This document shows, piece after piece, positions 1-38,477 of a stretch of 38,477 nucleotides of DNA; within the stretch, counting starts at the first letter, position 1, and each line of letters opens with the position of its first letter. The notes under the pieces are model-generated. The model worked only from the letters and a program-made list of their open reading frames with translations, made no database searches and was not told the DNA's origin. Source of the DNA: a virus; IMG/VR virus record IMGVR_UViG_3300020438_000003, positions 1 through 38,477 of that record. One strand, written 5' to 3'. Made by a program: the position numbers and the translations under genes.

Positions 1-20
1 CCTTCGGACGACCCACATAG
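1..20. repeat. Terminal direct repeat, left copy
   Basis: These 20 bases are identical to the last 20 bases of the window. The simplest reading is an assembly overlap of a circular molecule cut at an arbitrary point, since the gpZ-like operon reads through the junction into its terminator. A true short terminal repeat is less likely for a phage with a lambda-type terminase. Confidence 0.9.
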
Positions 21-68
21 GGACTACTAGGAAGGACCCAGTCATATCAAGGGATCTAAAGGAATTAA

Positions 69-824
69 CTAGAAAAACCCTGTTCTCATGTCAGCTTTTC
101 CGGCCTTTACGTTCTTTGCTACATTCTTTGCCAGCTCTTGACGTAAGTAAATACCAAAGTCTTTCTGAATCGTTGCGCCAACTACCTTTTCAGTAGGGAA
201 ACGAGCGCCGTATCTAACGTTGCTGACTGCGTAGAATAAAGGTCGAAGGGTGTTGTTCTTGTTAGATCTTCTATAGACACCTGCTGGTCTATTGCCTCCC
301 CTTGGCTTGCCAATAAAGACGCTTTTAGATTGGTAGTGAGTTGTATTGGCTTGATCAAATAGCTTATTAATTTGTGTCTTGGTTACATTGCCGTACTTAT
401 CCCGCTTCATTGCCGGTGTTGGTACAAGTCTAGAACCACTCGGGATATTGCGGGCTAATGGGTGATTCATTAAGGCGGCGCCGAAATCTTTAGGCGCTCT
501 ACCTCCACCTGTTGCGCTTCCTCCTAAATAACGTTGCTGATTATATGGCCTATCTTTGGGCAAGATTGTTGTTGAGAGGTTACGTTTGTTTGCCCTTGTA
601 GCTCTCCAACCTTTTTGTGTTGACTTCTTTGGTCTATCTAAATAACGAGGCGCTTGATTAGCTAATGCTTGTAATGCTGACCTTTGCTTTGAACCTGATA
701 TAAATTTAGATCCTTGCACCGCTGCATTCATAGCAGTAGCAACGGAAAAGCCTAATTGTTTTGTATGTTCATTAGTCCATTTCTCAGCTAACTTTAATTC
801 GCTTTTAATATCTAATGTGATCAT
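69..824 (-). CDS. Putative tail completion protein, lambda gpZ-like
   Basis: Basic protein of 251 aa with no signal peptide or membrane segment. The N-terminal helix region (AMNAAVQGSKF), a basic middle, and the C-terminal stretch FPTEKVVGATIQKDF followed by LRQEL resemble the layout of lambda minor tail protein Z, where a similar end precedes a final helix; lambda Z is shorter (192 aa). In lambda, Z lies between FII and U, and nothing lies there here (31176 is adjacent to 31175), so a displaced Z would fill a missing role in tail completion and joining to the head. Its ATG overlaps the TGA of the upstream gene (ATGA). The transcript probably ends at the terminator across the map junction. 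Family assignment is from motif memory, not a search. Confidence 0.5.
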   Translation of the reverse strand: MITLDIKSELKLAEKWTNEHTKQLGFSVATAMNAAVQGSKFISGSKQRSALQALANQAPRYLDRPKKSTQKGWRATRANKRNLSTTILPKDRPYNQQRYLGGSATGGGRAPKDFGAALMNHPLARNIPSGSRLVPTPAMKRDKYGNVTKTQINKLFDQANTTHYQSKSVFIGKPRGGNRPAGVYRRSNKNNTLRPLFYAVSNVRYGARFPTEKVVGATIQKDFGIYLRQELAKNVAKNVKAGKADMRTGFF

Positions 825-1045
825 TTTATATAAACGTTGGGTGATCGTTTGTAATGCTTATACCATGATGACTCAGTAGTTAGAAGTGTGGCGTCAACGC
901 GAATATCTTCATAAAGATGCTGACGTAATATCTCAATTCCTATCTGTTGTTGTGGGGTGTTTTTATACGCTCGGAAAATATTACGCCAATCCTCCGGGGT
1001 GAAGGGGTTGGTCATTGTTTGAACTGGAAATACTGCTTTACTCAT
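821..1045 (-). CDS. Hypothetical protein, 74 aa
   Basis: I do not recognise this protein. It is small and rich in aromatic residues (PEDWRNIFRAYKN, SSWYKHYKR), with no membrane segment and no cysteines. It overlaps the next gene by 4 nt (ATGA), so the two are probably translationally coupled, which suggests a role linked to the gpZ-like protein, for instance in the virion or its assembly. A second in-frame Met at residue 11 (MTNPFTPEDW) is an alternative start. The C-terminal end is short and basic. Confidence 0.6.
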   Translation of the reverse strand: MSKAVFPVQTMTNPFTPEDWRNIFRAYKNTPQQQIGIEILRQHLYEDIRVDATLLTTESSWYKHYKRSPNVYIK

Positions 1046-1104
1046 TGGCTGTAGAGATTGCCTTGAGTACTTACAGCATAGACAGGGTTTATTATTGCAG
1101 CGTA

Positions 1105-1314
1105 TTAAGCCTCAATAGGTGTTGAGCAAAGCCTTGAAAGGGTTTTATCACATGCCTCAAGGTTATATAAAATATTTTTTGATGTTGGTGTCTTTCTTCT
1201 GTAATGCTTTCCTATTACAAAGATTTTATCTTTATTCCTTAGTTTTTGAATTGTAGATTTGCCCATTCCTAGCGCGTCGCAAGCTTCTACTTGTGTTACC
1301 CATTTAATAGCCAT
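1105..1314 (-). CDS. Small helix-turn-helix protein (excisionase- or Cro-like)
   Basis: Basic protein of 69 aa. Residues about 6-28 (VTQVEACDALGMGKSTIQKL) look like the helix-turn-helix of excisionase or MerR-like small DNA-binding proteins, followed by a basic wing region (GKHYRRKTPTSKN). It is transcribed away from the gene at 1424, with about 110 bp of shared promoter region. It could be a directionality factor for the integrase or a transcription regulator; the sequence does not decide between these. The TerS protein at 37863 begins with a similar HTH layout. Confidence 0.6.
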   Translation of the reverse strand: MAIKWVTQVEACDALGMGKSTIQKLRNKDKIFVIGKHYRRKTPTSKNILYNLEACDKTLSRLCSTPIEA

Positions 1315-1319
1315 TACTA

Positions 1320-1348
1320 TTGACCGATAGTTAAAGACACTATACTAT
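1320..1348 (+). promoter_or_regulatory. Putative promoter for the 1424 gene pair
   Basis: TTGACC at 1320-1325 is followed after 17 nt by TACTAT (1343-1348), or after 15 nt by TATACT (1341-1346). It faces the plus-strand pair at 1424. A half-operator-like AGGGGTTAAC lies at 1388-1397, downstream of the likely start point. Confidence 0.5.
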
Positions 1349-1423
1349 GAGTTCGTAGCAATATCAAGTTTGATTTGCGCCCTATTAAGGGGTTAACAAT
1401 AAACACCGTTAAGGATTTTATTT

Positions 1424-2071
1424 ATGGCGACCAAGAGCTATCAAGTAACAGTGGAAGGGGTAAACCCTTTGATTTGTTCAAACGTACAAAGTTCCGACCC
1501 TTTAAAAACGGAATCAACATTTAGAGCAATTTTTCATACCAAAAGAAACAAGACGTTAAAAGATCATCAAGCTTTGCAGGCTTTAGACTGGATTCAATCT
1601 GGCTATTGGGATAATCAGGGGCAAATTGATATTGATGAAGATGAAAACACGGTTGAATTTAAAGGTTTTTCTGATCCGATTTTGCCCGGTGCAAATTTCC
1701 TTAGATGTTTAAGACAAGGAGCCGCGACAGGATGGAAAAAAGGCATGGATATAAAAAGAGGCGTTGTTGTAACTAACAATTCACCTATTGATTTTAAAGG
1801 CTCAAAAAAAGCAGTAGATCTTTTCAAAGGTAATAAATACATTAATCGCGCTTTTACTAAAAGAGGTGTTTGGGTTAGTCGTTTATGTTTTCCTGATTGG
1901 AAAGTGACTTTTAATTTATTAGTTAATGATGAGATAGTTAAAAAGTCTGATTTAAAAAAATACCTTTCAATGGCTGCGGTAGCGGAAGGTTTAGGCACTT
2001 GGCGGCCTCGATATGGAAGGTTTAAAACGCTTGAATTTAAAGAAACAACATTACAAGGAGCTGTTAACTAA
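1424..2071 (+). CDS. Conserved phage protein of unknown function
   Basis: 215 aa, soluble, mixed alpha/beta. The C-terminal block (about residues 148-205), containing FPDWKVTF and later AEGLGTWRPRYGRF, matches a pattern I have seen in a recurring family of uncharacterised phage proteins; the central part (LPGANFLRCLRQGA) also fits. The arrangement of a strand-rich ferredoxin-like core followed by a glycine-rich GxGxxRPxxGRF segment is loosely like RAMP/Cas7 folds, but this is only an impression. TAATG coupling with the next gene suggests that the two products act together. A full copy of the 14-bp operator-like word lies inside the gene at 1456-1469. Confidence 0.6.
   Translation: MATKSYQVTVEGVNPLICSNVQSSDPLKTESTFRAIFHTKRNKTLKDHQALQALDWIQSGYWDNQGQIDIDEDENTVEFKGFSDPILPGANFLRCLRQGAATGWKKGMDIKRGVVVTNNSPIDFKGSKKAVDLFKGNKYINRAFTKRGVWVSRLCFPDWKVTFNLLVNDEIVKKSDLKKYLSMAAVAEGLGTWRPRYGRFKTLEFKETTLQGAVN
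1456..1469 (+). promoter_or_regulatory. Operator-like 14-mer inside the 1424 gene
   Basis: AGGGGTAAACCCTT, identical to the two copies flanking the repressor control region (7704 and 7873). It lies 33 nt inside the coding region, encoding Gly-Val-Asn-Pro. It could act as an intragenic operator or roadblock, or the match could be chance under coding constraint. Confidence 0.4.
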
Positions 2072-2565
2072 TGACTAACCCACGCATTGACGGTATCAAT
2101 TGGAAAGCCTTAAAAAAAGGCGATATTATTTCACATTTAGAAATTGTCGATTATTGGAAAATATCTTTTAAAGATAAAGAGTGGGATGATCGGTATTCAA
2201 TACAAAGAATCAAAGAAAAAATCGAGCAACAAAGAGAAGAAATTGATGAACCAATTATTTTAAGAGAAACGAAAGGTGAATTAAAAGTTTTAAATGATAA
2301 AGAGGCAATTGATTATTCTGCCGCACAAGCAAACGCAGGAATTAAGAAACATAGAAAACATACAAGAAGGCTTTTTACACATATCAACGAAAGCAAATTG
2401 AACGAATCTGAAAAAAGAGATTTAGAAACGAAACAAATACATCACGCTTTTATAGAAGCATCAGCAGATGGCGCAAGAAAACATTCTTTGCAATTACAAA
2501 GGAAAGGGGAAAGGCTTCCTAAATCGTTAATAGAAAAATCAAGTCTAGGGGTTTCTGACCCCTAA
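2071..2565 (+). CDS. Hypothetical protein coupled to the 1424 gene
   Basis: 164 aa, very charged, mostly helical, no membrane segment. I do not recognise it. The N-terminus resembles a short structured domain (GDIISHLEIVDYW) and residues 85-160 are a lysine- and arginine-rich helical region (AGIKKHRKHTRRLF), which suggests nucleic-acid contact. Its start codon overlaps the stop of the previous gene (TAATG). The last codons form AGGGGT-N5-ACCCCT, a hairpin or widened operator-like dyad at 2547-2563 followed by eight A. It sits directly before the hairpin array at 2575. Confidence 0.6.
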   Translation: MTNPRIDGINWKALKKGDIISHLEIVDYWKISFKDKEWDDRYSIQRIKEKIEQQREEIDEPIILRETKGELKVLNDKEAIDYSAAQANAGIKKHRKHTRRLFTHINESKLNESEKRDLETKQIHHAFIEASADGARKHSLQLQRKGERLPKSLIEKSSLGVSDP

Positions 2566-2574
2566 AAAAAACAA

Positions 2575-2985
2575 CTCTGCTTGTTTCAATTCTCCGATCC
2601 TCGGCTCCTCTCAGGTCCCTTCTACTCACCTCGATTCAACTCCATCGCTTGCCAGTTCAACGATTAAGAACTGGTTTCATGTTCGTCAGCCCTACGTGGT
2701 AAAGACGGGCAAAATAAAAACGCCCTTCTTGTCGCCTCAACTCTCCGCGTCACTACTCGGCTATCCGCGTCTTATCGCAATTCTCCGCATTTCCCCTCCA
2801 TCGTTCACACTTCACGAATAAAAGTGTTTCAACTCACTTAAGCCCTACGTGGTGACGAGTGAGAAACCGCCCGCCTCGTCTACGCTCCATTCGCCTTGAC
2901 TCTCCTCTTCGCGCTGCGCGGCATGACAACTCGATTCGCCTCATCTCAAATCCATCGCTCCCGATCCACGATTAAGATCGGATTT
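2575..2985 (+). repeat. Tandem 154-bp-period array of conserved-loop hairpins (possible structured RNA)
   Basis: This 406-bp gap between convergent genes has no credible protein gene. It holds 2.5 units of a diverged repeat. Hairpin A occurs three times with loop (C/A)ACGAWTAA starting at 2659, 2813 and 2967, exactly 154 bp apart, closed by different but fully paired stems: CCAGTTC/GAACTGG, ACACTT/AAGTGT and CCGATC/GATCGG. Each is preceded by CCATCG (2642, 2798, 2952). Hairpin B occurs twice (loops at 2688 and 2841) with AGCCCTACGTGGT and changing stems: GTTCGTC/GACGGGC (with two G.U pairs only on the plus strand) and CTCACT/AGTGAG. The rest is pyrimidine-rich on the plus strand, with repeated TCTCCGC-like words. 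Loop A (ACG) can pair with loop B (CGT). The third hairpin A overlaps the integrase stop codon. Confidence 0.75.
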
Positions 2986-4189
2986 TATTTCTTGCTTTTT
3001 TAAAAGTTGATTCAGTTGTTGATGTCGTTGCAAATGGATATTCTCTAAGGTGGCATTCCAGCGAGTGCCCCATTGAATTAGACATTGCACCGCTATCAAT
3101 TCCGTATTTGCTATGTCCTCTTACGCTGTAAGAATGTCTAAACGAATATGTGCCCAATTGTTCATTTCTTGATTCAACCTTTGCTTTTAAAGAGGACCAA
3201 CACGAACGACGCTCTAAATATTTTCTAATTGCTTCCGCTACGCCGTTACCTTTAGCAGTTAAAGAAGGTAATTCAAGTAAACCAGATTTGTATAAGGGTA
3301 ATAAATTCCATTGGGTATTTTCTATTGGTAAAGGTTCCAATCTTCTAGGTTTTGTAATTCCTCCCCCTGAACGTTTTTCGTATGAACACCAAAGATATTC
3401 TTCATTAGTTTTATTATCTGTTCTTACGTGAAGGTATTTAATCTCAACAGGTCGAAGGCCATATTCAGCAATTAGTTTTAGAACGTTGGCCCATTTAAAC
3501 CCGGCGGCGGTTGCTTGTATTTGTTCAATTAGATTTAGTATTTCTTGATCCGTTATTGGGTCTTTTTTTTGTATTTTTGATTTAGCTGCTTTTCTTCCTA
3601 TATGTATTTTTCTATTTGTAGGAGGTAGCCAAGAGGTGGGGGCGTTTTCTCTAGTAACGCAATATTCAAGGAATTGGCAGAGGTTATTTGTACGGCGTTT
3701 TCTTGTTGGTGTTCCGGGGGGCCATTTGCGTATTACTAAATCAATTAAATCAGCGGGGTTTGTGGGTGGTTCTTTACTCTCTAATAAATGAACAGCATCA
3801 GATAAAACGTTTTTGTAATCGTGGTTAAATGTTTTTTGAGTTATAGCGTTTTCATGCTCTGTTTTATATTTCTCAAAGTTCTTTAAACAGGCTGCCCAAT
3901 CCCGTTCAATTTTGGGGGCACGACCTGACGCTATTTTTGACGCCGTTTTTAAATCATGGCCCTCAAGGGTGAGGTTATAAATCTTTCTAATTCTTATTTC
4001 TGCATCTTTGCTTGATCCACGTTCCCATAAGAAATCTAATTTTACTGATTGAGGTTTTAACCCTTTAGGTCTAAAAAATAAAAGTACTTTTCCTCTATGG
4101 TCTACAACTGACCAACCTTGCCCAAGTTCTTTAATACCGCGTTGAAAGTATTCGGCCCAATCCCCAGATTTTCGCTTAAGTTTTGGCAA
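2972..4189 (-). CDS. int: Tyrosine-type site-specific integrase
   Basis: 405 aa tyrosine recombinase that should join attP to the host tRNA-Pro gene. Catalytic residues visible: Arg246 (YGLRPVEIK), box II around YSFRHSYSVR with Arg351, His375 in MGHS and the nucleophile Tyr384 (LREYPFA), nine residues after His375. The first box II histidine is replaced by Tyr348. Residues 1-60 look like an arm-binding domain and 90-190 a core-binding SAM-like domain. No ATG is available near the front; the start is TTG at 4189, immediately beside arm-type repeats at 4191 and 4202, so binding of the protein may repress its own synthesis. The C-terminal codons and stop lie in a hairpin of the 2575 array. Confidence 0.92.
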   Translation of the reverse strand: MPKLKRKSGDWAEYFQRGIKELGQGWSVVDHRGKVLLFFRPKGLKPQSVKLDFLWERGSSKDAEIRIRKIYNLTLEGHDLKTASKIASGRAPKIERDWAACLKNFEKYKTEHENAITQKTFNHDYKNVLSDAVHLLESKEPPTNPADLIDLVIRKWPPGTPTRKRRTNNLCQFLEYCVTRENAPTSWLPPTNRKIHIGRKAAKSKIQKKDPITDQEILNLIEQIQATAAGFKWANVLKLIAEYGLRPVEIKYLHVRTDNKTNEEYLWCSYEKRSGGGITKPRRLEPLPIENTQWNLLPLYKSGLLELPSLTAKGNGVAEAIRKYLERRSCWSSLKAKVESRNEQLGTYSFRHSYSVRGHSKYGIDSGAMSNSMGHSLECHLREYPFATTSTTESTFKKARNKIRS

Positions 4190-4190
4190 T

Positions 4191-4210
4191 GTAATCTAGC
4201 TGTAATCTAG
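4191..4210 (+). repeat. Arm-type integrase sites, int side
   Basis: Two direct copies of GTAATCTAG at 4191-4199 and 4202-4210, spaced 11 bp start to start. The same pair with the same spacing lies on the other side of the tRNA fragment at 4378. This is the arrangement expected of P-arm sites bound by the integrase N-terminal domain. Confidence 0.8.
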
Positions 4211-4303
4211 TGTAAGTATTGCCCACTATTAAACGATAGTCAATAGAGATATATGGGCTAGTTATAGCTTAAAAAAGCAGTTACAGCAGGGGCTAGGGTG
4301 TTC

Positions 4304-4347
4304 GCTTTGGGAGCACTAGGTCGCAGGTTCGAATCCTGTCGCCCCGA
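4304..4347 (+). other. attP: attP core: 3' half of a tRNA-Pro(TGG) gene
   Basis: From the anticodon loop TTTGGGA (anticodon TGG) through the T-arm (GCAGGTTCGAATCCTG) to GCCCCGA, this is the 3' half of a proline tRNA. The 5' half is absent: the bases upstream do not pair with the acceptor strand. This is the usual form of a phage attP that restores the tRNA on integration. By orientation, the restored host tRNA will be followed by the 4348 side (sigma gene) and the integrase will lie at the far end of the prophage. Confidence 0.88.
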
Positions 4348-4377
4348 TTGGGTTTTCAGGGAATGGGTTTTTCGCTT

Positions 4378-4397
4378 GTAATCTAGGCGTAATCTAG
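4378..4397 (+). repeat. Arm-type integrase sites, sigma side
   Basis: Two direct copies of GTAATCTAG at 4378-4386 and 4389-4397, with the same 11-bp spacing and orientation as the pair at 4191. They flank the tRNA core at about 30 bp, against about 94 bp for the other pair. Confidence 0.8.
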
Positions 4398-4407
4398 GCG
4401 TTAAGGT

Positions 4408-5313
4408 TTAACTAGGGTTTCGCCTGATTGGGTACAATTTTTTTCTCATTCGCTTCAAACATTTAGCCTCGATTTGCCGCACTCTTTCCCTTGAAACGTC
4501 CATTAATTCCCCGATTGCTTGATAAGTCAAAGGGCCGAGGCCATCAGGATCAATGCCATATCGCAATTCAAGACACCAACGTTCTCGCTCTGGCAACTCA
4601 GCCAATAGAGATTCAAGGTGTTCTAAACCTTGCTCAATTTCTAATTTTTCCTCTTGTATTAATTGCCCGTTATCTGTGACTAATTCAAGAATTGATGAAT
4701 CATCGAACAACTTGTCATTGCTACAAGCCATTTGATCAAGTGATGTAATTTTTGGGGTGTGTTCCAAATATGCCCTCATCGTTACTTGTCTTATCTTGCA
4801 AAATTCCGCGCATTCTTCAATGGTTGGGGTTCGGTGATTTTTTTCTTTAAATTCATCAGCAAAAACAGAAACTTTCTTTTGTACTGCAATTGCATTTAAT
4901 GGGAGGCGAATCGTTCGATCAGAAATACAAATTGATCTAGCTACCGCTTGCCGAATCCACCAATAACCATAAGTACTAAATTTATAACCTCTTGTCGGGT
5001 CAAATTTTTCTATTGCGCGAGATAGCCCCAAATTACCTTCTTGTATTAAATCCAATAGGGTCATACTTCCTAACGCCGCTTCCGCGTACTTTTTAGAGAT
5101 ATGAACCACAAGGCGCAAATTAGCGGCAAACATTCGATCTTTTGCTTTTATACCGCGCCTGATTGTTTTCTTTTGTTCTGGGGTTGGGTGTTCTAAATCT
5201 TTCAATTCCATGTAGGCCTTAACTTCATTGCCAAGACCTATTTCTTCGGAGGGTGTAAGCATTGGCACCCGGCCCGCTTGCCTTAAGTACCAATTGATTC
5301 CATCATCAGACAC
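4408..5313 (-). CDS. Cyanobacterial-type group 2 sigma-70 factor
   Basis: 301 aa, complete RpoD-like sigma without the long non-conserved region. Region 1.2 is near the start (YLRQAGRVPMLTPSEEI). Region 2 is at about 60-130: NLRLVVHISKKY, DLIQEGNLGL, the -10-recognition part KFSTYGYWWIRQAV and AICxSDRTIRLP-like sequence. Region 3 follows, and region 4 at about 245-295 has the HTH SRERVRQIEAKCLKRMR that reads -35 elements. It closely resembles cyanobacterial group 2 sigmas. It begins with GTG at 5313 directly after the SSB stop, so it is made with the recombination genes. It probably redirects host polymerase to phage promoters; the CGCCATARTAAA word is a candidate target. It lies next to attP and so at a prophage end. 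Confidence 0.9.
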   Translation of the reverse strand: MSDDGINWYLRQAGRVPMLTPSEEIGLGNEVKAYMELKDLEHPTPEQKKTIRRGIKAKDRMFAANLRLVVHISKKYAEAALGSMTLLDLIQEGNLGLSRAIEKFDPTRGYKFSTYGYWWIRQAVARSICISDRTIRLPLNAIAVQKKVSVFADEFKEKNHRTPTIEECAEFCKIRQVTMRAYLEHTPKITSLDQMACSNDKLFDDSSILELVTDNGQLIQEEKLEIEQGLEHLESLLAELPERERWCLELRYGIDPDGLGPLTYQAIGELMDVSRERVRQIEAKCLKRMRKKLYPIRRNPS

Positions 5314-5646
5314 TTAAAAAGGCATTTCCTCAACTGCTTTAGGTTTTGGTGGTAAAGAGTACTCTTGAACATTTACTTCAACAGAACAGGCGGATTCACC
5401 GTTTTGCTTTTCGTACTGGTTTAAATGTGCCGCGCCTGCAATTGTGACTTGATCACCTTTTTTTAAATAGGTCATTGCGGCGTTTCCCTTGTCTCCCCAT
5501 AAATTGCAATCAATAGCACTAACAACTTCTTCTTGCCCTTTCTTTTTGTTTATAAGTATTCGAAACTTTGTTAATTTCAAATCGTCTCTAATTTCTTTTT
5601 GTTCTGGATCAGCAACAAGATGACCAACGGCGGAAACATTAAACAT
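5314..5646 (-). CDS. ssb: Single-stranded DNA-binding protein
   Basis: 110 aa OB-fold protein: FNVSAVGHLVADPEQKE at the start, a central DCNLWGDKGNAAMTYLKKGDQVTIAGAAHLN region typical of SSB strands 3-5, and a short acidic tip ending EEMPF, the form used to recruit partner proteins (compare DDIPF of bacterial SSB). It binds ssDNA during replication and annealing. It lies between the Rad52-like gene and sigma and overlaps the 83-aa gene by 8 nt. It is shorter than host SSB (the linker is nearly absent). Confidence 0.88.
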   Translation of the reverse strand: MFNVSAVGHLVADPEQKEIRDDLKLTKFRILINKKKGQEEVVSAIDCNLWGDKGNAAMTYLKKGDQVTIAGAAHLNQYEKQNGESACSVEVNVQEYSLPPKPKAVEEMPF

Positions 5647-5890
5647 TGTTTTGTAATTCGGGGTGAGTAGCGATTAATTTGTTGATCCCTCGATTAAGAG
5701 AAAGATCATGTTTTTTGCACCAATCATTTAATGAGTGCCAATTGATTTCTGTTAGTTTTGAAGAAACCTGCCAACGTGATTTATAACTTTCTTTGTCTGC
5801 CGTCCAAGCCCAATTACTTTTTCCATAAGGTCGAGCGCGTCGGGTTATTTTTTGCGCTCTTTGATTGTCGTTAAATTCTGCTTCCATCAT
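5639..5890 (-). CDS. Hypothetical protein in the recombination operon
   Basis: 83 aa, basic, with many tryptophans (SNWAWTAD, RWQVSSKL, NWHSLNDWCKKHDLS). I do not recognise it. The C-terminal part (SLNDWCKKHDLSLNRGINKLI) could be a short helical DNA-binding segment. ATGA overlap with the Rad52-like gene upstream and an 8-nt overlap with ssb downstream put it inside a tightly coupled recombination operon, so a role as annealing or SSB accessory protein is reasonable but unproven. Two Met codons open the frame (5890 and 5887). Confidence 0.6.
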   Translation of the reverse strand: MMEAEFNDNQRAQKITRRARPYGKSNWAWTADKESYKSRWQVSSKLTEINWHSLNDWCKKHDLSLNRGINKLIATHPELQNNV

Positions 5891-6540
5891 GTAAGGCGAT
5901 TTGTAAAACCGTCGATAAATTCAATATGTTTGGGCTCTTGTACGTGATTTGAGAAACTACCTTCAAAGTCTGGAAATTTAAGCTTGTAAGCTTGCTTTAA
6001 TCCGGGTAAAAGTGTTGGGTGTTTTTTAGCCCAACCGACAAGATCAGATAAATAAGTTTTTATGTGTTCAGGAGTTACAGGAGGAAATTGAATTGGTTCT
6101 TTTTCTGATTGCTGCGTAGGAATATTACCAGAATGTTTTAAAAGAGCCGTAGAAGATTGCCCTTGTTCGCCGTCGTAAAGACTGAGGCCAAACTGATCAC
6201 CGAATGAACTTAAGGCTCTTTTTCTTGCGTCACTTTCTGCGCTCTTTGCGGTGTTCTCATGGTCAAAGCCAGCATGACCGCCAACGCCATCACGAACAAC
6301 GCCGCCCGCTGTGACTCTTACTCTTGCGATGTAGGCAATGCCTTTTTGTGCCTTTACTTCTCTTAGCTCTATTGTTTCACTTGACCAACCATCAGGACCG
6401 AAAATTCTATTGGCGTTGGACATTAAAACCCAACTTTCTAAATAGGCCAAATCCCTGTTTCCTTGCCCCTTTCTAGTTTTTACAAACTTAGGGTTGATGG
6501 GTTGAGACAGTAAGTTTTTTTGATCGTCGTTAAAACTCAT
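5887..6540 (-). CDS. Rad52-family single-strand annealing protein
   Basis: 217 aa. Residues about 25-130 carry the Rad52/22 pattern: AYLESWVLMSNANRIFGPDGWSSE, a strand pair with YIARVRVTAGG, and the signature AESDARKRALSSFGDQFGLSLYD. The second half (130-217) is a variable tail, probably for SSB contact. It should anneal complementary strands during phage recombination and repair. The operon context (SSB downstream, PD-(D/E)XK nuclease in the opposite early operon) matches a phage recombination module. The first 11 codons overlap the end of the 70-aa gene. Confidence 0.88.
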   Translation of the reverse strand: MSFNDDQKNLLSQPINPKFVKTRKGQGNRDLAYLESWVLMSNANRIFGPDGWSSETIELREVKAQKGIAYIARVRVTAGGVVRDGVGGHAGFDHENTAKSAESDARKRALSSFGDQFGLSLYDGEQGQSSTALLKHSGNIPTQQSEKEPIQFPPVTPEHIKTYLSDLVGWAKKHPTLLPGLKQAYKLKFPDFEGSFSNHVQEPKHIEFIDGFTNRLT

Positions 6541-6742
6541 TTTCGCTTAATCCCTTATGGGCTGTTTTAATTTCATCGTGCCATGTATCTATCATTTTCT
6601 GATCTTCGGGGTTGAAGTTCATTGCTGGGGCAGATTCTAACGCATGGGTGAATGTGCTATGCGTTGAGTCAACTAATTGAGCCGCCGATTGTCGCAGGGT
6701 ACAAAGGAACTCAATTAATTTTTGTTCTTGGGAAGTTGTCAT
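6530..6742 (-). CDS. Hypothetical protein, first gene of the leftward operon
   Basis: 70 aa, soluble, helical (QEQKLIEFLCTLRQSAAQL), unknown. A longer reading from 6790 would place the start on top of the promoter and operator, so I choose ATG at 6742, about 15 nt after the predicted transcription start. There is no clear ribosome-binding site. It overlaps the Rad52-like gene by 11 nt. Confidence 0.6.
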   Translation of the reverse strand: MTTSQEQKLIEFLCTLRQSAAQLVDSTHSTFTHALESAPAMNFNPEDQKMIDTWHDEIKTAHKGLSENEF

Positions 6743-6762
6743 TATGAAGTCGAAGTATCCAA

Positions 6763-6795
6763 ATCTTACTATTGATCCGTAAAGGGTCAACCCCT
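6763..6795 (-). promoter_or_regulatory. Leftward early promoter with embedded operator
   Basis: Read on the minus strand: AGGGGTTGACCCTT (6795-6782) contains the -35 box TTGACC (6790-6785), and after 16 nt the -10 TAAGAT (6768-6763). A protein bound to the 14-mer would cover the -35. It would drive the 70-aa, Rad52, SSB and sigma genes and perhaps integrase. Confidence 0.7.
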
Positions 6796-6930
6796 AAACA
6801 GAAAGAATATCAAGAGCAAAAATTGTATAAGTTAAAAACGTAATTACTAATTTTTACATTAAGTAAATTAACCTATCAGTCAACTATTTGACCTAGATTT
6901 ACTACACATTCCGACGTATTAAACATTACA

Positions 6931-7692
6931 TTAAACAAAAGATAATAATTTTGCGTGCATGTCTTCAATTTTCTTTGACAGAGGATCTTCTGAAACTTCA
7001 CGCAAACCAACGCAAGCCGGACAGCCTTTATATTTAAGTAAAATAAATTTTGCCTCTTCTAGAGTTGGTACACGCTCACCCCTCAGAATATCCTGAGCCA
7101 TAGAGGTAACATGTTTTTCTTTAACTGCTTTCATTGGGGCAGTTTTAGTGAGAGAATCCCAGCATTCCTTATTAGACATCATATTATTTTTTGCAACCTG
7201 CTTAAATGTTTTTTCTAATTCCTCGACGTAATCAGTTAAAAATTCTTTAGTCAACTTTTCTTGTTTTGTATATATAGGGTTAATTTTTTGCCTAGCTCCA
7301 AACATTGCTTGAAGATCTTGCGCCGTCGCGGGTTTACCGTCAATATTTAAAAACGGTTTAGCTTCCTTCATCTTGTCTAGTACTGTTCTTGAAAATCCCG
7401 CCCCTCTAGTAGAAGTATTGCTTTGAGTTGGTGGAAATTGATTGTTAGCTATGCAATGAATAACTGTTTCTATGCCATACCAAAACTCATTCTTTGGATC
7501 AAGGCGCGCTAATTCAAAATATGCCAATTGACTATTAAAAATGTTTATTCCTTCCGCCTTAGAAAAATCGTGAATATTTTGCTGTGAAAGATTATTCATC
7601 TCGCGCCAACGCTTAAACGCTTTACCTAAAGTTGCGCGGGCTTCTAATCTAGCTGCTTGTTCTTTTACTCTTTTGGCTTGTCGGTCTGCCAT
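6931..7692 (-). CDS. XRE-type helix-turn-helix protein, likely prophage repressor
   Basis: 253 aa. Residues about 22-65 (LGKAFKRWREMNNLSQQNIHDF ahead of NSQLAYFELAR) form an XRE/Cro-like HTH. The remaining 190 residues are helical, with a CPAC motif near the end (KYKGCPACVGLREV). No LexA-type Ser/Lys autoprotease motif is visible, so induction may not be by RecA-driven self-cleavage. It is transcribed away from the early operon at 7889 across a 196-bp control region with two perfect 14-bp operator-like words, the CI/Cro arrangement. A further site covers the leftward promoter just downstream. Function as the lysogeny repressor is inferred from position and HTH. Confidence 0.75.
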   Translation of the reverse strand: MADRQAKRVKEQAARLEARATLGKAFKRWREMNNLSQQNIHDFSKAEGINIFNSQLAYFELARLDPKNEFWYGIETVIHCIANNQFPPTQSNTSTRGAGFSRTVLDKMKEAKPFLNIDGKPATAQDLQAMFGARQKINPIYTKQEKLTKEFLTDYVEELEKTFKQVAKNNMMSNKECWDSLTKTAPMKAVKEKHVTSMAQDILRGERVPTLEEAKFILLKYKGCPACVGLREVSEDPLSKKIEDMHAKLLSFV

Positions 7693-7703
7693 TGTTACTT
7701 AGT

Positions 7704-7717
7704 AGGGGTAAACCCTT
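7704..7717 (+). promoter_or_regulatory. Operator-like 14-mer at the repressor start
   Basis: AGGGGTAAACCCTT, 12 bp upstream of the repressor ATG at 7692 and downstream of its likely promoter; suited to autoregulation. Confidence 0.65.
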
Positions 7718-7734
7718 TAACAGTTATGCGTATC

Positions 7735-7763
7735 AATTTAAAAACATATTTTTGTGATCGCAA
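7735..7763 (-). promoter_or_regulatory. Putative repressor promoter
   Basis: Minus strand TTGCGA (7763-7758), 17-nt spacer, TAAATT (7740-7735). It points at the repressor gene; the 7704 operator would lie just after the start point. Confidence 0.4.
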
Positions 7764-7783
7764 GGTTTTTTAGAATTTAGTAA

Positions 7784-7807
7784 CATTTGTGCTTTATATC
7801 ACAAATG
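7784..7807. promoter_or_regulatory. Perfect 8-bp inverted repeat in the control region
   Basis: CATTTGTG, 8 bp, CACAAATG. The TGTG-N8-CACA core has the geometry of CRP-family sites. It lies between the two divergent promoters, centred about 29 bp upstream of the 7824 -35 box. It may bind a host regulator or a second phage regulator, unlike the 14-mer operator. Confidence 0.55.
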
Positions 7808-7823
7808 AAGCATATTAGTTAAT

Positions 7824-7851
7824 TTGACATACGAAGTAATAGCGGCATACT
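7824..7851 (+). promoter_or_regulatory. Rightward early promoter
   Basis: Consensus -35 TTGACA (7824-7829), 16-nt spacer, -10 CATACT (7846-7851) within AGCGGCATACTAAA. The operator at 7873 lies just after the expected start point and runs to within 2 bp of the first start codon. Confidence 0.75.
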
Positions 7852-7872
7852 AAAGGGCACGTATTAAATAGC

Positions 7873-7886
7873 AGGGGTAAACCCTT
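7873..7886 (+). promoter_or_regulatory. Operator-like 14-mer overlapping the first early ribosome-binding site
   Basis: AGGGGTAAACCCTT ends 2 bp before the ATG at 7889, so the AGGGG part is also the only candidate Shine-Dalgarno. The preceding bases (GTATTAAATAGCAGGGG) are shared with the site at 12199. Confidence 0.7.
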
Positions 7887-7888
7887 AA

Positions 7889-8281
7889 ATGCCAGATTCT
7901 GACATCGATTTGGATAAAGAAAAACGAGCATACGAAATGTTGCGTTGGGTTCCGTATTCATTCCCCGCTGACTTCAATATGGAATTAGCCCTCTTAGGGA
8001 CATATTCAAAAGCACAAAAAGAACGCTCTGATATTGCACTTGATGAATTTGACAAAAAGCACCCTTACGAATCAAGCCCCGAACTTTCCGCATTCCGTAA
8101 ACTCGAAGATCTTGGTCGATTCAGCCAAAAAGATTACTATTCACCCCACAAAGCAAAAGAGAATTACTACACCCGTGAACTTGAAAGATATACCCGAATC
8201 GCACACAGCGGAAATAGTCCAAGAAAACAAAAGAGATTTAGAGGAGATAAAAAAACACGCCGCCTATCTAGTAACTACTGA
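7889..8281 (+). CDS. Hypothetical protein, first gene of the rightward early operon
   Basis: 130 aa, charged and soluble. The N-terminal and middle parts look genuinely coding (AYEMLRWVPYSFPADF, ELSAFRKLEDLGRFSQKDYY). The last 20 or so residues are a basic low-complexity tail that overlaps the next gene in the +1 frame. I do not recognise it. It could be a free-standing small early protein, or the N-terminal part of the ATPase if a +1 frameshift occurs in the overlap near 8175-8230. Its position directly under the main early promoter would suit an antirepressor or replication accessory protein, but there is no motif for either. Confidence 0.6.
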   Translation: MPDSDIDLDKEKRAYEMLRWVPYSFPADFNMELALLGTYSKAQKERSDIALDEFDKKHPYESSPELSAFRKLEDLGRFSQKDYYSPHKAKENYYTRELERYTRIAHSGNSPRKQKRFRGDKKTRRLSSNY

Positions 8282-9887
8282 AAAGGATCAGCAAAACCAA
8301 TTTTTCCTGTTAAGGCTGTTCGTTCAAGATTCAAACGCGCCTTTACGTGATAAGGAAATACAAGGTTATTTAATCGAAGCAAGATCAAATCTTTCTGGAG
8401 CTGCAAAGCCTAGAAGAAAAGGCGAACGGATGGATACAAGCCCAACCCCTTGGGTATGGGAAGGCGTGATTATGGCAGGGACTACAAATCTTTTAGTTGC
8501 ACCGCCGAAGGTAGGAAAATCTGCGTTAATGATTGGAATGATAGGCGCATGGTGGCGGGGTGAAAGTTCGTACTTAGGGCATCAACTCCACGGCAAATGT
8601 CCAAAGGTTTTCATTGTCGGAACTGATCAACCAGAAAACGATTGGTTTACGATTTTAAAACGTGAAAAATTAATTGACGGCAATGGAGAATTAGGCGGCC
8701 CAATTGAATGTTTATGGCATACGGGCGCACCGTTGCACCTGAACGAAAAAGGAATTGCAGAGTTAGAAACAATTGCTTCAGAAAACCCCGGAGCCTTTTT
8801 CTTGCTTGACTCCTACCACGCTTGTGTAAGTCCTCTAGGTATTGACGAATCAACAAGCGCATTTGATGGACCTGCTAGGGCGCTTGCATCGGCTCTAGCG
8901 GCTTATGGGTGTACTTTGACCATGATTCATCATACGAATAAGTCTGTTGCCGGAGGGAACGCGACAAACGCCTCTAGGGGTTCTAATGCTTTACCAGCGG
9001 CGGCAAGCTTAACGATCCTTTTAAATTGGCTTAAACAGCCCCCAGAAGGGCAAACACAAACGGACTACCGCGTCATATTAAAAACACAAGGACGCGCAAA
9101 ATCTACAACCGCCGTATTTGAATTACTTGACGAGGGTTGGATCACTCATGGTGACGGCAGCGAGGCAATGGCACAAGAAGCGCGAGCCGAAGCAGAATTA
9201 GATCTACAAGGAAGACAAGCAGATATTTTCGATTACATCAAAGACAGGTTTGAGAATGGCGGGTTTGAAGTTTCATCGACTGACCTAATAACCCAATTTC
9301 GTTTAGAGCGCACGAAGGCAAATAGAGCATTAGCGCAATTAACAAGAAAAGGATTGATTTATAAATCTGGTGAGGTTGAAGTGACTTTGGATGGAGGAAG
9401 ACCGGCGGCATTATTTAGACCTGTTACCCCCCTCCCCCCAGAAGGTGTGTTTAACGTGTCAAACGTGTTTAACCCCCCTGAACATGATGAGGTCGATTCC
9501 CCCACTTCGCGTACAGTGAGAGGTTTAACACATAAAACACGTTTAATACATTTGTGCGAGGGAGGGGGTAGTAAAACACACCCCCCAAATAGGTTAAACA
9601 CACCCCAATTAAATTCTCCTGTTGAACGTTTTTTAAATAATGAGTGGGAAGCCGGTTGGCTCATTCACGATGCAAAAGAGCTTAATAACATCACCATCGT
9701 GAAATTAGGAAACCCATTGTTAACCGTTTCAAAGTTGCGTTGGGATATTGACCTGCGCCCTTGTTTATCCCCTTTTGCTATTACTCCGTATGACAGAGAT
9801 CACGAAAATGAGAATGTGGCCACCAATGACGAACCTGACCTTTCACTCATCGATTCACCGTTACCGCCATCAACAGAGATGGATTAA
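8175..9887 (+). CDS. RecA-fold AAA ATPase, RepA-like replicative helicase or loader
   Basis: From the GTG chosen here, 570 aa. After about 85 residues of helical N-terminus comes TPWVWEGVIMAGTTNLLVA, then Walker A APPKVGKS (about 109-116), Walker B FFLLDS (about 208-213) and a sensor-like MIHHTNK (His252-253), the pattern of AAA_25/RepA-type ATPases used by phages and plasmids for replication. Residues about 350-420 form a winged helix (LERTKANRALAQLTRKGLI); the last 150 residues are low-complexity and proline-rich. The ATG at 8043 is in frame, but translation between 8043 and about 8175 looks like a shadow of the upstream gene, so GTG 8175 or TTG 8181 is preferred. No separate DnaB or polymerase gene is seen. 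Confidence 0.8.
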   Translation: MNLKDIPESHTAEIVQENKRDLEEIKKHAAYLVTTEKDQQNQFFLLRLFVQDSNAPLRDKEIQGYLIEARSNLSGAAKPRRKGERMDTSPTPWVWEGVIMAGTTNLLVAPPKVGKSALMIGMIGAWWRGESSYLGHQLHGKCPKVFIVGTDQPENDWFTILKREKLIDGNGELGGPIECLWHTGAPLHLNEKGIAELETIASENPGAFFLLDSYHACVSPLGIDESTSAFDGPARALASALAAYGCTLTMIHHTNKSVAGGNATNASRGSNALPAAASLTILLNWLKQPPEGQTQTDYRVILKTQGRAKSTTAVFELLDEGWITHGDGSEAMAQEARAEAELDLQGRQADIFDYIKDRFENGGFEVSSTDLITQFRLERTKANRALAQLTRKGLIYKSGEVEVTLDGGRPAALFRPVTPLPPEGVFNVSNVFNPPEHDEVDSPTSRTVRGLTHKTRLIHLCEGGGSKTHPPNRLNTPQLNSPVERFLNNEWEAGWLIHDAKELNNITIVKLGNPLLTVSKLRWDIDLRPCLSPFAITPYDRDHENENVATNDEPDLSLIDSPLPPSTEMD

Positions 9888-10425
9888 ATGGAGCATTTCG
9901 CAAATCGTGGATACAAGAACCGACGCGGTGAAGGTTATACACGACAAGACGCGCGAGAAGTGGGAACCGCGAGGAAATACCGTTCACGCTTGCTTAGAAG
10001 CCTTCTTGCAGGGCAAACCATACGATCCGGGGGAATATTTGGACATCGTGGACCCCCTTGTTAATTACGACCTTTTCAAACGTTGGCACGCCGTAGCTTG
10101 TGAATATCGAATGTTTTGTATGACCGAAGGCGGCGGCGTTGCGGGTTCTCTTGATTGCATATTGAGGCATAACGAAACTGGGATTTATGCCTTAGCTGAT
10201 TTGAAGACTTTGAGTAAATCAGGAAGAGATAGAGACATTTCGGCGCAACTCGGCGGGTACTTATCACTGCTGAGACATTGCCGCCCTGAAATCAAAATCG
10301 ATAAATGCTTTGGCATCTGGGCCAAGCCGAAAAAAACATGGACCACCTCTTACAACGTTCAAGAGTGCATTGATAAATACCAAAAAATAAAAACTAACTT
10401 TTTCGCAAAACAACCCCAAATTTAA
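9826..10425 (+). CDS. PD-(D/E)XK nuclease, Cas4/RecB-like
   Basis: 199 aa from ATG 9826, the Met directly before the conserved IHRY-type opening; the frame is open further upstream but that part overlaps the ATPase. Catalytic pattern: His54 in GNTVHACLEAF, Asp110 in AGSLDCIL, Asp125-x-Lys127 in ALADLKTLSK, and Gln141-x3-Tyr145 in AQLGGYLSLL. These are the RecB-family H, D, (D/E)xK and QxxxY motifs. It probably acts as an exonuclease or DNA-processing enzyme with the Rad52-like protein and SSB. No Cas4-type cluster of four cysteines is visible. It overlaps the ATPase by 62 nt. Confidence 0.85.
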   Translation: MTNLTFHSSIHRYRHQQRWIKWSISQIVDTRTDAVKVIHDKTREKWEPRGNTVHACLEAFLQGKPYDPGEYLDIVDPLVNYDLFKRWHAVACEYRMFCMTEGGGVAGSLDCILRHNETGIYALADLKTLSKSGRDRDISAQLGGYLSLLRHCRPEIKIDKCFGIWAKPKKTWTTSYNVQECIDKYQKIKTNFFAKQPQI

Positions 10426-10426
10426 A

Positions 10427-10759
10427 ATGGAACAAACCACCCTTGATTTTTCAAAGCCTGAGGAATTAAAAGAGATTGCAATGGAACAAGTAGAAGAAAA
10501 TGCTAATGAAGAATTTAAGCGCGTTGCTTTTAAAAGTATTCTTCAATTTGCCGTTAATAAGCCCTATGTAACCGCTAATGATGTCTGGGCATCGTTGGAC
10601 CTGTTAGGAATAACAACGCATGACAACCGCGCTCTTGGGCCTATTTTTAAGAAGGCTGCAAAAGATGGATTAATTGAAAAGACCAACACAACGACCAAAA
10701 GTAACCGCTGTTCTAGGCACGCCGGAGATGTGCGCGTCTGGAAAAGTCTTGTGTTCTAG
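10427..10759 (+). CDS. Winged-helix phage early protein
   Basis: 110 aa. The pattern VTANDVWASLDLLGITTHDNRALGPIFKKAAKDGLI, with a C-terminal DVRVWKSL, is a winged-helix fold found in many phage early regions next to replication and Holliday-junction genes; function is unknown, DNA binding likely. The N-terminal 35 residues are acidic. It begins 1 nt after the nuclease stop, so it belongs to the same operon. Confidence 0.7.
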   Translation: MEQTTLDFSKPEELKEIAMEQVEENANEEFKRVAFKSILQFAVNKPYVTANDVWASLDLLGITTHDNRALGPIFKKAAKDGLIEKTNTTTKSNRCSRHAGDVRVWKSLVF

Positions 10760-10793
10760 CTTGCTATGAGTTCGGACTAAGTAACGCTTGCTA

Positions 10794-10821
10794 TTGACAA
10801 AGAGTAAACCCCTAGTAAATT
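10794..10821 (+). promoter_or_regulatory. Early promoter with operator in the spacer
   Basis: TTGACA (10794-10799), 16 nt, TAAATT (10816-10821). The spacer is filled by AAGAGTAAACCCCT (10800-10813), the reverse-oriented 14-mer AGGGGTTTACTCTT. A bound repressor would sit between -35 and -10. It drives the genes from 10841 to RusA. Confidence 0.75.
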
Positions 10822-10840
10822 TAATTTACGAAATTTAAAA

Positions 10841-11182
10841 ATGAAATGCAAGAAATCAAAAAGGCCGTTTTATTTGCAATTATTGGCTTACCTTTTGTCG
10901 CCTATTCTTCTCATATTGTATCTAACCCTTTACCTGCCATTAGCCTTGATTCTGAAGATTCTAGATCGCTTGTTACTATTGCTGCGTATGCCGAACAAGA
11001 AGATCAAACCCGTTTCGGTTATTAAAAAAGTAAAAGTTCCTGAACAGGAAATTAATGATTTACTTGATCCTAATAACGATCTTTTATCAACTCTTTTAGA
11101 TGATGCGCTTATTAGAGAATCAATTATTTCGCATTTAGAAATCTGCTACAACTACCAAATCAAACAAGCAAATGACGACTGA
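10841..11182 (+). CDS. Small membrane protein with cytoplasmic tail
   Basis: 113 aa. A basic start (MKCKKSKRPF) is followed by a long hydrophobic region, about 11-50, rich in leucine and long enough for a re-entrant or two short membrane segments. After this comes a basic stretch and an acidic soluble tail (EINDLLDPNNDLLSTLLDD). I do not recognise it. Placement in the operator-controlled early operon argues against a holin and for a host-membrane or superinfection-exclusion role, but this is inference. It overlaps the next gene by 11 nt. Confidence 0.65.
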   Translation: MKCKKSKRPFYLQLLAYLLSPILLILYLTLYLPLALILKILDRLLLLLRMPNKKIKPVSVIKKVKVPEQEINDLLDPNNDLLSTLLDDALIRESIISHLEICYNYQIKQANDD

Positions 11183-11519
11183 ATACACGCCTTCACTTTC
11201 ACAAGATCTATTAAATCCATTGGCAAGGATCACCGAAGAATTTAAATCAATCAGGGAAGATGAAAAATATATAAGGATAAAAAAAGAGGCATTGTTAAAA
11301 GAGATTAATGATCATCATTTTTACGGGAATATTAAAGATAGTTATTCTGAAAATGGTATAAAAATATCTAAAAAAAATCTACCTAAAAGATATCAATTTT
11401 CTGAAGTTGTTATTGAATTAGAAACTAAATTAAACAAGCAAAAAGAATTAGAGATAGAAGATGAAATAGCTGTAAGAGAAAAGCGCGGTTTTACGTGGGC
11501 GATCACTTTAGAAAAGTGA
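11172..11519 (+). CDS. Hypothetical early protein
   Basis: 115 aa, coiled-coil-prone and charged. The block GIKISKKNLPKRYQFS, then LETKLNKQKELE and FTWAI near the end, resembles a small protein I have seen in cyanobacterial phages and prophages next to RusA; its function is unknown. Its TGA overlaps the GTG of the next small gene. Confidence 0.6.
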   Translation: MTTEYTPSLSQDLLNPLARITEEFKSIREDEKYIRIKKEALLKEINDHHFYGNIKDSYSENGIKISKKNLPKRYQFSEVVIELETKLNKQKELEIEDEIAVREKRGFTWAITLEK

Positions 11520-11647
11520 ATTTACAAGAGAAAATCAAATGCGCGGAACAGCGCAAAAAAGAACTTGATTTATTAATTAACAACTGGAGGCAACAAAGTG
11601 AAAACGAAAGAAAAACTACTAGAGGATCTAAGGGGCCAACTAGCTGA
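11516..11647 (+). CDS. Possible 43-aa protein, GTG start
   Basis: GTG at 11516 overlaps the previous stop (GTGA), giving a 43-aa basic, helical peptide (LQEKIKCAEQRKKELDLLI). The last 50 nt overlap the next gene. The coupling and coding-like first half support it, but it is short. Confidence 0.4.
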   Translation: MNLQEKIKCAEQRKKELDLLINNWRQQSENERKTTRGSKGPTS

Positions 11648-11753
11648 ACTTAATCGGGTATGGGAATTACAAGACCTTGAATTATCAAACGAGGAATACA
11701 TAAACAAATTTGACTCAATTTACGAATCAATAAAAAAACTTGAATATGAATAA
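11598..11753 (+). CDS. Small coiled-coil protein, 51 aa
   Basis: GTG start at 11598 preceded 8 nt upstream by a full GGAGG Shine-Dalgarno, one of the best in the window. The product is acidic and helical (LLEDLRGQLAELNRVWELQ), probably a coiled coil. It ends inside the start of rusA (8-nt overlap). Function unknown. Confidence 0.6.
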   Translation: MKTKEKLLEDLRGQLAELNRVWELQDLELSNEEYINKFDSIYESIKKLEYE

Positions 11754-12180
11754 CCAAATAGAAATTGAAGTAATTGGCGCCCCTGTTCCTCAAGGTTCAT
11801 TAGTAGGGAACCCGCGCTTTGGCGGCCTTAGATATACAAACGATGCTTTGCTTAAAGAATGGCGATCAAGAGTCATTGTTGCGTTAGCTGACGCGGCCCC
11901 AGATGATTGGGACCAAAACGCCCCGTTGTATGTCTCAGCTCACTTTAGATTTGTAAGACCTAAATCACATTTCGGGGTTAAGGGTTTAAGGCCGTCAGCG
12001 CCACAACATAAGGCAACGAAACCCGATCTTGATAAATTAACCCGTGGAATTGGCGACAGTATCGAACAATCAGGGATAGCTCGGAATGATAGCCAAATTA
12101 TTCGTTGGACCGTTTCAAAGATGTGGACAGACGACCAACAAGCGCCCGGCGTAAGATTAATTGTTACTATGTGTGAATAG
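11746..12180 (+). CDS. rusA: RusA-family Holliday junction resolvase
   Basis: 144 aa from ATG 11746 (a TTG two codons earlier is less likely). The conserved metal-binding run KPDLDKLTRGIGDSIEQ (Asp94 and Asp96) and the later ARNDSQI (Asp115) are the RusA catalytic aspartates. The N-terminus IEIEVIGAPVPQGSL is also typical. It cuts four-way junctions made during phage recombination and readies DNA for packaging. It is the last gene of the early operon. Confidence 0.92.
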   Translation: MNNQIEIEVIGAPVPQGSLVGNPRFGGLRYTNDALLKEWRSRVIVALADAAPDDWDQNAPLYVSAHFRFVRPKSHFGVKGLRPSAPQHKATKPDLDKLTRGIGDSIEQSGIARNDSQIIRWTVSKMWTDDQQAPGVRLIVTMCE

Positions 12181-12198
12181 CAAACAGTATTAAATAGT

Positions 12199-12212
12199 AG
12201 GGGTTTACCCTT
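12199..12212 (+). promoter_or_regulatory. Operator-like 14-mer upstream of the 56-aa gene
   Basis: AGGGGTTTACCCTT, preceded by TATTAAATAG as at 7873. TTTACC inside it could be a -35, with a weak -10 near 12226-12231. It controls the small membrane protein gene at 12264. Confidence 0.6.
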
Positions 12213-12263
12213 TACGCTATGCTTCAATAGTCAACTCGACTCGTGGAGACACGGACCTTTTAA

Positions 12264-12434
12264 ATGGCTTCTTCTTCTCTTTCTTCTCTGAACAAAGCAC
12301 CTCTATTAAAAAGAGCGCGTTCAATGCAAGTAAGACTAAATAGACTTGATCGATTCAATCAGGTTTTATTCGTTGTAACAGCATCAAGCATCTTTACAGC
12401 GTTTATTTCAAACATGAATCTTTCAGTTCTTTAA
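12264..12434 (+). CDS. Small single-pass membrane protein, 56 aa
   Basis: A short gene with its own control site upstream and a strong terminator downstream, so it is a single-gene unit. Basic N-terminus (KAPLLKRARSMQVRLNRLDR), then one membrane segment, about residues 33-49 (VLFVVTASSIFTAFIS). Topology by the positive-inside rule: N-terminus in the cytoplasm. The operator suggests repression in the lysogen and early expression on induction. Function unknown; a membrane-targeting host-takeover peptide is possible. Confidence 0.6.
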   Translation: MASSSLSSLNKAPLLKRARSMQVRLNRLDRFNQVLFVVTASSIFTAFISNMNLSVL

Positions 12435-12443
12435 ATACACCCG

Positions 12444-12467
12444 CCCCCTTTCTTAGGGGGTTTTTTT
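12444..12467 (+). terminator. Rho-independent terminator after the 56-aa gene
   Basis: Stem CCCCCT/AGGGGG with a 5-nt loop, followed by seven T. Confidence 0.9.
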
Positions 12468-12483
12468 CTTCGCTTTTATATCA

Positions 12484-12705
12484 ATGACTAAAACTAACGA
12501 CGAGAAACGCAATGAATATATAAATGGCATGGGTTGGCACTGTCCACATTGCGGCTCTAAAAATATGTCCTATGAAGATCCAAGACCCGACCCAAACCAA
12601 GGAATGATAATGATGCTTGTGAAATGTAATTCTCCGACATGTAAAAGAAGTTGGGATGAGCTTTATTCACTTACTAATGTTTTTCTAGAGGAAGGCGACT
12701 GCTAA
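12484..12705 (+). CDS. Zinc-ribbon small protein
   Basis: 73 aa. Two cysteine pairs, WHCPHCGSKN (CxxC) and KCNSPTCKR (CxxxxC), separated by about 28 residues, form a zinc ribbon. The rest is acidic. This type of phage protein often binds nucleic acid or polymerase subunits. A structured RNA candidate begins 9 nt after the stop. Which partner it binds cannot be told from sequence. Confidence 0.65.
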   Translation: MTKTNDEKRNEYINGMGWHCPHCGSKNMSYEDPRPDPNQGMIMMLVKCNSPTCKRSWDELYSLTNVFLEEGDC

Positions 12706-12714
12706 CTAACCAAC

Positions 12715-12814
12715 GCCGGGGAGCCTGAAATCGGTACGTCTTAGGACGGCACGTCATACAACACCCGATAGGGAAACAATAGGGAGCGCAATTGGTCGTG
12801 ATCCATCCCCCGGC
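12715..12814 (+). ncRNA. Candidate structured RNA, about 100 nt
   Basis: A closing stem GCCGGGG (12715-12721) pairs with CCCCGGC (12808-12814), perfect over 7 bp. Inside, ATCGG (12730-12734) pairs with CCGAT (12765-12769), enclosing CGTC-TTAG-GACG (12737-12748). A GGGAAACAATAGGG segment is left in a junction. It is in an intergenic region between a zinc-ribbon gene and the 12928 promoter. It is not a tRNA (no T-arm). It does not match a riboswitch or ribozyme that I know. Confidence 0.45.
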
Positions 12815-12869
12815 ATTTACTATGTATAGGTATTGAATATTAATTGTGAATATATTGTTACGTTCTCGT

Positions 12870-12895
12870 ATGGGTATACCCTTACTATGTATAAT
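12870..12895 (+). promoter_or_regulatory. Promoter with palindromic operator before the 46-aa gene
   Basis: ATGGGTATACCCTT (12870-12883) contains the perfect palindrome GGGTATACCC and is a variant of the 14-mer. It is followed by a consensus -10 TATAAT at 12890-12895. No good -35 is visible. Confidence 0.6.
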
Positions 12896-12927
12896 AAAGA
12901 AGTAAACAAAGCGGAGACGCTACCAAG

Positions 12928-13068
12928 ATGAACAATCCTTACACTCTTTACCAGCAAGAAGCTTTAACCTCTCTTTATAAGTCAATTCAATTCTGTGAAG
13001 AGAACAACCTTCCAACTGCCGAGCTTCACCAAGCATTAGAAAGCATAGAGAACAACAAAGCAAGCTAA
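12928..13068 (+). CDS. Small soluble protein, 46 aa
   Basis: Single-gene unit: own promoter with operator variant and consensus -10, own terminator with GNRA loop. The product is acidic and helical (YQQEALTSLYKSIQFCEENN), with no membrane segment. Small highly expressed single-gene units of this kind in phages are often host-takeover peptides, but no motif identifies the target. Confidence 0.65.
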   Translation: MNNPYTLYQQEALTSLYKSIQFCEENNLPTAELHQALESIENNKAS

Positions 13069-13074
13069 CCACCC

Positions 13075-13098
13075 GGCCCCGAAAGGGGTCTTTTTTTT
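13075..13098 (+). terminator. Rho-independent terminator after the 46-aa gene
   Basis: Stem GGCCCC/GGGGTC closed by a GAAA tetraloop, followed by eight T. Confidence 0.92.
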
Positions 13099-13193
13099 GC
13101 CTGTTCATACTAGAAAACCCCTCAACGCCATGCAAAACGTCAAGAGGTTTAATAGATACCCATCCCTAGGTGTTTAACTCTTAATTGCATAGA

Positions 13194-13352
13194 TTAAGGG
13201 CAATTCAAGTCTAGCGAGGATAAGGTGACGGGGATCGCCTTTAATACTTTAGACATATTAAGTTTTTTTAAATGCAGCTCTAATTGTTTTTGCTGCTTTT
13301 TTATGTTCCGGCAATGTGAACAATCACAAATCAATATTTCTTCTTTCTGCAT
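13194..13352 (-). CDS. Possible 52-aa cysteine-containing protein
   Basis: A minus-strand frame of 52 aa with an N-terminal CDCSHC cluster (CxCxxC), then a lysine- and glutamine-rich helix (NIKKQQKQLELHLKKLN). The cysteines could bind zinc. It is divergent from the gene at 13392. A weak hairpin with a short T run lies after it, near 13110-13140. No homologue recognised. Confidence 0.45.
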   Translation of the reverse strand: MQKEEILICDCSHCRNIKKQQKQLELHLKKLNMSKVLKAIPVTLSSLDLNCP

Positions 13353-13363
13353 CTTATTAATAT

Positions 13364-13377
13364 CTAGACATAGTAAA
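13364..13377 (+). promoter_or_regulatory. CATAGTAAA promoter-like word before 13392
   Basis: CTAGACATAGTAAA, a variant of the repeated CGCCATARTAAA word; ends 14 nt before the ATG at 13392. Confidence 0.45.
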
Positions 13378-13391
13378 AGGATAAGCAGCCC

Positions 13392-13583
13392 ATGAAAAAG
13401 ATTCTTGATTCAATAGGAAACCTTTTTGTATACGAAAGCCCTGAACCTCTTGACGGTATGAAAAGATTTTTGAGGGATAAGACAAGCCGACAACTTAGGG
13501 TACTGGCAGGGACCACAAGCCACTATTCAAAGACCATAATGATCAATATGATTATTGACGAAATAAAAGATTCTAATCGTTAG
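13392..13583 (+). CDS. Hypothetical protein, 63 aa
   Basis: Basic, helical, soluble; the middle (GMKRFLRDKTSRQLRVLAGT) suggests a small helical domain resembling a three-helix fold in which a conserved LRVLAG turn joins two helices. Preceded by a promoter-like word. It overlaps the end of the minus-strand gene at 13573 by 11 nt, so the two converge. Unknown function. Confidence 0.55.
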   Translation: MKKILDSIGNLFVYESPEPLDGMKRFLRDKTSRQLRVLAGTTSHYSKTIMINMIIDEIKDSNR

Positions 13584-13782
13584 CTATTCGCCAATACCTA
13601 TTTTTCCATTTGTCGTATATTTCCATTTCTTCTTTTAACCGCTTATAAATCATTACCTCGGTATGAAGGCCCGTAAAGGTTCCTTGATGTGGTCCCGGTT
13701 TGTCTCTATTGTCCAGACGGTAAAGCCTTTCTTGGTACTCGTTCCTAGCGGCGTTTTCTGCTACTGAAATTTTTTTAATCAT
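13573..13782 (-). CDS. Hypothetical protein, third gene of a coupled membrane cassette
   Basis: 69 aa, charged and soluble (RNEYQERLYRLDN, YKRLKEEMEIYDKWKNRYWR). Its ATG overlaps the stop of the 51-aa membrane protein (ATGA). Function unknown; the coupling to two small membrane proteins suggests one process, perhaps lysis. Confidence 0.55.
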   Translation of the reverse strand: MIKKISVAENAARNEYQERLYRLDNRDKPGPHQGTFTGLHTEVMIYKRLKEEMEIYDKWKNRYWRIAND

Positions 13783-13934
13783 TTTGGATTGTCGTTTACT
13801 TTAGTTTTCATTTTTTGCAAAGTCTCAAAGATTAATTGAATAACTGAGTTTTGTTTTAGTTTTGACGCGCCTACAATTTCCGAAGCAAGGGCAATAGCAG
13901 CCCAAAATATCGGGCTTGAAAATAGTTCTGTCAT
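13779..13934 (-). CDS. Small membrane protein, holin-like candidate (51 aa)
   Basis: One hydrophobic segment near the start (FSSPIFWAAIALASEIVGAS, about residues 5-24), followed by a polar, basic C-terminus with KLKQNSVIQLIF. Small proteins of this type (NPxFWAAIALxxSE) recur in cyanophages and cyanobacterial prophages. Both ends are coupled by ATGA overlaps with its neighbours. Size and topology fit a holin or pinholin subunit, but there is no defining motif. Confidence 0.55.
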   Translation of the reverse strand: MTELFSSPIFWAAIALASEIVGASKLKQNSVIQLIFETLQKMKTKVNDNPK

Positions 13935-14095
13935 CTAGTGTTTTTCATAGGGCAGCGTTCTTCTAGTCTTGCGGTTGTTTGCTCTAGGCGATTTAAGCGC
14001 GTAAAGATTTCAACCTTTAACTCTGAGTTTTTCTTGGCTTGCATAGCGAGGTAAACGAAAGCACCTGACACTATGGCCGCGCCAATCTCATTCAC
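13931..14095 (-). CDS. Small membrane and coiled-coil protein, 54 aa
   Basis: GTG start at 14095 (an in-frame ATG follows 17 codons later). One membrane segment (GAAIVSGAFVYLAM) and then a charged coiled coil (LKVEIFTRLNRLEQTTARLEER). This N-in single-pass plus helical tail layout is common for small phage holins and spanin-like partners. First gene of the three-gene minus cassette, under a promoter-like word at 14132. Its TGA overlaps the ATG of the next gene. Confidence 0.5.
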   Translation of the reverse strand: MNEIGAAIVSGAFVYLAMQAKKNSELKVEIFTRLNRLEQTTARLEERCPMKNTR

Positions 14096-14131
14096 AAGAC
14101 GTTTTTTGAAGCTAATGTAATATTAATCATT

Positions 14132-14164
14132 CTTTACTATGGCGGCATATGAAGGAAAAAACAA
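14132..14164 (-). promoter_or_regulatory. Promoter-like word for the membrane cassette
   Basis: Minus strand GCCGCCATAGTAAAG (14146-14132), with a possible TTGTTT -35 at 14164-14159 (17-nt spacer). One of the best copies of the repeated word. Confidence 0.55.
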
Positions 14165-14631
14165 ACGAAAAACCAATAGATAAAAAAGTTATACAAGACG
14201 AGGAGGACACTCCAGCCTATCAAGAAATGGTTTTGTTCTATCTCTCAACGGGGATAAAATCGATTTTAATTGCGTGGTGCATAGGGGTAATTACATTAGC
14301 CTATATAAAGTTGCCTGATAGCAAATATTGGGTAGGAGATCAGCGCATTGACGCCACCTATGCCGCCGGAATTTTAGGCGGTTTGCTTGGATCTCTTGGG
14401 GTCACTGTCGCTAGCGCAGGTAAAAAGAAAGAAGATAAAAACGGTAACGCATCAGCTAAAAAAGAAATAGAAGAATTAAAAGCAGCCCTAGCCAATATTT
14501 CAGCAAGCCAACAATATCAAACAATCAGAATCGAAACCCCTGTAAAAATTGTTCCAACAGGTCAAAATCGCGTTGATCCAATAACAAATAAAACGATAGA
14601 CCCACAAACAGGCCGCTTGGAAACTCCATGA
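14149..14631 (+). CDS. Two-segment membrane protein with long cytoplasmic tail
   Basis: 160 aa. Membrane segments at about 35-55 (IKSILIAWCIGVITLAYIKL) and 70-90 (YAAGILGGLLGSLGVTVASAG), with a short loop containing WVGDQRID. Then a lysine-rich coiled coil (KEIEELKAALANIS) and a proline-rich end. The two-helix hairpin with a charged tail fits a class II holin or a virion-associated membrane protein; the downstream neighbours are secreted cyanophage proteins. Its TGA overlaps the next ATG (ATGA). Confidence 0.6.
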   Translation: MKEKTNEKPIDKKVIQDEEDTPAYQEMVLFYLSTGIKSILIAWCIGVITLAYIKLPDSKYWVGDQRIDATYAAGILGGLLGSLGVTVASAGKKKEDKNGNASAKKEIEELKAALANISASQQYQTIRIETPVKIVPTGQNRVDPITNKTIDPQTGRLETP

Positions 14632-15119
14632 AAAAACTATTAATCCCCTTTGCTTTTCTTCTCGCTGCTATTCCAGTAAAAGCAGATTTAACCCATTCAA
14701 TAACTAGCTCAGCACAATTAACCGTTAACGCGGCGGTAACACAAGCCGAACGAATTGGCACAAGTTATTCAATTTCAGGGACCGGGGTAGATGTAACGGA
14801 CGGGACCACCGCCGGGACAATATCAGCCGGAACTATTACAAGTGGAGTTTATTCACCCGGAACAATTGCAGCGACGCAAAACGCCACCTCTGGGGAAAGC
14901 TTCAGTTTTTCTCAGTCGCTAATAACTGGCGATGCAGTCGCTACGGGCGCCCCTACTGTTGGCGCTGTTCCTAATTTTTCCGACGTGACCTCGCATAGTT
15001 CAGGTGTTGCCGGATCGCTTGCGGGATCGGTTACAAGTGCGGGTGTTGTGAGTTTAACTGCCGGAGGACAGGGGACAGTTGCGACGGGTTCTGTTGTTAC
15101 TTCGATCAGTGTTAAGTAG
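14628..15119 (+). CDS. Secreted, low-complexity cyanophage protein 1
   Basis: 163 aa. Signal peptide MKKLLIPFAFLLAAIPVKA, then a Ser/Thr/Gly/Val-rich beta-repeat body with no cysteines. I recognise it as the first of a set of consecutive secreted proteins (LTHSITSSAQLTV, AERIGTSYSISG) seen in marine cyanophages, function unknown. The repeats suggest an extracellular or periplasmic beta structure. It is coupled to the membrane protein before it. Confidence 0.7.
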   Translation: MKKLLIPFAFLLAAIPVKADLTHSITSSAQLTVNAAVTQAERIGTSYSISGTGVDVTDGTTAGTISAGTITSGVYSPGTIAATQNATSGESFSFSQSLITGDAVATGAPTVGAVPNFSDVTSHSSGVAGSLAGSVTSAGVVSLTAGGQGTVATGSVVTSISVK

Positions 15120-15121
15120 TA

Positions 15122-15547
15122 ATGAAACGGCTCTACCCGTTAGCGCTTTTATTTTTTTCGCCTGCTTATGCGGTCCCAGTTGTGCCAAATTTTTCAAGTG
15201 GTTCAATGTCAGCAGTTACGCGCACGACTCAAAATGTTACTGAATCCATTGTTTCTACTGACTACAACACAGGGCATACTTATACGATCAATGGAACAAA
15301 CCTATCTATTGACGGCTCGACCCTTTCTCCGCCGCCTTCTGAAACGGCTCAAACAATTAATGGGGTAAGTTATACATGGACAGGGGCGGACCTAACCCAA
15401 AAACCAAACGTTACGATTGCAAATCCGGGGCAGGCGTTTCAATACGCGGAAAGCTACATAGGGCCGGGTCTATCAAATCTAACAACAATCAATCGAACAA
15501 CAGTTTTAGAAAGTGTCACCGAAACTACTTCGGTCTTCTCACAGTAA
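15122..15547 (+). CDS. Secreted cyanophage protein 2
   Basis: 141 aa. Signal peptide MKRLYPLALLFFSPAYA, then VPVVPNFSSGSMSAVTR and a block DYNTGHTYTINGTN with GPGLSNLTTINRTT near the end. The pattern matches the second member of the same cyanophage secreted set, as I remember it. Rich in Thr, Ser and Asn, likely beta. It starts 2 nt after the previous stop. The frame of the third member overlaps its end. Confidence 0.7.
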   Translation: MKRLYPLALLFFSPAYAVPVVPNFSSGSMSAVTRTTQNVTESIVSTDYNTGHTYTINGTNLSIDGSTLSPPPSETAQTINGVSYTWTGADLTQKPNVTIANPGQAFQYAESYIGPGLSNLTTINRTTVLESVTETTSVFSQ

Positions 15548-16164
15548 TTTTATTCAGTGGATCGAGTGCATTAGCTAATACCTCACAAACAGCGGCCCCG
15601 GTAGCTAATACAAGCGCAAGTCTGACGAATATGGCAATACAAACCCTTCAAGGTAATTTAATCCAAAACCAATACGGGGGCGGGGTGGTTTGTCAGGGTC
15701 CAATGTTGACATTCTCGCCGTTCATTACGGATTCACATACTTTTTCAGAGCCTAAAGAATACTGGTATCAAAGCCCTGTTTATAACGATGACGGAACGAT
15801 TCTTTACTATCAAGACGTAAGAACAGGACAGAAAGACAATCACTCCTTAAACCTCGGCGCAAGTTTGACTTTTTCAATGCCACTTGATAGAAGATTTCAA
15901 CGTACTTGCTTGAGGAATGCAAAGCTACAAGGGGAGCATCAACAACAATTAATAGAAAATAAAAAATTAGATTGGCATATTGCCCGATTACGTGAATGTG
16001 GAAATTTAAAATTACAGGGCATAGAGTTCGCTTCTAATTCGCCTTATTTCAAATTATGTGAAGACATAGTAATAAAGCCAAAAATGGGCCAAGTCTTACC
16101 ACATAGGCACCTTATTTCTTCGCCTTCAAAGGAGGTAAACCCCGTTTCTCTCGATAAGAATTAG
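15376..16164 (+). CDS. Secreted cyanophage protein 3, start unresolved
   Basis: The mature part (NTSQTAAPVANTSASLTN, YGGGVVCQGPMLTFSPF, then a region to about residue 230 with four cysteines) is the third member of the secreted set. A signal-peptide-like segment (FGLLTVILFSGSSALA) ends near 15578, but no ATG, GTG or TTG lies between it and the ATG at 15376, which is deep inside the previous gene and gives 50 unlikely residues first. ATT at 15547 overlaps the previous stop as TAATT but would cut the signal peptide. A -1 frameshift from the previous gene, or a rare start codon, are alternatives. The coding body is 15500-16164; its end overlaps the convergent gene at 16112. Confidence 0.6.
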   Translation: MDRGGPNPKTKRYDCKSGAGVSIRGKLHRAGSIKSNNNQSNNSFRKCHRNYFGLLTVILFSGSSALANTSQTAAPVANTSASLTNMAIQTLQGNLIQNQYGGGVVCQGPMLTFSPFITDSHTFSEPKEYWYQSPVYNDDGTILYYQDVRTGQKDNHSLNLGASLTFSMPLDRRFQRTCLRNAKLQGEHQQQLIENKKLDWHIARLRECGNLKLQGIEFASNSPYFKLCEDIVIKPKMGQVLPHRHLISSPSKEVNPVSLDKN

Positions 16165-16831
16165 CCCTTTTTTCTGCCAAGTTGGGACGTTTTATTTTCT
16201 TACCTAAAATCTTTTTTACCTTATTAACTATCTGTTTAATAATTGGTTTAACGGCTTTTAAAAGTAAAGGGGTAGATAATGCCGCCGTTGTTGCAATTAA
16301 TGTGATTGATCCCGTTTTAACGACTTGAGGCACCGTTGGGATTGCGTCAAATATTTGTTGTTGAACATTTAATTTTTTATATCTAGTTACACAACGATTT
16401 CCTATCAATTCATACTTAATAATCTGTTTAGTACCTTCTTCTACTTTTGTCCCAACTTCAGGCGCACCATCAGGAGGGCAAGATTCTGGCTTTGCTTTTG
16501 GTACTTCTGGCGCTGGCGGTATTTCTGGCTTTTCGTATCTTTGTTGTTCCTCCTCTTTTATAGGAACAATTCTCATGGGTTCATAATTTAACGGTTCAAA
16601 GGCTGGCGTATCACCCGTACACAGAATCAAATTCCCATCGGGGTCATTATCAATTAAGGCATCATTTTCAAAATTTCTCCTTGTTTTTACGCAAGGCATT
16701 TCAATAATTGGAAAACCTAAAGGAATATTAATTGGAACGTTTGGCGGTATAACCTTTGGAACATTTACAGCGTAAGTATTAATAGCTTTAACCCCTATTA
16801 AGGGTATTTCTATTTTTGGAATTTCTACCAA
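16112..16831 (-). CDS. Proline-rich membrane-anchored cyanophage protein
   Basis: 239 aa. N-terminal half is rich in Pro and Ile (VEIPKIEIPLIGVKAI, NVPINIPLGFPII), the middle is a Glu/Pro/Lys hinge, then one hydrophobic segment at about 172-195 (GSITLIATTAALSTPLLLKAV) and a very basic tail. Similar proline-rich proteins sit beside the secreted set in marine cyanophages. It starts with TTG at 16831, two bases after the stop of the upstream gene; no better start is near. Convergent 53-nt overlap with the secreted protein 3 gene. Confidence 0.6.
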   Translation of the reverse strand: MVEIPKIEIPLIGVKAINTYAVNVPKVIPPNVPINIPLGFPIIEMPCVKTRRNFENDALIDNDPDGNLILCTGDTPAFEPLNYEPMRIVPIKEEEQQRYEKPEIPPAPEVPKAKPESCPPDGAPEVGTKVEEGTKQIIKYELIGNRCVTRYKKLNVQQQIFDAIPTVPQVVKTGSITLIATTAALSTPLLLKAVKPIIKQIVNKVKKILGKKIKRPNLAEKRANSYREKRGLPPLKAKK

Positions 16832-16832
16832 T

Positions 16833-17096
16833 CTAAAACGGACTAAATGGAACGCCTACGGCTTTTTTTTCTTCATTCTTTTGCTGCTTAGAACTTAATG
16901 GATTTGTTGGCAAAGCCGGGCCTGATAAAGAGGGCAAAGGAATAGAGCTAGTTACTTCTTTCATTACCTTTTCTTTTATTGCTTTTTGATTATCTTCATT
17001 TGTTATCCATAAATAACCAAACACCCCGCCGCCTGTAATTCCTACTACTAATAAAAAGGAAATAACCGCTAACCCATCAATAATTTTTCTGACCAT
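16833..17096 (-). CDS. Small single-pass membrane protein
   Basis: 87 aa with one membrane segment near the start (LAVISFLLVVGITGGGVFGYLW), a charged linker (NQKAIKEKVMKEV) and a proline-rich tail. It directly precedes the proline-rich protein, and the two are probably one unit. It may be a signal-anchored virion or lysis protein; not identified. Confidence 0.6.
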   Translation of the reverse strand: MVRKIIDGLAVISFLLVVGITGGGVFGYLWITNEDNQKAIKEKVMKEVTSSIPLPSLSGPALPTNPLSSKQQKNEEKKAVGVPFSPF

Positions 17097-17114
17097 TGGT
17101 TTTAATGCTGCTAT

Positions 17115-17128
17115 GTCGCCATAATAAA
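17115..17128 (+). promoter_or_regulatory. Best copy of the CGCCATAATAAA promoter-like word
   Basis: GTCGCCATAATAAA, 24 nt before the ATG at 17153. A weak TTGGTT lies 18 nt upstream of CATAAT. Confidence 0.55.
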
Positions 17129-17152
17129 CAAAAGAAAGATTTTAAGCTTTAC

Positions 17153-17350
17153 ATGAATGAAATAATTAAAGACGCATTATTAAAAGCTTTACCTATAACC
17201 GTTGCAACTATTGGCGGTTGCTTTATTACTTTGATGCCTTTATATCTAATACTTAAGTTGCAATCAAACCAGTCTCACGTAAACGAGCCAACGCGGCCTC
17301 TAGCTTTGCCTCTAGTTCAACGCAATAGGTCAACAACTCCGCATTTGTAG
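17153..17350 (+). CDS. Small membrane protein, holin candidate (65 aa)
   Basis: From ATG 17153 (placed after the promoter-like word): an amphipathic start (MNEIIKDALLKAL), then one membrane segment about 13-36 (PITVATIGGCFITLMPLYLI) and a polar tail. About 100 nt at the 3' end overlap the tail-fibre gene on the other strand, so the tail sequence may be constrained. Size and layout fit a holin; unproven. Confidence 0.45.
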   Translation: MNEIIKDALLKALPITVATIGGCFITLMPLYLILKLQSNQSHVNEPTRPLALPLVQRNRSTTPHL

Positions 17351-18497
17351 GACTTGCCGCATTGCTTATGTTTACTGTTCCATCAGGAGTTGGGAGAGTT
17401 CCGCTACTTGTACTATGTGCCAAATCAGCAACGGCGGCGGGTTGATCTACTGGAGTTACATTCCAAAAACCAATCTTTTGACCTGTTGCAGTTCCAATCT
17501 TTGTACCCGTACTTGTATTAGTTGCAATGTTTACAGCATCGCCAACAGTTAATAAATCTGCATCAATAGAAAACTGTGTTGTTAATGTTCCCGCGTCCAT
17601 TACTTTAAAATTTATTTGCCCGTCTTCTGTCCCGTCACTTGCATCTATTATTTTTGATTCAATCGCGGAGTAATCTATTTGCTCCGGTGTTCCCGCGTCA
17701 TTCTTACCCCTGCAAAAGATAGTTGAAAGAATGTCATTATCTTGACCAGCTCCAGACGCGCCCCTTCTAGAAAATAAAGTGATGTCAGCCGTTGAACCTG
17801 CATCGTTAGCGCTACATTCAACCCATAAAGCCGTACCAGCTCCCGCCACTGTTATATGAACAGGGTACAAAGGTACAGTTTCATTAAAGCCAACTTTATC
17901 CGCTGATAATCTTATCCTTGAGGCAAGTGTTCCACTAGCTGACGACATCAAATCAAGAATGCCATCTTCTCCGCCATTGGTTACGGTTTTAATTGACGCG
18001 GCAATTGATGCGTAGTCATGCGCGTTACCGCCTGAATCTTCGCCTCTATAAACAAGGTTCCCTAAATTATCAGCATTAGCAGGGCTGGCAGAATTTCGAT
18101 ATAGAACAAGGTCGGGGGCTGTATCTGCCCCGGCGTCGCTATTTTCTAAAATAATCTGATCAGTTGTATCAGTGCTAAATAAATGGAGTTGTGCCGCCGG
18201 AGTACCCGCGCCTAGTTGTAACCCGCTTGATTGAAACGATCCGACTAACGTTTGATTAATAGAAACAGAAAGAGTATTAGCCGCCGATCTATAAAGACCT
18301 GTCGCGCCACTATCAGCTAACCAACCTAAAGAAGGCGTCGTGTTACTTCCCGAGGGTAAGTTTCTTAACAGCGTTGTATATTGTATCTTCTTGTTTTTGG
18401 CAGAGTTAGAAGACTCGCTTGAATCAATAATCTGTATTACATCATCAGCAACCGGCGCCGTTAATTCGGTTAAAGCGCTAATTTTTCGATCTGCCAT
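17253..18497 (-). CDS. Tail fibre-like structural protein
   Basis: 414 aa. The start MADRKISALTELTAPVADDV is the N-terminal type of many cyanophage and pelagiphage fibre proteins, which attaches the fibre to the virion. A long Ser/Ala/Gly/Thr-rich repetitive body follows, with repeated short beta motifs (TGLYRSAANTLSVS, LHLFSTDTTDQIILEN). The C-terminal coiled coil (LLTYCVELEAKLEAALARL) could start trimer formation. It is the last gene of the minus-strand tail cluster. Confidence 0.75.
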   Translation of the reverse strand: MADRKISALTELTAPVADDVIQIIDSSESSNSAKNKKIQYTTLLRNLPSGSNTTPSLGWLADSGATGLYRSAANTLSVSINQTLVGSFQSSGLQLGAGTPAAQLHLFSTDTTDQIILENSDAGADTAPDLVLYRNSASPANADNLGNLVYRGEDSGGNAHDYASIAASIKTVTNGGEDGILDLMSSASGTLASRIRLSADKVGFNETVPLYPVHITVAGAGTALWVECSANDAGSTADITLFSRRGASGAGQDNDILSTIFCRGKNDAGTPEQIDYSAIESKIIDASDGTEDGQINFKVMDAGTLTTQFSIDADLLTVGDAVNIATNTSTGTKIGTATGQKIGFWNVTPVDQPAAVADLAHSTSSGTLPTPDGTVNISNAASPTNAELLTYCVELEAKLEAALARLRETGLIAT

Positions 18498-18511
18498 TTT
18501 TTACTTTTATT

Positions 18512-18709
18512 TTAATCGGTTTTTTCTTTGCCCTCTTCAATGATCTTTTCTAGCACTCTTACAATTCCTTGATCTTCTAAAATTGGTTGCGTTAATTTCT
18601 GCCCATCTTCTTGAAGCTTTTTAATATCTTCTTGTATTTTTTGTAAACTTGCTAAATTTGCATCAAGTCGAGTTTTTGCCGCTTGCAATTCGCTTTCTTG
18701 AGTTGTCAT
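18512..18709 (-). CDS. Small coiled-coil protein
   Basis: 65 aa, almost entirely a predicted coiled coil (LQAAKTRLDANLASLQKIQ). Small proteins like this often sit between fibre genes in cyanophages and may be fibre chaperones or adaptors. Preceded by a GGACATATTAAA word (18728-18715). Confidence 0.6.
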   Translation of the reverse strand: MTTQESELQAAKTRLDANLASLQKIQEDIKKLQEDGQKLTQPILEDQGIVRVLEKIIEEGKEKTD

Positions 18710-18714
18710 AAAGG

Positions 18715-18728
18715 TTTAATATGTCCTC
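18715..18728 (-). promoter_or_regulatory. Weak variant of the CATARTAAA word
   Basis: Minus strand GAGGACATATTAAA, 6 nt upstream of the 18709 start. A weaker match than the others and close to the ATG. Confidence 0.3.
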
Positions 18729-18784
18729 GTAATATATGAACGATCTTTAACGCTGGCAAGTGTGGCAGTTGATGCCATTAATGG

Positions 18785-19078
18785 TTAAACACTTGTAGGA
18801 TTTTTGCCTGCTATTAAGAAGGCTTTGTAGTCTGCCTTAACTTGATCCGTCCATGCAGCGTTGCAGATTCGCTGAACATCGCTGTCCTCTTTAGATATAT
18901 CGGTAGCTACTAGGTTGTCACTTGCATCAAGTGTACCGGGTGTTAACACATGTCTATGAAAGGTTCTAGAAATCTCTTTATTATCTTTTTCAATAATATT
19001 GGCGCACCTCACTTGTATATTCCATCTTCGGACGATCTCTATTTTGTCATTCATTTTTGTCTCTGTGAACGTAGCCAT
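18785..19078 (-). CDS. Virion-associated cyanophage protein
   Basis: 97 aa, charged, soluble. The pattern IEIVRRWNIQVRCANIIEKD and the C-terminal WTDQVKADYKAFLIA resemble a small protein that sits among tail fibres in marine cyanophages and pelagiphages; function unknown. An internal start (MNDKIEIV, Met8) is possible. Confidence 0.55.
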   Translation of the reverse strand: MATFTETKMNDKIEIVRRWNIQVRCANIIEKDNKEISRTFHRHVLTPGTLDASDNLVATDISKEDSDVQRICNAAWTDQVKADYKAFLIAGKNPTSV

Positions 19079-19136
19079 TAGGATAATTCTCCAAAATTAA
19101 ACAGATTTAGGTGTAGTTTATAGACTTGCTAACGGT

Positions 19137-20456
19137 CTAATCATCTGAGAAGTAAGTTCCTGAAAAATTCATGTATATTCCAGTATTAAGCCAATCCGTA
19201 TGAGTCCAATCTCCCCAATTTCCATTGGAATTAGACGTAATACCTCTCCATGAATTAGAAGTTGAATGTGCTTGCCAAGCATATTGTTGGCTTGTGTTAA
19301 AAGCAACTCGATGAGTTGCAAAATCTGCACTCATAATATATGAACTACCGTAATCAATAACTGAATAAGGTAAATTTCCGAGTTGAATAGTACCGCTCAT
19401 CGAAGCTTGATGAATATTGTTCATCCGAATTGAAACCGTAACTTTATTACCCACTTTTGTATAAGCTCCATAGCCGTCTTGATAAACAGTTGCTGAGTTT
19501 GTAGAGCAGGCGATTCTCGGTGTAAATGTTCCTTGTTCATAATCATCTAACTGTGAATTAGTAGCACCAGTCCCTTCGGAAGCACTAAAGTCAATACCGT
19601 GACCAGAAGTTCCTATTACTAGATCGCCATCAGATATTGTCATGTCTCCCGAGTGATCGATTTTTACCCTTTCGGTTCCATCTACTTGTAAAGAAAGATA
19701 AGAATCAGCCGAATCATTAGCAGGATCAGCCCCGAGTTTTACTGATTTACTAGAGCTAGAATAATTAGCAAATTCACCAGAAAGCACACCATCGTTTCTA
19801 CCTGTGTAAAAACTTTTATTGATCCCGCTTGTTATATGACCAGCAAACAAACCGTTTCCTGAACTATTAAAAGTTAAAGCTGGCCCTGTATTAGATCCGA
19901 GAATTAAAGAATTAATATTATGGTTGTATGTGACATATCCTGCATATTCACCCGTGCCACTTGTTGCATCTGAAAAATATAAATTGCCTAGGCTTGTAAC
20001 TCCTGATCTAATTGTTATACCTGTGCTTGATGATGTTGCAACGGTTAAATCATCACCATCCGCTACACCTTCCGTAGTCGTTCCTAAAAGTAGCCTTCCC
20101 GAACTATCAATCGTTGCTCGTCTTGAGCCTCCTGTTGAAATATCTATAGTATCAGCAGCGCTTGACCATATACCCGTATTTAAATCATCCCTAAAAGCAA
20201 GACCGGGGGTAGCTTCTGCCCCGTCCTCCATTGTTAAAGTCCCGTCAAGCTGAAATAATTCTATCCATGCGTTATTTGCTGCGTTCCTAATTTTTTTAAC
20301 ACCGTTCGAGCTGTCGTTCCATTCCATATAAGCGTATGTCGTAGAGGGTTCCGTCCCTGAACTGTTACCAGTAACAACCGCCGCTAATGCGTTATTTAAG
20401 TCTGTACGAAAACTAGAACCCGACTGGTTAGCTAAAACATAATCGTGAGTCGCCAT
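19137..20456 (-). CDS. Tail fibre-like protein
   Basis: 439 aa. The N-terminus MATHDYVLANQSGSSFRTDL, followed by an ALAAVVTGNSSGTEPS-type segment, is the fibre anchor widely found in pelagiphages and cyanophages. The body has many short beta repeats (SRRATIDSSGRLLLGTTTEG). The C-terminal part (about 300-439, DYEQGTFTPRI and later aromatic-rich GITSNSNGNWGDWTHTDW) is a distinct domain likely to contact the host surface. A strong promoter-like word is directly upstream (20459). Confidence 0.75.
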   Translation of the reverse strand: MATHDYVLANQSGSSFRTDLNNALAAVVTGNSSGTEPSTTYAYMEWNDSSNGVKKIRNAANNAWIELFQLDGTLTMEDGAEATPGLAFRDDLNTGIWSSAADTIDISTGGSRRATIDSSGRLLLGTTTEGVADGDDLTVATSSSTGITIRSGVTSLGNLYFSDATSGTGEYAGYVTYNHNINSLILGSNTGPALTFNSSGNGLFAGHITSGINKSFYTGRNDGVLSGEFANYSSSSKSVKLGADPANDSADSYLSLQVDGTERVKIDHSGDMTISDGDLVIGTSGHGIDFSASEGTGATNSQLDDYEQGTFTPRIACSTNSATVYQDGYGAYTKVGNKVTVSIRMNNIHQASMSGTIQLGNLPYSVIDYGSSYIMSADFATHRVAFNTSQQYAWQAHSTSNSWRGITSNSNGNWGDWTHTDWLNTGIYMNFSGTYFSDD

Positions 20457-20458
20457 TT

Positions 20459-20472
20459 TTTACTATGTCGCC
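20459..20472 (-). promoter_or_regulatory. CATAGTAAA promoter-like word before the tail fibre
   Basis: Minus strand GGCGACATAGTAAA, ending 3 nt before the ATG at 20456. No -35 is visible. It is so close to the ATG that any transcript would be nearly leaderless. Confidence 0.45.
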
Positions 20473-20516
20473 TGAATATGCTTTCAGTTTAGACAGTCAT
20501 AGCAAGATTAGTATTT

Positions 20517-23500
20517 TTAAGCGCCTTCGGTACCATACCCATTAGCCTGATATGAAAAACTCTTATCTAAGCTAGACCCGCTTGAATTTTTAAAATGAAT
20601 TGTAAAACCTGTTCTTGATTCGCTGCTAATTTCGTAATAGTCACCCGTTGCAAGATCTTGGGCCGTGATGCCTAGTTTCGGTGTCTGATAAAAAGCTTTT
20701 GAATATGTAACGACCTTTGCACTTGCTCCACCCCCTGCATCTAAAGAAGCGCTTTCCGTTCTGTTTTCAAATTGCAGTGTGTAGCCTAATTCGTCAACAA
20801 TAGGGGTTTGATCAACTGTTGTACTTGACAAATCGACTTTAAATTGAAAAACGCGGCCGGTATATCTGCCCGATTCCATCGGAGTCCATACCCCGAAAAC
20901 TTGCGGGTCTTCTTGCAAAATATCGCTTCCATCTTCTAATAAAAGTTTGTCACCATCTTCTGTGATGATGTCAGCAGCTCCAGAGGCGTCATTACTTTTT
21001 CTAAAATAAATATTTGCCGTCGTTTCATCTGCTAAGGCTCCATCAAAATCACTCCATCTATCCATATTTGTTGCACGATCATCAATTGTATCATTTGGCA
21101 GTAATCCTCTTGTTATTAGTTTTCTTTTAAAAATGCACGTAAATATTCCGCCTAAATCAACAACGTTATTAAAATAATATGTCCCTGAAGTGTTAAGCGT
21201 ACCAAGGAAATCAATAGAACCCCAATCGTCAATATTTCCAGTTTGTTCATCCCAAAAGCTCGAACCCGTAAGCGTCAAGGCGTCAAATTCATTTGAATAT
21301 TGAACATTATATTTTTGGCCTTGAAAGGGTGGGGTGTCTGTATCTTCCCTTCTTACTGTTTGATTTAATCTTGGTAACGCATCAGGTAAATCTATTGTTG
21401 AGCTTACTTCGTTACTACTTTTATTTCCAAGCTGATCTTTAAACTTAACCATATATTCACCCTCTAATAAATCTAAAACAACTGAGTTAGTATTTGATTG
21501 AACTTCTCTTAAAAGTGTTGAATCTGCCCATGTGCCGGTGCCATCAGTTTTATTTGAATGACGAATAATTGATATCAAATCTGAACTATTACCGCCCCAT
21601 GTCGTAGGGATTGACCATCTAAATGTGACCTCGTCTTTACTTGAAGCCTGAACACTGACATTAACAGGATCAGGAGGCAAAAGAACAGGAGTTGGATCAT
21701 CACCGCCGCCACCTGAACCCGGCGAAGGAACAGTAATCGTTTGAGATGTCCAAGGCGATGTTTTCCGAACTGGGGCAGGTCCAACGGCCCTTACTTCAAA
21801 GGTTAATTGTGTACCTGAAACCAGACTATCAATATCAAAAATAGTATTGGTCGTTGATGTTGTTGTATAACTACCGCCGCCTATTTTGTACCGAATATCA
21901 AAAAGAATACTTGAGCCGTTTGTTCCTCTTGTCCAACTCCAAGTAATTCTGTTAATTGTGTTGTTATTAATTCTGACTTCTGAAAATCTCCAACTTAAAC
22001 CAGTAATTGCCGTTGGATTATCATCAAATGTTGTTACATCTTCATACTCAATAGCTGTTCCACTGTCAGCCGTTGAATAAATCGAATCATTAAATTCTGT
22101 TCCCGTAATTGAATATGTTCCATCTTTATTATCATCAACAGAAAGACACCTGAATTTTTGCTCAACAACAGTACTAGAAGAAATCGACCATACGCTTTGT
22201 GCTTGAGGCGCGGCGCTAAACGCTGAACAATTAACAACGGCTCCAACAACAGAACTAATATCTTTAGTTTCCATGTCACCGTCTGGCATGATGCAAGATA
22301 TTTGATGACTAGACCCGGCAGGTAATGAAATTGTTTGATCACAAGTAATCGCCGTAGTTGTAGAACTTGCAACTCTTCCGGCTATCCTTGAGCCTTGTTT
22401 CATTTCATCAGCAACCGCAAAAACTTGCCCCGGAAAAACTGCAACGCCTTCTAACCCAGTCGAGAAACTTATTACGGCTTGATCTAATTCCTCCGCCGCC
22501 ATCATCCAACGCCCCAACCTTTGCGCTTGATATTTTGAAGTACACCCAAAAGCAACTATTTCTTTCGTTTGATACCCGTACTTAGTAATTAAGTCGTAAT
22601 CTTCTACAACAACAAAATTGGGTTTATAAAAATTATCAGGGTCGTTATATCGAACACGTATTGAAGTACTTCTAGTTTTTAACGATGAACCCGCGTAATT
22701 AAATAAACCGTCAGTTACATTTGTATTGTTATAAAGATGAACGGGTGAAACGTCGGAACCGTTTAAGTTTCCATGATCTCCCGTAACTTGTATTGTATTA
22801 CTTGCCCAGTAGGTCATGCCTCTGAAAGTACTTGCTAAATCTCTTACAACTGAATATGCATCAGCCCTATTACCTACAACTGTATTTATTGCAAACCTTG
22901 GTTCTTGTGTTCCGTCTGGGGTCGTGATTAATTGATTTGCATATTGTGCCAACGGATATAGATCAACCCAATTCAAAGAAGATGAGGCAATAAAATCACC
23001 CGCGCCCCAAATTTTATTAGTGAGCATTGCATAGAAAATGCAAACGGGGCACGTAGTCCAACGAGTAACCAAAGAACCGTTAAAAGCTAAATCAGTAATA
23101 AATTCAAGACTTCCATCATCTCTTACGCTTGTATTATGTGGAACCTCAATTTTCACCCCCTTTATCAAATACGCCCTAGTTGGAATAGATGTAAATTGCT
23201 TTGTTGAAAGACTTAAACCAACACAAGCCGTATAAGGGTATGCACTTCTTAATTCTTGCTTTTCTATAATGCTTGTCCAAAAAACTCGATTACCTCTACT
23301 AGTTGCCAAAGGTGTTGTAGCTGAAACCTCATCAAAATCTGTATAGCTAATTTCAAAATCATTTTCGGCGCTTGTCGTTTTTAAAACTTTTATATTCCAC
23401 GGGCCAACTCCGGGTAATTGGATTTTTGGCGTCTTGACTTGATAATCAGTTGTACTTATTCCCGTTATGTCTCTTGTATAAAGTGTTTGATAACTTCCCC

Positions 23501-23966
23501 CCTGCGGTTGCACTTGTACCCGCAAATGAACGGTTGCATTAAATAATTGCCCTTTTGCTAAGCCCTCTTGCGCTGTTGAAAATAATGCAGGTATAGAAAA
23601 TAAAACGTGGAACGATTCAACATCTGTATCTGTTATCTGTCTTACAACTTGACCGCCCCCATATTCTCTAGATGAAACCTCATTAGTAGAATTAAGTGTT
23701 TCACTATAATTTGAACCGACTTCCGCGTTTACCGTCGTAACTGTTGATGTGCCGTCGTCTAAATAACCGCTTAATCTTGATTGCGTTGCACCTCCTAACC
23801 TGAAATCCCAACTAACAGAATCAGTATCGAAATTTCTCGTTCCATCAGTTGCTTTTATTGGTGTTTCATCTAGATAAATGCCTTTTTCAGAATTAACTAA
23901 TCCTTCAATTGTACCCTCACAAAGAAGGTCAATTATTTTAATCGTAGAGGTAGAATTTAGGCCCAT
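20517..23966 (-). CDS. J: Host-specificity tail tip protein, lambda gpJ-like
   Basis: 1149 aa, close to the lambda J length (1132). The N-terminus STIKIIDLLCEGTIEGLVNSEKGIYLDETPI is the J-type start. Domains in order: hub and insertion region to about 600, a fibronectin-type region about 690-870 (SWRFSEVRINNN to SSTIDLPD), and a C-terminal receptor-binding part with the short coupling segment ITEDGDKLLLEDGSDIL. In lambda, J forms the tail hub and central fibre and contacts the receptor. It lies downstream of gpI as in lambda. Confidence 0.9.
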   Translation of the reverse strand: MGLNSTSTIKIIDLLCEGTIEGLVNSEKGIYLDETPIKATDGTRNFDTDSVSWDFRLGGATQSRLSGYLDDGTSTVTTVNAEVGSNYSETLNSTNEVSSREYGGGQVVRQITDTDVESFHVLFSIPALFSTAQEGLAKGQLFNATVHLRVQVQPQGGSYQTLYTRDITGISTTDYQVKTPKIQLPGVGPWNIKVLKTTSAENDFEISYTDFDEVSATTPLATSRGNRVFWTSIIEKQELRSAYPYTACVGLSLSTKQFTSIPTRAYLIKGVKIEVPHNTSVRDDGSLEFITDLAFNGSLVTRWTTCPVCIFYAMLTNKIWGAGDFIASSSLNWVDLYPLAQYANQLITTPDGTQEPRFAINTVVGNRADAYSVVRDLASTFRGMTYWASNTIQVTGDHGNLNGSDVSPVHLYNNTNVTDGLFNYAGSSLKTRSTSIRVRYNDPDNFYKPNFVVVEDYDLITKYGYQTKEIVAFGCTSKYQAQRLGRWMMAAEELDQAVISFSTGLEGVAVFPGQVFAVADEMKQGSRIAGRVASSTTTAITCDQTISLPAGSSHQISCIMPDGDMETKDISSVVGAVVNCSAFSAAPQAQSVWSISSSTVVEQKFRCLSVDDNKDGTYSITGTEFNDSIYSTADSGTAIEYEDVTTFDDNPTAITGLSWRFSEVRINNNTINRITWSWTRGTNGSSILFDIRYKIGGGSYTTTSTTNTIFDIDSLVSGTQLTFEVRAVGPAPVRKTSPWTSQTITVPSPGSGGGGDDPTPVLLPPDPVNVSVQASSKDEVTFRWSIPTTWGGNSSDLISIIRHSNKTDGTGTWADSTLLREVQSNTNSVVLDLLEGEYMVKFKDQLGNKSSNEVSSTIDLPDALPRLNQTVRREDTDTPPFQGQKYNVQYSNEFDALTLTGSSFWDEQTGNIDDWGSIDFLGTLNTSGTYYFNNVVDLGGIFTCIFKRKLITRGLLPNDTIDDRATNMDRWSDFDGALADETTANIYFRKSNDASGAADIITEDGDKLLLEDGSDILQEDPQVFGVWTPMESGRYTGRVFQFKVDLSSTTVDQTPIVDELGYTLQFENRTESASLDAGGGASAKVVTYSKAFYQTPKLGITAQDLATGDYYEISSESRTGFTIHFKNSSGSSLDKSFSYQANGYGTEGA

Positions 23967-23971
23967 TTCTT

Positions 23972-25243
23972 TTAAGTATCAGGGTTTACAAAGTAATAAC
24001 CAACCTGAAGAACTTCTAAAGTATTAACATTTAAGTTAGCGCTATAATCTACCGGTTCAACATAAACTAAATAATTGTCTTTGTATTCGATTTTTCCATA
24101 AGTAAACCAATGAACCCATGAATAAGATTGAGAACCTGACATCAACCCCTGAGCTGTTACTTGTATCGTTGCAACATCGGGGGTGCTGCTTAAATCTGTA
24201 TTTTCTACAATAATTTTAAACGTTACGAATCCATCAACTTTTGTACTGCCTGCCCCTGCAATTTCGTCATACAATCCATTATTTAACCTAAAAGCAATTT
24301 GAAATTTTGCAACATCAGTAGCACCGCTAAACTCTCCCGGTATGTTTCCGCCTACTACTTGCTGCCTTGTATTACTTGTTAAATTTAATTGATGCGGCGC
24401 TGCTAAATATTTTGTTGTTGAACCTCCGATTATCGAATTAACATCAGAAGCACTTAACGACCTTGATTTAATACCAGACGTTTCTTTGAAAACAGAATCT
24501 AACTTTTCGCCTTGAATCCTCATCGTATCGGGGGAAGGCGTTTTTATCCATTGAGTTAATGGGTCTGATTCGTCTGTTACTTGCATGTCTGCGCTTACGA
24601 TATGACTTCCTATTAAAGCCTTACCAAAAACCACGGGGATTGTTGCACCAGCTCCAACGCTATTAATTGCGCCGCGATACGAATAACTTTGACGACCATC
24701 GGAACCCCTAACAATGGAACCCGGCCCTCTATCTGTTGACGTTGCGCCCGGTGTGAATTGTGGCGCTTCTTGCGGTTGAGGTGACAACATTTGACTAATG
24801 CCGCCAAGAGTTAACGCAATACCAATATTTCCACCGATTGCAATAGCTGCCATTGTTGTTGAGTAAGACGCCGCCAATGGAATACCAGACGCACCCACAA
24901 AACCAGTCATTCCCAACGAAACGCCACCTGTTGCAACTGCTAAACCAATTAATGCAACCCCCGCAATAATCCTTCCAGCTCCACCACTTCCAGCAATAAC
25001 AGGCGCAACAATTAAATCTTTGCTCCCAAACGGAAGCATCATATCTCCTAACTCAAATTCTGTTTCCGATTGAATAACTTTATAGCCAACACCTTTTTCA
25101 CCTGATTCAATTAATTCTCTTGAAAATTCAGGGTAATTAATACATAAAAGCCTTATTGCATCAACAGGCGTTCTTAAGTTGTGATACTCATGCACCGGGC
25201 CAAATTTTTCCCCTAATTCATCTAGGAGTAGCACCCGTTGCAT
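23972..25243 (-). CDS. I: Tail assembly protein, lambda gpI-like, with C-terminal extension
   Basis: 423 aa, against about 220 in lambda. Residues 1-170 are the gpI pattern: GPVHEYHNLRTPVDAIRLLC, the ELGDMMLPFG segment and the Gly/Ala-rich hydrophobic stretch (AGSGGAGRIIAGVALIGLAV). Residues about 195-215 (GATIPVVFGKALIGSHIVS) match the end part of gpI. The remaining 200 residues are an extra beta-rich domain with no family that I recognise. Needed for tail tip assembly. It overlaps the NlpC/P60 gene by 26 nt and ends 5 nt before J. Confidence 0.85.
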   Translation of the reverse strand: MQRVLLLDELGEKFGPVHEYHNLRTPVDAIRLLCINYPEFSRELIESGEKGVGYKVIQSETEFELGDMMLPFGSKDLIVAPVIAGSGGAGRIIAGVALIGLAVATGGVSLGMTGFVGASGIPLAASYSTTMAAIAIGGNIGIALTLGGISQMLSPQPQEAPQFTPGATSTDRGPGSIVRGSDGRQSYSYRGAINSVGAGATIPVVFGKALIGSHIVSADMQVTDESDPLTQWIKTPSPDTMRIQGEKLDSVFKETSGIKSRSLSASDVNSIIGGSTTKYLAAPHQLNLTSNTRQQVVGGNIPGEFSGATDVAKFQIAFRLNNGLYDEIAGAGSTKVDGFVTFKIIVENTDLSSTPDVATIQVTAQGLMSGSQSYSWVHWFTYGKIEYKDNYLVYVEPVDYSANLNVNTLEVLQVGYYFVNPDT

Positions 25244-25607
25244 ATCTAAAAACTGCCTCTGTTCTCTCTACATAGTAGAACCTGTATGCCTCTACGCATG
25301 AAAGAGAATTTTGCTTTTGATGCAAGATCATTTCATTAGGTAGCAAGATCGCCGCGTGCATTGCTGTTTTTGTTCCTAGACGCATTACCAGAACATCATT
25401 CGGTAATCTTTGATTAATTGAGATTTGTTTAAAACCTTTTTTGGGTAATTGATCTAAAAATATACTGTCGCAAGTTTGTAAATCTTTGGGCCTTTCATAT
25501 TCAGGAAGTTCAACGCCTAATAATTTAAAATAATTTTTAACTAAACCAAAACAGTCACTTTTTCCATATTCCCAATTTAAACCGACTAAGGATTGATAGT
25601 TAACCAT
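25218..25607 (-). CDS. NlpC/P60 peptidase, C-terminal half of lambda gpK
   Basis: 129 aa. Catalytic Cys19 in YGKSDCFGLVKNYF and His84 in TAMHAAILLP, with a later His96, follow the NlpC/P60 pattern. In lambda this domain is fused behind a JAB/MPN domain in gpK; here the two are separate genes with a 22-nt overlap. It probably cuts peptidoglycan during genome entry as part of the tail tip, and might also serve in lysis since no other lysin is seen. Confidence 0.85.
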   Translation of the reverse strand: MVNYQSLVGLNWEYGKSDCFGLVKNYFKLLGVELPEYERPKDLQTCDSIFLDQLPKKGFKQISINQRLPNDVLVMRLGTKTAMHAAILLPNEMILHQKQNSLSCVEAYRFYYVERTEAVFRYATGATPR

Positions 25608-25921
25608 TCATCTTTAGGAGTTAAATAAATATGCCAATTGATCTTTGTACGTGAACAAGCCTTTTGATCCGCCGGGCTTTCTTTTCCTCCCTTCGGGTGT
25701 GAATGAATAATCGCCTCAATCTTTCCATTTTGTCGTGCCTTTACATAATCTCTAGCCTCAAGAATAAAATCATTTTCGGGCTTGTCTGCTACGTTTCGAC
25801 ATCTGAAATATTTTCCATTGACAACAACACCGCACGCCTCTTTAGGGTGTTGCTCTAATGCGTGTTTTTTTGCGTCACATCTGAAGTCTTGCACTTGGGA
25901 ACCCTCCAAACGGTAATTCAT
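25586..25921 (-). CDS. JAB/MPN (Mov34) metalloprotease, N-terminal half of lambda gpK
   Basis: 111 aa from ATG 25921; the frame is open to 25987 but that part overlaps gpL. JAMM residues are complete: Glu28 in KEACGVVV, His73-x-His75 in IIHSHPKG, then Ser82 and Asp85 in ESPADQ. Also typical: NDFILEARDY. It binds zinc. In lambda K, this domain precedes the P60 domain in one chain. Confidence 0.85.
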   Translation of the reverse strand: MNYRLEGSQVQDFRCDAKKHALEQHPKEACGVVVNGKYFRCRNVADKPENDFILEARDYVKARQNGKIEAIIHSHPKGGKESPADQKACSRTKINWHIYLTPKDEWLTINP

Positions 25922-26549
25922 TTTTACCGGGGAACTTTGCGACACAATCGGAATATTTATGACCACAAGTTGCATCAGCTCCGGCATACGTGCATTGCGT
26001 CCCTCTAAATTCCCACGGGCAATGTTCTAATACTTGACGACGTGGTAAAGCTATATTTAATAAATCCATTCTTGTTGATAACTCAAACTGGACAGAGTTC
26101 ATATTTTCAGATGCGATTCTATCGATATACCAAGTATCGTCAGCCTCAAAGATTGCGGTTGGATCAGCCGTTGCATTAGTTCCGCTAGTAAAATTAACAG
26201 CATCAAGGAATTTTTTGCACGTTGTTATTCTTACGACTTTTGCATTTAACGGATTATAAGCAGCCAATAAAACAGAGATAGCACTATTAGTATTAGCAAT
26301 AGTAAAAGTTGGTCTTGGTAGTGTTCCGGTTGCTGTTCGTTTGAACCCGTCCATTTCACAAGGTACGGCACTATAAGTAATTGAATTAAAAACTATATCT
26401 CCATAAACTTCATTAGTTCCCGCGTGGTAGTAGTAAACGGTATCAGTTCCATTTACTGCCAACGTTAAATGCAATTGGAATAACTCGATCACCGCCGAAG
26501 GTTCGAGCATTTGAATCTGTTCTTGTATCGACTGGGGAACAGTTGGCAT
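25875..26549 (-). CDS. L: Minor tail protein, lambda gpL-like
   Basis: 224 aa. Start MPTVPQSIQEQIQMLEPSAVIELFQLHL and the domain LPRPTFTIANTNSAISVLLA follow gpL. The four cysteines near the end (LEHCPWEFRGTQCTYAG, then ATCGHKYSDC) match the iron-sulfur cluster ligands described for gpL. Part of the tail tip. It starts 2 nt after the gpM stop and overlaps the JAMM gene. Confidence 0.9.
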   Translation of the reverse strand: MPTVPQSIQEQIQMLEPSAVIELFQLHLTLAVNGTDTVYYYHAGTNEVYGDIVFNSITYSAVPCEMDGFKRTATGTLPRPTFTIANTNSAISVLLAAYNPLNAKVVRITTCKKFLDAVNFTSGTNATADPTAIFEADDTWYIDRIASENMNSVQFELSTRMDLLNIALPRRQVLEHCPWEFRGTQCTYAGADATCGHKYSDCVAKFPGKNELPFGGFPSARLQM

Positions 26550-26551
26550 TT

Positions 26552-26893
26552 TTACGCCTCCGCTACTTCTTGAAAGGTTGCTGTAATTGTTGCCAAGTTA
26601 GGGTAAGGAATTGTCTTGTTCCAAGAAGTACAAATATATTTAGAACTTGCCGATTCGCTAGGGGGTGTAAAAGTAAAACTTTCTGTTCCGCCTCTTGAGT
26701 CAAGGAAATTTTCTATCGTATCGCTATCGGTTTCGCTTAAATTTTGCCAACGTAAATTCCATTTCTTTAAATTTTGATTAATACCAAAAGTAGAACGTTG
26801 AGAATAACCCGACCCAAAAGCCGCCGTGTTTGTCTTTGGTACGCTGGTCTTACTTAGACCATAAGAAGATTCAATAGAGGGAAAGGTTGCCAT
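26552..26893 (-). CDS. M: Minor tail protein, lambda gpM-like
   Basis: 113 aa. SSYGLSKTSVPKTNTAAFGSG at the start, NLRWQNLSETDSDTIENFL in the middle and ESFTFTPP near the end follow the gpM family. Tail tip component that joins the tape measure complex. TAATG overlap with the tape measure gene. Confidence 0.88.
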   Translation of the reverse strand: MATFPSIESSYGLSKTSVPKTNTAAFGSGYSQRSTFGINQNLKKWNLRWQNLSETDSDTIENFLDSRGGTESFTFTPPSESASSKYICTSWNKTIPYPNLATITATFQEVAEA

Positions 26894-28794
26894 TATGCGT
26901 AAAGTAAACCCCCCGGCCTGCGTTCATTTGCAATTTGATTTTTAACAGCCATCGCGACGACTTTTCCTAATACTCTTGCTTGACCTTCATCGCCTTCAAC
27001 TTCGGAACCTCCAGACGCATCAACATTAACAACAACGCTAGTGGAACCCATACCCCCTAACTTGTGATTCGGTGTGATGTTTCCGCTTTGATTTCCCATC
27101 CTTAAAATCTCTGGCCCTTGCTCACCAACTAAATAAGCTTTATTAGCACCAACAGGGCCGCCCATTGCTCGACCACCGCCAAAGATAGAAAGACCGCTAA
27201 AGAATCCCGTTATGTTTTTAGTGAATGTTTGCTGTATCGCGATACGTGCCATATCTTTGATAATGCTATTTGCTAAATCCCTAAAATTTAATTTGCCCGT
27301 AGTCACGAAATCAAATAACGAATCTTCCATTTTTTTTATCCCACCTATAACAACATCCGCCATTGATTCCTCTACGGTTTTAATAGACTCGCTAAATTTC
27401 GTTAGTTTCGATTGCATTTCTTGACCAAAAGTTTTCGTCAACCCGTCCTTTGTGTCTTTATTAGTTTTTTTCAATCCTTTTAGTGTTTCTATACTGTCTT
27501 TTGTTGCCCCGTCAAATTTTACGATTTCTGGAGTAATTGTTTTAAAAATTCCTACGGTCTTTATTGTTTCCGCTTCTAATAATTTTGTAAATTCTTCGTT
27601 TTTCATGCCTCTAAAAACATCTTGGTATTTACTAGGATCTCTACTTGTTCCTATTAGTGGGTCATCAGCTTCAAAGAAAACAGGTTGCTTTGTAAGACTA
27701 AAAATTTTATTTCTTTTAAAATCTCCTTTTTTTATTACCATTTCTTCTCTAAATCTTTGGAGTGCGTTTTTCTCTGCCTCATCTCTTATTCGCGCCCTAA
27801 TGGATGCAAACTCATCACCTGTTTTAATTCTGATTGCTGCTAAATTTCTTTGATTTGCAAAAACTTGGTCAAGCCAATTAAAGATATTTTTTAAATTTTT
27901 AATTAACCAATCAAAAACAGGTTGTAGAACTATTTTTATATTGTTTGCAAAAACGACCATATCATCACTTATTGAATTTAACCCATTCGTTACAACGTCA
28001 AAAACTTCAGAAGTCGCATTAACTAAAGGCTCCATAAAGGGAGCCGCCGCCCCGCCTAAAGCTTCATTAAAGTCTCTTACCTTTTGCCCTAACGTATCAA
28101 ACGCACCCGCTAAACCTTCCGCCGCTGCCCTTGCTGCGCCCTTATAACTTCCCTCGACAATCTTTAATATTTCCGCTTGCGCTTCCATCTCTTGCCCTGA
28201 TCGGTGCAATTCGAGAATCATTTCTCGTTGCGTTTCTGTAAATATCACACCTGAACGAGATAACGCCGTTAATCCTCTTGTCGGATCACTTAACGCCTTT
28301 GCTAACTGTAGGAAAGAACTTTTTAAATCTGTTTGGTTAATCTGCGCCAAGTCCGCCGCTGTTTCTGCTACTCGGCTATAAGAATCAACACCAATATTTT
28401 TAAAACTGGTTAATAATGCAAAACCTTTTTGGAATGCCTTTTCATCAAATAAAGTTTCAAATCCTAATTCGTCAGCAATGCCTCTAAGTGCTTTAGCTGC
28501 TACCGGTGCATTAGTCGTTACTCGCTCTAAGCCATTTGCCAACGTTGCAAAATCGGCCTCTCTTTCTGCTACTACTCGAAAACTTGTATTTAATGTTTTA
28601 AATAAAGCCGCCGCGCCACCTATTGCAGCTAATGGGCCAACTAATCCTTTAAACGCCCCCGCTAAATTCTTTGCTCTACCTTGAACCCCCTGCATAGAGT
28701 TTCCAAGTTCTTTTATCTTCTTTTGTCCTTTTACATTCGCGTTGATAGTAATCCCGTAATTACCGCCACCTGATCCGGGTATTCCTCTAGGCAT
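26893..28794 (-). CDS. H: Tape measure protein, lambda gpH-like
   Basis: 633 aa, shorter than lambda H (853), so a shorter tail is predicted. N-terminal coiled coil (KKIKELGNSMQGVQGRAKN), a hydrophobic segment (LAAIGGAAALFKTL), a conserved block around 150-200 (LQLAKALSDPTRGLTALSRSG), then membrane-prone and coiled regions and the C-terminal signature GGPVGANKAYLVGEQGPEIL. It sets tail length and probably enters the host envelope. TAATG overlap with the G-T gene and with M. Confidence 0.92.
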   Translation of the reverse strand: MPRGIPGSGGGNYGITINANVKGQKKIKELGNSMQGVQGRAKNLAGAFKGLVGPLAAIGGAAALFKTLNTSFRVVAEREADFATLANGLERVTTNAPVAAKALRGIADELGFETLFDEKAFQKGFALLTSFKNIGVDSYSRVAETAADLAQINQTDLKSSFLQLAKALSDPTRGLTALSRSGVIFTETQREMILELHRSGQEMEAQAEILKIVEGSYKGAARAAAEGLAGAFDTLGQKVRDFNEALGGAAAPFMEPLVNATSEVFDVVTNGLNSISDDMVVFANNIKIVLQPVFDWLIKNLKNIFNWLDQVFANQRNLAAIRIKTGDEFASIRARIRDEAEKNALQRFREEMVIKKGDFKRNKIFSLTKQPVFFEADDPLIGTSRDPSKYQDVFRGMKNEEFTKLLEAETIKTVGIFKTITPEIVKFDGATKDSIETLKGLKKTNKDTKDGLTKTFGQEMQSKLTKFSESIKTVEESMADVVIGGIKKMEDSLFDFVTTGKLNFRDLANSIIKDMARIAIQQTFTKNITGFFSGLSIFGGGRAMGGPVGANKAYLVGEQGPEILRMGNQSGNITPNHKLGGMGSTSVVVNVDASGGSEVEGDEGQARVLGKVVAMAVKNQIANERRPGGLLYA

Positions 28795-29467
28795 TATTTA
28801 GCCTCCTTTTTATTTAATAAGTTCATTGCCGTTATTTCCATAACTTGTAAATCTTCAAACACGGAAGGCAAATCTTCTATTGAATAAAGTTTAGCTGTAG
28901 CTACTACGCTCGCATAATCTAAACCTGTTACACCTGCCATTGATGTACGCCATTGCGTCTGAACACGCAAAAACAATAAAACCGCTTCTTCATTTTCAGG
29001 CCAAACTTCAAAGTCGTCATCTTTCTCAGGTTCAGGCAATGCGATGCCCATCATTGCCGCATCACTCATTAAGTCATCTGTATTGTTTTTATCTCCGGCG
29101 GCCCAGTATTCAGCCGCCTCTACTAGTTTTTTCTTTTAGCTCCGGCTATTGAATCAAAGAACGCTTTTGAAATACTCGTTGCAAGCATTGGGACATCAAT
29201 GACTTGATCTAATGCCTTTTGTGAAAACTTAATTGGGTTGCCATCATCGTCGTTGATACCGTCCCAACCTAAAAGAACTTCTGTTACTAATTCGCTTTCA
29301 GTTATTTCATTATTATCTATTTGTTCTCCCATCTGACGAATACGGGATTGCGTGATTCTTTTAAATTCAGCGTCAAAAGTATGACGTTCATGTTTTCCAC
29401 CATCAACGGGCATATCGTGAACAACGGGCCATTTATACGAGTTGCCTTGTTTTAATACAAAAGACAT
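28794..29467 (-). CDS. Tail assembly chaperone G-T fusion by -1 frameshift
   Basis: Read as one product of 224 aa: the first 113 codons come from the G frame, then a -1 slip at 29132-29126 enters the T frame (LVEAAEYWAAGDKNN, then the DUF1799-like FEVWPENEEAVLLFL and QWRTSMAGVTGLDYASV). The T frame has its own Met at 29069, but the part between the slip site and that Met is open and coding-like, which supports fusion. In lambda, gpG and gpG-T together load the tape measure protein with tail tube subunits. Confidence 0.85.
29123..29467 (-). CDS. G: Tail assembly chaperone G
   Basis: 114 aa, the unshifted product. MSFVLKQGNSYKWPVVHDMP and the GWDGINDDDGNPIKFS motif are typical of tail chaperones. 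It ends in KRKN followed by TAG, directly on the slippery site. The operator-like 14-mer and a promoter-like TACTAT lie upstream (29489), so this gene may be separately controlled. Confidence 0.88.
   Translation of the reverse strand: MSFVLKQGNSYKWPVVHDMPVDGGKHERHTFDAEFKRITQSRIRQMGEQIDNNEITESELVTEVLLGWDGINDDDGNPIKFSQKALDQVIDVPMLATSISKAFFDSIAGAKRKN
29126..29132 (-). promoter_or_regulatory. Programmed -1 frameshift site, A AAA AAC
   Basis: Minus strand A-AAA-AAC in the G frame (AGA AAA AAC TAG), a classic X-XXY-YYZ heptamer one codon before the stop. Slipping -1 continues in an open frame to the stop at 28794. Confidence 0.88.
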
Positions 29468-29488
29468 AGTTTGCTATTTACTCATAGT

Positions 29489-29502
29489 AAGAGTAAACCC
29501 CT
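29489..29502 (-). promoter_or_regulatory. Operator-like 14-mer in the late region
   Basis: Minus strand AGGGGTTTACTCTT, identical to the site at 10800-10813. TACTAT follows closely (29486-29481 region), as a possible -10 for gene G. It is the only copy in the structural gene block. Confidence 0.6.
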
Positions 29503-29521
29503 TACACACTAAAAGCAATAT

Positions 29522-30688
29522 CTACTGGAAGACTAGAGCAACCTCATCATTACCTGTCGCTGTAGGTGTTGGGACATAAGGAACAGACAACATTTGTATT
29601 CCTGAATCATCGGAATAGGTTGGGTTTCCAATGTCACAAACAGGCATTACCGCCGCGACAATATTTCCAGCAGTAACACCGTGCTGAAGACATACCCGGC
29701 CCGTTGTGTTGTCATTCGCAATAGTAAAGAAATCTTTCTGAGCAATGGTTGGCGCTTCAATAACAATTTCACCCGTTGGCGCTCTATTAGTTAAAAGAAC
29801 CTCAGTCGTGCCCCCAACTAATTCTCTATAAACAATTTCATTCGACATATCAACATTAATACTTGAAATCTTGGCGGTGTCAAAATCCATCACAGAAACA
29901 GCAACCGTATTACCTGCTTTAAATAAAACTGGTGTGGTCTGGTTAGAGTAGGTCGTTGACGGAAGCGCCGTGTCTGTCGGGGCCACATATTGCCCAGTCA
30001 TGGAAAAATTAAAAACTGGAATAGCGCCCAAACCAAGCGACATATTAAACGTCCCTCGACATCCAACCGCCTTATGTAAGACACCGGAGTTATTGAAATA
30101 AATTGTTGTTGATTCAAAGCCAGTTGAAATTGGTAAATATTTAACGTTTGCGCTAATTGAATAACCTGAACTTGCACCGGGTACAAAAGTTGCAGTTCCG
30201 CCGGGCTTGACTGTTGCTACTTTTGAACTTCCGACGTAATCAACTATGAGTCCTTTATGTCCGTTACCTGTTCCGCTAGTAATTGTAATAGTTTTGCCAA
30301 CGTAATAATCATCAACCGCGCTAGCACCTGACGCCAAAGTGATAGAACCCGCGCCGCCTGCCTGCGCCGATCCCGTCAACGCCGATCCGGTAGTTGTAGA
30401 AGAAAACCCGCAAGCTCTAAGCAAACTATCCATTCTTGAAGGAGTCGCGGCGGCCCCAGATCCCGCAACCTCAACCTCAAAATTCAACGCCACTCTGACG
30501 TTACTTAATAATTGATCTGAGTTCCCCATGAAAGACCTAATAAGATCTCTACTTACTGTTTCCGCTTCAATTGGGGTTACGTCTAGATTTCTAACTAATA
30601 GCGCATCCGTTCCAGCAGGCGATGAGTCAGAACCAGAACTGCTTTCAATCTTTGTTTGAATTAACCTAGATCTCGATAGTAATGCCAC
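29522..30688 (-). CDS. V: Major tail tube protein, gpV-like, with inserted beta domain
   Basis: 388 aa, GTG start at 30688. N-terminus VRNLDVTPIEAETVSRDLIRSF and later FNMSLGLGAIPVFNFSMTGQYV are typical of siphovirus tail tube proteins of this class. An insertion at about 95-175 (SITLASGASAVDDYYVGKTI, then ITSGTGNGHKGLIVDY) is a small beta domain probably displayed on the tail surface. A promoter-like word at 30730 sits upstream, which fits the need for many copies. Confidence 0.8.
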   Translation of the reverse strand: MALLSRSRLIQTKIESSSGSDSSPAGTDALLVRNLDVTPIEAETVSRDLIRSFMGNSDQLLSNVRVALNFEVEVAGSGAAATPSRMDSLLRACGFSSTTTGSALTGSAQAGGAGSITLASGASAVDDYYVGKTITITSGTGNGHKGLIVDYVGSSKVATVKPGGTATFVPGASSGYSISANVKYLPISTGFESTTIYFNNSGVLHKAVGCRGTFNMSLGLGAIPVFNFSMTGQYVAPTDTALPSTTYSNQTTPVLFKAGNTVAVSVMDFDTAKISSINVDMSNEIVYRELVGGTTEVLLTNRAPTGEIVIEAPTIAQKDFFTIANDNTTGRVCLQHGVTAGNIVAAVMPVCDIGNPTYSDDSGIQMLSVPYVPTPTATGNDEVALVFQ

Positions 30689-30729
30689 GGTTCAAAAGGA
30701 TCTTTTTATATGTATCCATATTAGATGCT

Positions 30730-30743
30730 TTTATTATGGCGGC
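30730..30743 (-). promoter_or_regulatory. Promoter-like word before the major tail protein
   Basis: Minus strand GCCGCCATAATAAA (30743-30730), 41 nt before the GTG at 30688. No -35 at the right distance. Confidence 0.55.
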
Positions 30744-30746
30744 GTA

Positions 30747-31175
30747 TTACTGGGTTAAATCTCCAACCTCTGTTCTATATAAAACAATGTATTCGCAAGT
30801 TGTAACGCCTATTGGTGAATCACCGTCAATCGCTTCAAAAGATACGGTACTTGGTTGAATATCTATCGCCTCGCCTCCCAACGTCAAATCTGCCATTATT
30901 TTTGAGTGCATACTAATAATCGTATCGTCGGCCTGTTCGTCTGGAACGTCGCCACTACTTAAAACAGTAACGCTGACAGACAACGACCAATCAAGAGTAG
31001 GTAAGGCGGTATTTTGTTCGGGATTGTCTGAACTCCATTCAATAATTAACGCGGGGAGCTGCGAACGTTGAGCAAGAGGAATAGTCCTAGAACGGAAAAT
31101 GCGCGTGCTAACTCCTGTTGTCCCTGCTAAGGCCGTCTTAATTGCGTCTAATATGTCTTCTCGTTTCGAGGCCAT
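30747..31175 (-). CDS. U: Tail terminator, lambda gpU-like
   Basis: 142 aa. MASKREDILDAIKTALAG, the middle LPALIIEWSSDNPEQN and the strand-rich LSVSVTVLSS fit the small tail terminator (gpU) fold. It caps the tail tube at the head end. It follows the FII-like gene directly, with no gpZ gene between it and the tail tube gene. Confidence 0.7.
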   Translation of the reverse strand: MASKREDILDAIKTALAGTTGVSTRIFRSRTIPLAQRSQLPALIIEWSSDNPEQNTALPTLDWSLSVSVTVLSSGDVPDEQADDTIISMHSKIMADLTLGGEAIDIQPSTVSFEAIDGDSPIGVTTCEYIVLYRTEVGDLTQ

Positions 31176-31457
31176 TTAAACTTTCTCCAATGAGATCTGA
31201 CAAGAAAGGCCATCTAAATCTTTTTCGTTTGTGCGTACTTTGTAATTAACAGAGTTGACGCTGATTGCATCGCCAGCAACTAAAGAACCGAAATCAGAAT
31301 TTAAAACGTGAACAACTCGGTCAACCATTAACACTTGATCACCCGCAACAACTGACGTGGGTTCATCCAAAATACCGTTTGCAGTGGTAGCCCCCGCAGT
31401 GCATGAAACACCAAAGGGGCCGTCCAACATGCTCTTAATGTCATCAGCAAATGACAT
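31176..31457 (-). CDS. Head-tail joining protein, lambda gpFII-like
   Basis: 93 aa. SFADDIKSMLDGPFGVSCTAG and the C-terminal DFGSLVAGDAISVNSVNYKV match the FII fold, in which the last strands bind the head connector. Its position between head genes and gpU supports the call. No spacing to its neighbour (31175/31176). Confidence 0.72.
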   Translation of the reverse strand: MSFADDIKSMLDGPFGVSCTAGATTANGILDEPTSVVAGDQVLMVDRVVHVLNSDFGSLVAGDAISVNSVNYKVRTNEKDLDGLSCQISLEKV

Positions 31458-31463
31458 CTATTT

Positions 31464-31847
31464 TTATGTTGTGTACTTCTTAGAAGCGTAAGCTGTGACG
31501 TTAACGGCTCCTGTTCCGGTTCCGCCGCTCACGGTACTATTTGTTCTCACAAAGCGCTTAAGATCAGAAACGTTTAAAGCGATCTGTTCAAAAGCAGCGG
31601 TGTTCGCCGCAGTTGTACTAAAGCCACCATTTGAAACGTCCGTATAAGTGCCGCCGCTTGTGTCGCATTCTTGCAACTTAACGGCAAGAGTAACGCTTGC
31701 GCCCATTGCTTCAGATGAAAGAACGAAAGCAGCGCTTCCCTCATATCCTTGAAGATCTACACCTGAACCATTAGCGGTTGAAGCAAGAACGTCATTTGGG
31801 AGGATGTCAACGGCGGTCCCTTTAGAACCTAAATTTTGGATAGTCAT
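31464..31847 (-). CDS. Putative capsid decoration or minor head protein
   Basis: 127 aa, beta-rich, Ser/Thr/Gly-rich. VDLQGYEGSAAFVLSS, LAVKLQECDTSGGTYTDV and the end LKRFVRTNSTVSG follow a pattern of small proteins found after the capsid gene in many siphoviruses. It may decorate the capsid, as gpD does in lambda, but the family differs. TAATG-type overlap with the 70-aa gene. Confidence 0.55.
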   Translation of the reverse strand: MTIQNLGSKGTAVDILPNDVLASTANGSGVDLQGYEGSAAFVLSSEAMGASVTLAVKLQECDTSGGTYTDVSNGGFSTTAANTAAFEQIALNVSDLKRFVRTNSTVSGGTGTGAVNVTAYASKKYTT

Positions 31848-32059
31848 TAGTCAGATACCTCTGGGGTAGAAGTTGATTTAGCTTTTTTAGCTTTTGGTTT
31901 TGCTTTTGGTTCCTCTTTTTGAACCTCACAGACAACGGCTTCTTTTGCCTGCCCTGAATTAATTAGCTGCCTTGTTTCAGAGGGGGAAGCCTCGACAACC
32001 TCCCCAACCTGAACGACTTCGCCTTTTAATCCGAATGAACTTAAGGCTTCAATCTTCAT
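31847..32059 (-). CDS. Small head-region protein
   Basis: 70 aa. N-terminal beta domain (GLKGEVVQVGEVVEASPSET, with QLINSGQAKEA) of a kind common after capsid genes, then a basic, Lys/Pro-rich tail (KEEPKAKPKAKKAKS). Likely structural or DNA-contacting; function unknown. It lies 2 nt after the capsid gene stop. Confidence 0.55.
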   Translation of the reverse strand: MKIEALSSFGLKGEVVQVGEVVEASPSETRQLINSGQAKEAVVCEVQKEEPKAKPKAKKAKSTSTPEVSD

Positions 32060-32061
32060 GC

Positions 32062-33894
32062 CTAAGCACCGAGACAGAAACTAGCTGGATGTTTTACAGC
32101 AACGTCAACATCTTGTAAGACTCTTACTCTTACGTTTCCAGACGCACCGCCTGTGTATGGATCAACTTGAAGATCTAGACCTGACCAATAACCAAGGATC
32201 AATTCTGACCAGTTACCGAACCAGATGTCACCTGCTTCTATTTGATTTGAGACGTAGAGGGGATAACCGTTAACGACTCCATCCTCATTAACAAAGCGAC
32301 CAGAACCAGAATCTTTAGTCTTAACTTTCATCGCTCCGGCAATATTAGCGCGTGTAACGTACGCCAAAGAGCCAGTCAAAGCGTTACCAACAGAAATATC
32401 GGATTCCATGTTGACTACATCGCCAAAACTAGGATCGTTATTTCCAACGTTTTCAGTAGCAATGCCTGTTACGTTATGCAAGCCAAGTGGTTCAGAACTA
32501 GAGCCTAATCCGTAAAGAGCCGCGCGATCTATTTCAAGAGCAACAGAGGATGCAAGTGAAGATCTAACTAATGATTCAACATCTAAAGAAGACTGAATTA
32601 AAAGCTTCCTAGAAATATCTGTCATTGCGCCAATTGTGCGAGGTGTCATATTGACCTGCTCAATTGTCATATCGGATTCAGTTACGTTTGAACCTTCGCC
32701 GACCCAGTAGCTAGTTTGCTGAGATCCCTGTCTAGGAATTGAAATGTTTCCAGAAAGCCCGGTCAAGATTGTTGATCCTGTTTGAGCCAATACAGACGCA
32801 TTCTTTAACAGGCTTATAAAATCACTTGAAAGCTCTGTTGCAACTAAATTACCGCCCGCTGTATCGGGTGAAGTTTGCATATCCCTACGAAATACCTCGT
32901 TAGGAATTGTGATGCCTCTCGATGCTCTACCAAGTTTTGAAGCAGCAGCCTCGGAAGCTTCTATTTCAAAAGCAGCGGCCTCACGCTTTGCAGCGCTCCC
33001 GGGATTAGCAAGATAGTCAATTGCTCTAAGTACTGAGAAGCTACGTGTTTCGGCTTGAGTTAAACCTATGTCAGTAGCGTCTGCCTTTGGTGCGATTGCT
33101 TCAGGCTTCCACTCTCGAAGAACAGCTTTATTGAACTCGTCAATGCTTCTTTCTTCTTTAATGTAGGTTTCGCCTAGATCTTGAAGATTGTATTTAGCGG
33201 CAACTGTTTGAATTTCTTGGATTCTTGAACGCTCAGCTTTGATCACTTTTTGGGTGTCAACTTCTGAACGCACCTCCAATTTCTCAGGGTTAGCGGTCAT
33301 TGATTCGACTACAGGGTTTACAGGCGCATCAGAAGATGCTGAAACGTCGGAACGTTCCTCTTTAGACATATTAGATAGTGTTTCTGATTGAGCCGTATCG
33401 GTTTTAGATCTTCCTATTCCTGCCCCCTTATAATCTGCCGGAATTGCAACAACACTAATTTCGTAGGCTTCCCATGATCTAACAAGCACCTCATCAGAAT
33501 CTTTTGATTGCTCGGTATCCTTAACCATGTACCCGAAGGATATATTTCTAATAATTTTATTTTTTATATCTCTAAATTTTGAAGCCGCAAATTCTTCTTC
33601 GCTAAATCTAACTTTCGCATAACCGCGTTTTTTCTTTTCATCAATCCAAGCACGCTCAACAACACCAATAACCTTGTCGGGGTCATGGTTCCAAAGGACA
33701 GGAGCTCCATCATTTAAACGCCCTAAATCTGCGCTTTGCTCCCGATGCTCTAGCGTTTCAAGGCCGAAGTACCTTTGTACTGGCTCCTCACTTGAAAAGG
33801 GAAATTCCAGCGTTCTATCTTCTTTTTCTACTTCTCTTACTTCTAAATTAAAGTCTCTTTGGACTAGATCTTTTTCATAATCACGTTTCGTCAT
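32062..33894 (-). CDS. Prohead protease and HK97-type major capsid protein fusion
   Basis: 610 aa. Residues 1-165 are an S78-type prohead protease: His70 in VLWNHD and Ser119 in IIRNISFGYM are the likely catalytic pair. A charged linker and delta-domain-like helical part (about 170-290) may replace a scaffold. The rest is an HK97-fold capsid protein (TAGGNLVATELSSDFISLLK, SYWVGEGSNVTESD, then FGNWSELILGYWSGLDL). In cis fusion, protease and capsid enter the prohead together and are then separated by cutting. Start overlaps the portal gene by 14 nt. Confidence 0.9.
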   Translation of the reverse strand: MTKRDYEKDLVQRDFNLEVREVEKEDRTLEFPFSSEEPVQRYFGLETLEHREQSADLGRLNDGAPVLWNHDPDKVIGVVERAWIDEKKKRGYAKVRFSEEEFAASKFRDIKNKIIRNISFGYMVKDTEQSKDSDEVLVRSWEAYEISVVAIPADYKGAGIGRSKTDTAQSETLSNMSKEERSDVSASSDAPVNPVVESMTANPEKLEVRSEVDTQKVIKAERSRIQEIQTVAAKYNLQDLGETYIKEERSIDEFNKAVLREWKPEAIAPKADATDIGLTQAETRSFSVLRAIDYLANPGSAAKREAAAFEIEASEAAASKLGRASRGITIPNEVFRRDMQTSPDTAGGNLVATELSSDFISLLKNASVLAQTGSTILTGLSGNISIPRQGSQQTSYWVGEGSNVTESDMTIEQVNMTPRTIGAMTDISRKLLIQSSLDVESLVRSSLASSVALEIDRAALYGLGSSSEPLGLHNVTGIATENVGNNDPSFGDVVNMESDISVGNALTGSLAYVTRANIAGAMKVKTKDSGSGRFVNEDGVVNGYPLYVSNQIEAGDIWFGNWSELILGYWSGLDLQVDPYTGGASGNVRVRVLQDVDVAVKHPASFCLGA

Positions 33895-35404
33895 CTTCCT
33901 GTTGATTAGTAGTTGTATCTACTTTAGAGACAGTTTCAGGCGACGTATTAACTTCATTGTCAAAAGATAAACCCAAACTTTCAGCCATATCAATCTCATT
34001 TTTACGCGCAATTAAAAATTCTTCTAAATCAATACCCGACATTTCACTTAATACCTGCGACTGAGTTTTAAACCCTGCTTTTACTGCTAGTTGGGCCGCT
34101 TGTGTTTCTTTCATGGGGTCTACCCATCCGTAACCCCTGAACATCCACCGCGCCATATGGTATCTACTCGTTTCTGTTTGATAATTACTTAATTGCAACA
34201 CACCGGATAAAACGGCAACTTCTAGCCATTCTTTATAAACAATATCTAAAAACGATTCTCTTAATTGATATTGAAGCGCCTTAAACGCCTCTTGATCTTG
34301 CAACAAACTTAAACGCGAGCTACTGTAATTCGTCTTTGAGTAGTCGCGGGAAATCGTTTCATAACTGCACCCAATACCAGCGGCAAGAGCGCGGAGCATA
34401 GCAGCCAAGAAAGGTTCAAACTGTCCGCTTGAAGTATCAAGGTTAGGAACATGAACAGATTCCCCCGGTGCTAAATAGGCTACCTTGCCCGGAGATAGGT
34501 CAAAAACTCTTTCACCGTCTTCTACATCGCTCCCCTCTAATTCACCTTCGGGACTTTGTATCCATGCCATTTGAGCCGACGAAACACGTTTGGAAATAAT
34601 CTCACTTTGCTCGTAGCCTTCTAAATGGTGCATCCTTTGAATTGCGCTACTCATCCAAGGCACGCCGCGAGTCTGCCCGGGCCTGTCAAATTTCGCTAAA
34701 TGAATAATCGAATCAGCATTAACAAAAATATGTTTTTTTCCTGTCGTGGGTTGATTAACAAAGAGGGTGTCCCCCGGATGTTTTGTTAATAGTGCATATT
34801 TTTGAGGTCTTCCCCAATCATCTAAAAGCACGCCCATTTTCCAAGTCCAACCTTTCTTTTCTGCTTTCCCCTCATAATCAATATCTATCATGTCCGATTC
34901 AAGCAATTGCAAAGCAAAAGGAATAGAACTATTACCGAATTTTTGACCTCGAATAATTCTTATAAATACCTCGCCTGATTCAGCCCAATTAGAAACAGCA
35001 GAGCGACAAATATCATTCCAGCAAAGTTTTCCCGCTACGTCGCATGAATCAGCCTTACCCCAACTAGCCCACGCCCTTTCTATTTGTTCATTTACACGTT
35101 GATTTAATTTTCCCCCGCGTTGCTGCCTGACTTGAGCCTGCAACCTAACGCCAGTTCCTACAACGTTATCTGTAATTGCCCTAATTGCATTTTTGCAATA
35201 ATCAACATCACGCGTTAATTGCCTTGATCTATTAACTAATTTCTTTAGGCTGCCTTTAATGTCGCTATCGGCTGAATTAGTACTTGTAACCCAACCGCTA
35301 GTAAGGCGCGATACTTCCGCCCCTGCGTACTCTCTTTTTCGTCTCGGTTTTATTGCTCTTGGGTTTGGTTCCCATAAAGCCGACCATGCGTTGACAATTC
35401 CCAT
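33881..35404 (-). CDS. B: Portal protein, lambda gpB-like
   Basis: 507 aa, lambda-type portal: RDVDYCKNAIRAITDNVVGTG, a WAESGEVFIRI strand, the LLESDMID motif and ISRDYSKTNYSSSRLSLLQD. It forms the dodecameric portal ring that the terminase docks on and the tail joins to. Starts at 35404, in TAATG-type overlap with the gpW-like gene. Confidence 0.92.
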   Translation of the reverse strand: MGIVNAWSALWEPNPRAIKPRRKREYAGAEVSRLTSGWVTSTNSADSDIKGSLKKLVNRSRQLTRDVDYCKNAIRAITDNVVGTGVRLQAQVRQQRGGKLNQRVNEQIERAWASWGKADSCDVAGKLCWNDICRSAVSNWAESGEVFIRIIRGQKFGNSSIPFALQLLESDMIDIDYEGKAEKKGWTWKMGVLLDDWGRPQKYALLTKHPGDTLFVNQPTTGKKHIFVNADSIIHLAKFDRPGQTRGVPWMSSAIQRMHHLEGYEQSEIISKRVSSAQMAWIQSPEGELEGSDVEDGERVFDLSPGKVAYLAPGESVHVPNLDTSSGQFEPFLAAMLRALAAGIGCSYETISRDYSKTNYSSSRLSLLQDQEAFKALQYQLRESFLDIVYKEWLEVAVLSGVLQLSNYQTETSRYHMARWMFRGYGWVDPMKETQAAQLAVKAGFKTQSQVLSEMSGIDLEEFLIARKNEIDMAESLGLSFDNEVNTSPETVSKVDTTTNQQEDDET

Positions 35405-35979
35405 TAGTTGAACCTCACATACATTGCAGCCGGATTACCCAGACCATTAGCTATTAAGTCCGCTTTTTGTTCGCGCTTTAATTGATATTTCAAGCGACTT
35501 TCTAAAGTCATCAAATCAGAAAGATCATATTTTTTAAGGCTTCTACCTGCAATTGAATATTCTTTAACAACACCGCCACTAACTAAAGTTCTTATTGCTG
35601 ATTGAATCGCGTCGAGGTCTTGTTCTGTTTGGCTTTTCCCTTGCAGCGCTCCGGGCGTTCCTGTATAGGCGAGGGCTTGAAGAACTTCTAAAGCTCCACT
35701 CCCAACAATATATTTTTCTGATCCTTTACTAACCTCACAATTAAAGAACCAATCACCCGCGTCGAAGGCTGAACTATCACTAGCTGAAATTGTAAATTCC
35801 CAACCTGTTCCGTAGGTTGAACCCGTCGCAGTGTGTCCCTCCGAAGCCGTATTAGTTCGTAAATAAAACTTCATTACCCATGAATCGGTGCTTTGCAACG
35901 CATCACCAAAGGGGTCAACTTGGCTTGATTCTCTCCATTTAACTGTGCTTCCCGCACGTATCGAAGCCGGGATATTCAC
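35404..35979 (-). CDS. gpW-like head-tail connector with N-terminal beta domain
   Basis: 191 aa, GTG start with AGAGG 7 nt before it. The C-terminal 70 residues (DLDAIQSAIRTLVSGG, EYSIAGRSLKKYDLSDL) match the gpW pattern (helix, short hairpin GRS...Y.L, helix). The N-terminal 115 residues are an extra beta-rich domain (WVMKFYLRTN, GWEFTISASDSSAF) not present in lambda W (68 aa). Such fusions are known in related siphoviruses. The gene order TerL, W, portal is that of lambda. Confidence 0.7.
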   Translation of the reverse strand: MNIPASIRAGSTVKWRESSQVDPFGDALQSTDSWVMKFYLRTNTASEGHTATGSTYGTGWEFTISASDSSAFDAGDWFFNCEVSKGSEKYIVGSGALEVLQALAYTGTPGALQGKSQTEQDLDAIQSAIRTLVSGGVVKEYSIAGRSLKKYDLSDLMTLESRLKYQLKREQKADLIANGLGNPAAMYVRFN

Positions 35980-35988
35980 GCCGACCTC

Positions 35989-37866
35989 TTACCAATGTGT
36001 GACATACGACTTCTTAGTAACCTTACTATTAGATTTTAGACGTTGTTTTTTAGACGAATTAACGGAATCTAAGAGCTTATTAGCGAAGATTTGAAAGAAT
36101 TTACCGCGTGGGAAGCGTTGATAAAGATGATTAAGGGCTGCATAGGCATAAACGGCACAATCTAATGCCTCAACATTTTGATTCTTTTTCTGAACGTATT
36201 GGGTACCCCTCCCGCTTTTCTTTAAAACCTTTCTTTCTCCTGTGAATTGTTTAAAATATTCTTCCGTTGTTTGCGCGTGAAAATGTAATTTATTATTGAA
36301 CTTAAGCCTACTATACAACACATCTTTAATAGTGTCAGAACCAACCATATAAACAACAACACCGCCTTTAATTGGTTTACCTCTATAGTTCAAATCAACT
36401 TTTGAACCGCGCCCGATTGCTGGTTGTCCTGATTGACTACTTCCTTTAATTCCTATAACGCCCGAACCTTTTCTAGCCCTGCAATAATTGTAAACCGAGT
36501 TCGTTGCCAATCCGCCGGTATCTATCGCCGTACATTCAACTTTTAATTTACCGCCGTTTGGGTGTTCCCATTCAGCCGTTAACAAAACATCTAACCCCTC
36601 CCAGACGGTGCTTTGATTCGCGTCGCCAAGAATTACATCATGCTGGATTAAATACATATGCTCTTCTAAACCTATCCCCCACGTCGAGATTTCGATTCTC
36701 TCCATTTTCGTACCTCCGCCACCTTGCACATCTACCCCCTGAACTAAACAAACAACATCTTCAGGAATAGTGCCGGGTAAATATTTTTCACACTTCTCCA
36801 ACATCTCTTCCGCTGATAATTGCGATTGATAAGACTCGTCAAAGGTTTCAGCTAATCGGGTATTAACAAAGGTCTTAAATAAAGGCGCGTCATCTTTTGA
36901 CCTTAGAAATTCTTCGACTAATTCAGGCCAAGTCATCCAACCCGCGGGACTATAAATTGAACTCATTTGAAACCCTGCCGTCTTCCTTGTCATTGGTTTC
37001 TCTGCCCTCCACTCACCTTGTCTAAGCATGGAAGTCTTATGTGATTCGTCGAATCTTTCCCCGCAATGTGAACATTCATATTTAGCCGTTGAAGCGTCGC
37101 GGTTTTCCCATTTCATTTGCGACCAAACAAGGGTTTGATATTTTCCACAACAAGGAGATTTAACAAAGAACTTGCGGCGGTCACTTGCTAGGTACTCTGA
37201 TTCAACGCGGCTGAACTCTTTTAAAGTCGGCGTACTCGTCATTAATATCTTTTTCCTGCTGAAAGTTGAAGTTCTTTTAATTGCAAGTTCTACGGGGTCG
37301 CCTTCACTTACCCCGCCGGAAGTACTTGCATCACTAGGGTATGAGTCAATTTCATCAAGAAACAAATAGCGCACTGGAGCGCTGCGAAGCCCGGCGGGGG
37401 AGTTACTACCTGTGAGGAGCAATATGCCATTTGGGAACTCTTTTATAAACATTGAGTTACTTGCATCCCTTGATCTTTGCGGGGCAATCTTCGCTTTTAT
37501 AACGGGCGTTTCTTCAAAAGCAGGCTCTAACCTTTGACGGCTCATCCTCTTGACCATATCCAACGAGGCAGCAACACAAAGGATGGGGGCCGGGCAATGA
37601 TCGATTGTATAAAGCAGGAAGTTGATGCCCATTTCTGTCTTACCTAATTGAGCGCCAAACATTACAACGACTCTTTCAACATCCGTATTTGTCACGCTTA
37701 AGCAATCCATCGGCTCTTTTAAATAGGGAACTCTTGACGTCCGCCAAGGCCCCGGCTCGCTTGAGCCTTTACTAGAAAGTCGTCTGTGGGAATTGCTCCA
37801 TTCGCTAACCGTCATCGGTTTGGGTGGAATGATGCCCTCTATAAATCCTTTCTGAAATGGGTTCAT
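35989..37866 (-). CDS. Terminase large subunit, lambda gpA-like
   Basis: 625 aa from the ATG at 37866, which overlaps the TerS stop (ATGA); the frame is open to 37893. ATPase: deviant Walker A GAQLGKT (about 71-77) and Walker B LFLDEID (about 168-174). Two CxxC pairs (SPCCGKYQ, YECSHCGE) form a zinc-binding insertion typical of the GpA family. The nuclease part has Asp in VQGVDVQGGG and IDTGG. A gpA-type enzyme implies cos packaging, so a cos site is expected near TerS. Confidence 0.93.
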   Translation of the reverse strand: MNPFQKGFIEGIIPPKPMTVSEWSNSHRRLSSKGSSEPGPWRTSRVPYLKEPMDCLSVTNTDVERVVVMFGAQLGKTEMGINFLLYTIDHCPAPILCVAASLDMVKRMSRQRLEPAFEETPVIKAKIAPQRSRDASNSMFIKEFPNGILLLTGSNSPAGLRSAPVRYLFLDEIDSYPSDASTSGGVSEGDPVELAIKRTSTFSRKKILMTSTPTLKEFSRVESEYLASDRRKFFVKSPCCGKYQTLVWSQMKWENRDASTAKYECSHCGERFDESHKTSMLRQGEWRAEKPMTRKTAGFQMSSIYSPAGWMTWPELVEEFLRSKDDAPLFKTFVNTRLAETFDESYQSQLSAEEMLEKCEKYLPGTIPEDVVCLVQGVDVQGGGGTKMERIEISTWGIGLEEHMYLIQHDVILGDANQSTVWEGLDVLLTAEWEHPNGGKLKVECTAIDTGGLATNSVYNYCRARKGSGVIGIKGSSQSGQPAIGRGSKVDLNYRGKPIKGGVVVYMVGSDTIKDVLYSRLKFNNKLHFHAQTTEEYFKQFTGERKVLKKSGRGTQYVQKKNQNVEALDCAVYAYAALNHLYQRFPRGKFFQIFANKLLDSVNSSKKQRLKSNSKVTKKSYVTHW

Positions 37867-38375
37867 GCTGCCTCTACAAATCTTTCTAAACAACTATGAA
37901 TTTCTTGACGCATTACAGAGTCAATAGCTGTAGGGTCCGTTTCACTAGCAAATAAATTACTAACACGATCAGGTAACGTCAAAAACGCCTCACGAATACC
38001 AACCGCCAACTCAAAACTTTTCTTCTCTACTTCCTTTGCACTAATTAATTCTTTCTTTTGCTGCAATACCTGTATCCTTGCCAGCTCCGCTTTATAAAAT
38101 TCGTTTTTCGCACGTGAAACATTGAAATCCGGTATTTGATCCGCTGGCATTTCCTGAACTTGTTTCTTTAGTTCCTTTTTTGTTTGAGCTGGTATTTGAT
38201 TTAAAACAGGCGCCGTATTCTTATCCCATAACTCCATAGCCAGTTCCTTGTTAAGTAGCGTTTTGCCGTTGTGCTTAACAATTGCGCCATCTAAAACCCC
38301 TGTGCTCTTTCTTTGGCTAACCGCACTTCTAGACACGTTTTTGAGCTGCGCCAGATCTGCAAAAGTTATGAGCAT
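37863..38375 (-). CDS. Terminase small subunit, Nu1-like
   Basis: 170 aa. N-terminal HTH (TFADLAQLKNVSRSAVSQRK), a linker, then the conserved central helices NEFYKAELARIQVLQQKKE with LISAKEVEKKSF and a C-terminal TerL-binding helix (EIHSCLERFVEAA). It binds the packaging site and recruits TerL; the HTH should read cos-proximal DNA upstream (38376 onward). First gene of the structural cluster. Confidence 0.85.
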   Translation of the reverse strand: MLITFADLAQLKNVSRSAVSQRKSTGVLDGAIVKHNGKTLLNKELAMELWDKNTAPVLNQIPAQTKKELKKQVQEMPADQIPDFNVSRAKNEFYKAELARIQVLQQKKELISAKEVEKKSFELAVGIREAFLTLPDRVSNLFASETDPTAIDSVMRQEIHSCLERFVEAA

Positions 38376-38442
38376 TCTTTATTTGTTAAGTGCTATGTCT
38401 ACATATTAGTTAAGTCTGTTAAGCAACCCAAATTTTTGACGC
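38376..38442 (-). promoter_or_regulatory. Upstream region of TerS: late promoter and possible cosB
   Basis: AT-rich 67 bp between the terminator and the TerS start. On the minus strand it contains TAATAT and GTAGACATAGCAC, the latter a weak variant of the CATARTAAA word. TerS would bind nearby if cos is at the map junction. Confidence 0.35.
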
Positions 38443-38465
38443 TAAAAAAATTCCGAGCCTTCGGA
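38443..38465 (-). terminator. Rho-independent terminator across the map junction
   Basis: Minus strand stem TCCGA, loop AGGC, TCGGA, then ATTTTTTT (38451-38444). It faces transcripts coming from 1314 to 69 through the circular junction, so the terminator works only if the map is circular. Confidence 0.8.
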
Positions 38466-38477
38466 CGACCCACATAG
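38458..38477. repeat. Terminal direct repeat, right copy
   Basis: Identical to bases 1-20; see the left copy. Confidence 0.9.

Follow-up and report, generated by a model that had tools for sequence, protein, structure and literature searches.

A probable VIPR-type system with capsid and integrase guides in a temperate siphovirus of picocyanobacteria

The Locus

The window (the whole stretch of DNA analyzed here) is a virus record from IMG/VR, 38,477 bp in length. In it, two genes on the plus strand, vipr and a smaller vap-like gene, precede an array of hairpins. The last tail of this array overlaps the 3' end of int, a tyrosine integrase gene on the opposite strand. Beyond int lies an attP-like copy of the 3' end of a tRNA-Pro(TGG) gene (Table 1). 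All of the guides in the window are downstream of vipr and the vap-like gene, and the array contains no open reading frame (ORF) of 60 aa or more. The phage also encodes a sigma-70-like factor, an excisionase, an Erf-like annealing protein, and an exonuclease.

Table 1. Predicted features of the window, with tracts and minihelix arrays from annotated phages in the last two lines.
Feature	Position	Strand	Remarks
excisionase	1105-1314		
vipr	1424..2071	+	Cas7/RAMP-like, predicted guide-RNA-binding, 215 aa; phrog_4652, unknown function
vap-like accessory gene	2071..2565	+	164 aa; directly after vipr throughout the clade
vrRNA1 guide tract	2575..2643	+	NN = TG GT AA TC TC GG CT AG CC TA AC GA AA
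vrRNA1 3' tail	2644-2711	+	ATCG box, hairpin A 2651-2675, hairpin B 2680-2711
vrRNA2 guide tract	2721..2799	+	NN = CC TT GC AA TC GT TA GG TC GT AT AA TC AT CC
vrRNA2 3' tail	2800-2863	+	ATCG box, hairpin A 2807-2827, hairpin B 2833-2863
vrRNA3 guide tract	2870..2953	+	NN = GC GT CG CA GC GA TC TT GC GC AT AA GA GC AT AA
vrRNA3 3' tail	2954-2995	+	ATCG box, hairpin A 2961-2981, then T-rich, terminator-like
loop-A hairpins	2651-2675, 2807-2827, 2961-2981	+	loops AACGATTAA, CACGAATAA, CACGATTAA, respectively
loop-B hairpins	2680-2711, 2833-2863	+	loop AGCCCTACGTGGT
tyrosine integrase (int) of carrier phage	2972..4189	-	phrog_216, E 1.1e-5
attP-like tRNA-Pro(TGG) 3' end	4304..4347	+	exact copies of the 42-base core in at least 120 picocyanobacterial stretches
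sigma-70-like factor	4408-5313		
Erf-like annealing protein	5887-6540		
exonuclease	9748-10425		
own protease/major-capsid fusion protein	32062..33894	-	phrog_617, family of guide 2/3 targets
GCA/NN tracts, Vibrio phages	L140:4101-4431; L141:3266-3491, 4076-4331		
tRNA-like minihelix arrays	L137:1640-1776, 2884-3236; L065:3567-3870; L138:4648-5010		

Hairpins and 3' Tails

Three loop-A hairpins and two loop-B hairpins lie where a first-pass annotation of this DNA had placed them. The loop-A motif begins at 2660, 2814, and 2968, which gives the exact 154-bp spacing (154 + 154) to which that annotation drew attention. This spacing is not conserved. It is accidental, because the nearest relatives have spacings of 154/135 and 139/139.

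The pairing in these hairpins is under selection for structure. Hairpins with the loop ACGANTAA occur downstream of the gene pair in most related loci, and 57 distinct examples of hairpin A could be compared from about 60 related viral contigs. Here, 95% of the cells are paired, and all 6 pairs show changes on both sides. Covariation scores 0.936; shuffled sequences score 0.269, and sliding the partner brings the value to 0.129 or less. Thus, the compensatory change that had been noted within one genome holds across loci.

The fold belongs to the plus strand. The region 2560-3010 folds better than its shuffles on that strand only (z of -1.90, versus +0.80), and tails 1 and 2, taken singly, fold there as drawn (z of -2.79 and -1.36). 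These values agree with the earlier proposal of a repeated structured RNA transcribed with the gene pair upstream; the two genes are themselves neighbors in 25 of 25 representative loci. Nothing supports the other proposal, that the hairpins act as folded DNA in replication, packaging, or recombination. The remark that no RNA family of this form was known is correct for Rfam, in which the array RNA has no match; a class of such form was, however, described in 2026 (PMC13142463).

The hairpins are not free-standing. Each hairpin or hairpin pair forms the 3' tail of a predicted guide RNA, and hairpin B is regularly absent from the last tail of an array. A contact between the two loops of a tail, ACG in loop A with CGT in loop B, had also been proposed. 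Both sides are nearly invariant, and covariation lends the contact no support. In two relatives (L070 and L066), loop B is TACGCGG, and the A-U pair of the proposed contact is thereby lost. Given the tail pseudoknot reported for the SUSP1 clade in the main text of PMC13142463, such a contact in the tails of the window is still conceivable.

Guide Tracts and Their Code

The stretches between the hairpins, which the first-pass annotation treated as linkers, are guides: they are periodic at 5 nt, and they bear information. Each of the three stretches that precede tails is a tract of 13-16 pentamers, in which a YKC trinucleotide alternates with two hypervariable bases (NN). In 832 pentamers from 13 close loci, the three scaffold positions carry 0.41, 0.71, and 1.54 bits, and the variable positions 0.03 bits each. 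The scaffold composition in these 832 pentamers is Y (C.48, T.37), K (T.69, G.21), and C (.92), with G at the first position in only 5% of units.

The tract in the window scores 45.3; a Markov null does not exceed 33.1, and the rest of the window does not exceed 15.1. None of 5000 permutations reaches the lag-5 signal. Arrays of the marine clade have up to ~8 guides.

Vipr and Its Accessory Gene

VIPR (Viral Interference Programmable Repeat) is a just-described relative of CRISPR, and its proposed ancestor. In the 2026 preprint (PMC13142463), its parts are Vipr, a single RAMP with an RRM core, a G-loop, and a thumb; a small gene, vap; and vrRNAs, in which 9-16 GGY/NN pentamers precede a structured tail and which read DNA with a one-nucleotide skip.

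The first gene of the pair (1424..2071) joins the window to this family. The sole PDB sequence match to its profile (A4) is 36pp, the “SUSP1 Vipr protein,” with an E value of 1.3e-21. Its AlphaFold model (pLDDT 84.9) has as its best Foldseek matches Csm3/Csm5, type VII Cas7, and type IV Csf. The protein contains a G-loop (EGLGTWRPRYGRF, GLGTWRPRYGRF). This loop (window 1985-2030, Vipr residues 188-200) reads EGLGTWRPR across the marine clade, with an invariant T, and GLGDWRPR in the Viprs of SUSP1, wV8, LittleE, Trine, and MakoManhole. This residue, which is D in most GGY/NN Viprs, is a candidate for the one that specifies the scaffold.

The second gene says less about itself. Its homolog is the next ORF after vipr in each of the 25 representative loci, and it has the position and size of vap1 of SUSP1. 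Its profile matches those of vap-position proteins weakly (hhalign E 0.0072, probability 5%). A fold search gave nothing significant, its winged-helix matches included; tblastn in annotated phages gave no match; and Pfam and PHROGs offered nothing convincing. Pfam matched neither this protein nor Vipr, and among 18 window proteins searched with Pfam no other cas-like gene was recognized.

Relatives in viral contigs were collected as 51 loci through the vap-like ORF and 80 through the alignment of the vipr ORF, the two sets overlapping. A first search of genome contigs with the Vipr profile gave no match; neither did a search of 300 host-family genomes, run without a positive control, where no resident provirus was seen. 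Two pattern matches (L004 and L008) were set aside as chance, as they resemble coding DNA without an array.

Decoding the Targets

The NN pairs of each guide were read with a skip of one target base after each pair. Read in this way, the three window guides match codon positions 1-2 of their target genes and reach 22/26, 25/30, and 31/32, scores that none of 150 shuffles attains for any of them. Guide 1 meets, in antisense, the catalytic-Arg motif YGLRPEEL of an integrase (22/26). Guide 2 meets a major capsid gene, as the antisense of GLEILVDPYTDFAK, with 24/30, or 25/30 when target regions are included. The 22/26 and 24/30 matches come from loci fetched solely through their tRNA sequence, and the matches of these two guides are imperfect, with 4 and 5 mismatched bases.

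Guide 3 meets the 3' end of the major capsid gene (AVRHAESFAAMKDAI). Its best score is 31/32, and its first 15 NN score 30/30 in one locus (L181). The middle 10 NN, which fix 20 bases, occur exactly in 41 viral contigs. Extended to 16 NN, these sites score 27-31/32. Nearly all match in codon register, the skip falling on the wobble base; the encoded sequence is the C-terminal AVRHAESFAAMKDAL/I of a protease/major-capsid fusion protein. With at most 3 mismatches allowed, the 15-NN pattern was found in 12 of 300 Prochlorococcus-family genomes, and its reversed control in none. Guides 1 and 2 gave no match in exact viral scans, nor in the 300 genomes when as many as 3 mismatches were tolerated; guide 2 gave none in 48 viral contigs.

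The skip itself can be examined across the clade. With a skip of one, matches of at least 21/24 occur in 77 guide windows versus 1 in the shuffled control, these windows overlapping and the sequence set including loci fetched by guide 3. Skips of 0, 2, and 3, scored on a subsample of ~30%, give 1 versus 0, 1 versus 0, and 0 versus 0. In host-genome loci alone, 55 tracts match at 20/24 or better, and 28 of them do so in capsid or integrase genes, which make up 5% of the DNA searched; for the shuffled controls, the count is 0 of 26. A guide search against VIPR neighborhoods alone gave no excess, because the genes of the rivals are absent from that set. Many other guides of the clade found no target in the small set searched.

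These statistics bear on two quite different readings of the array. In one, the hairpins are structured RNA or folded DNA with some other role (terminators, packaging or recombination sites, an RNA sponge), and the target matches are coincidence. Hairpin A3 and the T-rich sequence after it could indeed terminate transcription between convergent genes, and the array of the window does lie beside int. Such a role would not lead one to expect variable positions of 0.03 bits against a scaffold of up to 1.54, a target excess confined to a skip of one, a concentration of matches in capsid and integrase genes, or homology to Vipr. This reading is therefore extremely unlikely.

The other makes the array CRISPR-like or TIGR-like, with contiguous guides, as a Cas7-like protein and a repeat-spacer arrangement might imply. 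Here, the spacers are periodic at 5 nt, no target excess is seen at a skip of zero, and Vipr is a single RAMP with no other cas-like gene recognized among the window proteins scanned; contiguous guides are scarcely credible. Class 1 CRISPR Cas7 proteins (Csm3, type VII Cas7, Csf2) share with Vipr the Cas7-like fold and a G-rich loop, but the near-identical repeats and contiguous spacers of crRNA type that mark a class 1 system are not what the window contains, and its several cas genes were not recognized among the 18 window proteins searched with Pfam. TIGR-Tas, as outlined in its published description, is likewise a phage-encoded, interspaced guide array. It differs in array unit and code, with paired spacers around loops and a Tas protein that has an RNA-binding domain; the Pfam scans gave no Tas/Nop-type match, and the ORF at 1424-2071 is Cas7-like.

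The Targeted Elements and the Genes of the Phage Itself

The decoded targets lie in small elements integrated in Prochlorococcus and Synechococcus genomes, several of them at tRNA-Pro(TGG). The target regions fetched contain a capsid gene and, in three (L312, L315, L316), an AAA_25 protein. A search of these stretches for homologs of the portal and terminase of the window phage gave none, which suggests that the elements may be satellites or remnants. The attP-like core of the window matches 44-53 bp in three target-carrying regions (L312, L314, L315), and the window phage appears to use the tRNA-Pro(TGG) integration site. Three Prochlorococcus contigs (L193, L238, L258) have up to four tRNA-Pro(TGG) 3' ends within 8 kb, as stacked integrations.

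Integrase and capsid families are, of course, also present in the phage itself, and the array adjoins int. One might thus suppose that the ribonucleoprotein (RNP) regulates the phage's own genes, in control of lysis and lysogeny, rather than those of rivals. The own genes do not bear this out. The int site reads YGLRPVEI and is not matched by guide 1, whose best score there is 18/26. The own capsid protein ends in AVKHPASFCLGA*, which scores 11/32 in frame with guide 3; the best scores within its gene are 18/32 for guide 3 and 19/30 for guide 2. Anywhere in the window, the best self-matches are 19/26, 20/30, and 19/32, versus the 22/26, 25/30, and 31/32 found elsewhere. The own capsid and integrase genes are without guide matches, and self-matches are at background level. 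Control of own genes is very unlikely.

Relation to Known VIPRs

The locus is very probably a VIPR-type system with capsid and integrase guides, carried by a temperate siphovirus of picocyanobacteria. It is so assigned because the ORF at 1424-2071 is Cas7-like with SUSP1 Vipr as its only PDB match, and because pentamer tracts with tails accompany it. The excess at a skip of one only and the targets in competing mobile elements (here, integrated elements of picocyanobacteria) are also features of VIPR; the pentamers are so only if YKC is taken as a “related consensus,” the term with which the main text of PMC13142463 qualifies GGY/NN for all seven VIPR types. A VIPR is also recognized by vrRNAs of ~100 nt that are expressed, copurify with Vipr, and repress their target. 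For SUSP1, the preprint reports RNP formation, DNA binding, and repression by biochemistry.

As the main text of PMC13142463 describes it, the SUSP1 VIPR (type II; PDB 36pp) resembles the window in having Vipr with one small following gene, tandem pentamers of 3 fixed and 2 hypervariable bases, a structured 3' tail, a one-nucleotide skip at the codon wobble, and targets in competing or satellite elements. The window differs in its scaffold, YKC rather than GGY, at two of three positions. Its tail consists of two hairpins whose loops do not vary (ACGANTAA and AGCCCTACGTGGT), or is a TTAACA-linked variant; its guides are all downstream of the genes; its host is picocyanobacterial; and its targets are the capsid and integrase genes of tRNA-Pro elements. 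The GGY/NN code and SUSP1-type tail that mark type II (the SUSP1 clade) are thus absent. Judged by these differences, the window system is most probably a VIPR variant with a different scaffold.

Is it nevertheless canonical, one of the seven published types, with YKC/NN as the “related consensus” and only the host and targets new? The preprint's main text allows that consensus and cites IMG/VR, and its supplement may list YKC/NN. Against this, identity between the Viprs of the window and of SUSP1 is 29%; a quick tree clusters the former with the other marine sequences and separates it both from the GGY/NN Viprs and from the Vibrio (GCA/NN) pair; and the main text names neither a picocyanobacterial system nor a YKC code. 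The canonical reading is a serious one, to which we would give slightly less than an even chance.

Other phages widen the comparison. A vipr homolog, mostly with a second gene, lies beside 5-nt periodic tracts in nine further phages, from Felixounavirus, Suspvirus, Mooglevirus, Gordonia, Mycobacterium, Pseudomonas, and Vibrio/Listonella; such tracts are seen in wV8, SUSP1, Mijalis, MakoManhole, Trine, LittleE, Medea1, LESphi2, phiHSIC, and Vibrio 1.266. The scaffolds in annotated phages with a vipr homolog are GGT, GGC/GGY, or GCA. In Vibrio phiHSIC and 1.266.O (L140 and L141), the vipr homolog is flanked, like that of the window, by 5-nt periodic tracts and hairpins, but with GCA/NN as a third scaffold.

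We are inclined, with some reserve, to a broader hypothesis: that VIPR is not one code. Here, Vipr lineages would have coevolved with the scaffolds GGY, GCA, and YKC while keeping the same two-base, one-skip reading, and the picocyanobacterial YKC/NN lineage would swap guides as modules against the capsid and integrase genes of its tRNA-Pro competitors.

The GGC/NN tracts of Gordonia and Mycobacterium phages have tRNA-like minihelices between them (an acceptor-like stem and a T-arm, GGTTCGACTCC). Their folding energy is no better than that of shuffles; their form suggests processing by tRNA enzymes. The main text of PMC13142463 mentions arrays interspersed with hammerheads, not with tRNA-like minihelices.

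A Proposed Mechanism

By analogy with its relatives, Vipr would polymerize on guide RNA through its Cas7-like fold. The region 2575-2995 would be transcribed into three vrRNAs, each with 13-16 pentamers and then a hairpin-bearing 3' tail. Vipr would hold the YKC trinucleotide of every pentamer, as it holds GGY in published systems. The two free bases would pair with target DNA, one base being skipped, and this would read codon positions 1-2 and ignore the wobble.

The guides would be aimed at the integrase (guide 1) and capsid (guides 2 and 3) genes of rivals at the shared tRNA-Pro(TGG). The likely effect would be that rival or parasitic elements are silenced and the phage's diverged capsid and integrase genes spared. 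Silencing elements that share tRNA-Pro would benefit the phage, and a target of conserved codon positions 1-2 would presumably make escape hard. The sequence itself shows the protein family, the code pattern, the tails, the target statistics, the guide turnover, and, by the att site, the host range; we infer transcription, RNP assembly, DNA binding, repression, and this advantage.

If so, an RNA-guided system that is months old would extend to phages of the most abundant photosynthesizers. The skip code gains independent computational support from unrelated sequences. As the scaffold portion of the code is not fixed, scaffold specificity becomes testable, for example at the T versus D residue of the G-loop. 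The predicted targets are concrete: integrase catalytic motifs, conserved capsid codons, and elements at the shared tRNA-Pro site.

Guide Turnover

Close relatives show guides being replaced, which bears on how a VIPR acquires them. In one relative (L001), the vipr-vap DNA is 95.7% identical to that of the window; guide 2 is identical, and guides 1 and 3 are replaced. Tail 1 is nonetheless 100% identical over 62 nt, despite the replaced guide before it. In two close relatives, the first 34 nt of the tails are 94-100% identical, and guides are either identical or entirely different. The swapped guides of L001 and L002 lead to the AMGHS and FRHRYA motifs of integrase and the YWVAEGS motif of capsid, with some scores modest. 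The simplest idea is that guides are exchanged through recombination between conserved tails.

The C-terminus of the window phage's capsid protein (window 32062-32110) diverges from its family exactly where guide 3 targets relatives. The capsid protein of the L002 carrier also diverges at the guide-3 site (VVRNPVSFGVIKDITT, 19/32).

Follow-up and report, generated by a model that had tools for sequence, protein, structure and literature searches.

How far marine picocyanobacteria undergo lysogeny has long been puzzling, and the locus described here raises the question of whether a tRNA fragment set between repeated motifs, next to an integrase gene, is a true phage attachment site, and of what such a site says about the life style of its carrier. 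The locus lies in a viral genome record whose whole stretch of DNA, 38,477 bp in length, is called the window below. A first-pass annotation of the window had proposed a complete attP with symmetric arm sites in a temperate marine cyanophage. The features concerned are collected in Table 1.

Table 1. Features of the window that bear on integration and on phage identity
Feature	Position	Strand	Evidence or remark
Putative excisionase (recombination directionality factor), 69 aa	1105..1314	-	Pfam DUF1233, E 8.9e-6
Tyrosine integrase of lambda type (405 aa); TTG start codon adjoins left arm pair	2972..4189	-	PHROG 216
P-arm pair, GTAATCTAG-CT-GTAATCTAG	4191..4210	+	predicted integrase arm-type sites; kept in six relatives; replaced in concert with integrase N-terminus in L004
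attP core, identical to the 3' part of the host tRNA-Pro(TGG), anticodon stem to 3' end	4304..4347	+	
Predicted crossover region, GCTTTGGGAGC, 11-bp anticodon stem-loop	4304..4314	+	sole tRNA stretch common with the attPs of L006/L189 and L007/L190
P'-arm pair, GTAATCTAG-GC-GTAATCTAG	4378..4397	+	predicted arm-type sites
Sigma factor, cyanobacterial RpoD type, first gene past the P' arm	4408..5313	-	TIGR02997 Sig70-cyanoRpoD, E 2.3e-77, below family cut-off
Rad52-family annealing protein, recombination block	5887..6540	-	Pfam PF04098, E 6.5e-27
Candidate lysogeny repressor, N-terminal HTH-like fold, divergent early junction	6931..7692	-	model pLDDT 87.6
Terminase large subunit (GpA)	35989..37893	-	PF05876, PF20454; S-CBS1 42%

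Arm pairs and tRNA core of the attachment site

Exact copies of GTAATCTAG start at positions 4191, 4202, 4378 and 4389, and no other copy occurs on either strand of the record. All four are direct and form two pairs, with a spacing of 11 bp within each pair, around the 3' half of tRNA-Pro(TGG), just as the annotation had described. Relative to position 4304, the copies start at -113 and -102 on the left and at +74 and +85 on the right. The proposed symmetry of the arms therefore holds for motif content and spacing, but not for the distances to the core.

The 44-bp core (4304-4347, GCTTTGGGAGCACTAGGTCGCAGGTTCGAATCCTGTCGCCCCGA) has exact matches in at least 120 genome stretches from Prochlorococcus, Synechococcus, Cyanobium and other Cyanobiaceae. 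A cyanobacterial tRNA-Pro matching the core over its full length was sought and found, which bears out the prediction that tRNA-Pro(TGG) is the integration gene; the hosts can be taken to be Cyanobiaceae. Among phage records, the sole match to the core was a 4.3-kb faecal metagenome record at 90%. ARAGORN detected no complete tRNA in the window, no Rfam family was matched in it, and a search for a terminator or promoter close to the attP gave nothing beyond chance level. With an exact core, arm pairs that are kept in relatives (see below) and an adjoining tyrosine integrase, positions 4191-4397 can be regarded as a real and complete attP.

Identity of the phage

The structural block runs from the terminase gene down to ~16.1 kb and includes a lambda-type portal, a prohead protease-capsid fusion, a tape measure and a gpJ-like protein; by this gene content the virus is a tailed phage of the lambda-like kind. 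Among phage records, the Synechococcus phages S-CBS1 and S-CBS3 have the closest terminases (42%). These terminases, the exact core in Cyanobiaceae and the cyanobacterial-type sigma factor, which is kept at 49-53% in the mosaic relatives L183, L184 and L026, together place the virus among the cyanophages. The "cyanophage" part of the earlier label is thus supported, and the "marine" part we infer from the relatives and from the Prochlorococcus cores.

Three pyrimidine-rich repeats of ~155 bp lie at 2580-2990, between the convergent early genes and the end of the integrase gene. They match no Rfam family, and two of the three contain a CGATTAAG stem-loop-like unit followed by T.

Chromosomal traces and life style

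Prophages or islands at the 3' end of tRNA-Pro(TGG) were looked for in 400 Cyanobiaceae genomes. Related integrases are present in 251 of the 400, and several of them adjoin displaced cores in the orientation expected of an attR. In this limited sample of 400 genomes, no prophage with a terminase of more than 44% identity was found, and none at the tRNA-Pro site. Two contigs from Cyanobiaceae genomes carry more distant terminases (34-37%): L187 (G135 contig 23), which also has an integrase and an Xis-like relative, and L188 (G350 contig 12), where there are relatives for portal and capsid. It is possible that these are prophages of other cyanophages.

Pairs of GTAATCTAG were found in one of the 400 genomes, G176 (1.5 Mb), which belongs to the same genus as Prochlorococcus sp. 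AG-436-M02 (G161); no further pairs were found in 14 genomes of that genus or in 37 more named genomes. On contig 20 of G176, a tRNA-Pro core is followed by a right arm with 90.5% identity to window positions 4304-4398, and then by ~1.4 kb with a 228-aa ORF and without an integrase. Further along comes GTAATCTAGGCGTAATCTAG, as far ahead of a second core as would be expected, and beyond that core another arm pair, GTGCCCTAG, is found. This 1.5-kb cassette (L179:12040-13580), with window-type arm pairs and two tRNA-Pro cores, lies within an array of tRNA-Pro remnants. It is either what a deletion has left of an element or a non-autonomous cassette whose arms are of the window's type.

The statement that the site is direct evidence of a temperate life style went too far. 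In PMC8776855, T7-like cyanophages with int and attP are described as integrating without stable lysogeny, and according to PMC8776855 and PMC6157547, integrase-bearing cyanophages are known and intact prophages are absent from marine picocyanobacterial isolates. Like those T7-like phages, the window phage might integrate at tRNA-Pro during infection without forming stable lysogens, so that a genuine att would accompany a lytic life style. We consider this somewhat unlikely. The integration without stable lysogeny and the lack of intact prophages just cited, and the modest identity (44%) of the nearest terminases in the 400 genomes speak for it, but the chromosome of the Prochlorococcus-genus genome retains a cassette with window-type arms, and the window encodes an excisionase candidate and an HTH-like protein, whereas the T7-like phages are reported in PMC8776855 to be without repressor homologues.

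Both of these window proteins rest on weak matches. The putative excisionase exceeds the DUF1233 cut-off (25.7 bits against 22). The predicted model of the protein at 6931-7692 matches mostly XRE/lambda-repressor HTH domains, with a best Z of 6.8; this protein gave no Foldseek match below E 0.001 and belongs to no Pfam or NCBIfam family. Weak as the two matches are, the excisionase candidate and the conserved HTH-like protein at the divergent early junction favour a temperate cycle, and the phage has the temperate features of an integrase and a matching attB in its hosts. The capacity to integrate is well supported, and lysogeny is likely.

The integrase

The integrase ORF matches the PHROG 216 integrase with an E value of 1.1e-5. 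It has no Pfam match, a search of solved structures by sequence returned a single XerC-like chain and nothing else, and no relative was found among phage records by tblastn at E 1e-5. The residues R246, K272, R351, H375 and Y384 are invariant across the sequences of 22 relatives. The first His of the R-K-H-R-H/W-Y catalytic set is replaced by Tyr348 in all 22. The predicted model (pLDDT 85) aligns with full-length lambda Int (1z1g_A; Z 13.3, 312 aligned residues, rmsd 10.0) over residues 9-386 (VIA), and its N-terminal domain folds as a helix, three strands and a helix. A three-domain layout is predicted, in which an N-terminal arm-binding domain precedes the core-binding and catalytic domains.

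Concerted change of the arms and the integrase N-terminus

Scans of viral contigs yielded ten loci with a related integrase and 19 loci with the exact core. In a collection-wide pattern scan, a GTAATCTAG pair occurred in only 7 of 2.9 million viral contigs. Arm pairs were expected to persist in close relatives that share the integrase, and they do: all four copies are found at the window's offsets in L002, L003, L005, L009 and L011, and L008 also has four copies, with the left pair 13 bp closer. The geometry is retained in all close relatives with a readable attP.

In a further relative, L004, the arms have changed together with the integrase N-terminus. The L004 integrase is 90% identical overall, with 22 of 40 identical residues (55%) in positions 1-40 and ~93% identity in the remainder, and its divergence is confined to about residues 1-45. 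All four of its arm copies read GTATCCTAG, that is, two substitutions repeated four times. At the DNA level, divergence is limited to ~-30 to +130 around the int start and to the P' pair, with the core and spacer nearly unchanged. This is the pattern that a joint exchange of the arm-binding domain and its sites would leave, and the concerted change appears to reveal the role of the arms as sites recognised by the integrase N-terminus.

The wider family agrees with this. All 35 integrases that have a called arm pair and are at least 36% identical carry it at -133 to -136, counted from the GGTTCGAATCC box (where the 3' core is absent, the offset was measured from the site used as anchor instead of this box). 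At ~28% identity (below ~30%), the geometry differs, with an arm pair at about -170 and often a 12-bp spacing. Across ~30 arm sequences, the arms covary with integrase residues 20-90. In Mantel tests on a set reduced to 29, arm similarity correlated with residues 20-45 (r 0.35) and with residues 45-90 (r 0.40), each with 0 of 2000 permutations, although these counts are optimistic rather than strict probabilities because the relatives are phylogenetically linked. The correlation with residues 20-90 persists given residues 90-405, and that of the catalytic part with the arms is absent once the N-terminus is given.

These observations bear on two other readings of the repeats. The end of the left pair directly abuts the TTG start codon of int, so that binding there could control the gene, and the repeats might accordingly be operators repressing int or sites of the Xis-like protein instead of integrase arms. 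Such a role is improbable, since there is a matching pair on the other side of the core, at a distance of 187 bp, and the motif follows the integrase N-terminus in the way described. The idea of Xis sites was set aside in view of L004, whose arms have changed although its Xis-like protein is still 91% identical. More improbable still is a relic attP, that is, a decayed and functionless module: the integrase frame of L008 is broken by a stop after 170 aa, but the window has an open frame with invariant catalytic residues, the arms of L004 have changed in concert, and no other part of these mosaic genomes is conserved as well as the integration module (integrase 89-93%; Xis-like protein 84-91% in L182, L005 and L004), against 30-55% for most structural proteins common to the window and L181/L182, L005 or L004.

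Opposite tRNA halves and the crossover region

The integrases of L006 and L007 are 65-69% identical to that of the window, and their attPs carry the 5' half of tRNA-Pro, GGGGCGTGGCGCAG...TGCTTTGGGAGC. In a pattern scan, the 5'-half sequence was found in four viral contigs, two of which hold complete tRNAs. Measured from GCTTTGGGAGC, the arms of the window start at -113, -102, +74 and +85, and those of L006 and L007 at -123, -112, +74 and +85; the P' arms are thus equally far away, and the P arms are shifted by one helical turn. As GCTTTGGGAGC is the only tRNA stretch that the 3'-half and 5'-half attPs have in common, and as it is anchored by matching arm distances, strand exchange should fall within these 11 bp, and the overlap is predicted to be the anticodon loop TTTGGGA (4306-4312).

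On chromosomes, a complete tRNA-Pro with a related integrase immediately upstream, reading away from it, is found at L168:2668 and at L100:329 (minus strand). This arrangement is as would be expected after 5'-half integration. No switch of tRNA half inside one integrase lineage was found in the literature consulted. The viral contigs L012 and L017 also contain a complete tRNA-Pro; on an early reading, they would be prophage ends.

Proposed mechanism

Based on the results presented above, positions 4191-4397 are very probably the attP of a lambda-type integration module, whose integrase would hold the arm pairs with its N-domain and carry out exchange in the anticodon loop of tRNA-Pro(TGG), with the arms serving as an element-specific address. 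In this scheme, the N-terminal domain (~residues 1-75) would hold both GTAATCTAG pairs, and the catalytic domains would recombine TTTGGGA with the identical loop of the host gene. The 3' half brought by the phage would restore a full tRNA at attL, next to the P' arm, and the displaced host 3' half would mark attR beside the integrase. Excision would depend on the 69-aa Xis-like protein, and maintenance on the HTH protein at 6931-7692. Many elements could share one tRNA-Pro core in this way, each integrase acting solely on its own arms.

Paired arms at other tRNA-Pro cores

A sample of 194 tRNA-Pro core occurrences was taken from Cyanobiaceae chromosomes and phages. Of the 194, 82 have an exact 9-bp pair with a spacing of 11 bp on the downstream side and 77 on the upstream side. 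No such pair was found in shuffled controls (one shuffle per segment), and when 5000 random positions outside the cores were taken from these loci, the rates were 0.3% and 0.5%. Paired arms are therefore not a chance feature, being present on a given side at ~40% of the cores against 0.3-0.5% of random positions. Downstream offsets cluster near 52, 74 and 96, which are about two helical turns apart, and upstream offsets near -133, -144 and -170. The 30 arm sequences observed are chiefly of the form NNNNNCAAA or NNNNNCTAG. In phage contigs (e.g. L019, L023 and L024), the same motif stands on both sides of a core; in chromosomal islands, the two sides are often unlike, as expected where neighbouring elements abut. 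The paired-arm attP design is thus general among the tRNA-Pro elements of Cyanobiaceae, phages and islands alike.

Several tRNA-Pro 3' cores are found within 8 kb in Prochlorococcus genomes (L034, L035, L038, L061, L072, L095, L135 and others). Each core has separate arm pairs, which amounts to tandem accretion at one tRNA.

A broader interpretation can be offered tentatively. The tRNA-Pro gene could be a docking hub shared by picocyanobacterial elements, with an arm code built of modules (five variable bases at the head, then CWAA/CTAG, in fixed helical phase) that would insulate dozens of phages and islands from one another. Phages would switch address through the first 45 integrase residues and all four arms, could switch tRNA half, and may act in trans on cassettes that have matching arms but no integrase, mobilising for instance the 1.5-kb cassette of the Prochlorococcus-genus genome.

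For the puzzle of lysogeny, the locus narrows the target to 11 bp of a single tRNA gene and supplies exact junction sequences to seek in single-cell genomes and reads, as well as an integrase family with arm sites whose specificity is testable. It brings the phages and chromosomal islands found at tRNA-Pro together under one recombination system. The natural exchange in L004 and the siblings with the opposite tRNA half allow arm recognition and the position of the crossover to be tested.

Comparison with known systems

The window resembles the lambda Int/attP system in its three-domain integrase (predicted here), in the arm sites flanking a short core and in a separate Xis-like protein. It differs from lambda in having one direct 11-bp-spaced pair per side, a tRNA anticodon-loop target and Tyr in place of the first catalytic His. 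In the cluster K mycobacteriophages CrimD, Anaya and Adephagia (PMC3203893), arm pairs also flank the core, and arm variants accompany substitutions in the integrase N-terminus. However, the P3/P4 pair of cluster K is inverted, whereas all copies in the window are direct; furthermore, the N-terminal change between L004 and the window covers ~45 residues, and the code spans ~30 arm sequences, from chromosomal islands as well as phages.

Integrases with proposed att sites, several of them at tRNA genes, are described for the cyanophages P-SS2 (PMC2784084) and S-LBS1 (PMC6157547) and the T7-like S-TIP37 and P-SSP7 (PMC8776855). According to the accessible text of these reports, their targets differ from that of the window, being tRNA-Met, the first (5') half of tRNA-Leu in T7-like cyanophages and 14-bp motifs in S-LBS1, and arm sites are not mentioned in that text. 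A novel picocyanobacterial integrase family acts at tRNA-Phe/Cys (PMC10187409). Compared by description, Prochlorococcus tycheposons and picocyanobacterial tRNA islands likewise have tyrosine recombinases beside displaced tRNA 3' ends; a tycheposon is, however, a cargo element without virion genes of its own, and the window has genes for terminase, portal, capsid and tail proteins.

The use of a tRNA 5' half as att site, as in L006 and L007, is known from archaeal pTN3-like integrases (PMC8371274), and in the tRNA-dependent lysogeny of actinobacteriophages (PMC10865867), related phages at one attB differ in the length of tRNA carried by attP. Unlike in those systems, the phages described here have integrases that are 65-69% identical and yet carry one or the other half of a single tRNA, with conserved arm distances.
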